Of a stretch of 41,814 nt of DNA, positions 1-41,814 are shown in pieces. Under the pieces are notes generated by a model. That model saw nothing but the letters and a program-made list of their open reading frames with translations, did no database searches and was not told the DNA's origin. Source of the DNA: Candidatus Auribacterota bacterium (GTDB taxonomy: Bacteria; Auribacterota; JAFGBW01); assembly GCA_016932965.1 (NCBI GenBank), contig JAFGBW010000257.1, forward strand, positions 1 to 41,814, read 5' to 3'. The position numbers and the translations under genes were made by a program. Within the stretch, counting starts at the first letter, position 1. Every line of letters begins with the position of its first letter.

Positions 1-174
1 GCCAGGGGAATCATGGACGTGGGATTGAAATTTTCTGTTCCCATCACCTATGGTATCCTGACCTGCGACACTGAAGATCAAGCATTGGAACGAGCCGGGG
101 GACGCTGCGGCAACAAGGGGGAAGACTGTGCCAGGGCTTTATTGGACCTTCTGAAATTGCGGCAAATATCATGA
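1..174 (+). CDS. ribH: 6,7-dimethyl-8-ribityllumazine synthase, C-terminal part (truncated by window start)
   Basis: Frame 1 reads ARGIMDVGLKFSVPITYGILTCDTEDQALERAGG..NKGEDCARALLDLLKLRQIS*, matching the lumazine synthase C-terminal pattern (GVLT..t.eQA.eRaG...NKG.eaa..al). Stop overlaps the nusB start (ATGA). Confidence 0.9.
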   Translation, partial: ARGIMDVGLKFSVPITYGILTCDTEDQALERAGGRCGNKGEDCARALLDLLKLRQIS

Positions 175-584
175 AAAAAAGACGAAAATCCAGGGAGCTG
201 GCACTCCAGGTTCTTTACAGTTTTTTAACCAATTCCAAATCCTTAAATGAGGTATTCAAGGATGAAATGTTCGAGAAAACCTCGCCGTTATACAGGCCTT
301 ATGCCATGACTCTCATTGAAGGGTGTGTGAAAAACGAAAAAGAATTAGATGAAATCATCGCGCACTGTTCCATAAACTGGAATCTGAACCGGATCGCCTG
401 CATAGAAAAAATCCTGTTGCGGATGGGGCTTTTTGAAATGATCTATTCCCCGGAAGTTCCTCCGGTATCCGCCATTAATGAAGCCGTGGACCTGGCTAAA
501 AAATTCTCAGGAGCGGATTCAGGGCGTTTTGTTAACGGCATCCTGGACCATTACTATAAAAAGGAACGACAAGAAAAGTCCTGA
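171..584 (+). CDS. nusB: Transcription antitermination factor NusB
   Basis: 137 aa; SRELALQVLYS N-terminus, LNRIACIEKILLRMGLFEM, VSAINEAVDLAKKFSGADSGRFVNGILD; adjacent to ribH. Confidence 0.95.
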   Translation: MKKRRKSRELALQVLYSFLTNSKSLNEVFKDEMFEKTSPLYRPYAMTLIEGCVKNEKELDEIIAHCSINWNLNRIACIEKILLRMGLFEMIYSPEVPPVSAINEAVDLAKKFSGADSGRFVNGILDHYYKKERQEKS

Positions 585-870
585 AATTCACATCAAACAG
601 TTTGTATTTTATAACCACGGAGGATTGAATGCGGCGCAGCCGCGATCAAATTTATTTTCTAACCTCGAATTGTACGTGCCGGAGCGTAGCGATGACCGCG
701 ACCGAAAGGAGTCCCTTGGGAACAAACACAACGTGCGCAGCAGTCGCACGAATCATTTTCTACGCTTGCGCTTCGAAATGATAAAACCATTTTTAATTCA
801 TGTCATTCGCGGTTTCTAACTTCCTATCAAATATAAGTTGTCATGAATTTTGTTAAAAAAATGATTTTTT

Positions 871-2736
871 ATGGATAGTAACACCCATTCCCTTCCTCTT
901 CCTGAAAAAGCAATCCGAATTTTTTCGATTTGTGCGTTGGTCTTTTTCTCAATCATGAGTTTGTTTTACGCAACACGTCTGGAAATAGAGTATTATGACG
1001 GCCTGGAATACTTAAATGCCGCAAGATTCATCCGTCAGCACGGACAAAATCTCTATCTGTATAATCTCATCCGCCCGCCTTTGCTTCCTTTGGTTTATTT
1101 CTGCACAGTGGATGAACATGCCAAAACGGAAGCCTTTGGCCATTACAACCCTTTGAGAAAACCGCATGTTCTATCAGTGATTCTTTCCATTTTTTTGTTG
1201 TATTTTCTCTATTGGTTCTTTCGCGAAATAGTCGGACACTCTTTGTCTTTCTTTTTGACGGGTCTTTTCTCATTCAACCGTATTTTTATTCATTATGCCC
1301 CCTTTGTCATGGCAGATATCCCCGGCACTCTTTTTCTGATGATGGGAATGTTACTCTTCATCCGAGCCAGAAAAAAGGAATCCGGCACGGTATCGGCACT
1401 CTCCGCTCTTTGTTTTGCCCTGGCTGCATTGACCAAATTTTTTTATCTCATCACGATTCCCATTTTGCTGGCATACGCCTTAACCTTACTTTTTCAAAAA
1501 ACAATTTCAGTAAAAACAAAAAAACAACTCTTCATCCTTCCTGTTCTGACGGCAGGACTCTTTTATCTTTTCTGCTTTGCCACGATGGTGTTTCTTTTTG
1601 GAAAAGAAATGAAATTCCATGCCATGTTGAAAGACATCTTGTTCAATCAAACAAAAGTGAATTTGGCTTCTTTCTGTCAGGAACCCATTATGGAATATGT
1701 GGAAGCTCTTCTTCAATCATCTGGTATCGGGGTGATGCTCTTTGCCCTGGCGGGATTTTTCTTCTTTTTATTTACAACCAAAATACCGGGAATTTCATTC
1801 TATACCCTGTGGATCCTTACAGCTGCAACGGCTCTTCTTTCCGCCGCACATAAGGAACCACGGTATATCATGCCTCTTCTGCCGGCCTGGTATCTTTTTT
1901 CCGGCATAGGAATCCGGGAAGTTGGAAAATGGATCACCCATAAAGGACCTGGCCCCCGGATAAAACGTTACGCCGCGCCGGTCATCACATCGATGGTGAT
2001 ATTATTTTCACTTCCCCCTGCTTATAAAGAACATCAGCAATTCAATGATCCCATTTATTACAAACCTTTTATAAGAACAACCGCCCGAACCATATCCCAA
2101 TTAGTTTCTCCGGAACAAAAAATATTCTGGTACCCTTCTGATGCTTACTACTCCCTCTATCCGCAATCATGCCGGTTCATTCAAGGGGATGATTTTTTTT
2201 ATTTTTTTCATATGGGGTACCCTGTTTTGCCTTTTTATACAGGAAGAAGTCTGATACCTATTTTTAAAAATTCCATTGCAGCTCAATCCCAAAACACGTT
2301 TTTAACATTGTTAAATAAAATGAAAACCGGCGACTGGGTTATGATTACTCCGGAAGAAGTGGTCTATTATTCCGATTTTCCTCCGCCCTTTAAAAAACCG
2401 CTTATTCTGGCCCAGCTTAAACGCGATGAATACGAGCTCAAAACAGATGCCATCAAAACGAAGCATTCAGGGAGTCAGGCTGAGTATCATTGCGGGCACA
2501 AAACCATCCTTTTTCAAATTCCGGACGAAACAGGGGAAATCAGGTTCGTCTCCGACCACCCTGCGGAAGGAATACTTTTCATGAATGAGGGTGGCAGCGT
2601 CAAACGCATTTCAGACTTTATCGTTGCTAAACCCAACGAAGAAATCACTCTGCCTATTGATAAACGAATAAAAATCCTGCCTTCACGCCTTGATCTTTAT
2701 TACTTCCTTATCCGGGAATTTCCCTGTCCTTGTTGA
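871..2736 (+). CDS. ArnT/PMT-like GT-C family membrane glycosyltransferase
   Basis: 621 aa, many hydrophobic helices; N-terminal loop EYYDGLEYLNAARFIRQHGQNLYLYNLIRPPLLPL typical of GT39/GT83-like enzymes. Confidence 0.75.
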   Translation: MDSNTHSLPLPEKAIRIFSICALVFFSIMSLFYATRLEIEYYDGLEYLNAARFIRQHGQNLYLYNLIRPPLLPLVYFCTVDEHAKTEAFGHYNPLRKPHVLSVILSIFLLYFLYWFFREIVGHSLSFFLTGLFSFNRIFIHYAPFVMADIPGTLFLMMGMLLFIRARKKESGTVSALSALCFALAALTKFFYLITIPILLAYALTLLFQKTISVKTKKQLFILPVLTAGLFYLFCFATMVFLFGKEMKFHAMLKDILFNQTKVNLASFCQEPIMEYVEALLQSSGIGVMLFALAGFFFFLFTTKIPGISFYTLWILTAATALLSAAHKEPRYIMPLLPAWYLFSGIGIREVGKWITHKGPGPRIKRYAAPVITSMVILFSLPPAYKEHQQFNDPIYYKPFIRTTARTISQLVSPEQKIFWYPSDAYYSLYPQSCRFIQGDDFFYFFHMGYPVLPFYTGRSLIPIFKNSIAAQSQNTFLTLLNKMKTGDWVMITPEEVVYYSDFPPPFKKPLILAQLKRDEYELKTDAIKTKHSGSQAEYHCGHKTILFQIPDETGEIRFVSDHPAEGILFMNEGGSVKRISDFIVAKPNEEITLPIDKRIKILPSRLDLYYFLIREFPCPC

Positions 2737-4318
2737 TCCGGATCAACTTTTCAAGAGCAAAAGAAAAACCTAAAAAGTAAAGGAATATCACGGCCTGTGG
2801 TTCCATGCCTCCTGCGGTTGTCAAAAAAACAGGCAAAATCAAAAAAGGGATAACCATGGAAAACAAGAACAGGGCATAACGAAATATTATTTTATTATTT
2901 CTTGATTTCCAGGCTTTCCCCGCCAGAAGTATCCAAACCGGCAACATGAACATCTCGACCGGCCATTCATAATGATGCCAGCCGATTTTAAAAAAATCTG
3001 CTGTAGGGGAAAATTGATAATACAAATCAACAGCCGTTTTTTTCGAATCTTCCTCATAACAAAATGCCGATCCGTCTCTGATCTCCCAGGGCAGTAATTT
3101 GACCAAAAAAACCGTGAATAATAAACGTTTACCCATTATGGAACCATACCAGAACGGGTCATTCATGATATCTTTCAGGCATATTTTTCGCAGAATCCGT
3201 TCATAATCATCATTGATCATAAAGGGAATGATATGCCTCGGAAGACCGGTAAAATCAGGGCCTCCAGCTCTCGCCACCGCAGAACAGGGTTCCAGATCGC
3301 CCCAGATATGCCCGTATTGCGAATCAAAATCCCCTAATCCGGCCCAAACTGAATGCCAGATGGCATGACGGGTCAGGACAGGATTTGAAACACCGTGAAT
3401 ACGGTTGGTTCTATTCATTAATCCGTGAATGAAAGCCTGAGTGATCCCATAGGGAGCAAGAAAAATGATTAATCCTGCAAACACGGCCGTTAAATAACTC
3501 CCCTTTTTCAGAAAAAATACCCCGGCCCATTTCTGTCTGATCACCTGGTCAGCCGATACGGTCAAAATTCCTGCCATGAAACCAGGGAGCAGAAAAAGGG
3601 CTCCGCTCCGGCAGATGGCGCAAACGGCAAAAAACATTCCCGCAAAAATCAGCCTCAGCAAATAGCCTTGAAAGGAAATCCTGCCCCAGAAACAATACAA
3701 CAGAAATGGAAACAGCATTACACCGGCTAACAGATAAAAGGCTGTTGAAGAATAAGTTAAAGTGATCGCCCCGGAAACATAGCTGGATAAGGAAAACAGC
3801 GCTATGAATACCCATGCAGTGAAGGCGTGATTCAATTGATTCAGCTCCAGCAATAACCACAGCAAAACAGGCAGGGCAAGAAAATACACTATCCAAAAAA
3901 CCGTGAACGGGGCGATCCGGTTCATGATTTTAAAAAGCAGTCCCAAAAGCAGACCTCTGCCCTTGTCATCAGGATAATTTAGGGGCGATACCCGACCGGA
4001 AAGAAAAAGCCCGGATGGAATCTTCTCCCAGAAAATGAAAGGAACCTCAGGATTTTTACTGACAAAAGATTTGACGGTTTCTTCCCATCCTTCCCCTTTG
4101 AGGGGAAACTGATTATACAAATACAATCCTATCCCTTCATGCATATCCTTCCAATAGCGGAAATGATATACCGGCTTAGTGCAGTGTATATTGGCCGCTA
4201 GCAGGACAAAACAGCCTGAACCTAATAAAAAATAGATCACCCGTTTTTTTATGGATTGGAGTCCCCCTCTGCATGCAGAAGAGAATCTCCGTCCGTAGGA
4301 AAGAAAATTGTTTTTCAT
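2708..4318 (-). CDS. Polytopic membrane protein, putative GT-C-like glycosyltransferase
   Basis: 536 aa, about ten hydrophobic segments, first extracytoplasmic loop FRYWKDMHEGIGLYLYNQFP; next to other glycosyltransferases. Family call is weak. Confidence 0.5.
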   Translation of the reverse strand: MKNNFLSYGRRFSSACRGGLQSIKKRVIYFLLGSGCFVLLAANIHCTKPVYHFRYWKDMHEGIGLYLYNQFPLKGEGWEETVKSFVSKNPEVPFIFWEKIPSGLFLSGRVSPLNYPDDKGRGLLLGLLFKIMNRIAPFTVFWIVYFLALPVLLWLLLELNQLNHAFTAWVFIALFSLSSYVSGAITLTYSSTAFYLLAGVMLFPFLLYCFWGRISFQGYLLRLIFAGMFFAVCAICRSGALFLLPGFMAGILTVSADQVIRQKWAGVFFLKKGSYLTAVFAGLIIFLAPYGITQAFIHGLMNRTNRIHGVSNPVLTRHAIWHSVWAGLGDFDSQYGHIWGDLEPCSAVARAGGPDFTGLPRHIIPFMINDDYERILRKICLKDIMNDPFWYGSIMGKRLLFTVFLVKLLPWEIRDGSAFCYEEDSKKTAVDLYYQFSPTADFFKIGWHHYEWPVEMFMLPVWILLAGKAWKSRNNKIIFRYALFLFSMVIPFLILPVFLTTAGGMEPQAVIFLYFLGFSFALEKLIRINKDREIPG

Positions 4319-4319
4319 C

Positions 4320-5036
4320 TTAAATAGAATAAGGAAAAAATTTGATTTTATACAAAATAATATCCCGCCAGGTTGGCATCATGAAATAAGAACCCGGTCC
4401 GGCAGCTTCTTCCTGTTTCAATAACAAATCTCCTGACAAGCAGGTGAAAACCTCTTCTATCATGCACGCAGCCTGATCGAATCCCTTTTGATAAATATCA
4501 ACCAGATTCATTTTACTACAGATGGGAATTTGGGTTTGACAAATCACAGGACCCGTATCGATGCCTTCATCCATTTTATAATAAGTGATCCCCAGAAAAG
4601 GTTCTCCATGATAATGCGCCCAAAAACTCGGCATGATTCCCCGGTAGTGAGGCAGCAAACCAAAGTGCAGATTAACACATCCTTTTGACGGCATCTGAAG
4701 TACCGGTTTCCTTAATATTCGACCGAGATTGAACACCCATATGATATCGACTTTCTCTTTTTCTATTTCAGCCGGATCAAAAACGCGCAAAGGGATGCCG
4801 TGCTCCTTCGAAATGTCCGACAGACTGGATTGAGTAGGTATTGAGCGCAGCTTAAACAAGCCTCTCAGGCCAATGATAAAAACCGTTTTCATGATCCTTT
4901 GAAAAGAGAAAAAACCCTTATCAACATAAATGGATCTAATGGCCACATCCTTTGTCTCTAAGATGGAAAGAAAGTTTTTGACCAAAGGATTCGAAAAATA
5001 TCGGTCGTCAGAACAAATGATGATACCGTTCAGCAT
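4320..5036 (-). CDS. Formyltransferase family protein (methionyl-tRNA/sugar N-formyltransferase fold)
   Basis: VNLHFGLLPHYRGIMPSFWAHYHGEPFLGITYYKMDEGIDTGPVICQ: N-x-H...LPxYRG and D.G.DTG motifs of the formyltransferase fold. Confidence 0.85.
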   Translation of the reverse strand: MLNGIIICSDDRYFSNPLVKNFLSILETKDVAIRSIYVDKGFFSFQRIMKTVFIIGLRGLFKLRSIPTQSSLSDISKEHGIPLRVFDPAEIEKEKVDIIWVFNLGRILRKPVLQMPSKGCVNLHFGLLPHYRGIMPSFWAHYHGEPFLGITYYKMDEGIDTGPVICQTQIPICSKMNLVDIYQKGFDQAACMIEEVFTCLSGDLLLKQEEAAGPGSYFMMPTWRDIILYKIKFFPYSI

Positions 5037-5108
5037 GAAATTATGTTTTGTTGATTATTAATACAGTATGTGTACTATAATTTTTTCTCATCAACAAGCA
5101 GAAGAAAA

Positions 5109-6056
5109 ATGATCATGGACCCCACGGATTTATCCATCATCTCGCCTGTTTATAATGAAGCCGGGAACATTGAACTGTTTCTAAGCCGGCTGCTGTCGAT
5201 ATTGAATTCCATGCAGATCAATCATTTTGAAATTATTTTGGTGGATGACGCCTCCACTGATCAGTCTGTTCCGATCATTAAAAAACATCTGGAAATGGAC
5301 TCCCGAATCAAACTCATCTGTTTTTCCAGGAATTTCGGCCAGCAAAGCGCCCTTTTCGCCGGAATTCTTAAAAGCAGAGGAACGATCATCATCAACATGG
5401 ACAGCGATCTTCAGCATCCGGTCGAAGAAATACCCCTGATGCTCAGCCTGTTTAAAAAGCAGAACCTGGACATCCTTTTTACCTCAAAAAAAGATAAAAA
5501 GGGACAGACCTTTTTCCTCCGGATTTTTTCCGGTCTTTTCTATAAAATGATGGGTTTCATGACGGACTGTAAAATCCCTCTGGACGCCTCTGACTTCAGG
5601 ATTTTCAACAATAAAGTGAAACAGTTTCTCCTGGATTTCCATGAATTCCACATTTACATCCCTGCCTTATTGGGACTGACGGGATTCAAATCCGATGTGT
5701 ACCTTTATGAGGTCTCTCAACGTTTTGCCGGAAAAAGCAGTTTTTCCCTTCGTTCCTTGTTTCTTCTTGCCGTCAACGCCTTATTCAGTTTCACGCATAT
5801 TCCAGTCAAGATTTCGATTTTTCTCGGATTCCTTTCTTTGCTGATTTCCACGGGTTATACCCTGTTCACCATCTTTAAATGGCTTATATACGGCGTGGTC
5901 ATCCCGGGATACATCACTCTTATTTTATTCATTCTCTTTTTTAATTCCGTCATCCTGATCAATCTCGGACTGATCAATGAGTATGTTTTCAGGATTTTCA
6001 GTCTGATACAAAACCGGCCTAACTACATCATCTCAGAAGAATATAACATCAAATGA
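5109..6056 (+). CDS. GT2 family polyprenyl-phosphate glycosyltransferase (GtrB/ArnC/DPM1-like)
   Basis: SIISPVYNEAGNIELFLSRL, ILVDDASTDQS, SRNFGQQSALFAG, NMDSDLQHP, two C-terminal TM helices. ORF extends to 5070; internal ATG at 5109 looks the likelier start. Confidence 0.9.
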   Translation: MIMDPTDLSIISPVYNEAGNIELFLSRLLSILNSMQINHFEIILVDDASTDQSVPIIKKHLEMDSRIKLICFSRNFGQQSALFAGILKSRGTIIINMDSDLQHPVEEIPLMLSLFKKQNLDILFTSKKDKKGQTFFLRIFSGLFYKMMGFMTDCKIPLDASDFRIFNNKVKQFLLDFHEFHIYIPALLGLTGFKSDVYLYEVSQRFAGKSSFSLRSLFLLAVNALFSFTHIPVKISIFLGFLSLLISTGYTLFTIFKWLIYGVVIPGYITLILFILFFNSVILINLGLINEYVFRIFSLIQNRPNYIISEEYNIK

Positions 6057-6090
6057 CCGATGGAGCCGGAACACGCACCTTGTATCCCAC

Positions 6091-7156
6091 TTAAAGAGCA
6101 AATCGTTCATAATGAATCTGCTTTTTAGGGACGCCCATCTGACTCAAGGCAACACGAAGCCCTTTCATCATAGAAGGCGGACCGAACAGGTACACATCGT
6201 ATTGATGAACATCCGGGACAAGCCGGAGGATCTTCTCTTTATTGATCAAGCCTTTTTCTCCAAGCCATGCAGACTCATCACTCATGATGTAAATCACTCG
6301 AAAACGACTGACTAAACGGGCCGCCAATTCATTGAGCTCTTCCTGGAGAGCGATACCGGCGCTGTTCAGATTACCATAGATAAGAACCACCTCTTTGCCG
6401 ACAGAAAGGAACTCCTCAGCAAGGGAACGGAACGGAGTGATGCCGATTCCTCCTGCGATCAGGATGACTTTCGGACAAAAACCCCGCCGTGAAGTAAAAA
6501 TACCATGCGGCCCGTCAATCAAGACCGGGGTATCCGGTTTCAACTTGACGATTGATCCGGTGAAATCGCCCCGTTGTTTGATGGTGAGACGGATCTGTAT
6601 TCCGTCAGGTCTGCATGAGATGGAAAACAGATGGGCATGCCATCGGAAACCATGGGCCAGAAACCGCACAACCATGAATTATCCCGCTTCAACGGGGAAC
6701 AGATTCAAATCCTTTCCGCCGATATAGACCGAGGTCGTTTCGACGGTTTCCATCTCCATTTTTTTCACAAAGAACCAGTGACGAAAAAATAGCCGGACAG
6801 GAAGGACAAATCGGTAATATAACAAATTTCCAAAAAAAAGATAAGTCCCCGCCAGGGCTATAGCCAGATAAAAAGTCAGATGAACGGCATACCAGAACTC
6901 ATGGAGCATCTTATTCCTGATGATCAGGACAGAAAAAAACAACGGCCATCATCATGATTGACAAGCTGATGACAGCAGAAAGCACGTCATCTGAGTTTTT
7001 GCAGAAATCCACGAATTGTTCATTCAGACTTGAACCGGCCTGCATGGCATGACCGTGTGTCAATAAAATGGGATGCACGACCAGAAAAGGGCCCAGCATA
7101 AATCCAACGGCATGATGAAGCAAACTCAGACGATTTAGACCAAAAATCTTTTCCAC
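6091..7156 (-). pseudogene. Ferric-reductase-like transmembrane/FAD-NAD(P)H oxidoreductase, fragmented
   Basis: Three consecutive minus-strand ORFs (6911-7156, 6679-6942, 6091-6675) read as one protein when an extra T in a T7 run (about 6932-6938) and an in-frame TAA at 6676-6678 (FPVEAG*FMVVRF) are ignored. Confidence 0.8.
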
Positions 7157-7258
7157 CCACTTGATCCTGCCGATCAGAATCTACTTTCCCCAATTAAAAA
7201 AAGATTGGAACACTTTTCAGTAACAAGGTATGATTACAGAGAAGGATTGAATGCGAAA

Positions 7259-7804
7259 ATGATCATCACTCTTTCAGGAGAACCCGGCTCAGGCAAAAGC
7301 ACTTGCGCGAAAAGTCTGGCTTCCATCTTCGGCCTGAAGCATTATTCCACCGGCGATCTGATGAGACAGATAGCCAGCGAAAGAAACATGACTCTGGAAC
7401 AGCTTTCCCAGCTCGCGGAAATGGATGCTTCACTTGATAAAGAACTGGATGAACGGCAAATCCGTTTAGGTAAAACCGAAGATCAATTCATCATTGACGG
7501 AAGACTGGCTGCTCATTTTATTCCTCATGCAATCAAAGTATTTCTGACAGCGGACCTGGAGGAAAGGGCCAGAAGAATTCTTCATGCCAACAGGACCATG
7601 GAATCTTTCAGTTCCCTGGAAAAAGCCAAGGAAAAACTCGTCCACCGGCAGGAGAGTGAAATCAAAAGATACCTGGCATGGTACGACTTCAATCCTTTCG
7701 AGCTTTCCACATACGACATCGTGTTCGATTCTTCTCACACCTCCATCGATGAAATGGTGGAAAAAGTCAGGAAAAAAATCATGGGCAAACTCTGCCTCAC
7801 TTGA
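7259..7804 (+). CDS. cmk: Cytidylate kinase-like P-loop (d)NMP kinase, archaeal-type
   Basis: MIITLSGEPGSGKSTCAKSLASIFGLKHYSTGDLMRQIASERNMTLEQLSQLAEMD..., D..ld.rq....IIDGRLAAHF pattern of the short archaeal-type CMK. Start moved from 7205 to the ATG at 7259. Confidence 0.75.
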   Translation: MIITLSGEPGSGKSTCAKSLASIFGLKHYSTGDLMRQIASERNMTLEQLSQLAEMDASLDKELDERQIRLGKTEDQFIIDGRLAAHFIPHAIKVFLTADLEERARRILHANRTMESFSSLEKAKEKLVHRQESEIKRYLAWYDFNPFELSTYDIVFDSSHTSIDEMVEKVRKKIMGKLCLT

Positions 7805-8678
7805 TTTTTTCCGTATTCTTAAAATGAAGTTTGGCCACTTTACCGAAATTTTCCCTGCCGTATTTCTCGATAAAGCTTTTTGCCTTGCTGTGAGTAGGCT
7901 CTCCCGCTCCTTTGGGAAAATCAATCTGATATTCGTCTGAAAGCGCTTGAAGCTCTGTCAGAAAAACAGACCTTGCCATGACACTGGCACAGGCCACCGC
8001 CATGTCGGATTCGCCGTGAGTTTTGGTTTCCAAAGGAATCGTGACCCCCATTTTTTTAAGTTGAAGTTTTATTTTCCAGGGGGATCCGAATTGGTCCAAA
8101 AGCGCTCTGGGGGCTTTGCACGTCAGCCATAGGTTTTTCAGGCAAGCCGCATGGGCCCAGGACAATAAGGAATTCAAATTCCCAAACGAAGCATACAGCT
8201 GATTGTATTTTTCCGGTCCGATGAGTACCGTCTTCACAGGGGCATGCTGCCGGATAATCCCGGAAACCCGTATCACGGTTTTGTCATCCATTTTTTTACT
8301 GTCCCGTATGCCCAGTTTTTTAAAACGCAGGTAATTTTCAGTATCCACAAAGACCGAAGCCACAACCAGCGGGCCGAAATAATCACCCTTGCCCGCTTCA
8401 TCCATCCCGATTTTTTCTTCATAGGATAAATGCCCATAATCTAAATCAAATGTTTTAAGTATTTCCGGCTCCAGATAATACCGGACAAAATCCTCGGTCC
8501 CTTTGCCCTGGACGAGGCATTTATTCGAATGAAACACATTCACATTCACATGCAGCTGCTTATGAACAGCCGAAAAATAACCGTATGGAAGATCCTTGAA
8601 AAGGAACCCCCTTTCGGAGAGATCCTTTTTGATCCTCCCCGCATCGTTTTTTTTAATTTCACAGGTAAAGGAATTCAT
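7797..8678 (-). CDS. rnhC: Ribonuclease HIII
   Basis: IGMDEAGKGDYFGPLVVASVFVD active-site motif; HGESDMAVACASVMAR; PKGAGEPTHSKAKSFIEKYG. Confidence 0.92.
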   Translation of the reverse strand: MNSFTCEIKKNDAGRIKKDLSERGFLFKDLPYGYFSAVHKQLHVNVNVFHSNKCLVQGKGTEDFVRYYLEPEILKTFDLDYGHLSYEEKIGMDEAGKGDYFGPLVVASVFVDTENYLRFKKLGIRDSKKMDDKTVIRVSGIIRQHAPVKTVLIGPEKYNQLYASFGNLNSLLSWAHAACLKNLWLTCKAPRALLDQFGSPWKIKLQLKKMGVTIPLETKTHGESDMAVACASVMARSVFLTELQALSDEYQIDFPKGAGEPTHSKAKSFIEKYGRENFGKVAKLHFKNTEKIK

Positions 8679-9084
8679 GTTCGATTTTCCTCAATACATC
8701 ATAAAATGTTTTCCATTCCTCTTCAGAAGCAGCGGAAGAGACTGCCCGGTTCAGTTCCTTGACCAGATGATCCGCCTTTTTCTGCATTTCGATTCCATCC
8801 GTTGTCAAACAAAGGAGAACAGCCCTTTTATCCCCGGGATGCATGATTTTTTTTATCCATCCTTTTTTCTGAATCCGCTGGACAAGGCCGGTCAAGGAAG
8901 AAGAATCCAGGCCGAGTTCTCCCTGAATTTCCTTGGGAGAGCACTTTTGCCTGTCCGCAACAACATTTAACACATCAATTTGAGCTGGAGAAATTCTCAT
9001 GATAGCCAGCGCTTTGTTGAAAAAGCGGTCCAGTCTTCTGTTCATAACAAGCCATCTGGAGATAAAATCATTTCGTTGCATCAT
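8659..9084 (-). CDS. MarR family transcriptional regulator
   Basis: LAIMRISPAQIDVLNVVADRQKCSPKEIQGELGLDSSSLTGLVQRIQKKGWIKKIMHPGDKRAVLLCLTTDG: MarR winged helix. ORF extends to 9171; ATG at 9084 preferred. Confidence 0.88.
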   Translation of the reverse strand: MMQRNDFISRWLVMNRRLDRFFNKALAIMRISPAQIDVLNVVADRQKCSPKEIQGELGLDSSSLTGLVQRIQKKGWIKKIMHPGDKRAVLLCLTTDGIEMQKKADHLVKELNRAVSSAASEEEWKTFYDVLRKIEHEFLYL

Positions 9085-9227
9085 GACTAAATATTTTTCA
9101 GGTGATCCCTGCTGAACACAAATAAAATAAAAATGATTGTAAATATGACCTGTTTTACTAATAAAAGTCAAACAAGATCAGCTTTCCAAAGCCCATTTTC
9201 GCGTATCTCCCTCGATAAAGTCAACCA

Positions 9228-9246
9228 CCACCGGCAGAGCCGGTGG
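9228..9246. repeat. 8-bp perfect stem, 3-nt loop hairpin (REP-like)
   Basis: CCACCGGC-AGA-GCCGGTGG. Confidence 0.7.
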
Positions 9247-9322
9247 CTTGAAATGTGAACCGATCAAAGCGATTAATTTTAATGAAATATACTGTATAAA
9301 ATATTTACATTTTTATTTTTTG

Positions 9323-9450
9323 CCACACGGAGAGCAAGAAAAGTTATAGGTGTTGAATTTTAAATTCAAATGAAATTTGATCAATTCAATTCATAACTAA
9401 ACACTCGAAACTCACAATTATAATTTCTCCGCGCTCTCCGTTTCCGTGGT
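9323..9450. repeat. Imperfect inverted repeat of degenerate CACGGAG-type words around an AT-rich core
   Basis: Left arm CCACACGGAGAGCAAGAAAAG; right arm reverse complement ACCACGGAAACGGAGAGCGCGGAGAA. Confidence 0.6.
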
Positions 9451-9826
9451 GATATTATTTCTCTTAACATTTCTGGAATTGTCAAACTTTACTAGTCCAA
9501 ATCCTGTGGCGGTGGTTTACCGGGTTAATTAATTTCCCATACTCCCGTCATTGTCAAATTTGACCAGAACACCAACAGAGACGGGTGATCCAGCGGATAA
9601 ATGAACATCCTGAATATACCCATTAGATTCATTGTTCTTTTTTTACGGATCTTACGGGCTCAAGGGAAGTTTTATCAAGAAAATATCTGGATAAACAAGA
9701 GTATGAATTGGTATGTTGTTCTTATAATCCCTTTTGATGACCGCGATGATTGAATATCGCTGACCATTAGCCATGGGGCAAAAATAGTGTCTTGAATATC
9801 CTCAATACAAAAAGGTCGTATGTGTC

Positions 9827-10213
9827 TTGATAAACAACCAGAAAAAAATACTGATCATCGAAGATGATGCCCTTTTTTCTCAAACTCTCAGGATCTTTTT
9901 TGAAAAAGAAGGAATGGAGGTTTCTGAATCTTCAACAGTCAAAGAATCCTTGGAAAAATGCAGGGAAATGAAGCCGGATTTCGTGATAGTGGACATCTGT
10001 CTTCCTGAGGAATTGGGCATCTCATTTTCTAAATCCGTTGGAGAAAAACCTGACTTATACGGCTCCCCCAAAATCATCGGGATATCCGGTCTAACCGGAG
10101 CTTTCCTTAAAGAGGGGGAGGAAAAATTAAAAAAATTCAATCTGCATTTCTTTTTAAAAAAACCATTTGAATTGAATGAATTAAAAAATCTCATAAATGA
10201 ATCTGTCTCTTGA
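9827..10213 (+). CDS. Single-domain response regulator (CheY-like receiver)
   Basis: KILIIEDDALFSQTLRIFFEKEGMEV.., DFVIVDICLP, IIGISG, FFLKKPFELNEL. Confidence 0.85.
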   Translation: MINNQKKILIIEDDALFSQTLRIFFEKEGMEVSESSTVKESLEKCREMKPDFVIVDICLPEELGISFSKSVGEKPDLYGSPKIIGISGLTGAFLKEGEEKLKKFNLHFFLKKPFELNELKNLINESVS

Positions 10214-10320
10214 TGAAAATAAAAAAAGTGGATTTCAAGCATGGGCATTGCCCTCAATTCAATCTCGCTTTTTTTATCAACAGTAAGACACTTTGAACTC
10301 ATACCATGAAGGAACAAGCC

Positions 10321-11067
10321 ATGGGATCAAAAAAAATCATCCGGACTGACGGCAGAAAACCAGACCAGATCAGACCGCTTGCTTTTGTTAATTCCCTTCA
10401 GACAAAAGCAACGGGTTCTGTGATCATGAAGATGGGCCAGACGGTCGTCAATTGTTCTGCCACCGTTGAAAAGACCGTCCCTTCTTTTTTAGACCCTGAA
10501 AAACAGGGATGGCTGACCTGCGAATATTCCATGCTGCCTGCTTCCGGAACCACACGGGTTCCACGAGAAGCCAGCAGAGGCAAACAATCCGGCCGAACCA
10601 TGGAAATTCAACGTCTGATAGGCCGCGCGCTCCGGGTTACGATTGATTTAAAAAAAATACCGGGAAAAACCATCTGGCTTGACTGTGATGTGATCCAGGC
10701 AGACGGCGGAACAAGAACCGCTTCCATCACAGGAGCATGCGTTGCCTTGAGGCTTGCTGTAAAAAAACTGCTCCAAACCAAAGAATTGACCAAGGATCCT
10801 TTGCTGGACAATGTGGCTGCCATCAGTCTGGGAATATTCAGGGGAACGCCGTTACTCGACATCAATTATGAAGAAGACAGTCAGGCAGACGTGGACATGA
10901 ATCTGGTGATGACTGAAAAAGGTCGTTTTGTGGAATTGCAAATGTCTTCAGAAGGCAATACGTTTACGCGAAAAGAAATGGATCGCCTTCTTGCCCTTGG
11001 CCATAAAGGGCTTCACCAGCTGTTTCTGGCCCAGAATAAATATCTGAATTCAATCATAAACGGGTAA
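10321..11067 (+). CDS. rph: Ribonuclease PH
   Basis: RTDGRKPDQIRPL, GWLTCEYSMLPASGTTRVPREASRGKQSGRTMEIQRLIGRALR, LDCDVIQADGGTRTASITGA, DSQADVDMNLVMT. Confidence 0.95.
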   Translation: MGSKKIIRTDGRKPDQIRPLAFVNSLQTKATGSVIMKMGQTVVNCSATVEKTVPSFLDPEKQGWLTCEYSMLPASGTTRVPREASRGKQSGRTMEIQRLIGRALRVTIDLKKIPGKTIWLDCDVIQADGGTRTASITGACVALRLAVKKLLQTKELTKDPLLDNVAAISLGIFRGTPLLDINYEEDSQADVDMNLVMTEKGRFVELQMSSEGNTFTRKEMDRLLALGHKGLHQLFLAQNKYLNSIING

Positions 11068-11142
11068 CATCAACCCTTATAAATGAATCCATTGTCAAAG
11101 TCATTGCGCAGATGAGAAGACCTTCCCTATTTGAAAAAGGGT

Positions 11143-12051
11143 TCAAGCTGCGTGTTCTCTCTGGCCTGCCGCTCCATAAACAGGTAAATCCGCGAAGAGA
11201 GCATTAGGCACAGCCAAGTCATGATCAAGAAGAAATTGAGCAAATCGATTGGCCATCAAAGTATTGCTGTCATAAATCTTAATGCCCGGCAATAATCGCT
11301 GAAGCCAGTGATAGATCCGGGTATAATGAGTACAGCCAAGAATAAGATGTTGGATGCCGTCTCTTTTAAACAGTTCAGCAGCCTTCTCAACAAGAGGGCG
11401 CAGTTGCTCATCTGAAACCTGTTCTTGAATAGCATCAATTAATTCCTGGCCATTGTAGGTCAGAATATTTTGATATCCATGATTCTTTTTAAGTAAATGA
11501 GGATAGGAATTGCCGTTGTTTGGATCAATCGAAATATCGGTTCCCATGACACCTATTTTGTCGTCCTGACCGCCTTTTAATGCAGCCAGGGTGACGTACA
11601 CCGGCGTATAGATGATCATTTTTCGGTGCCCGGTAATACTTCTGATGTAAGGAACAGCCCCCAGAAAAGTAAAAGTATTGCAGGCGACACAAAAGACATT
11701 GCTGCCATCGGCACCGAATTCCTGTACAGACCGCATGATCAACTGTTCCATAAGAAGCCTCTTTTCCCCCTTCGGTTTTCCCCCTATTGAATGTCCCAAT
11801 ACTAAGAGCTCGTATTGAAATCCTTTCCTCAGAGAGACCTGTTGTTCCAATAACATTTTCAGCTGTTCTGCCCCCATGCCCGAATCAATGATGAAGATCC
11901 TTCGAATCATGCTGGAAGGAGCCAGCGAATCTATCCTGCTCCGATGAGGTCCGTATTCTTCATATCGTAAACCCGCCTGTGCTGATATGGATCCTTGTAT
12001 CAGTAAAAAAATCATCATCGCAGACAGAAAAAAATAATCGATTCTCTTCAT
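11143..12051 (-). CDS. Glutamate/aspartate racemase family protein with predicted N-terminal signal peptide
   Basis: IFIIDSGMGAEQL, VFCVACNTFTFLGAVPYIRS, LILGCTHYTRI: racemase fold with both catalytic Cys; N-terminus MKRIDYFFLSAMMIFLLIQGSISAQAG looks like a Sec signal peptide. Confidence 0.8.
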   Translation of the reverse strand: MKRIDYFFLSAMMIFLLIQGSISAQAGLRYEEYGPHRSRIDSLAPSSMIRRIFIIDSGMGAEQLKMLLEQQVSLRKGFQYELLVLGHSIGGKPKGEKRLLMEQLIMRSVQEFGADGSNVFCVACNTFTFLGAVPYIRSITGHRKMIIYTPVYVTLAALKGGQDDKIGVMGTDISIDPNNGNSYPHLLKKNHGYQNILTYNGQELIDAIQEQVSDEQLRPLVEKAAELFKRDGIQHLILGCTHYTRIYHWLQRLLPGIKIYDSNTLMANRFAQFLLDHDLAVPNALFADLPVYGAAGQREHAA

Positions 12052-12237
12052 TTGTTATCTCTTCCCTAAATAAGACCACCAAAATAAATGAATTGAGACT
12101 CCATCTCTATACCGAATGTAATGCCAACATCATTCATACCTCATGATGGGTAAAAAATCAAATAGACCGGAATCCATTTTAATCTTAGCCTTGCATCGTG
12201 GAATCAGCTGAGATGAATGCCGTTAGAGAGGTCTCAT

Positions 12238-14640
12238 TCATTTTCCTGAACCGGAAGGAATCGATTTATTATCTGTCCCGGATTTAGAATCAGGTTTCCT
12301 GCTTTGATTGAGCATCGCGATGAGAGATTCCGGTAATTGAGATTCGCCGGTTATTTCGCTTTTATTCTTTTCCGCCCATGCATTGGATTGTTCGCGGATG
12401 ATTTTCATCTGGGGAGTGTCTTGCAGGGCCTCGTTTTCTTCCGACGTAAGGGAAATGATCGGCGTGCCGAGAGAATTGAACAAAATCACCTGGCCTTTTC
12501 TCAAAGATTCCTGGCCGGTCTGGGGATTGGAAAGCGAATAAACCGGATCCTGTCCGAAAAGCTCACTTTTAAACTGTTCATATTCCGGATTATTCGGCTC
12601 GATTTTACAGGCCTTAAGGGCGAACAAACGGGCCAATTCCTTTTGTTCCAGCTCTCTCACACATCTGGCTTTCAGGAAAAAAAACCGGGCATCATCATCG
12701 ATGGTCATGATATGTTTACGAAGCACCTGATCCGCCTCGGCATATTTTTTTGACTGAATCAGCGATTCTGCCTCTTTTAGAATCTTTTCCACGTCCAGCT
12801 CCAGCTTTGTTTTTACAGAAAGAAGACGGGAATTTGAAGGTTCCAGTTCCAAGGCCCTGTTGATGGATTCCAGCCCCTCTTTTTTCTGTTTAAGATGATA
12901 ATAACAGACGGCTTTGGCATGATGAAGCCCGGCTATGTCCTGACGAAGAGTCAGCAGGGTGTCGATCTCGGCAAGAGCCTCGTTGTACTTTTGATCGTCC
13001 ATCATTTTTTGGACCTGGTTCATCCGGCTTGAAATAACGGACATCTTGTAATACTTGGACCCGGGTTGGCTGTCCCCTTCCAGTTTTTCCTTGATGATTT
13101 GAATGTTACGATTATCCGGGGCCAGCTCAGAAGCTTTCTGAATGGCCTGAAGACCTCTGTCAACCTGATTTTGATATAAATGACAGATGGCCTTTGCATG
13201 ATAAAGGCTAGCGATATCCTGCCGGTAAGAAAGACCTTCTTCGATTTTTTTCATGGCCTCTTCATACCGGTCATGATTGATCAAATCCTGAACATCCCTG
13301 AGGATTTTCTGGATTTCCGCCTGCTTATAATTTTTGCTTCCCGGTTCATTTTCCAACTCCATTTTGCATCTTAAAATCCGGATGGAATCATCCTTGGGAT
13401 CCAGTTTTTCCGCCTCCCGGATCGAAAGAAGCGCTTCATCCCTTCTTCCAAGATTATAAAGACAGACCGCTCTGGCATAATGCAGATGAGAAAGATCGGG
13501 GCGTTCTTTTAAAAGAGATTCCGTGCGGTTCAACGCGGCCTGGTTTTGATTGGAACGGATCAAATTCTGGATTTTTTTAAGACCTTCCTCGATTTCAGTT
13601 TGTTTATAAAACCGGGATTGGGGATCATTTTCCAATTTAGCCACACACCTTCGGCAAATTTTTTTTCCGTCTATCTCAAAATACCGGTTGTCCTGAAACG
13701 CCAAACCGCAGAATTCACATTTGTTGCCCTTCACATTCTGCACCTTGCCCGGACCCAGCCAGAACAATCCGCCGCCGCCTGTTTTGGAACGGTACCCGAG
13801 TTCTCCGGAAATGATCTGGTTGGTTTTTTGATCCTTGACCACAGGTTCCCACTTCGAATGTTCTTTCTTGCATTCCAGGCGGTAACGCCCGCCCGGATCG
13901 GCAACAAATTCAACCAGTAAGAAATTTTCAGAAGTCTGGTAGGTTCTGTAACCGGTGGATTGATAATAATTGCACTCAATCACATGACGTCCGGGGAACA
14001 GCAAAACATGGCGTATCTCCGCCGGACCAGTTAGAGCCAGATTCGAAGATATTGGGCTTCCTGGAATAGTAACCTTCTCCATTTTATTGGTTTTAGGATT
14101 GAAGATCTCTATAGTCTGCTTTTCCGGTTCAGGTGTTTTACGTTCTTCTTTTTTCACCACAATCCGGTGATGTCTTTTAAAATAACTGTTCTTCTCGCCC
14201 GGAAACGGATAACCGTCAATTTTATGGATGCTCATCCCACGCAGATGGGAATAATCCAGAACAGCGCTCTGGCCGACCAGTTTCTCATATTCCTTTCTGG
14301 CCTCTTCCTTCTTTTTCTCCTGTTCCAGCTTTTCAGTTTCCTCGAATTCTTTTTTCCCCCGGGCAGAAAGCTTTTTAAGCGCTGCTTTTCTTTTTTTGAT
14401 ATACTCCTTATGAAGGAGGGCATCCTCCTTTTTCTCCTTTTTGAGCATCTCACGGGTCAGATAATGGTCTTGCCTGGAAGCCTCCTTTAAAAGCTGCTCC
14501 CAGGAATGGGAAACAGCAGCGGCTGCCGGTACGAGTAAAAAAAGGACCCCGATAAGAACCCCCGGAAAAATCCGGACTGCTAATACAGGAAAAAAACCGG
14601 AAAAAAACCGACCTGATAAAAAAAAACAACGCAACTTCAT
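12238..14640 (-). CDS. Exported TPR-repeat protein with coiled-coil segment and LIM-like Cys cluster
   Basis: Hydrophobic N-terminus; Lys/Glu-rich coiled coil; CEFCGLAFQDNRYFEIDGKKICRRC; three related modules of about 100 aa containing TPR motifs. Confidence 0.75.
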   Translation of the reverse strand: MKLRCFFLSGRFFSGFFPVLAVRIFPGVLIGVLFLLVPAAAAVSHSWEQLLKEASRQDHYLTREMLKKEKKEDALLHKEYIKKRKAALKKLSARGKKEFEETEKLEQEKKKEEARKEYEKLVGQSAVLDYSHLRGMSIHKIDGYPFPGEKNSYFKRHHRIVVKKEERKTPEPEKQTIEIFNPKTNKMEKVTIPGSPISSNLALTGPAEIRHVLLFPGRHVIECNYYQSTGYRTYQTSENFLLVEFVADPGGRYRLECKKEHSKWEPVVKDQKTNQIISGELGYRSKTGGGGLFWLGPGKVQNVKGNKCEFCGLAFQDNRYFEIDGKKICRRCVAKLENDPQSRFYKQTEIEEGLKKIQNLIRSNQNQAALNRTESLLKERPDLSHLHYARAVCLYNLGRRDEALLSIREAEKLDPKDDSIRILRCKMELENEPGSKNYKQAEIQKILRDVQDLINHDRYEEAMKKIEEGLSYRQDIASLYHAKAICHLYQNQVDRGLQAIQKASELAPDNRNIQIIKEKLEGDSQPGSKYYKMSVISSRMNQVQKMMDDQKYNEALAEIDTLLTLRQDIAGLHHAKAVCYYHLKQKKEGLESINRALELEPSNSRLLSVKTKLELDVEKILKEAESLIQSKKYAEADQVLRKHIMTIDDDARFFFLKARCVRELEQKELARLFALKACKIEPNNPEYEQFKSELFGQDPVYSLSNPQTGQESLRKGQVILFNSLGTPIISLTSEENEALQDTPQMKIIREQSNAWAEKNKSEITGESQLPESLIAMLNQSRKPDSKSGTDNKSIPSGSGK

Positions 14641-14738
14641 AGACCCTGCTCCTCATTGTTTTTAGAAAACCAACAACCGGAGAACTTGATTTCCGGTCTC
14701 ATCACGAAAAGAAATCCCGGCCGGAAGATCTCTGATTT

Positions 14739-15665
14739 TCAATACACTTGAGTCAGCCAGCCGAAGTTATCCTTGGTTTCCTGACGCAGTAGCCTGAAAA
14801 AACCTTCCTGGAGCTGTTGGGTCACAGGACCTCTTTTTCCTTGTCCAATCTGGATCCTATCCACAGAGCAGACCGGGGTGATTTCAGCAGCCGTTCCGGT
14901 GAGGAAAACCTCATCAGCCATGTACAAAGCCTCTCTGGGGACATTCTGCTGCTTGACAGTCAGTCCCATCTCCCTTGCAAGAAGGATAATAGAATGACGG
15001 GTGATGCCGGGCAGGATGGAAGAACCTGTGGTTGGAGTGAAAATCTTCCCGTTTTTTACCAAAAACAGGTTTTCTCCGGACCCCTCGCTCAATAGACCCT
15101 GATGATCCAAGGCAATTCCCTCACCATAACCGTCGCCTATAGCTTCCATTTTAATCAGCTGGGAATTCAAATAATTACCGCCTGCCTTTGCCATAGATGG
15201 CAAGGTATTGGGCGCCATTCGATTCCAGGTGGACACTTTCACTTCAATCCCTTTTTCCAGGGCCTCCTGGCCGAGATAGGCCCCCCAACTCCAGCATATA
15301 CAAGCTGTTTCTACCGGACTGTCGAAAGGAATGAGTCCGAACGCGCCGAATCCGCGATAAATGATAGGACGTATGTAACAGTCCTTCATTTTATTTTCCC
15401 TGACCAGATTCACGGCCATATCACATAACTGTTCCACATTATAATTCACATTCATGCGATAAACCTTGGCTGAATCCAAAAGACGCTGCATATGATCCCG
15501 GAGTCTGAAAATCACGGAATTATTTTTTGCTTCATAGCACCGGATACCTTCAAAAACAGAAGAACCGTAATGAATCACATGAGACATGATATGAATCTGA
15601 CATTCTTCCCAGTTCCGAAAACCACCATTCATCCATATCTTCTTGCCTGTCGTGACATTTGCCAT
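14739..15665 (-). CDS. ilvE: Branched-chain amino acid aminotransferase
   Basis: [111 protein letters not shown]. Confidence 0.95.
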
Positions 15666-15853
15666 TTTCTTCTCCTGTTATCAATCTTGAGTTTGAATGA
15701 ATGATAAAAATTATATCAATTCTTTGAAATCGTCTAGAGGAAAAGAATTGATTCTTATTCCGTATTTTGTGTAAACTCTTCCCATTACAGGATCCTGGCA
15801 ATTCTTATAAGAGAATCATCTTGTTATTATAAACGGATTGGGATCCCATGAAA

Positions 15854-15940
15854 TATCCGAAAAACACGTAACCGGATAAATTTTTCGTGTGTTTTATTTA
15901 TTTCGTTGTTAATAAATAGGCAACAACCTATTGATTTTTT
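15854..15940 (+). promoter_or_regulatory. Candidate structured 5' leader with terminator-like hairpin upstream of gatCAB
   Basis: TATCCG(15854-15859)/CGGATA(15873-15878); AAAACACG(15861-15868) with CGTGTGTTTT(15886-15895); AATAGG-CAACAA-CCTATT then GATTTTTT (15915-15940). Confidence 0.4.
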
Positions 15941-15996
15941 ACTTAGCGCTCATGAAACGGCGCCTATGGATAACCGGGGGGATTAGGAGAAAAAAC

Positions 15997-16299
15997 ATGT
16001 CTGATTCTAAACAAATTGTCAATCATGTGGAAAAACTGGCGTTACTGGAAATCAGTCCAGAAGAAAAAGACCGGTTTTCGGAACAGATCGGAAAAATCCT
16101 GAAATTCGTAGAAAAGTTAAATGAATTGGACACAACGAAAATCAAACCGACTTCCCATATCCTGCCTGTCCAAAACGTGACTCGGCGTGATTCCCCGGTT
16201 CCTTCCATTTCCAGGGAAAATGTGATAAAACTAGCTCCGGAAGCCAACAATGAATTTTACATCGTTCCACCCGTGATTCAGGAATTCCAAGAAGCTTAG
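15997..16299 (+). CDS. gatC: Asp-tRNA(Asn)/Glu-tRNA(Gln) amidotransferase subunit C
   Basis: IVNHVEKLALLEISPEEKDRFSEQIGKILKFVEKLNELDTTKIKPTSH; AGGAGA Shine-Dalgarno ahead of ATG 15997. Confidence 0.95.
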   Translation: MSDSKQIVNHVEKLALLEISPEEKDRFSEQIGKILKFVEKLNELDTTKIKPTSHILPVQNVTRRDSPVPSISRENVIKLAPEANNEFYIVPPVIQEFQEA

Positions 16300-16313
16300 A
16301 AAGAGACACTACA

Positions 16314-17771
16314 ATGAGCCTGACATCAAAAACTATTCAGGAATTACATTCTCTTTACCGTTCGAAAAAAACCTCTGTTCAGGATGTTGTTGAAGCTTCA
16401 TTAAAACGCATTGAAGAAACCAATTATCATTTAAATTCCTTTTCCCATATCTGCAGGGAAAGTGCTCTGGCAGAAGCAAAAAAACTGGATGCCGCCGGCA
16501 TGCCTGAAAATGCTTCCATGATGTGGGGCATCCCTGTTGGAGTTAAAGACAACATGTGCATCAAAGGCCTTCCTGCGACCTGCGGCTCAAAAATACTTAA
16601 AAATTATATCTCGCCTTATGACGGGGCCATGGGAGTCTGCCTCAAAAAAGCAGGCAGTGTGGTCATGGGAAGCTGCCATATGGATGAATTTGCCATGGGT
16701 TCCTCTTGCGAAAACAATGCTTTTGTTAAGGTAAAAAATCCTTATGACCTGGAAAGGGTTCCCGGAGGGTCCAGCGGCGGAAGCGCCGCAGCCGTTGCTT
16801 CCAGCCAGGTTATTGTGTCTTTGGGATCCGATACCGGAGGATCGATCCGTCAGCCAGCCTCTTTCTGCGGCGTGGTCGGTTTGAAACCCACTTACGGCCT
16901 GGTTTCCCGTTTCGGATTGGTGGCTTTTGCCTCCTCTTTAGATCAGATCGGTCCCTTTGCACGCTGCGTGGAAGATGCCGCATTTTTACTTCAATCTATT
17001 GCCGGCCATGACAAAAAAGATTCCACTTCCTATGATTACACGCCTCCGGATTATTCCAAGGACCTGAAAAATGACATCAAAGGAATTAAAATCGGCCTTC
17101 CGAAGGAATATTTCACCGACGGTATTCCTGCAGATATCTTAACATGCATCGATAAAGCCAAAAAGGTCTTCTGTGATCTGGGAGCTGAACTGGTTGAAAT
17201 TTCCCTTCCCCACACCCAATATGCCATTGCAACTTATTACATTCTTGCCACTGCCGAAGCCAGCGCCAACCTGGCCAGATTCGACGGTGTCCGATATGGA
17301 TACCGTAACAAAGAAGCCGCAACCTTGAAGGAACTATACATCCGAAGCCGGAGTGAAGGTTTCGGCCCGGAAGTAAAAAGGAGAATCATTACCGGCACAT
17401 TTGTACTCTCATCCGGATATTATGATGCTTACTATTTAAAAGGACAAAAAGTACGTACTCTGGTCAAACAGGATTTTGATCAGGCATTTCGAAAAGCGGA
17501 TGTGATTCTCACTCCAACTTCTCCCTGCACTGCTTTTCAATTCGGCGAAAAAATTGACGACCCCATCAGCATGTATTTGTCTGACATCTTCACTGTTTCT
17601 GTAAATCTGGCCGGACTCCCTGGAATTTCTCTGCCCTGCGGGACGGATGATAAAAAACTGCCTGTAGGATTACAATTGATCGGCCCATCACTGGGTGAAG
17701 CACGATTGTTGAATGCGGCGTATCAATTTGAAAAAGTGTGTCCCCCTCTAGGAATTGAATTGAAGGTATGA
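16314..17771 (+). CDS. gatA: Asp-tRNA(Asn)/Glu-tRNA(Gln) amidotransferase subunit A
   Basis: GIPVGVKDNMCIKGLPATCGSKIL, RVPGGSSGGSAAAVAS, SLGSDTGGSIRQPASFCGVVGLKPTYG amidase signature. Confidence 0.97.
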   Translation: MSLTSKTIQELHSLYRSKKTSVQDVVEASLKRIEETNYHLNSFSHICRESALAEAKKLDAAGMPENASMMWGIPVGVKDNMCIKGLPATCGSKILKNYISPYDGAMGVCLKKAGSVVMGSCHMDEFAMGSSCENNAFVKVKNPYDLERVPGGSSGGSAAAVASSQVIVSLGSDTGGSIRQPASFCGVVGLKPTYGLVSRFGLVAFASSLDQIGPFARCVEDAAFLLQSIAGHDKKDSTSYDYTPPDYSKDLKNDIKGIKIGLPKEYFTDGIPADILTCIDKAKKVFCDLGAELVEISLPHTQYAIATYYILATAEASANLARFDGVRYGYRNKEAATLKELYIRSRSEGFGPEVKRRIITGTFVLSSGYYDAYYLKGQKVRTLVKQDFDQAFRKADVILTPTSPCTAFQFGEKIDDPISMYLSDIFTVSVNLAGLPGISLPCGTDDKKLPVGLQLIGPSLGEARLLNAAYQFEKVCPPLGIELKV

Positions 17772-19201
17772 TCATGAATACGGATTTTGAACCAGTCATC
17801 GGATTAGAAGTGCATGTTCAGCTGAATACCAAAACTAAAATTTTCTGCGGCTGTTCCACGAAGTTTGGACTGCTCCCCAATACATCCATCTGTCCGGTAT
17901 GTCTCGGATATCCCGGTGTTTTGCCTGTCATGAATGAAGAGGTGGTTCGCTCGGCAGTGAAAGTCTGCCTGATGATGGATTTCATGATCAATACTTACAG
18001 CAGAATGGACAGGAAAAATTATTTTTATCCTGATCTTCCAAAAGGATATCAGATTTCCCAGTTCGATAACCCCATTGGAGTGAAGGGCAAGCTTTCCATT
18101 GATACCGATGAGGGAAAGAAAGAAATCGGCATCACCCGAATCCATATCGAAGAGGATGCCGGCAAGCTCATTCACGGAGACGGAGTCAGCTATGTGGATT
18201 TCAACCGAACCGGGGTACCCCTTCTTGAAATCGTGAGTGAACCGGACATCAGGAGCTCCAAAGAAGCTTATTTATATTTAAAAAAACTCAAACAAATACT
18301 GGAATACACCAAAATTTCCGATTGCAACATGGAAGAAGGTTCCCTGCGCTGCGACGCCAATGTCTCCATCCGGCCGAAAGGTCAGGCTCAATTCGGAACC
18401 AAGACAGAAATCAAAAACCTGAATTCCTTCAAATTTGTTCAAAAAGCCCTGGACTATGAGATAGAAAGGCAAATGAATGTACTGAAAGAGGGAGGAACCA
18501 TCAGCCAGGAAACCCGGCTTTTCGATTCCGGAACTGGTAAAACGAAAACCATGCGTTCCAAGGAAGAAGCCCATGATTATCATTATTTTCCTGAACCGGA
18601 TCTGCTTCCGATCATGGTTTCGGAAGGCATGATCAAAGAGGCGACATTCTCTTTACCGGAAAAGCCTGATGATAAATGCGCTCGTTTTGAAAAACAATAC
18701 GGCCTTCCCGCTTACGATGCATCCGTCTTGACAGCTGATCCTTCCACGGCCGATTATTACGAAGAATGTGCGAAATTCTGTTCCAATTATAAGATGATCA
18801 GCAACTGGATGATGGGCGAATGGTTGCGTGAATTAAATGAACGTTCTGTCTCAGCCGTTGATTCCCCTGTTTTGGCGAAGGATCTGGCAGGCTTGCTTAA
18901 TATGATTGAAAATGGTAAAATTAGCGGTAAAATAGCCAAGGAAATTTTTCCCGAGATGGTGAAAACCGGCAAAACCGCTGAACAGATCGTTCAGGAAAAA
19001 GGCCTGACCGTCATTTCTGATACAGGGGCGATTGAAACCATGATCAAAGAGGTTTTAGGGAAAAATGAAAAATCGGTTCAGGATTATAAAAATGGTAAGA
19101 AAGGGGTCTTGGGGTTTTTAATCGGGCAGGTGATGAAAGCCTCAAAAGGAAAGGCGGACCCGAAAAAAGTCAATGAATTAATGGAGAAAATTCTGTCATG
19201 A
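17768..19201 (+). CDS. gatB: Asp-tRNA(Asn)/Glu-tRNA(Gln) amidotransferase subunit B
   Basis: FEPVIGLEVHVQLNTKTKIFCGCS, CPVCLGYPGVLPVMN, NYFYPDLPKGYQISQFD, DFNRTGVPLLEIVSEPD. Confidence 0.97.
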   Translation: MIMNTDFEPVIGLEVHVQLNTKTKIFCGCSTKFGLLPNTSICPVCLGYPGVLPVMNEEVVRSAVKVCLMMDFMINTYSRMDRKNYFYPDLPKGYQISQFDNPIGVKGKLSIDTDEGKKEIGITRIHIEEDAGKLIHGDGVSYVDFNRTGVPLLEIVSEPDIRSSKEAYLYLKKLKQILEYTKISDCNMEEGSLRCDANVSIRPKGQAQFGTKTEIKNLNSFKFVQKALDYEIERQMNVLKEGGTISQETRLFDSGTGKTKTMRSKEEAHDYHYFPEPDLLPIMVSEGMIKEATFSLPEKPDDKCARFEKQYGLPAYDASVLTADPSTADYYEECAKFCSNYKMISNWMMGEWLRELNERSVSAVDSPVLAKDLAGLLNMIENGKISGKIAKEIFPEMVKTGKTAEQIVQEKGLTVISDTGAIETMIKEVLGKNEKSVQDYKNGKKGVLGFLIGQVMKASKGKADPKKVNELMEKILS

Positions 19202-20067
19202 GTTTTTTTGGAAGTAAATTCAATCCATTTCAAACGTCAAAAAGAAAAATACCGGATGGTCTTTTTTCAAAATGCCCGAAATGCAGCCAAACCATTTACA
19301 ACAAGGAAATAGATGCGAATCTGAAAATCTGTCCAAAATGTGAATATCATTTTACTCTGGGGGCATGGGAAAGAATCAATCTGATGATTGACAAGGGGAC
19401 TTTCGTAGAAATGGATAAATCCCTTATATCAGCTGATCCTCTCAATTTCCAGGGCCCAAAAACCTACCCGCAAAAACTGTCAGAGGATCAGGAAGCCACA
19501 GGACTAAACGAGGCTGTTATTTGCGGGCTTGGCAATATAATGAGTATTCCTGTTTCATTCGGGGTGACGGATTCGAGATTCATCATGGGAAGCATGGGAT
19601 CCGTCGTGGGCGAAAAGCTGACCCGCTGCATTGAAAGAGGTATTGAAAAAAAAATCCCTGTTGTGATTGTTTCAGGGTCAGGCGGAGGCGCCCGGATGTA
19701 TGAGGGCTGTTTTTCTCTCATGCAAATGGCCAAGACTTCCGGCGCCCTGTCGAGGCTCTCAGAAGCCGGGATGCCTTTTATTTCTATTTTAACCAATCCC
19801 ACCATGGGAGGAGTGCTGGCTTCCTTTGCATCCCTGGGCGATATCATCATCGCAGAACCCGATGCATTGATTGGTTTTGCCGGGCCCAGAGTGATTGCCC
19901 AGACTGTCCGGCAGGAATTGCCGGAAGGATTTCAAAAATCAGAATATCTTTTAAAGCACGGAAACATCGACCGGGTCACCAATCGCAGGAATCTGACCCA
20001 GGAAGTGTTCCAAATTCTTCAAGTGCTTTACCAGGAAAACAGGAAGGAAGTGGGAATTGAAAATTAA
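19198..20067 (+). CDS. accD: Acetyl-CoA carboxylase carboxyltransferase subunit beta
   Basis: Zinc ribbon CPKCSQTIYNKEIDANLKICPKCEYHF; SGSGGGARMYEGCFSLMQMAKTSGAL; PTMGGVLASFASLGDIIIAEPDALIGFAGPRVI. Confidence 0.95.
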   Translation: MSFFGSKFNPFQTSKRKIPDGLFSKCPKCSQTIYNKEIDANLKICPKCEYHFTLGAWERINLMIDKGTFVEMDKSLISADPLNFQGPKTYPQKLSEDQEATGLNEAVICGLGNIMSIPVSFGVTDSRFIMGSMGSVVGEKLTRCIERGIEKKIPVVIVSGSGGGARMYEGCFSLMQMAKTSGALSRLSEAGMPFISILTNPTMGGVLASFASLGDIIIAEPDALIGFAGPRVIAQTVRQELPEGFQKSEYLLKHGNIDRVTNRRNLTQEVFQILQVLYQENRKEVGIEN

Positions 20068-20191
20068 GAACACCCTGTTTTTTCCCATTAAATGACTTCG
20101 CTTTCCTTCTCTATATACGGGTTAACCCCGTGATTCATTATTGTATATAATCAATCCATTACACTAAAACCAATATAAGGAGTGTAAGTAT

Positions 20192-20767
20192 ATGAAAAGC
20201 ATCAGGGGCACCAAGACTGAAAAAAATCTTTTAGCCAGCTTTGCCGGGGAATCCCAGGCGAGAAACCGATATGCCTATTTTGCAAGCATAGCGCGCAAGG
20301 AAGGATATATTCAAATAGCGAACCTCTTCGAGGAGACCGCTGAAAATGAAAAAGAACATGCCAAACGCATGTTTAAATTTTTAGAAGGAGGCATGCTTGA
20401 AATCACCGCTTCCTATCCTGCCGGAAAAATAGGCTCCACGCCTGAAAACCTTGAAGCGGCTGCCGACGGAGAAAAGGAGGAGCATTCCATACTCTATCCT
20501 GATTTTGCCAAAGACGCCCAAGAGGAAGGATTCCCTGAAGTATCCGCCATGTACAGGGCTGTTTCTGTCGCAGAAATCCAGCATGAAAAACGTTACCGGG
20601 ACCTCCTGGAAAACATTAGAAAAGGAAAAGTCTTTACTAAAGATGCTCCCGTCAGGTGGCGCTGCAACAACTGCGGTTACATTCATGAAGGAAAAGATGC
20701 ACCGAAAATTTGTCCGGCATGCAGCCATGAACAAAAATATTTCGAATTACTCGCCGAAAACTGGTAA
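20192..20767 (+). CDS. rbr: Rubrerythrin
   Basis: TEKNLLASFAGESQARNRYAYFA, ETAENEKEHAKRM, C-terminal rubredoxin domain WRCNNCGYIHEGKDAPKICPACSHEQKYFE. Confidence 0.95.
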   Translation: MKSIRGTKTEKNLLASFAGESQARNRYAYFASIARKEGYIQIANLFEETAENEKEHAKRMFKFLEGGMLEITASYPAGKIGSTPENLEAAADGEKEEHSILYPDFAKDAQEEGFPEVSAMYRAVSVAEIQHEKRYRDLLENIRKGKVFTKDAPVRWRCNNCGYIHEGKDAPKICPACSHEQKYFELLAENW

Positions 20768-20783
20768 AAAACCAGAACCAACC

Positions 20784-20885
20784 GTGATCAGGAATAAAAA
20801 GCACCCGTGTCCTGATTGCCGGTTATGCCAGTGGTGCACGGATGAGCGGTGCTCCCTTTGCAAAGGATGGGTTAAAAAATGTTGA
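20784..20885 (+). CDS. Putative 33-aa Cys-rich small protein
   Basis: GTG-initiated frame VIRNKKHPCPDCRLCQWCTDERCSLCKGWVKKC: CxxCxxCxxC plus CxxC. No clear Shine-Dalgarno. Confidence 0.45.
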   Translation: MIRNKKHPCPDCRLCQWCTDERCSLCKGWVKKC

Positions 20886-20956
20886 GTCATGACTTTTAGT
20901 CACGAGGCAGCATCTTTGCAGAAAAAAATCATGAATCCATTTCCAGAGTCAATCAC

Positions 20957-21481
20957 ATGGGTAAAATCATCTGCATATTAGGCGGGGCCAGAAGCGGGAA
21001 AAGCCATTTCGCCGGAAAACTGGCTGAAAATGACAGGAAAGGGCCGGTAGCCTTTATTGCAACCGCTGAAGCCAAAGACCTGGAAATGAAAAACCGGATC
21101 GCCTTGCATCAAAAAAACAGGCCTCGGAACTGGAACACTTTTGAGGAACCTTTGCTTACGTCAAAAACGCTCGCAAAAATATCCCAAAAGTTTTTCAAAT
21201 TCATCATCCTGGATTGTCTGACTCTGCTGATCTCCAATTTTCTTTTGCAGCATAAAAGTCCTGCATCAATAGAAAAAGAACTGCATGGAATCTTATTATG
21301 TTTGAAAAAATTTAAAGGAACGTCCATTCTTGTTTCCAATGAAGTGGGATTAGGTATTGTTCCTGCAAACAAGCTCTCACGGGACTTCAGGGACATTGCA
21401 GGCAGGATCAATCAAATGACCGCAGAAAAGGCGGATGAAGTCTTTTTTATGATTTCAGGTATCCCCTGGAGGATCAAATAA
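20957..21481 (+). CDS. cobU: Adenosylcobinamide kinase/adenosylcobinamide-phosphate guanylyltransferase
   Basis: IICILGGARSGKSHFAGKLA P-loop, VAFIATAEA, LDCLTLLISNFL, VSNEVGLGIVPANKLSRDFRDIAGRINQ. Confidence 0.93.
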   Translation: MGKIICILGGARSGKSHFAGKLAENDRKGPVAFIATAEAKDLEMKNRIALHQKNRPRNWNTFEEPLLTSKTLAKISQKFFKFIILDCLTLLISNFLLQHKSPASIEKELHGILLCLKKFKGTSILVSNEVGLGIVPANKLSRDFRDIAGRINQMTAEKADEVFFMISGIPWRIK

Positions 21482-21655
21482 GTCAGTTGCCACAACCGGA
21501 GACGGAAGCATGATTATAGAAATTTCTCAAAGGAATTTGTTATTGTTACAAAATAATAGAATCGAAAAAGGAGAATGTAAATCCCTACTGTCCGGTTTAT
21601 TTTGTTATTTATGCTTATGTTCTTCTCTATCGTATTAAATTTAATAAACATTTTT

Positions 21656-21769
21656 AGAATTGAGAATCGAAAAACAAAAATTCAGCAGAGCTGCAAGGCA
21701 GCCAAAAAATCGCATCATCCAATTCAAAAAGCCGAAAGTGTCTCTTCTGAATTCTCGATTCTCAATTCT
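21656..21769. repeat. Inverted repeat with 15-bp perfect arms, 84-nt spacer
   Basis: AGAATTGAGAATCGA (21656-21670) and TCGATTCTCAATTCT (21755-21769). Confidence 0.8.
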
Positions 21770-21832
21770 TTTTTTTTATTATAATAATGAGTCCATGCCT
21801 TCTTGAATCAAGTCAATAAAGAGAACCTAAAT

Positions 21833-22897
21833 ATGCCCATCCGTCACATGAATAAGACCATTCAACGGATCAGTCCTGTCAAAGCTGTCTGGTTAAACAA
21901 AGCGCAAGAAAGGCTGGATAAACTCACAAAACCTTTGGGAAGTCTAGGACAGCTTGAAGAATTAGCCAAACAACTGGTCGCTATTACAGAAAAGGAAAAG
22001 CCGGTTCTGCATCATAAAATTATCTTCACATTCATCGCGGACCATGGGGTCGCGGAAGAGGGGATCAGCGCTTATCCGCAAATAGTCACGGCTCAGATGG
22101 CAGCCAATTTTTTAAACAAGGGTGCTGCCGTCAATGTACTGGCGGACCATGCAGGCGCCCGTCTTGTCGCTGCGGATTTGGGTGTGGCAGTTGATTTGCC
22201 CCCACACCCCAAACTCATCAGTAAAAAAATTGCCTATGGCACGAAAAACATGATGCGTGAGACTGCCATGACGAGAACCGAAGCAATTGAATCCATAGAA
22301 ACGGGTATCGAAATTTTTCAGCAAGAGTTTAAAAAAGGTATCGACATAGCCGGAATAGGGGAAATGGGCATTGGCAATACCACTGCTTCTAGCGCGATTA
22401 CGGCTGTCATCACGAAACAGGCTGTAGAGGCCATCACAGGACGAGGGACCGGAATCAATGACAAAATACTCGAACGCAAAATCCGGATCATCAAAGAATC
22501 TTTAACGAGACATCTGATTGATCCAACTGACCCGGTTGATATTCTGTCAAAGGTGGGAGGATTTGAAATCGGGGGGATGACAGGGGTCATGCTGGCTGCT
22601 GCTTCAAAAAAGATACCGATCATGCTGGATGGTTTCATCTCCGGAGCTTCGGCATTACTGGCTGTTCTCTTTGAACCCAATGTAAGGGACTATCTGATTG
22701 CCAGCCACCGTTCTCAGGAAAAAGGGCATGCAGTGATTCTCGATCACCTGGGGCTCCGGCCGCTTTTAGATTTGAATCTAAGATTAGGGGAAGGCACCGG
22801 CTCAGCGCTTGCCATGAATCTCGCTGATGCTTCCGTCAAAATCCTGACACACATGGCGACATTTGAAAGCGCTGGCGTTTCGGAAAAAACAACATGA
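21833..22897 (+). CDS. cobT: Nicotinate-nucleotide--dimethylbenzimidazole phosphoribosyltransferase
   Basis: LDKLTKPLGSLGQLEELAKQL, FIADHGVAEEGISAYPQIVTAQM, GEMGIGNTTASSAI, GGFEIGGMTGVMLAAAS. ORF extends to 21803. Confidence 0.96.
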   Translation: MPIRHMNKTIQRISPVKAVWLNKAQERLDKLTKPLGSLGQLEELAKQLVAITEKEKPVLHHKIIFTFIADHGVAEEGISAYPQIVTAQMAANFLNKGAAVNVLADHAGARLVAADLGVAVDLPPHPKLISKKIAYGTKNMMRETAMTRTEAIESIETGIEIFQQEFKKGIDIAGIGEMGIGNTTASSAITAVITKQAVEAITGRGTGINDKILERKIRIIKESLTRHLIDPTDPVDILSKVGGFEIGGMTGVMLAAASKKIPIMLDGFISGASALLAVLFEPNVRDYLIASHRSQEKGHAVILDHLGLRPLLDLNLRLGEGTGSALAMNLADASVKILTHMATFESAGVSEKTT

Positions 22898-23616
22898 TCC
22901 GTTTTTTCTTAGCATTACAGTTTTTAACAATCATTCCTCTTCGATTTAATAAAATCGAAAACGTCAAGCTGGCTGAATCCATCTATTATTTTCCTCTGAT
23001 AGGAGCCCTTCTGGGTTGTGTGCTGGCCGCATTGAATATTTTTCTTGAATCCTATCCTGTTGTTTCAGGAATAGTTGTGGTGATTTCTCTTATTATCCTG
23101 ACACGCGGACTTCATCTGGACGGATTGGCTGATACTGCTGATGCCTTATTGAGCGGCAAAACGGAAAAAGAAAAGCTTCAGATCATGCGAGACCCTCATA
23201 TCGGGGCAATGGGAACATTGAGTCTGATTTCCGTGGTACTCATGAAAATCGCTCTCCTACTTGCTTTATCTTTCTCAATGAGAACCAGGGCATTGATTCT
23301 CATGACCATGCTCAGCCGGTGGAATCTGGTTTTTCATCTAGTTTCCTTCCCTTATGCACGCCAAGAAGGTAAAGCCGCCATTTTCTTTAAAGCCATTTCC
23401 AAAAAATCATTTATTATCATAACCATTTTAACCGCAATAAGTTGTATTATTATTTATGATCTTAAAAGTTTACTTATTTTTGGGATAATCGCTTCTTTCG
23501 CATATTATATGGGAACCTATTTCCGGCGCGTTCTCGGGGGTATTACCGGGGATACTCTTGGCGCCCTTGTTGAATTGACAGAAATAGTTGCCTTATTGAT
23601 GCTGATATTAGTATAA
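22894..23616 (+). CDS. cobS: Adenosylcobinamide-GDP ribazoletransferase
   Basis: LALQFLTIIPLRF, FPLIGALLG, TRGLHLDGLADTADALLSGKTEKEKLQIMRDPHIGAMGTL; ATGA overlap with cobT. Confidence 0.95.
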   Translation: MIRFFLALQFLTIIPLRFNKIENVKLAESIYYFPLIGALLGCVLAALNIFLESYPVVSGIVVVISLIILTRGLHLDGLADTADALLSGKTEKEKLQIMRDPHIGAMGTLSLISVVLMKIALLLALSFSMRTRALILMTMLSRWNLVFHLVSFPYARQEGKAAIFFKAISKKSFIIITILTAISCIIIYDLKSLLIFGIIASFAYYMGTYFRRVLGGITGDTLGALVELTEIVALLMLILV

Positions 23617-23678
23617 ATAATTGCTTTAGTTAGCGGCTATAAATGCCGATAATAAGAGTGGGGTAATGGGAGGGTATA

Positions 23679-23978
23679 ATGACCATCAACGGTATCGCAA
23701 ATGTTTCAGGTTTATCCGGACCGGAAAAGATCAAAAAAAGCGGTCTGAAAAAAATTGAATCTTTTTCAAAAGAAAAAGATCAAGCAGACAAAGTGACCAT
23801 TTCTGAAAAGGCCAGGCTGGCCCATGGAGAAGCGGTTTACATCAACACCCTGAAAACGATACCGGATGTGAGACCTGAAGCTGTCAAAAAAGCCAAAGAT
23901 GACATGGAAAACGGGAAACTCTATACTCCTGAAATCATTGAAAAGACAGCTGAAGCCATACTAGAACGCCTTTTTTAA
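23679..23978 (+). CDS. flgM: Anti-sigma-28 factor FlgM
   Basis: 99 aa; DKVTISEKARLA....LKTIPDVRPEAVKKAKDDMENGKLYTPEIIEKTAEAILERLF. Confidence 0.85.
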   Translation: MTINGIANVSGLSGPEKIKKSGLKKIESFSKEKDQADKVTISEKARLAHGEAVYINTLKTIPDVRPEAVKKAKDDMENGKLYTPEIIEKTAEAILERLF

Positions 23979-24121
23979 CACGCTTTTCCCGCCAGATTCC
24001 ACACATACCTTCAACAAGCCGATGAATCCGAGGATAGATGAAGGCTTTCAAAACAGGTTCATGCTTACTGAATATGTCTTATGTCAAAGTCGTTATACAG
24101 GGCCGAAGCAGAAAATATCAT

Positions 24122-24153
24122 CGGTTTTTTTGCGCATCGCAGCAAAAAAACCG
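24122..24153. terminator. 12-bp perfect-stem hairpin between convergent genes, possible terminator
   Basis: CGGTTTTTTTGC-GCATCGCA-GCAAAAAAACCG. Confidence 0.4.
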
Positions 24154-24243
24154 GACAGAATGAGGTTTAAGCTCTGATGAGGATTGACAGCCATTTCAAA
24201 GAAACTGCCATCATAGTCTTAAACAGGCTCATACGATGATGCT

Positions 24244-26637
24244 TCATGCCAAAGATGTTTCCGGGACCTGTTCGAGAGTGAGATTATTTTTATTCATGAT
24301 GCCCAGCACTTCTTCTCTCATTCTGGCAGAATCTTTAGAATAAAGGGGGTTAAGCTCAAGAGATTTTTCAAAATTGTAGAAGGCTTTCGAAAAGTCCATT
24401 TGGGCCTGTTTTATCTTCCCTTCCCTCAGCAGCAATTTTCCCCGTTCCAGATAGCATTGTCCTTTACTCGAATAAAAATAACTGTGACGTACCGTAAAAA
24501 GATCATCCAGTAAAAAAGAGGCCTGTTCATAATAAAAAATGGCATTATCAAAGGCTTCCTTGGCAGAGGCAGTTCCTTGAGGTTTCTCTTTATACACAAG
24601 AGCCTTATCTAAATTCAGAATTCCCAACCCTTCCATGATATAAAAGTAATTTTTATTCCGGAAACCCTTTTCAAACATCTCCAACCCTTCTTCACAGTAT
24701 TGAAGCGCCTTTTCCTTCTCATCGGAGCTCAAATAATATTGCACCAAACCTTTTAAAATCGAATTCAGGAATTTACCGGCCACAATGTATTCTGGATAAT
24801 TTTCATAAATCTGTTTGATCAATTTCAGTCCCTTCTGAGCCACTGCTTCAATATGCTTTGTTTCTTTTTGTTTGATTTGATGTTCCAAAATCAGAGAATA
24901 ACTCATGGCCTTGAAAATGAGCCGCAGGACATCCCATTTTTTAGAGGAAGGGGATTCAAAATCATAAATCTTTGCCATCTCCTCAGGTTTGCTTCGATAG
25001 TAAATCAAAAAATCCCTATAGGAATCTTTTATTTTTGTCAAAAAAGGGACATCCTCTTTATTCTCTTTATCATTAATGAGCATGGTCAATGTATTCATCT
25101 GATGCGGGTGGGCACAAACAAGCGTTTGGATAATTCTTTTTTTCTCGGCTTGTTTATTCATCTGCGTATAGATCCCGAGGGAAATGGACAGGGCAATATG
25201 GGAAAGCGGATGTTTTTCCAGGTATTGTTCACAGAGATGCATGGCTTGATCCTTCTGATTGACGAAAAGATAAGCCCAGGTAAGCTGTTGAAAATTATCT
25301 TCAATAGGCTCTTTTTCATATTTCTTTTCATATAATTCAACCTTTTGCTGGGGAGTCATCGCCCCGTTGGTTTTGATATTGACCCATTCATTCACCACGA
25401 AAAAATGATTGAATGCCCACTCTTTTCCCCCAAAGGTCGCTTTTGAAAGGGAGTATTGGGCATCATAAAGAACTAAAATGCCATCCTCGTTGAGAATGCC
25501 CAGCCAATAATCCTTTCTTTTCTGGACTGCTCCATCTTCAAGATAAATAAGAACGTTCAATATGGATATCAAGTCATACGGCGGAGCATAATCTTTTTCA
25601 AGATCCGATGGGAGATTTTCCAGGATATCCTGATGGATGAACCGGATACGGGACTTGAAAAAATCGGGGTCAATAGGCTCCCAAACCTTTAAGGATTCAT
25701 TGATATGAAAATATTTCTTCAATTTTTCTTTTGCCTTTAAAGTGAGACGGTTGAAAGAATCAAAAGAATACTTCATGTTTTCAGCATATTTAAGACTGGA
25801 ATCATTGATATCAGAAGCGAGGATCCGGAAATCCTTTATTCCTGATTCTACCAAATCCACGGCGTAACTCATCACTTCTTCTCCGGTGGAACAAGCATAC
25901 ACTTTTATCTTCAACGGACGCTCTTGTCTCTCCGCCAGCCCCTGCAAGGGAGCAAGGTGATCCCTGAAGGCTTTGATGTTCCCCCAGTCACGGAAAAAAT
26001 ACGTCGTGCTCAGCATGTAAAACTTGTTGACCAGCATGTTGATCCATTCCGGTTTCTTTTTGATTTCATTCAGGGACCTGAATCCGTTTGATTTCAGGTA
26101 TTGAAACAGAGCCGAATCGATCCTCTGCATGTTGGGATTTTCTCCCACGACTCTATGCAATGTTGTGTGCGCCGTATCTTTGATGATTTTTTCCACTTCC
26201 TTGTAGATACCCTCTTTCTGGTACTCAACGGTTAAAGTGGAATAAATAAGAAAAGAAGTATAAATCTGAGGGGATATCCGGTTGAGCTCTTCTTTATGGG
26301 CCTTGAAATATTTCCGGATAAATTCAATATCATCTTCTTCAGTAATGAAATAATAAAAATCAAAAATCTGCCCGGAAACCTCGGTAAAATGCACCACCTG
26401 CTTGTCATCGATGCTCAGAATATGATCATCAAAAAAAGTGGGATCATAATAGGTGTTTTCGGAAATCAGATAAGACAGATAGTAATTGACGTCAGTCGGC
26501 TTGACGCTCAGCTTAGTTTCATCACCATGGAAAACCGGCTTGGCAGCAAGACTGACCGAGAACAACCCGGTAGAAACAAGAAAAAAAATGATTTTTATTA
26601 GTTTAAATCCCATGAGGGTCCCTCGCCATTTTACCAT
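24244..26637 (-). CDS. CheR-type SAM methyltransferase fused to TPR-like region, with predicted N-terminal signal peptide
   Basis: TTYFFRDWGNIKAFRDHL, LKIKVYACSTGEEVMSYAVDLVESGIKDFRILASDINDSSLKYAENMKYSFDSF, IRFIHQDILENLP, YDLISILNVLIYLEDG; C-terminal helical repeats; N-terminus MGFKLIKIIFFLVSTGLFSVSLAAKP. Confidence 0.82.
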   Translation of the reverse strand: MVKWRGTLMGFKLIKIIFFLVSTGLFSVSLAAKPVFHGDETKLSVKPTDVNYYLSYLISENTYYDPTFFDDHILSIDDKQVVHFTEVSGQIFDFYYFITEEDDIEFIRKYFKAHKEELNRISPQIYTSFLIYSTLTVEYQKEGIYKEVEKIIKDTAHTTLHRVVGENPNMQRIDSALFQYLKSNGFRSLNEIKKKPEWINMLVNKFYMLSTTYFFRDWGNIKAFRDHLAPLQGLAERQERPLKIKVYACSTGEEVMSYAVDLVESGIKDFRILASDINDSSLKYAENMKYSFDSFNRLTLKAKEKLKKYFHINESLKVWEPIDPDFFKSRIRFIHQDILENLPSDLEKDYAPPYDLISILNVLIYLEDGAVQKRKDYWLGILNEDGILVLYDAQYSLSKATFGGKEWAFNHFFVVNEWVNIKTNGAMTPQQKVELYEKKYEKEPIEDNFQQLTWAYLFVNQKDQAMHLCEQYLEKHPLSHIALSISLGIYTQMNKQAEKKRIIQTLVCAHPHQMNTLTMLINDKENKEDVPFLTKIKDSYRDFLIYYRSKPEEMAKIYDFESPSSKKWDVLRLIFKAMSYSLILEHQIKQKETKHIEAVAQKGLKLIKQIYENYPEYIVAGKFLNSILKGLVQYYLSSDEKEKALQYCEEGLEMFEKGFRNKNYFYIMEGLGILNLDKALVYKEKPQGTASAKEAFDNAIFYYEQASFLLDDLFTVRHSYFYSSKGQCYLERGKLLLREGKIKQAQMDFSKAFYNFEKSLELNPLYSKDSARMREEVLGIMNKNNLTLEQVPETSLA

Positions 26638-27602
26638 GCCATATCTTTCAGCAGATGATTCTGAACATAATCCTCTACGCTTTTTTCACTGGAAGTGAAA
26701 GAAACCGGACAGATCTTTTTCAGTTTCTCCATCGCAGCGCATGTGTAATACTGATATTTTTTCTTTAACATAGCCGGCATCTCAATATAAATGATATTGG
26801 GAGGAACACCCATGGCTTTAAAAACACATTGAGTCATCCTGTTCCAAGTTTCAGGTGTTCCTCTTCCTAAGTTGTAAAGTCCTTTATACTGTGGATGATC
26901 CAGAAACCATAATATTATATTTACCACATCTTTCACATAAATAAAATCTCTTTGTTGTTCTCCATCCCTGAAATCAGGATGGTCGGAACGAAACAATCTC
27001 ATGGATCCGGTTTTTTGAATCTGATGGAACGCATTGTATACAATGGAGGTCATTCCGGTTTTATGCCCCTCATTGGGGCCAAAGACATTAAAAAACTTAA
27101 AACCCGTGATTTGTTTCAGCCATCCATGCCTGTGCGCCCATAAATCAAAAAGATATTTGGAAAAACCATAGGCATTCTGAGGGCTGAGTGCATCCAATTT
27201 ATTTTCATCATCCTCAAATCCGTCTTTACCGTTCCCATAGGTTGCGGCTGAACTTGCATAATAAAAAGGAATCTGATGCCGGATGCAAAAAAGGGCCAGT
27301 TCCCTGGTATACAATGTGTTGTTTTCAATCAGATAGGAAAGATTGTTTTCCGTGGTGGTTGAACAGGCCCCCATGTGAAAAACCGCCTGAATGTCCCCCA
27401 AAGACTGGAACTGCCCGCTTCCGATTTTCTCCAGAAAAACAGTTTTATCCGTATAATCTAAAAATGATTTGCCAACCAGGTTTTTCCATTTGTCGGATTC
27501 ATCCAAAGAATCGACTACCAGAATATCTTTTATCCCCCTGGCATTTAGGCCGGCAATCAAACAAGACCCTATGAATCCAGCGCCTCCAGTGATGACAATC
27601 AT
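26631..27602 (-). CDS. hldD: ADP-L-glycero-D-manno-heptose 6-epimerase
   Basis: MIVITGGAGFIGSCLIAGLNARGIKDILVVD, FHMGACSTTTENN, PFYYASSAATYGNG, GFKFFNVFGPNEGHKTGMTSIVYNAF, DFIYVKDVVNIILWFL. Confidence 0.93.
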   Translation of the reverse strand: MIVITGGAGFIGSCLIAGLNARGIKDILVVDSLDESDKWKNLVGKSFLDYTDKTVFLEKIGSGQFQSLGDIQAVFHMGACSTTTENNLSYLIENNTLYTRELALFCIRHQIPFYYASSAATYGNGKDGFEDDENKLDALSPQNAYGFSKYLFDLWAHRHGWLKQITGFKFFNVFGPNEGHKTGMTSIVYNAFHQIQKTGSMRLFRSDHPDFRDGEQQRDFIYVKDVVNIILWFLDHPQYKGLYNLGRGTPETWNRMTQCVFKAMGVPPNIIYIEMPAMLKKKYQYYTCAAMEKLKKICPVSFTSSEKSVEDYVQNHLLKDMAW

Positions 27603-27810
27603 GAAACACAACCTTTACTGGGGATTTACCGTATCTGCTTAACTATATACTAGACTTGATGTTAAGAATCCAGAATAAAATAATCAACCCTGATTGGAAT
27701 AGAAAATAATCTTAACAAACTGCAAAATTGGAGGATGAATCAAGATACCTTCCATTGAAAATAAAGGGGTTTCCGACTCTCCGGGCCAACCATCCTCTCT
27801 CGAACTATCC

Positions 27811-28539
27811 TTATCTGCCGCAATTGCTTTTGACCCCCAATTCTTTGTTGATCATCCGTACAGCCAGCAACGGATCCGAATGAGAAATGACGGGTCGTCC
27901 GATAACCACATAATCAGCACCTGCCTTTACGGCCTCAAGTGGTGTCATGACCCTTTTTTGATCATGTTTATCAGCCCATTCAGGACGCACTCCCGGAGTA
28001 ACAATCATGAATGATTCTCCGCATGCTTTTCTGATCAAAACAGATTCTTCTGGAGATGCCACTACTCCGTCCACACCGGCTTTTTGAGCAAGGTGAGCAA
28101 GCCATGCCACCTGATCTTGAATGTCCAGCCCGCATCTCAACTCATTTTTCAGCATGTCATTACTAATACTCGTCAAAACAGTTACAGCTAATATTACAGG
28201 ACGCCGCTTTTTAAATTCACAGGAAGCTTTCTGAACCGATTCCACGGCTGCTTTCATCATGGATCCACCCCCTGTTGCATGAATCGTCAGCATATTCACA
28301 CCCAGTCTCACTGCTTCTCTGCAAGCCAATGCGACTGTGTTAGGAATATCATGAAATTTTAAATCCAGAAATACCTTCCCCCCTGCCTGTTGAACCTGCC
28401 TGATCACTGAAGGACCATATCGGGTGAAAAGCTGCTTACCCACTTTGAATAAAGCAACATCATTTTTCAACGTAAGGACATGAGAGATTGCCCTGGTTTT
28501 CGAATCCACATCCAGTGCCAGGATTATCCGGGTTCCCAT
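27811..28539 (-). CDS. pyrF: Orotidine 5'-phosphate decarboxylase
   Basis: IILALDVDSKTRAI, KVGKQLFTRYGPSVIRQVQQAGGKVFLDLKFHDIPNTVA, VTPGVRPEWADKHDQKRVMTPLEAVKAGADYVVIGRPV. Confidence 0.96.
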   Translation of the reverse strand: MGTRIILALDVDSKTRAISHVLTLKNDVALFKVGKQLFTRYGPSVIRQVQQAGGKVFLDLKFHDIPNTVALACREAVRLGVNMLTIHATGGGSMMKAAVESVQKASCEFKKRRPVILAVTVLTSISNDMLKNELRCGLDIQDQVAWLAHLAQKAGVDGVVASPEESVLIRKACGESFMIVTPGVRPEWADKHDQKRVMTPLEAVKAGADYVVIGRPVISHSDPLLAVRMINKELGVKSNCGR

Positions 28540-29333
28540 TGGATCTCCTTTGACTCAAATACAGGTCCATCCATGCAGACCATTTTGTAAGCCTGTTTCT
28601 TATCTTTTACAGGAACCGCACAACCCATGCAAGCGCCAAACCCGCAACCCATGACCTGTTCCATCGCTAAATAAGCCGGAATACGCCTGTCTTCTCCGAA
28701 ATGTGCCACTGCTTTGAGCATGGGATATGGTCCGCAGGCAAGCATGGCTGAAACTTTTTTTCCCTGTTTCATATCCTCTTTAAGGGCATCAAGGCATGTC
28801 CCCTTTTTTCCAAGGCTTCCATTATCAGTGGAAAGGCTTATATCGAATTTCCATCTTTTCATCTGATCCAAAAAGAAAAAATGATCTGCATCACTAGCAC
28901 CCAGATACACTTTCACTTTGCAGGTGTCTGTTTTATGCGACTGAGCCAGACGTTTCATATAAAAAAAGATAGGAACGCAACCTATTCCTCCGCTTAAAAG
29001 AACCAAATGATTGACAGGGACGTTCGGGAAAGCATTGCCTAAGGGAAACAGTACTTTTAAGAATTCACCTTTTTTAATGAGGGAAAGCAGCTGCGTCCCT
29101 TTTCCAAGAATTTTATAAAAAATGGTTATCTTGCTTTTTCCCGCATCCAATATACTAAAAGGACGGGGGATCAGACTTTCTTTTGAAGGGAGCACCACGG
29201 TAAGGAATTGCCCTGGAAGAATAGAGTCTGTTTCTTCCGGACATTCCAATTGCATCAGACAAAAATTCTTCTGTATTTGACGATTGGAAAGAACTAACAA
29301 GGATCGGTGCTTTTCAATTATTTTTGATTTCAT
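28524..29333 (-). CDS. pyrK: Dihydroorotate dehydrogenase electron transfer subunit
   Basis: FAD/NAD-binding reductase pattern IPRPFSILDA, GIGCVPIFFYMKRL, ACGPYPMLKAV, and 2Fe-2S motif CGFGACMGCAVPVKD..YKMVCMDGPVFE. Confidence 0.88.
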   Translation of the reverse strand: MKSKIIEKHRSLLVLSNRQIQKNFCLMQLECPEETDSILPGQFLTVVLPSKESLIPRPFSILDAGKSKITIFYKILGKGTQLLSLIKKGEFLKVLFPLGNAFPNVPVNHLVLLSGGIGCVPIFFYMKRLAQSHKTDTCKVKVYLGASDADHFFFLDQMKRWKFDISLSTDNGSLGKKGTCLDALKEDMKQGKKVSAMLACGPYPMLKAVAHFGEDRRIPAYLAMEQVMGCGFGACMGCAVPVKDKKQAYKMVCMDGPVFESKEIQWEPG

Positions 29334-29379
29334 TTATCCTTTTCTTATTCAATCCGCATCTGGCTGCTATGAATTGAAT

Positions 29380-29452
29380 GTGCCTGGTGAGATTTGAACT
29401 CACGGCCCCATCCTTCGGAGGGATGTACTCTATCCAGCTGAGCTACAGGCAC
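29380..29452 (-). tRNA. tRNA-Arg(CCG)
   Basis: Reverse complement GTGCCTGTAGCTCAGCTGGATAGAGTACATCCCTCCGAAGGATGGGGCCGTGAGTTCAAATCTCACCAGGCAC folds as a cloverleaf; anticodon loop CTCCGAA; no encoded CCA. Confidence 0.95.
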
Positions 29453-29532
29453 AAATAATTGCGTAACATAATACCGTCAGAGACGGTTGCTGTCATCATA
29501 TGATAATCGCTCAATACAGATGAATTTTATAT

Positions 29533-29643
29533 CACGTGGAACACGAAGAGCACGAAGAAAAATCAAAAAAATACAAATGCTTAAAAAGGATTATACAAAC
29601 ATTCTTAACATCAAGTGTTGGGATTGTTTCGTGCCCTTTGTGA
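29533..29643. repeat. Imperfect inverted repeat of CACGAAG-type words
   Basis: Left CACGTGGAACACGAAGAGCACGAAGAAAA; right TGTTTCGTGCCCTTTGTGA, reverse complement TCACAAAGGGCACGAAACA. Confidence 0.55.
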
Positions 29644-29739
29644 TGAATCATTCTATTATTTTCCGGAGTGAGCAGATTTGTGAATCCTGCCCATGAGATG
29701 AAACTTCACTCGATATCTCTTCATCGCTCACTGAAATAA

Positions 29740-30366
29740 CTAGTTGAGCGGCAGGACGACCTTCACTTCAACCTTGCTGTCAGAAGCATGAAACGTAAAA
29801 TCGGTTTTTCCCTGATAAAATTCGGCCATCGTGATGAGAAAAATAGATAACGCATCTTTATGGAATCCGGAACCGGACTGAAATTCAAGGAGCATCTGAA
29901 ACTGATCTTGAATCAATCCGCTGTGAAAGCCTATCTCCGTATCAGGCAGGGCATTTCTGCAAGCGTATTGGAATAAGGTCATGATCAATAAAAACATCTG
30001 TCTCTCATCCATGAGCAATGCGACTTTTTTTCGTCCTATTTTCTTGTTGATTTTTAATGATTTGCCTTCCAGACAAGTCCGGTTGAATTTCTCCGCTTCC
30101 TGAAACAGGGGATCCATTTCAAAAGCCTTCACGTCTTCTTTCCCGTTAGTTCCAAGTCTCGCCATCTCAAGAGTCATGTCAAAAAAATGGTTCAGCCTGG
30201 CCATTTCCTCTTTGGCAATTTTCTGGCATTTTTTCTGGGTTTCATTCAGGGAGCCGATCGTCTCTTCTCCCAGGAGGGAAATGGCCTCTTTCACCGAAGT
30301 CAACGGAGTACGCACATCATGAGAAAGTGCTTTAAGGCATTCTTGCTTTTTTTGAATGATATCCAT
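29740..30366 (-). CDS. Degenerate histidine kinase-like protein (phosphoacceptor helix, ATP-binding boxes not recognisable)
   Basis: H-box CLKALSHDVRTPLTSVKEAISLL; downstream region lacks recognisable G1 (DxGxG) and G2 boxes. Confidence 0.7.
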   Translation of the reverse strand: MDIIQKKQECLKALSHDVRTPLTSVKEAISLLGEETIGSLNETQKKCQKIAKEEMARLNHFFDMTLEMARLGTNGKEDVKAFEMDPLFQEAEKFNRTCLEGKSLKINKKIGRKKVALLMDERQMFLLIMTLFQYACRNALPDTEIGFHSGLIQDQFQMLLEFQSGSGFHKDALSIFLITMAEFYQGKTDFTFHASDSKVEVKVVLPLN

Positions 30367-30374
30367 GAAACCGG

Positions 30375-32057
30375 TTAAACGCCTCCTACAGGCAAAATCA
30401 CGGTGAAAGTGGAACCTTTACTCAAAACGGAATCCACTTCGATTTTTCCTCCATGCAGAGCAACCAGCTTCTGAACAATGGCAAGCCCAAGCCCTGTCCC
30501 ACCTATGTTGGAAGTCTGGGCATTGTTGATCCGGTAAAATTTCTGGAAAAGCCGGGACATGTCGTCTGGTTTCATTCCCATTCCCTGATCGGAAATAGCC
30601 ACCCTGATGGAGGATTCTTTTTCAAACACCTTGACTCTGATTTCACCGCCATTGGGAGAATATTTAACAGCATTATTAACCAGATTGTAAATCACCTGGG
30701 TCATTCGATCCTTGTCAATATTGACCTTGGGCAGTCCCAGAGCAATATCAGGAACGATGGTATGGATTTGAGTCTGCATCTGGCATAATTTGGCAACATT
30801 ATTGACAATTTCATCCAGATGCATGTGTTTGCATTCCAGTTGTATTTTACCGGATTCAATGGAAGCGATGTCGAGCATATTTTCTACCAGAGAGCTCAAC
30901 CGATGGGTCTCATCCTCAATGGTTTTCAAAAACATGGTTCTGCTGTCCACGTCTTCCGGGTCCACGCGGTTCACCAGCGTATCAATATACGCCCGAATCG
31001 TGGCAAGAGGGCTTCTTAAATCATGGGAAACCATGGAAACAAAATCGTCCTTTAATTTATCAAGATCCCGTAAACGCTGCAATTCCCTGGAGGCGGTCAT
31101 GTCCCTGGCAATCAATGTAATGCCGGAGAGTTCTTCATTTTCATCCCTCAATAAAGATGTGGAAAGCCCGTACGGAATGGTGACTCCTCCAGGAAGCTCA
31201 AATTCCATCTGGTAATCCATGACAAAACCGTCCCGTTCGGTTTGCTCAATGAGAATCCTGACCATTTCAGCCAGGGATTTCGGCAGAACCTGCTGATAAT
31301 GCCTTCCTACAGCGTTGATATCTGAAATTCCAAACATGACAGAGGCATTGTGATTGAGATGGGTGATCTCTCGTTTCCCGTTGAAGGTGATGACTCCGTT
31401 GATCAAGGATTCTAAAATATTCGTGGTGAATTTTTTCATTTTTTCCAGATCACTGTTTTGTTCGCGCAGGTTTTCATAGAGAATCACATTTTCAATGGCA
31501 ATAGAAGCCTGTCCGGCTGCCAGCTGAAGAATCTCTCTGGTCTGAAGCGTCAAAAGATCATCCGCCCTGCTGTTGATTTGCACGAGCATGACCCCCAATA
31601 ATTGGCCGACTGTCAGAAAGGGGACGGCCAGCAGGCAGGAATTTTTATTTTCCTCTTTGGATGCGGAAATGGTCGAAATCTGTTTTTCATTCAATATCCA
31701 TGTCAGAATGGATTCATTGATATCATAAAGATTTTGCACATAAGCATCGTCAATCAGGTCATTGTAGGATGACACAAAAGATAAATCCTCCTGACTTAAA
31801 CGGTAATAAATGTATCCGGAACACTGAAAAAAAGATCTGATGATGGAGATGAATTCCTTGATGATTTCACTGTTATCTTTTAAAGAAGCGATCCCTTTTA
31901 ACATATTTTGAAGAGCGGACATTTCATCCAGCGAATGGCGTATCCCTTCATTGGCTTTCTTCAGGTAAACAATGTCCTGTTCAAGTTCCTTGATCTTATT
32001 TTCCTGAATTCCCACGTTAATTCCTTTCCTAACATCATGACTCACCGCAGCTGACAC
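30375..32057 (-). CDS. GAF-PAS sensor histidine kinase
   Basis: HisKA FVSMVSHDLRSPLATIRAYI; HATPase VIYNLVNNAVKYSPNGG, ISDQGMGMKPDDMSRLFQKFYRINNAQTSNIGGTGLGLAIVQKLVALHGG; upstream GAF-like and PAS-like segments. Confidence 0.92.
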   Translation of the reverse strand: MSAAVSHDVRKGINVGIQENKIKELEQDIVYLKKANEGIRHSLDEMSALQNMLKGIASLKDNSEIIKEFISIIRSFFQCSGYIYYRLSQEDLSFVSSYNDLIDDAYVQNLYDINESILTWILNEKQISTISASKEENKNSCLLAVPFLTVGQLLGVMLVQINSRADDLLTLQTREILQLAAGQASIAIENVILYENLREQNSDLEKMKKFTTNILESLINGVITFNGKREITHLNHNASVMFGISDINAVGRHYQQVLPKSLAEMVRILIEQTERDGFVMDYQMEFELPGGVTIPYGLSTSLLRDENEELSGITLIARDMTASRELQRLRDLDKLKDDFVSMVSHDLRSPLATIRAYIDTLVNRVDPEDVDSRTMFLKTIEDETHRLSSLVENMLDIASIESGKIQLECKHMHLDEIVNNVAKLCQMQTQIHTIVPDIALGLPKVNIDKDRMTQVIYNLVNNAVKYSPNGGEIRVKVFEKESSIRVAISDQGMGMKPDDMSRLFQKFYRINNAQTSNIGGTGLGLAIVQKLVALHGGKIEVDSVLSKGSTFTVILPVGGV

Positions 32058-32079
32058 GCTTGAAGCCTGATGCGTTCGA

Positions 32080-32967
32080 CTAACTCAGCATGTTAAAAAA
32101 TATCTCCGTTTTCCTCACCTCAGAAGCAATTTCTTCCAGAATTTCCGGCAGAATATCCGATGTCAGTTTAAGCAGTTTCCAGGCGTCTGGATTGGCCTTG
32201 GGGATTAAATCATAGCCTGAATTCCCGATTTCAATGGCATGAGTAAGCACATTCGCTATATGAATGATAGACGTGATTTGAAAATGATGACTGGCAGAGG
32301 AAGGGGCATGATGATTGCCGATCACCTGGATCATTTCTTCATTCAGATTCCACCTCTTTCCCAGCCAGGCTCCGATTTCGCAGTGGGAGACTCCGTCCAT
32401 CACTTCCTTTTCCGCATCAATGATGAAACACCCCTTCTCCTTGACCAGCCGCAAGACCTGCTCAAATTGTTCATGAAAATACTGATCCAGGACCATTTTT
32501 CCAAGATCATGCATGAGGCCCGCAAGAAACGCTTCTTCTGTTTCCTTCAATTGAAGCTTTTTCGCCAAAACACGGGAAGCAGCTCCCACACCGAGGGAAT
32601 GCTTCCAGAAAGCGACACGATTAAACGAGGAGGTTTCATTTTTATCCTTGCTGAAAGAAGAAAAAACCGAAGCCGACATGGCCGTGGCTTTCACGGCGTT
32701 GAATCCTAAAATCACAATGGCATGGGTGATGGTTTTAATCCTGCTTGGAAAACCATAAAAAGGGGAATTCACCACTTTTAAAATTTTAGTGGCGAGAGCC
32801 TGATCCGATGAAATGGCCTGACCGACCTCATTGGCTGAGACTTTTGGATTCTGCATCAACTGGGTCACACGGGAAAGAACCGTAGGGAGAGTAGGCAGAG
32901 ACAGTATTTCTTCGATGATTTTTTTTATCCGTGATTGGGATGGGGAAAGGGGTTCGGCTGTTGTCAT
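32080..32967 (-). CDS. HDOD domain protein
   Basis: LPTLPTVLSRVTQLMQNPKVSANEVGQAISSDQALATKILKVVNSPFYGFPSRIKTITHAIVILGFNAVK; AFLAGLMHDLGKMV. Confidence 0.93.
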   Translation of the reverse strand: MTTAEPLSPSQSRIKKIIEEILSLPTLPTVLSRVTQLMQNPKVSANEVGQAISSDQALATKILKVVNSPFYGFPSRIKTITHAIVILGFNAVKATAMSASVFSSFSKDKNETSSFNRVAFWKHSLGVGAASRVLAKKLQLKETEEAFLAGLMHDLGKMVLDQYFHEQFEQVLRLVKEKGCFIIDAEKEVMDGVSHCEIGAWLGKRWNLNEEMIQVIGNHHAPSSASHHFQITSIIHIANVLTHAIEIGNSGYDLIPKANPDAWKLLKLTSDILPEILEEIASEVRKTEIFFNMLS

Positions 32968-33353
32968 GGCGAGCTTGGTTTGGCTTCCTGCTGGCCGGCT
33001 TTCTGAAAATAGACTTTCACGCCTTCATAAATTTCTTTCATGATGGGATCATCCAACACAGGCTTAAAACGCTCATTCAAACGTTTTTCCTGTTCAGCAT
33101 TCATGACCGGAAGCGCCATGGACATGTCTTCTCCGGATGAAGCGTCGGTTTCTCCTCCGTTGGCAGCACCTTCGCAAATCACGGACTGAACATTCCATTT
33201 TTTGAGACGGGCTATCATCATTTCCGACAATACACTTCCCGGATGAAGCAAAACCATGCCCTTGTCATTGATGACTTTTTCCTTAATGACCATTCCTTCT
33301 TTTGCCTTTTCGATGGGGATCTGAGGCATGAAATTCCTTTCAAAAAAAGGCAA
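32964..33353 (-). CDS. Small protein resembling the N-terminal segment of HD-GYP proteins
   Basis: QIPIEKAKEGMVIKEKVINDKGMVLLHPGSVLSEMMIARLKKWNVQSVIC resembles the 'L..GMvLaedV....G.lLl..GtvLte..i.rLkk.gv' pattern; overlaps the HDOD gene start by 4 nt. Confidence 0.6.
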   Translation of the reverse strand: MPFFERNFMPQIPIEKAKEGMVIKEKVINDKGMVLLHPGSVLSEMMIARLKKWNVQSVICEGAANGGETDASSGEDMSMALPVMNAEQEKRLNERFKPVLDDPIMKEIYEGVKVYFQKAGQQEAKPSSP

Positions 33354-33356
33354 GAA

Positions 33357-33752
33357 TCATTGAGCGGTTTTGGGAGCGTCGGGAGGGCCTACGATTTCAA
33401 CGATCTTATTATAGAGTTCTTCAAACTTAAACGGTTTGACCATATAACTGGTGGCGCCTGACTGGAGTCCTTCCAGAACGTCTTTTCTCTGGGATTTGGC
33501 CGTCACCATGACAATAGGAATATTTTTTGTGACTTCGTTTAATTTGAGACGGCGGCAGGTTTCAAAACCGTCGATTCCGGGCATCATGGCATCCAATAAA
33601 ATCATGTCGGGCTTTTCAGCAGCAGCGATTTCAATTCCCTTCTCACCGTTTCCGGCAGTCAATGTTTTGAATCCCTTTTTCTGAAGATCAAAACTCAAGA
33701 TATACCGGAGTGCCCCGTGATCATCGATGATTAAAATTGATTTTTCGCCCAT
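33357..33752 (-). CDS. Response regulator (receiver domain)
   Basis: SILIIDDHGALRYILSFDLQKKGFKTL, MILLDAMMPGIDGFETCRRL, IPIVMVTAKSQ, YMVKPFKFEELYNKI. ORF extends to 33815; ATG at 33752 preferred. Confidence 0.92.
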   Translation of the reverse strand: MGEKSILIIDDHGALRYILSFDLQKKGFKTLTAGNGEKGIEIAAAEKPDMILLDAMMPGIDGFETCRRLKLNEVTKNIPIVMVTAKSQRKDVLEGLQSGATSYMVKPFKFEELYNKIVEIVGPPDAPKTAQ

Positions 33753-33850
33753 ATGATTTTTCCCTATGTAATCAAATATTCTTATTGCTTTCCATTTTAA
33801 AACAAATGTTAACAAAAATGGCGAGACTTGGAAAAGAAAAAAATAATAAT

Positions 33851-35776
33851 TTATCCGATCGCTTTCAATAATATTTTATTCATACGGGTATTATATGATT
33901 TGGGATCCTTGATTTTGGATCCTTCAGCCAAGAGAGCCTGATCATAAAGAACGCTGATCCAATCCTGAAGGTCTTCTTCTTTTATCCCTTTCTCTGTCAT
34001 GGATTGCAAATGCTGGATGAGGGCATGATTGGGGTTGATCTCTAAAATCCTTTTCGAACGAAAATCCATCTGCTTGGAAGCTTTCAGAATACGCTCCATA
34101 TGGGCGCTCATTTCACCTTCATCTGAGACCAGACAGCAGGGACTGTCCACCAGTCTGGTCGTGGTTCGGACGGATTTGATCTCATCCTGAAGAATTTTCC
34201 GGAAAAGATCTTCGATTCCTTTTAATTTTTTTTCATCTTCTTTCGCTTTCTCCCTAGCTTCTTTATCCAAATCCCCCAGGTCCAGCTCACCTCTGCCAGC
34301 GGAAACCACTTTTTTCCCTTCGTATTCAGGAATAACGGAAAACATCCATTCATCCACCGGATCTGTCAGGTACAGGACTTCCATCTGATTCTTTCTGAAA
34401 ATTTCCAGATGAGGAGAAGCCTCAATTTCTTCCCTCGTTTCCCCCGGCAAATAGTAGATCTCTTTCTGACCGTCTTTCATCCTTGAACAATAAGTTTTGA
34501 GACTGACCCAGCTTTTCTCATCCTGGCTCGCTGAAGAATAAAAACGAAGCAAGGCAATCAATTTGTCCCTGTTTTCCTGGTCCAGGTACACCCCTTCCTT
34601 CAGCGCCATGCCGAATTCTTTCCAGAAGGCATGATATCTATCCGGCTCCTTAGAAGAGAGTTCCGTTAATACATCCAGTACCTTTTTGACCAGGGCTTTT
34701 CTGATTTTTTCAACCGTCTTATTCTGCTGGAGAATTTCGCGGGAGATATTCAACGGCAAATCTTCCGTGTCCACCATGCCTCTCACAAACCTCAAATAGG
34801 CTGGCATCAGCTCCTTGCAGCTGTCCATGATGAAAACACGCTTCACATATAGGTTAACCCCCTTGGATTCATGATGATGAAAAAAATCCAACGGCGCTTT
34901 TGTTGGAATAAACAGGATGGAATTAAACGCAATCACTCCTTCCTGTGAAAAATGCACTTTGGTAAGAGGCTTTTCAAAGTCATGGGAAATCTGTTTATAA
35001 AATTCATCATACATGTCATCGGTTATTTCCTTTTTCGGACGAATCCATAAAGGCTGCCCTGTGTTCACCACTTCGTATTCCGTGCTTTTCTTTTCGGGCT
35101 CCTTTTTCTTCTCTTCTTCACTTCGATTATCCGTTTTGGGCATGAGAATGGGATAAGAAACATAATCAGAAAATTTTCTAATCACGGAACGGACCTTCCA
35201 GTTTTCAAGAAATTCTTCGCCTTCCTCATTCAAATGCAGGATGACCTCTGTGCCCCGGTTTTTTTTCTCTGCGGGTTCAATGGTATAACTGCCTTTACCC
35301 GTAGATTCCCATTTCCAGGCTTCTTTTTCCCCTGCTTTTCTGGAAAAGAGCGTGACCTTCTTGGAAACCATGAAAACCGAATAAAAACCCACGCCAAACT
35401 GGCCGATCAGGGACAGATTTTTGGCCTGATCCTGGGACATAGCCTGAATAAAATCTTTTGAGCCTGAACTGGCAATGGTACCGATATTTTGAATGATCTC
35501 TTCGTGATTCATGCCGATCCCATTATCGGAAATGATGAAAATCTTGGCATCCTTATCCAAAGAAATTTTGATTTCAAAGCGGGAATCATCCTCCAGTAGT
35601 TCCTTTTTAGTCAGGGATAAAAACCGGATTTTATCTATGGCGTCCGAGGAATTGGAAATCAATTCCCTGATAAAAATGTCTTTGTTGCTGTATAAAGAAT
35701 GGGCCATTAAATCCAGGAGTTGCTGGATCTGGGTTTCAAAACTGCGGGTCTCAATAGTGGGCGTTCTCTCCGTCAT
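33851..35776 (-). CDS. htpG: Chaperone protein HtpG (Hsp90)
   Basis: ETRSFETQIQQLLDLMAHSLYSNKDIFIRELISNSSDAIDKIRF, ISDNGIGMNHEEIIQNIGTIASSGSKDF, QFGVGFYSVFMV, VDTEDLPLNISREILQQN. Confidence 0.97.
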   Translation of the reverse strand: MTERTPTIETRSFETQIQQLLDLMAHSLYSNKDIFIRELISNSSDAIDKIRFLSLTKKELLEDDSRFEIKISLDKDAKIFIISDNGIGMNHEEIIQNIGTIASSGSKDFIQAMSQDQAKNLSLIGQFGVGFYSVFMVSKKVTLFSRKAGEKEAWKWESTGKGSYTIEPAEKKNRGTEVILHLNEEGEEFLENWKVRSVIRKFSDYVSYPILMPKTDNRSEEEKKKEPEKKSTEYEVVNTGQPLWIRPKKEITDDMYDEFYKQISHDFEKPLTKVHFSQEGVIAFNSILFIPTKAPLDFFHHHESKGVNLYVKRVFIMDSCKELMPAYLRFVRGMVDTEDLPLNISREILQQNKTVEKIRKALVKKVLDVLTELSSKEPDRYHAFWKEFGMALKEGVYLDQENRDKLIALLRFYSSASQDEKSWVSLKTYCSRMKDGQKEIYYLPGETREEIEASPHLEIFRKNQMEVLYLTDPVDEWMFSVIPEYEGKKVVSAGRGELDLGDLDKEAREKAKEDEKKLKGIEDLFRKILQDEIKSVRTTTRLVDSPCCLVSDEGEMSAHMERILKASKQMDFRSKRILEINPNHALIQHLQSMTEKGIKEEDLQDWISVLYDQALLAEGSKIKDPKSYNTRMNKILLKAIG

Positions 35777-35812
35777 GATTTTTTCCTTCTGTCTATATTT
35801 AATAGTTGATTC

Positions 35813-36685
35813 TTATTCATCAGCATGAATGTATTTCCTAATGATCTCATGCAATTCCGTTCGGGCGGGTTCCGGAATCTCATCAGGGCGTGTGATCATG
35901 CTGTTTTTCAAGGCGTCCTGACAAGTGCATTTTTTTTCCGTTTGGCCCATGTTGTTAATGACGGCAGCGATAATCATTTTGGCGTTCTCCGCGTTGTCCT
36001 GAAGAACTTTAAGAATCGTATCCGTTGTGACCGCTTCCTCTTCCTCGTGCCAGCAGTCGTAATCCGTGACAAAGGCTAACGTCGCGTAACAGATTTCCGC
36101 CTCCCGCGCAAGGCGCGCTTCTGTCAGATTTGTCATGCCGATCACATCGAATCCGAAACTGCGATAGGTATTGGATTCTGCCCGGGTGGAAAACTGAGGC
36201 CCTTCCATGTTCACGTAGGTCCCTTTTGGATGAAACGTGCCTTTTAATTTTTTGGCTGTTGAAAGAATCCGTTCGCGAAGATCCGGACAAACCGGATCGC
36301 CAAATGCAACATGGGCCACAAAACCATTACCGAAAAAAGTATTCTGGCGTTTTGTCGTCCTGTCGAAGAACTGATCCACGATCACCACATCTCTGGGTTT
36401 GTATTGTTTTTGTAAGGATCCCACTGCACTGATGGAGAGGATTTCGGAAACCCCTAATTTTTTCATTCCGTAAATATTAGCACGGTAATTCACTTCCGAA
36501 GGAAGCAGACGATGCCCTTTCCCATGCCGCGGGAGGAATACTACTTCTTTGCCTGAAATTAGACCTATGGCATAGGCATCAGAAGGCGTTCCATACGGGG
36601 TATCCACCTTCTTTTGTGTCACATCCCCATTGTCAAATAAGGAGTAGAGCCCGCTGCCTCCAATGACTCCGATTCGTTTGCTCAT
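35813..36685 (-). CDS. mtnP: S-methyl-5'-thioadenosine phosphorylase
   Basis: IGVIGGSGLYSLFD, VVFLPRHGKGHRLLPSEVNYRANIYGMKKLGV, GTYVNMEGPQFSTRAESNTYRSFGFDVIGMTNLTEARLAREAEICYA. Confidence 0.95.
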   Translation of the reverse strand: MSKRIGVIGGSGLYSLFDNGDVTQKKVDTPYGTPSDAYAIGLISGKEVVFLPRHGKGHRLLPSEVNYRANIYGMKKLGVSEILSISAVGSLQKQYKPRDVVIVDQFFDRTTKRQNTFFGNGFVAHVAFGDPVCPDLRERILSTAKKLKGTFHPKGTYVNMEGPQFSTRAESNTYRSFGFDVIGMTNLTEARLAREAEICYATLAFVTDYDCWHEEEEAVTTDTILKVLQDNAENAKMIIAAVINNMGQTEKKCTCQDALKNSMITRPDEIPEPARTELHEIIRKYIHADE

Positions 36686-36779
36686 TTCTTGTTCCTTTCA
36701 ATAGTGCTATCCGTAATGATTTAGTTTCTTACAAAAAAGGATAAAGACCGGATGCACAGGATCAAAAAGAAAATTCGGC

Positions 36780-37217
36780 TTAAGGCGAAATGAGATTCTG
36801 TTGATCCTGACCATTCTGTCTAAAAACGATTCCTTCTATCAACTTGAAAAAAAGAATCATTAATTTTATTTTCAAAAATATCCAGCGTAAAAAACTGATC
36901 CATTTATGATACTCAGCCGACTCAAATGGCGGGATTTTGTTTCCCGGTACTATTTTCGTCACCCTCCCTAAAATGGCATGATAAGGCATCGCTGTATCCG
37001 GAACGAGCTGTTGATCCCCCCGTGATATAAAAAATTGTTTTCCCAGCCAGGCCACTCTGTGTACAACCAGCGTGTGATCCTGAGGGTTCTTGAAACAGAC
37101 CAGGTCATTTATTTCAGGTTTACCTTCTCTTTGAAGGAAAACTTCATCTCCAGGCATCAATACCGGGATCATGCTGCTTCCCGTAATGATCAGCGAAGAT
37201 GGGACTGCTTCCTGCAT
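36780..37217 (-). CDS. S24/S26-type signal-peptidase-like protease
   Basis: ITGSSMIPVLMPGDEVFLQ (catalytic Ser context), TLVVHRVAWLGKQFFISRGDQQLVPD, AILGRVTKI; hydrophobic C-terminal helix. Confidence 0.75.
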   Translation of the reverse strand: MQEAVPSSLIITGSSMIPVLMPGDEVFLQREGKPEINDLVCFKNPQDHTLVVHRVAWLGKQFFISRGDQQLVPDTAMPYHAILGRVTKIVPGNKIPPFESAEYHKWISFLRWIFLKIKLMILFFKLIEGIVFRQNGQDQQNLISP

Positions 37218-37408
37218 AACTTTAAAATATAATCCGGAGAAAATCAGGTTCAGGCGTAATTGATCTTGACTCCATTAAAAAATTGCTGGTCATTTATCAT
37301 CCTGTTCGATTTTAATATCGAGTTTAGCCCGATTCATTGAAAAATCAGAAAATCGAGCATGGAGACAAATAAGAAGACAACATTTTGACTCATTTCGTCC
37401 AATAAAGA

Positions 37409-38596
37409 CTAGGAAAGCGATATTTCCGTCACTTCAACCAAAGGAGGAATATCCTTTTCAGGGAACTGCAGGCTGATGTTGCCTTTGACTTTGACTCTTT
37501 TATTTTCAAACGCACGAAGATCCACTTTTTTACAGAAAACAATGCAAACCGTTTTTCTGTTAAAGGTGTGACCGCGTATCAATTCATGGGTTCCTTCCGC
37601 GTAGACGGAATTTTTTACGGCCTTTAATTTCCCTTCCTGTTCGAAAATATGGGTATTTTTCCAATCACCGATTTTCTCTTCCCTGTATTTTTCCAATTCT
37701 TCCATACTCTGAAGGGATTGTTTCGCCTCAGGAGTATTGGGATAGAGCGAGGAAATTTTTCTATAACGCAGCATCAATTCCTCATAACGGGTCGGGGAGA
37801 ACCCGTCAGGCTCCATGATTTTTTTCTTCATCAGTTCCGCTTCATCAAAAAGCAGAACCAGACGGCGCTTTTCTTTCAGAGTCAATTTTTTTTGGTGCGC
37901 TATAGCCTGTTTCTCCTTGATATCGATCAAGCGTTCCATAGATTTGACGGCTTCCGGGGTGCCGGGGAAATCATCAATGATCTTTTGATAGGCCTCGATC
38001 ACCCTTTCATGGTCCACATCCATATATCTTTTGACCAGTTCCTCCTTCCGGATCATCTCAGCCTGTATAAAGGCTTTTTTGGCCTCCTTCTCCCTGATCA
38101 GATAATCCTGGTATTCGTTTTCCGTACTGAGGAAAAATACCAGATTTTTTGCTACCCAAAATCCGAAGTTCCTCGGCATTTCAATTTGAAGCCATTCTCC
38201 TCCCTGTTGATTCGAAAGAACCATGACCGGATCACTCTCGGTCATTCTTCCGAGAATGGAATGTCCCAAAGAAGGGCCTACCCGGATATTGACATTGCTT
38301 TTTGAAATGATACCGTTTTCCACCATGTCTTTGTGAACCCATGCCGTGGCCCCTTCCTTAGGACGGATTTTCACCCACTCATCCGTTTGACCGATCACCA
38401 GAACATCCTGGCCTTTATCAAGCTGGTACATCACTTCAGAACTTGTGGACGGACGTGCCCGCACATTGATATTTTTTTCCTTTACACGGACATAATAATT
38501 GGCAAAAGGGATATCTTCCTCACTGCTCCAGGAACTCCCCCCTGCCAGCAACATCAGAATCAGACAAAATAATGAAAAAAAACAGTTCTTTTTCAT
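37409..38596 (-). CDS. Exported protein with two bacterial SH3 domains
   Basis: N-terminal signal peptide MKKNCFFSLFCLILMLLAGGSSWS; YYVRVKEKNINVRARPSTSSEVMYQLDKGQDVLVIGQTDEWVKIRP and ISKSNVNIRVGPSLGHSILGRMTESDPVMVLSNQQGGEWLQIEMP. Confidence 0.85.
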   Translation of the reverse strand: MKKNCFFSLFCLILMLLAGGSSWSSEEDIPFANYYVRVKEKNINVRARPSTSSEVMYQLDKGQDVLVIGQTDEWVKIRPKEGATAWVHKDMVENGIISKSNVNIRVGPSLGHSILGRMTESDPVMVLSNQQGGEWLQIEMPRNFGFWVAKNLVFFLSTENEYQDYLIREKEAKKAFIQAEMIRKEELVKRYMDVDHERVIEAYQKIIDDFPGTPEAVKSMERLIDIKEKQAIAHQKKLTLKEKRRLVLLFDEAELMKKKIMEPDGFSPTRYEELMLRYRKISSLYPNTPEAKQSLQSMEELEKYREEKIGDWKNTHIFEQEGKLKAVKNSVYAEGTHELIRGHTFNRKTVCIVFCKKVDLRAFENKRVKVKGNISLQFPEKDIPPLVEVTEISLS

Positions 38597-38712
38597 GAAA
38601 AGTCCTCATTTTTGATTTCAATTTTTACTCTAAAAACTGAAGCATATCATGGTCATTTAATTTTTCAATCGAATTTTTATTTCAATCCTGTCTAAATATC
38701 CTTTTTGAGCAA

Positions 38713-39666
38713 CTAAATTTTTAAGGATAAAAGCTTTTCTATGACCGGATCCATTTCAGTATAAGTCATGATCTCTTTCCTAAACTGGGCTGCGCCCGGA
38801 AAATTTCTCAAATAACTGGAAAGATATTTCCGGAATTCCCGGACCCCTCTTTTTTCCCCCTTCCATTCCACGGAGTGCTTGAGATGCGAGACGGCTGTCT
38901 GGATTCGCGTTTCCATGTCCGGTTCCTTTTCCATGAGCCCGGTACAGAGAAAATGCTTTATTTCCCGGAAAATCCACGGATTTTGAAGAGCGCCTCTTCC
39001 GATCATGATCCCGTCGCATCCGGTTTCAAAAAGCTTTTTTGCGTCCATGGGTGTACGGACATCGCCGTTGCCGATGAGCGGAATACTGACGACTTTTTTG
39101 ATTTTTTCCAGCCAGCTCCAGTCCGCGGTACCGGCATGCCCCTGATCCCTTGTTCGACAGTGAACCGTCAGCGCTTGGACGCCTGCATTTTCAATGATCC
39201 GGGCCGCATCCATGATGACCAGATTTTTTTTGTCCCATCCAAGCCTGGTTTTAACTGTGACAGGAAGAGAGGTTCCTTTGACAGCCGCCTTCACTACCGA
39301 TTCGAGCTTTTTCAGGTCTTTTAATAGGCCGGCGCCTGAACCTTTTAGCGCAATATCTTTTGACCAGCATCCGCAGTTGAAATCAATGAAATCCGGCTGC
39401 ATTTGTTCGGCAATGGAGGAGGCCTTTTCAACGGATGACTCCTGATTTCCAAATATCTGAATCCCAACAGGCCTTTCTGCTTCGAGAACTTGGATTTTTT
39501 TGAAGGTTTTTTCAGAGTTCCTGATCAAGGCTTCACTGCATGCAAATTCCGTGTAAACGATGTCTGCCCCAAGCCTTTTGCAGACCAGCCTGAAGCAAAC
39601 GTCCGTCACCTCCTCCATGGGAGCCAGAACCAGGGGATGAACAATGTCAATTTTTCCGATTTTCAT
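38713..39666 (-). CDS. dusB: tRNA-dihydrouridine synthase
   Basis: LVLAPMEEVTDVCFRLVCKRLGADIVYTEF, IQIFGNQ, DFNCGCWSKDIALKGSGAGLLKDL, VKTRLGWD, LTVHCRTRDQGHAGTADWSWL, IGNGDVRTP, GCDGIMIGRGALQNPWIF. Confidence 0.93.
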   Translation of the reverse strand: MKIGKIDIVHPLVLAPMEEVTDVCFRLVCKRLGADIVYTEFACSEALIRNSEKTFKKIQVLEAERPVGIQIFGNQESSVEKASSIAEQMQPDFIDFNCGCWSKDIALKGSGAGLLKDLKKLESVVKAAVKGTSLPVTVKTRLGWDKKNLVIMDAARIIENAGVQALTVHCRTRDQGHAGTADWSWLEKIKKVVSIPLIGNGDVRTPMDAKKLFETGCDGIMIGRGALQNPWIFREIKHFLCTGLMEKEPDMETRIQTAVSHLKHSVEWKGEKRGVREFRKYLSSYLRNFPGAAQFRKEIMTYTEMDPVIEKLLSLKI

Positions 39667-39768
39667 CTAATTTTTAAGAATATCCATCATGTTATCATAA
39701 GCCATCCAATAAAAATAGTTTTTCATTGTATTGTTTTTATGTTAAAAAAAACAAAATAATAAAAATTC

Positions 39769-41049
39769 ATGACTCCGTTCAATCGAAAAACTCTGGTGGT
39801 TATTTTGGGGGGAGGACAGGGAAATCGCCTGTATCCTTTGACAAAAATGCGTTCTAAACCCGCTGTCCCCCTTGCGGGAAGATACCGCTTAATTGACGTG
39901 CCAGTCAGCAATTGCCTTCATTCCGGACTGGAGAGGATTTTTGTGCTGACCCAGTTCAATTCCGCCTCATTGAACCAGCACATTGCCAGAACCTACCATT
40001 TTGACTCTTTTTCAAACGGTTTTGTAGAAATCCTGGCAGCCCATCAGACCGTGGCGTCAAATGAATGGTTTCAGGGAACCGCGGACGCCGTAAGAAAAGT
40101 GTATTCTCATATCGGGCATCAGGAATGGGAACAGATCCTCATCCTTTCAGGCGACCATCTTTATCGAATGGATTATGTGGAATTCCTGCAATACCACCTG
40201 GAGAAAAAAGCCGATATCAGCGTTTGCGCCTGCGCGGTCAATGAAACCGGTGCCGGTGAATTTGGTCTTTTAAAAGTGGATGGAACCGGAAAAATTTACG
40301 AATTTCTGGAAAAACCCAATGCGGAACAAAGAAAACCTTTCAAGGTAGATACATCGCATTTTGGGCTTCCTCATGACGAAGCAAAGAAAAGGCCGTATCT
40401 GGGCTCCATGGGAATCTATATTTTTAACCGGGACATCATGGAAAGGGTATTATTTGAGAATCCTTCCCTTTATGATTTCGGAAAACACGTCATTCCGGCC
40501 TCCCTCAAAAATTTCAATGTTTACACCTTTTTATCCAAAGACTACTGGCAGGACATCGGAACGATCCGCGCTTTTTTTGAAGCGAACCTAAGCCTTTGCC
40601 AACCGCATCCGCCTTTTCAATTGTTCCATCCCTCCAGGCCCATTTATACGAGGCAAAGACATCTTGCCGGCTCTTCCATCATAGACAGCCAGATCAGCAA
40701 CTGCATCATCAATGACGGTTGTCTCATCAAGCAGTCCGTATTGAAAAATTCCATCATAGGATTGAGATCTTATATCAACACAGGCGCCTATGTGGAAGGA
40801 AGCCTGCTGTTGGGAGCTGATTATTACAATGAGGAAGGCACACCTAAAAAGAAAAGGATTGGGATCGGCCCCAACTCTAAAATCGTTAATGCCATCATTG
40901 ATAAAAATGCCCATATTGGATCGAACGTCATTATTGAAAACAAAAAGAAACTCAAAGATTATGATGATCCTGAAGAACGTTTTTATATCCGAGACGGAAT
41001 CGTCGTGATCGTTAAAAATGCCTATATTCCGGATAACATGGTGATATAA
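39769..41049 (+). CDS. glgC: Glucose-1-phosphate adenylyltransferase
   Basis: VVILGGGQGNRLYPLTKMRSKPAVPLAGRYRLIDVPVSNCLHSGL, FVLTQFNSASLNQHI, GTADAVRKVY, LILSGDHLYRMDY, left-handed beta-helix C-terminus. Confidence 0.95.
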   Translation: MTPFNRKTLVVILGGGQGNRLYPLTKMRSKPAVPLAGRYRLIDVPVSNCLHSGLERIFVLTQFNSASLNQHIARTYHFDSFSNGFVEILAAHQTVASNEWFQGTADAVRKVYSHIGHQEWEQILILSGDHLYRMDYVEFLQYHLEKKADISVCACAVNETGAGEFGLLKVDGTGKIYEFLEKPNAEQRKPFKVDTSHFGLPHDEAKKRPYLGSMGIYIFNRDIMERVLFENPSLYDFGKHVIPASLKNFNVYTFLSKDYWQDIGTIRAFFEANLSLCQPHPPFQLFHPSRPIYTRQRHLAGSSIIDSQISNCIINDGCLIKQSVLKNSIIGLRSYINTGAYVEGSLLLGADYYNEEGTPKKKRIGIGPNSKIVNAIIDKNAHIGSNVIIENKKKLKDYDDPEERFYIRDGIVVIVKNAYIPDNMVI

Positions 41050-41052
41050 AAT

Positions 41053-41077
41053 GTTATGAGTGTTGAGTTATGAGTTG
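41053..41077 (+). repeat. Short degenerate word array (GTTATGAGTGTTGAGTTATGAGTTGG)
   Basis: GTTATGAGT-GTTGAGT-TATGAGTTG repeats of a GTTGAGTT-like word. Confidence 0.5.
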
Positions 41078-41143
41078 GACGGTTGAAGGTAAGAACCATT
41101 GCCTGATATCTGATTGTGAATGACGAACATAAGGAGAAACAGA

Positions 41144-41770
41144 ATGAAAATGCGGCAATTCATAGGAATAGTTATTATGGGGGGCTTGTTACTTGTTTCC
41201 CAGCGTGACGGTATAGCAGCCAATATCCTTAGTGAAATGTACAAACAGCTGGGTCTGTCTGAGAACATCACGTATACAGCGGACATGGTGATCGAATCCG
41301 CCGCCAATCAAGCGGCCATGCCGGAAGCCAGTAAAGTATTCTTCAAAAACGGAAATATCAGGACTGAAGGAAAACAAGGAACCATGAAATTCATCTCCAT
41401 CATCAGAACAGACGGGACCGTCTACTCTTTGATGGAATCTTCCAACACCTGGATGAAAAGCGATCTCGGAGAGGCCATGAAAAACCAGCCGCTTCCGCAA
41501 TACAAACAGGCGGGGAGTGAAACAATCGACGGGAAATCCTGTCTGAAATACGAAATGACTGACTCTGAAACCAACATGAGCGGAGTGGTCTGGGTGAGTG
41601 ATGGGATGATCATTAAGAATCAGCTGACCATTTTTAACCAGGTCACCACGGTTTATTATAAAAACATCAGCAAAGAACCCCTGGACGACGCCTTGTTCAT
41701 GCCGCCGGCTTCCGATAAAATCCAGGACATGGCCACCCTCATGGAGGGAACCGCTCAATCAGGCGAATAA
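41144..41770 (+). CDS. Exported LolA-like/outer-membrane-lipoprotein-type protein
   Basis: Signal peptide MKMRQFIGIVIMGGLLLVSQRDGIAA; beta-rich VFFKNGNIRTEGKQGTMKFISIIRTDGTVYSLMESSNTWMK.. and ETIDGKSCLKYEM...GVVWVSDGMIIKNQL. Confidence 0.6.
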   Translation: MKMRQFIGIVIMGGLLLVSQRDGIAANILSEMYKQLGLSENITYTADMVIESAANQAAMPEASKVFFKNGNIRTEGKQGTMKFISIIRTDGTVYSLMESSNTWMKSDLGEAMKNQPLPQYKQAGSETIDGKSCLKYEMTDSETNMSGVVWVSDGMIIKNQLTIFNQVTTVYYKNISKEPLDDALFMPPASDKIQDMATLMEGTAQSGE

Positions 41771-41775
41771 CCTGT

Positions 41776-41814
41776 TTATTCCCCCAGGATTTTTCTCATT
41801 TTCAGAAGAAGCAC
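41776..41814 (-). CDS. Possible 3' end of a minus-strand gene running off the window
   Basis: Minus-strand frame ...VLLLKMRKILGE* open to the window edge; very short. Confidence 0.3.
   Translation of the reverse strand: MLLLKMRKILGE

Follow-up and report, generated by a model that had tools for sequence, protein, structure and literature searches.

The minus-strand open reading frame at 24244..26637 of the window (the whole 41,814-nucleotide stretch of DNA analyzed here) encodes a CheR-type catalytic domain and a long TPR-like helical region behind an N-terminus of the export type. With a probability of roughly 40%, we read this protein as a member of an exported, probably catalytic CheR-derived family that is located in or outside the cell envelope and is paired with an exported serine hydrolase. 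At the level of sequences and models, the reading is carried by the export-type N-terminus, the CheR fold with its intact residues, the grouping of the proteins in one clade, and a linkage to hydrolase and permease genes. CheR methylates MCPs with cytosolic S-adenosylmethionine (SAM), and SAM-dependent methylation is taken as intracellular chemistry. An exported family that keeps the pocket and catalytic residues thus makes an extracytoplasmic pool of SAM or a SAM-like cofactor a directly testable question. Such a family would moreover represent a relative of CheR that operates outside chemosensory control and is partnered by an exported hydrolase.

The frame comprises 797 codons from the first ATG, all of them open. 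The likely start is the second ATG at 26613 (26611..26613, minus strand), which is preceded at a distance of 6 bases by a GAGGG ribosome-binding site; the product from this start is 789 aa long, with the N-terminus MGFKLIKIIFFLVSTGLFSVSLAAKP. Pfam matched CheR (PF01739) at residues 203 to 382 (25468..26007, minus strand) with an E value of 7.5e-18 and a score of 65.1 bits, above the curated cut-off of 27, and PF01739 was matched by 9/9 family members. This SAM-binding domain, which is also supported by Foldseek and alignments, carries the motifs TTYFFR, ACSTGEE, DIN, and NVLIYL. CheR_N (PF03705) had no Pfam match in any of the nine members; in the AlphaFold2 model of the window protein (mean pLDDT, 86.7), helices precede the CheR domain, and the alignment to 1af7 covers 310 columns. 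The N-terminal region, residues 25 to 188 (26050..26541, minus strand), was modeled as a small beta unit (residues 35 to 88) plus helices, and the CheR domain is followed by an all-helical, TPR-like repeat region of about 350 residues (421 to 775; 24289..25353, minus strand), recognized from the model, Foldseek, and weak Pfam TPR matches. The top Foldseek matches of the model were the CheR crystal structures 1af7 (Salmonella CheR), 5ftw (Bacillus subtilis CheR with SAH), and 5xlx (CheR1 with SAH), with TPR superhelices next. Both the Pfam match and the predicted structure thus bear out a preliminary description of the gene, made from the letters alone, as a CheR-like domain fused to a long TPR-like region, and the Foldseek comparison it had proposed points the same way. 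No CheW domain was found in the window protein by Pfam.

Residues 1 to 24 (MGFKLIKIIFFLVSTGLFSVSLAA; 26542..26613, minus strand) form a putative Sec-type signal peptide or signal anchor, a type of N-terminus shared by 10/10 members. We judged export-type N-termini by hydropathy and charge rather than by formal signal-peptide or cleavage prediction. All 10 readable N-termini of the family have one hydrophobic core each, with a 12-residue Kyte-Doolittle maximum of 1.9 to 3.2, and a positively charged flank preceding the core; in 19 ordinary CheRs, the same maximum was at most 1.82 (mean, 0.93). Since every readable homologue has such a segment, compared with these ordinary CheRs, the hydrophobic N-terminus is not a chance feature. 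The paralogues on contigs C75 and C270 have an unusually long stretch ahead of the core. A start codon downstream of the hydrophobic segment, the case that the preliminary description had named against itself, is unlikely and was rejected because the next in-frame ATG of the window gene is not reached until codon 162, which already lies in conserved sequence. We also rejected a second membrane segment that would return the CheR domain to the cytosol, as hydropathy revealed no clear one in 10 members and a single borderline window in C221 (1.59 at residue 98). Together with the positive flanks, this leaves the inverted topology once considered for the protein unsupported, while the exported N-terminus suggested for it extends to the family. 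The predicted export signal of the CheR-TPR family is well supported by this comparison; the data fit a signal peptide or signal anchor with the remainder of the protein outside the cytoplasm, and the proteins are presumably exported.

The residues expected of a working CheR are retained. T204, R208, A240 to E246, D268, N353, and Y357 are invariant in 9/9 full family sequences, and in 94 other CheRs, R208, E246, D268, and N353 occur in 94/94 and Y357 occurs in 93/94. The invariant set includes the SAM-pocket residues and the catalytic Arg, which we take to be T94, E129, D154, N230, and R98 in Salmonella numbering as matched to our alignments, as well as the catalytic Tyr, so the pocket check suggested earlier came out positive. 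Column identity in the nine full sequences averages 94% at pocket positions versus 61% elsewhere in the domain, a contrast that is partly circular because the choice of positions was guided in part by prior knowledge and takes in motif I. Overall, the catalytic domain is the best-conserved part of the protein (63% column identity versus 38% in the repeat region). Other hallmarks have changed: N212, which is Asn in 91/94 other CheRs, is Asp in 10/10 family members; the CRNV Arg, present in 93/94 other CheRs, occurs in 0/10; and the GHSE motif, whose Glu is found in 92/94 other CheRs, is lost. These replacements suggest that the substrate of the exported family differs from that of CheR, and they leave room for a different ligand, such that the ligand or chemistry of the domain may have changed.

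A useful comparison is CheWS (CheW-CheRlike), a spirochaete SAM sensor in which a CheR domain has likewise diverged while retaining the Glu and Asp that bind SAM. In the Treponema protein, joint mutation of this Glu and Asp abolishes SAM binding (PMC10653840), while the Arg and Tyr called essential for CheR methylation have both been lost (R79W and Y218F) (PMC7666581). CheWS is, however, cytosolic and bound to the chemotaxis array (PMC10653840, PMC7666581). With residues equated by motif position in the alignment, the exported family looks more enzyme-like than CheWS because its Arg and Tyr are kept.

The window genome has seven CheR matches: one canonical CheR-TPR, which contig C239 carries within a che operon (neighbors read by eye from the sequence as CheA, CheB, CheW, and CheY), and six others, which are long open frames. 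Because two pairs of the six sit at contig ends (C221 with C246, and C270 together with C135, which carries a C-terminal fragment), we count about five exported CheR genes. The ends of C221 and C246 share a 190-base overlap that contains some mismatches, so either two close paralogues or a single gene that varies between strains may be present. Scanning GTDB species identified five full-length named homologues in Auribacterota, Elusimicrobiota, and Omnitrophota, namely, Elusimicrobia PL23a_bin.39 (L038), Omnitrophota fen_1318 (L039), Elusimicrobia fen_1173 (L040), Endomicrobiales Zod_Metabat.1366 (L041), and Auribacterota RS_1_24 (L042; contig C50 of genome G001), the last from the same order as the window genome. 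The search for further proteins with a signal peptide, CheR, and TPR, which had been recommended, thus returned about five paralogues and five full-length homologues in three phyla. Exported CheRs are nonetheless rare, with 3/295 Elusimicrobiota, 1/334 Omnitrophota, and 1/58 relatives carrying one besides the window genome.

A tree built from 56 CheR domains placed the exported proteins, along with their duplicate loci, in one clade on a long branch (SH-aLRT, 100), separate from every cytosolic CheR sampled; the "3 changes" in the tree table are an artefact of duplicate loci labeled cytosolic. A single origin of this rare, predicted exported family is thereby well supported. The window protein clusters with the Elusimicrobiota and Omnitrophota members (support, 99) and not with its own paralogues, and the family therefore has at least two lineages, which arose by old duplication or transfer. 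Bin contamination was rejected, as the tetranucleotide profiles of the window and the paralogue contigs agree (r, 0.97 to 0.98). A phage origin was also rejected: there was no phage match, and the plasmid matches are ordinary CheRs whose coverage of the query does not exceed about 35% among the matches listed. One paralogue's contig (L121) additionally encodes a probably exported 1,417-aa protein (6568-10818, minus strand) that has no Pfam match.

An alpha/beta-hydrolase gene lies near the exported CheR gene at all four homologue loci from other phyla. It is about 20 bases downstream of the CheR-TPR gene in L038, a divergent neighbor in L041, and 1.6 kb away in L039, and in L040 (2558-5656) the exported CheR-TPR and the hydrolase are naturally fused into one 1,033-aa protein. 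Each of the separate hydrolases has an export-type N-terminal segment, and the one in L041 is likely a lipoprotein, judging from its sequence. S189, D243, and H270 are invariant in the hydrolase alignment and fit a catalytic triad; the hydrolase model (pLDDT, 75.5) resembles monoacylglycerol lipase, feruloyl esterases, and acetyl-xylan esterases. CheB and CheB-CheR fusions offer a parallel solely for this pairing or fusion of a methyltransferase with a serine hydrolase, as the hydrolase here is an exported esterase/lipase-type alpha/beta-hydrolase and not a CheB homologue.

A profile built from the four other-phylum hydrolases recovered orthologues in the window genome (C135, 1.7e-75) and in G001 (3.0e-73). 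The former is encoded on a contig other than the window's, roughly 10 kb away from the paralogue fragment, and the latter lies away from the exported CheR gene; the two genes are close only in the other phyla, not in the window genome or G001. Among 59 relatives, the profile was strong only in the window genome, G001, and the same-order genome G002, with the next matches near 1e-30. Among 290 Elusimicrobiota, the three genomes with exported CheRs scored far above the rest. As these three had contributed to the profile, we repeated the test with a profile lacking the Elusimicrobiota members, and their hydrolases scored 196 to 231 bits, whereas none of the generic hydrolases tested exceeded 113. 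In G002, a MAG that is 77% complete, the hydrolase stands beside a LAT-type permease (L170, contig C143), and an exported CheR-TPR was not detected.

LAT-type amino-acid permeases adjoin the CheR gene or the hydrolase in L039, L040, L041, G001, and G002, and three of them, from three phyla, are 54 to 58% identical to one another's reference. Neither the hydrolase nor the LAT-type permease is present in the window itself. We rejected the LAT-type permease as a SAM transporter, as it bears no sign of SAM specificity. An EamA/DMT-type permease (1521-2396 of L042) lies directly upstream of the RS_1_24 homologue in the same orientation. The EamA/DMT superfamily includes some of the SAM transporters found in intracellular bacteria, but this permease was rejected as a SAM source because it is a single case. 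No neighbors shared among the paralogues of the window genome were seen. Furthermore, no che cluster was seen next to the window gene or in the surroundings read for the paralogues and homologues, consistent with the earlier observation that the gene lacks a chemotaxis context, the canonical CheR-TPR being elsewhere, on C239.

CheR-TPR fusions and a CheR domain serving as an intracellular SAM sensor (CheWS) are already known. The exported family shares with CheR (PF01739; 1af7, 5ftw, 5xlx) the catalytic-domain fold, the SAM-pocket residues, and the catalytic Arg and Tyr, but it differs in its export signal, its undetected CheR_N, the missing che cluster, and the altered CRNV, GHSE, and N212 positions. 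Like FrzF and WspC, its members have a CheR domain followed by TPR repeats (PMC3447774). According to a survey of such fusions, whose text does not mention signal peptides, most are encoded in chemosensory clusters, and they act on receptors inside the cell (PMC3447774); the exported family, in contrast, forms a separate CheR clade and has longer, divergent repeats. The open-licence papers searched contained no account of an exported CheR family or of periplasmic SAM use.

On our preferred reading, a Sec-type signal would export the CheR-derived protein to the envelope or beyond. Its catalytic domain probably still binds SAM or a close relative and appears built like an active carboxyl methyltransferase with altered substrate-facing features, and the TPR-like superhelix would probably present a substrate or partner. 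The exported hydrolase, whether adjacent, fused, or elsewhere in the genome, would be the functional partner and could remove a methyl ester or process the same substrate, while the LAT-type permease linked to it may carry an amino-acid-like compound across the inner membrane. We infer SAM binding, methyl transfer outside the cytoplasm, and a methylase/esterase pairing with the hydrolase. An extracytoplasmic methylation module consisting of a CheR-type writer, a serine esterase eraser, and a transporter for SAM/SAH or the substrate would be a speculative arrangement, and we regard it as unlikely. The firmest elements of the preferred reading are the export signal and the intact active site, and the methyl donor is its weak point: SAM is not known to be available in the periplasm or otherwise outside the cytoplasm, and no SAM exporter or transporter was identified for the family. 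For this reason, we keep binding or sensing as the main rival and delivery to another cell as the second. In the former, the exported CheR domain would bind SAM, SAH, or a nucleoside- or amino-acid-like compound without methyl transfer, the compound being either sensed or handed to the hydrolase and permease for uptake. The lack of a known SAM supply for catalysis would be accounted for, scavenging would fit the neighboring hydrolase and amino-acid-type permease, and Treponema CheWS offers a known example of a CheR-like domain that senses SAM (PMC10653840). However, the Arg and Tyr that CheWS has lost (PMC7666581) are invariant here, and no signaling partner is linked; the ligand sensor proposed in the preliminary description is therefore a possible but less favored role, and we hold it to be somewhat improbable.

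Delivery would solve the SAM problem differently, through a secreted enzyme that is active inside a prey, host, or symbiont cell whose cytosol supplies SAM. The family is sporadic and has multiplied in the window genome, and there are reported symbionts or predators among the relatives in these phyla; yet no delivery system is linked, a permease is found in the neighborhood, and the lipoprotein-like L041 hydrolase points to the producer's own envelope, making delivery quite unlikely. The loss of several CheR hallmarks and the size of the repeat region, the largest part of the protein, would agree with a pseudo-enzyme whose CheR domain is kept as a fold while the TPR-like region works as an envelope scaffold. 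As it is the catalytic domain, with its pocket and catalytic residues, that is best conserved, we consider this very unlikely. Finally, the protein could be an ordinary cytoplasmic chemosensory CheR-TPR whose start has been mispredicted or whose hydrophobic segment goes unused, since known fusions of this type act in chemosensory pathways (PMC3447774). This is extremely improbable given the export-type N-termini of 10/10 members across three phyla, the lack of a suitable start farther downstream in the window gene, the absence of che genes nearby in a genome whose canonical CheR-TPR sits in a che operon, and the separate clade. Compared with these alternatives, the exported and probably catalytic family remains our preferred reading.

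Within the window, a gene for an NAD-dependent epimerase (26631..27611, minus strand; HldD-like by sequence) ends 17 bases upstream of the likely CheR start. The two genes are probably cotranscribed, and the epimerase gene shows no sign of being part of the CheR system. A small open reading frame on the opposite strand (23679-23978, plus strand), about 265 bases beyond the downstream end of the CheR gene, looks by eye like the anti-sigma factor FlgM; a flagellar link through it was rejected, as it has no Pfam match. Farther away, the window encodes an 800-aa TPR protein with an N-terminal hydrophobic segment (12241-14640, minus strand), adjoined by an Asp/Glu racemase-like gene, and this is probably another exported TPR protein of the window genome.
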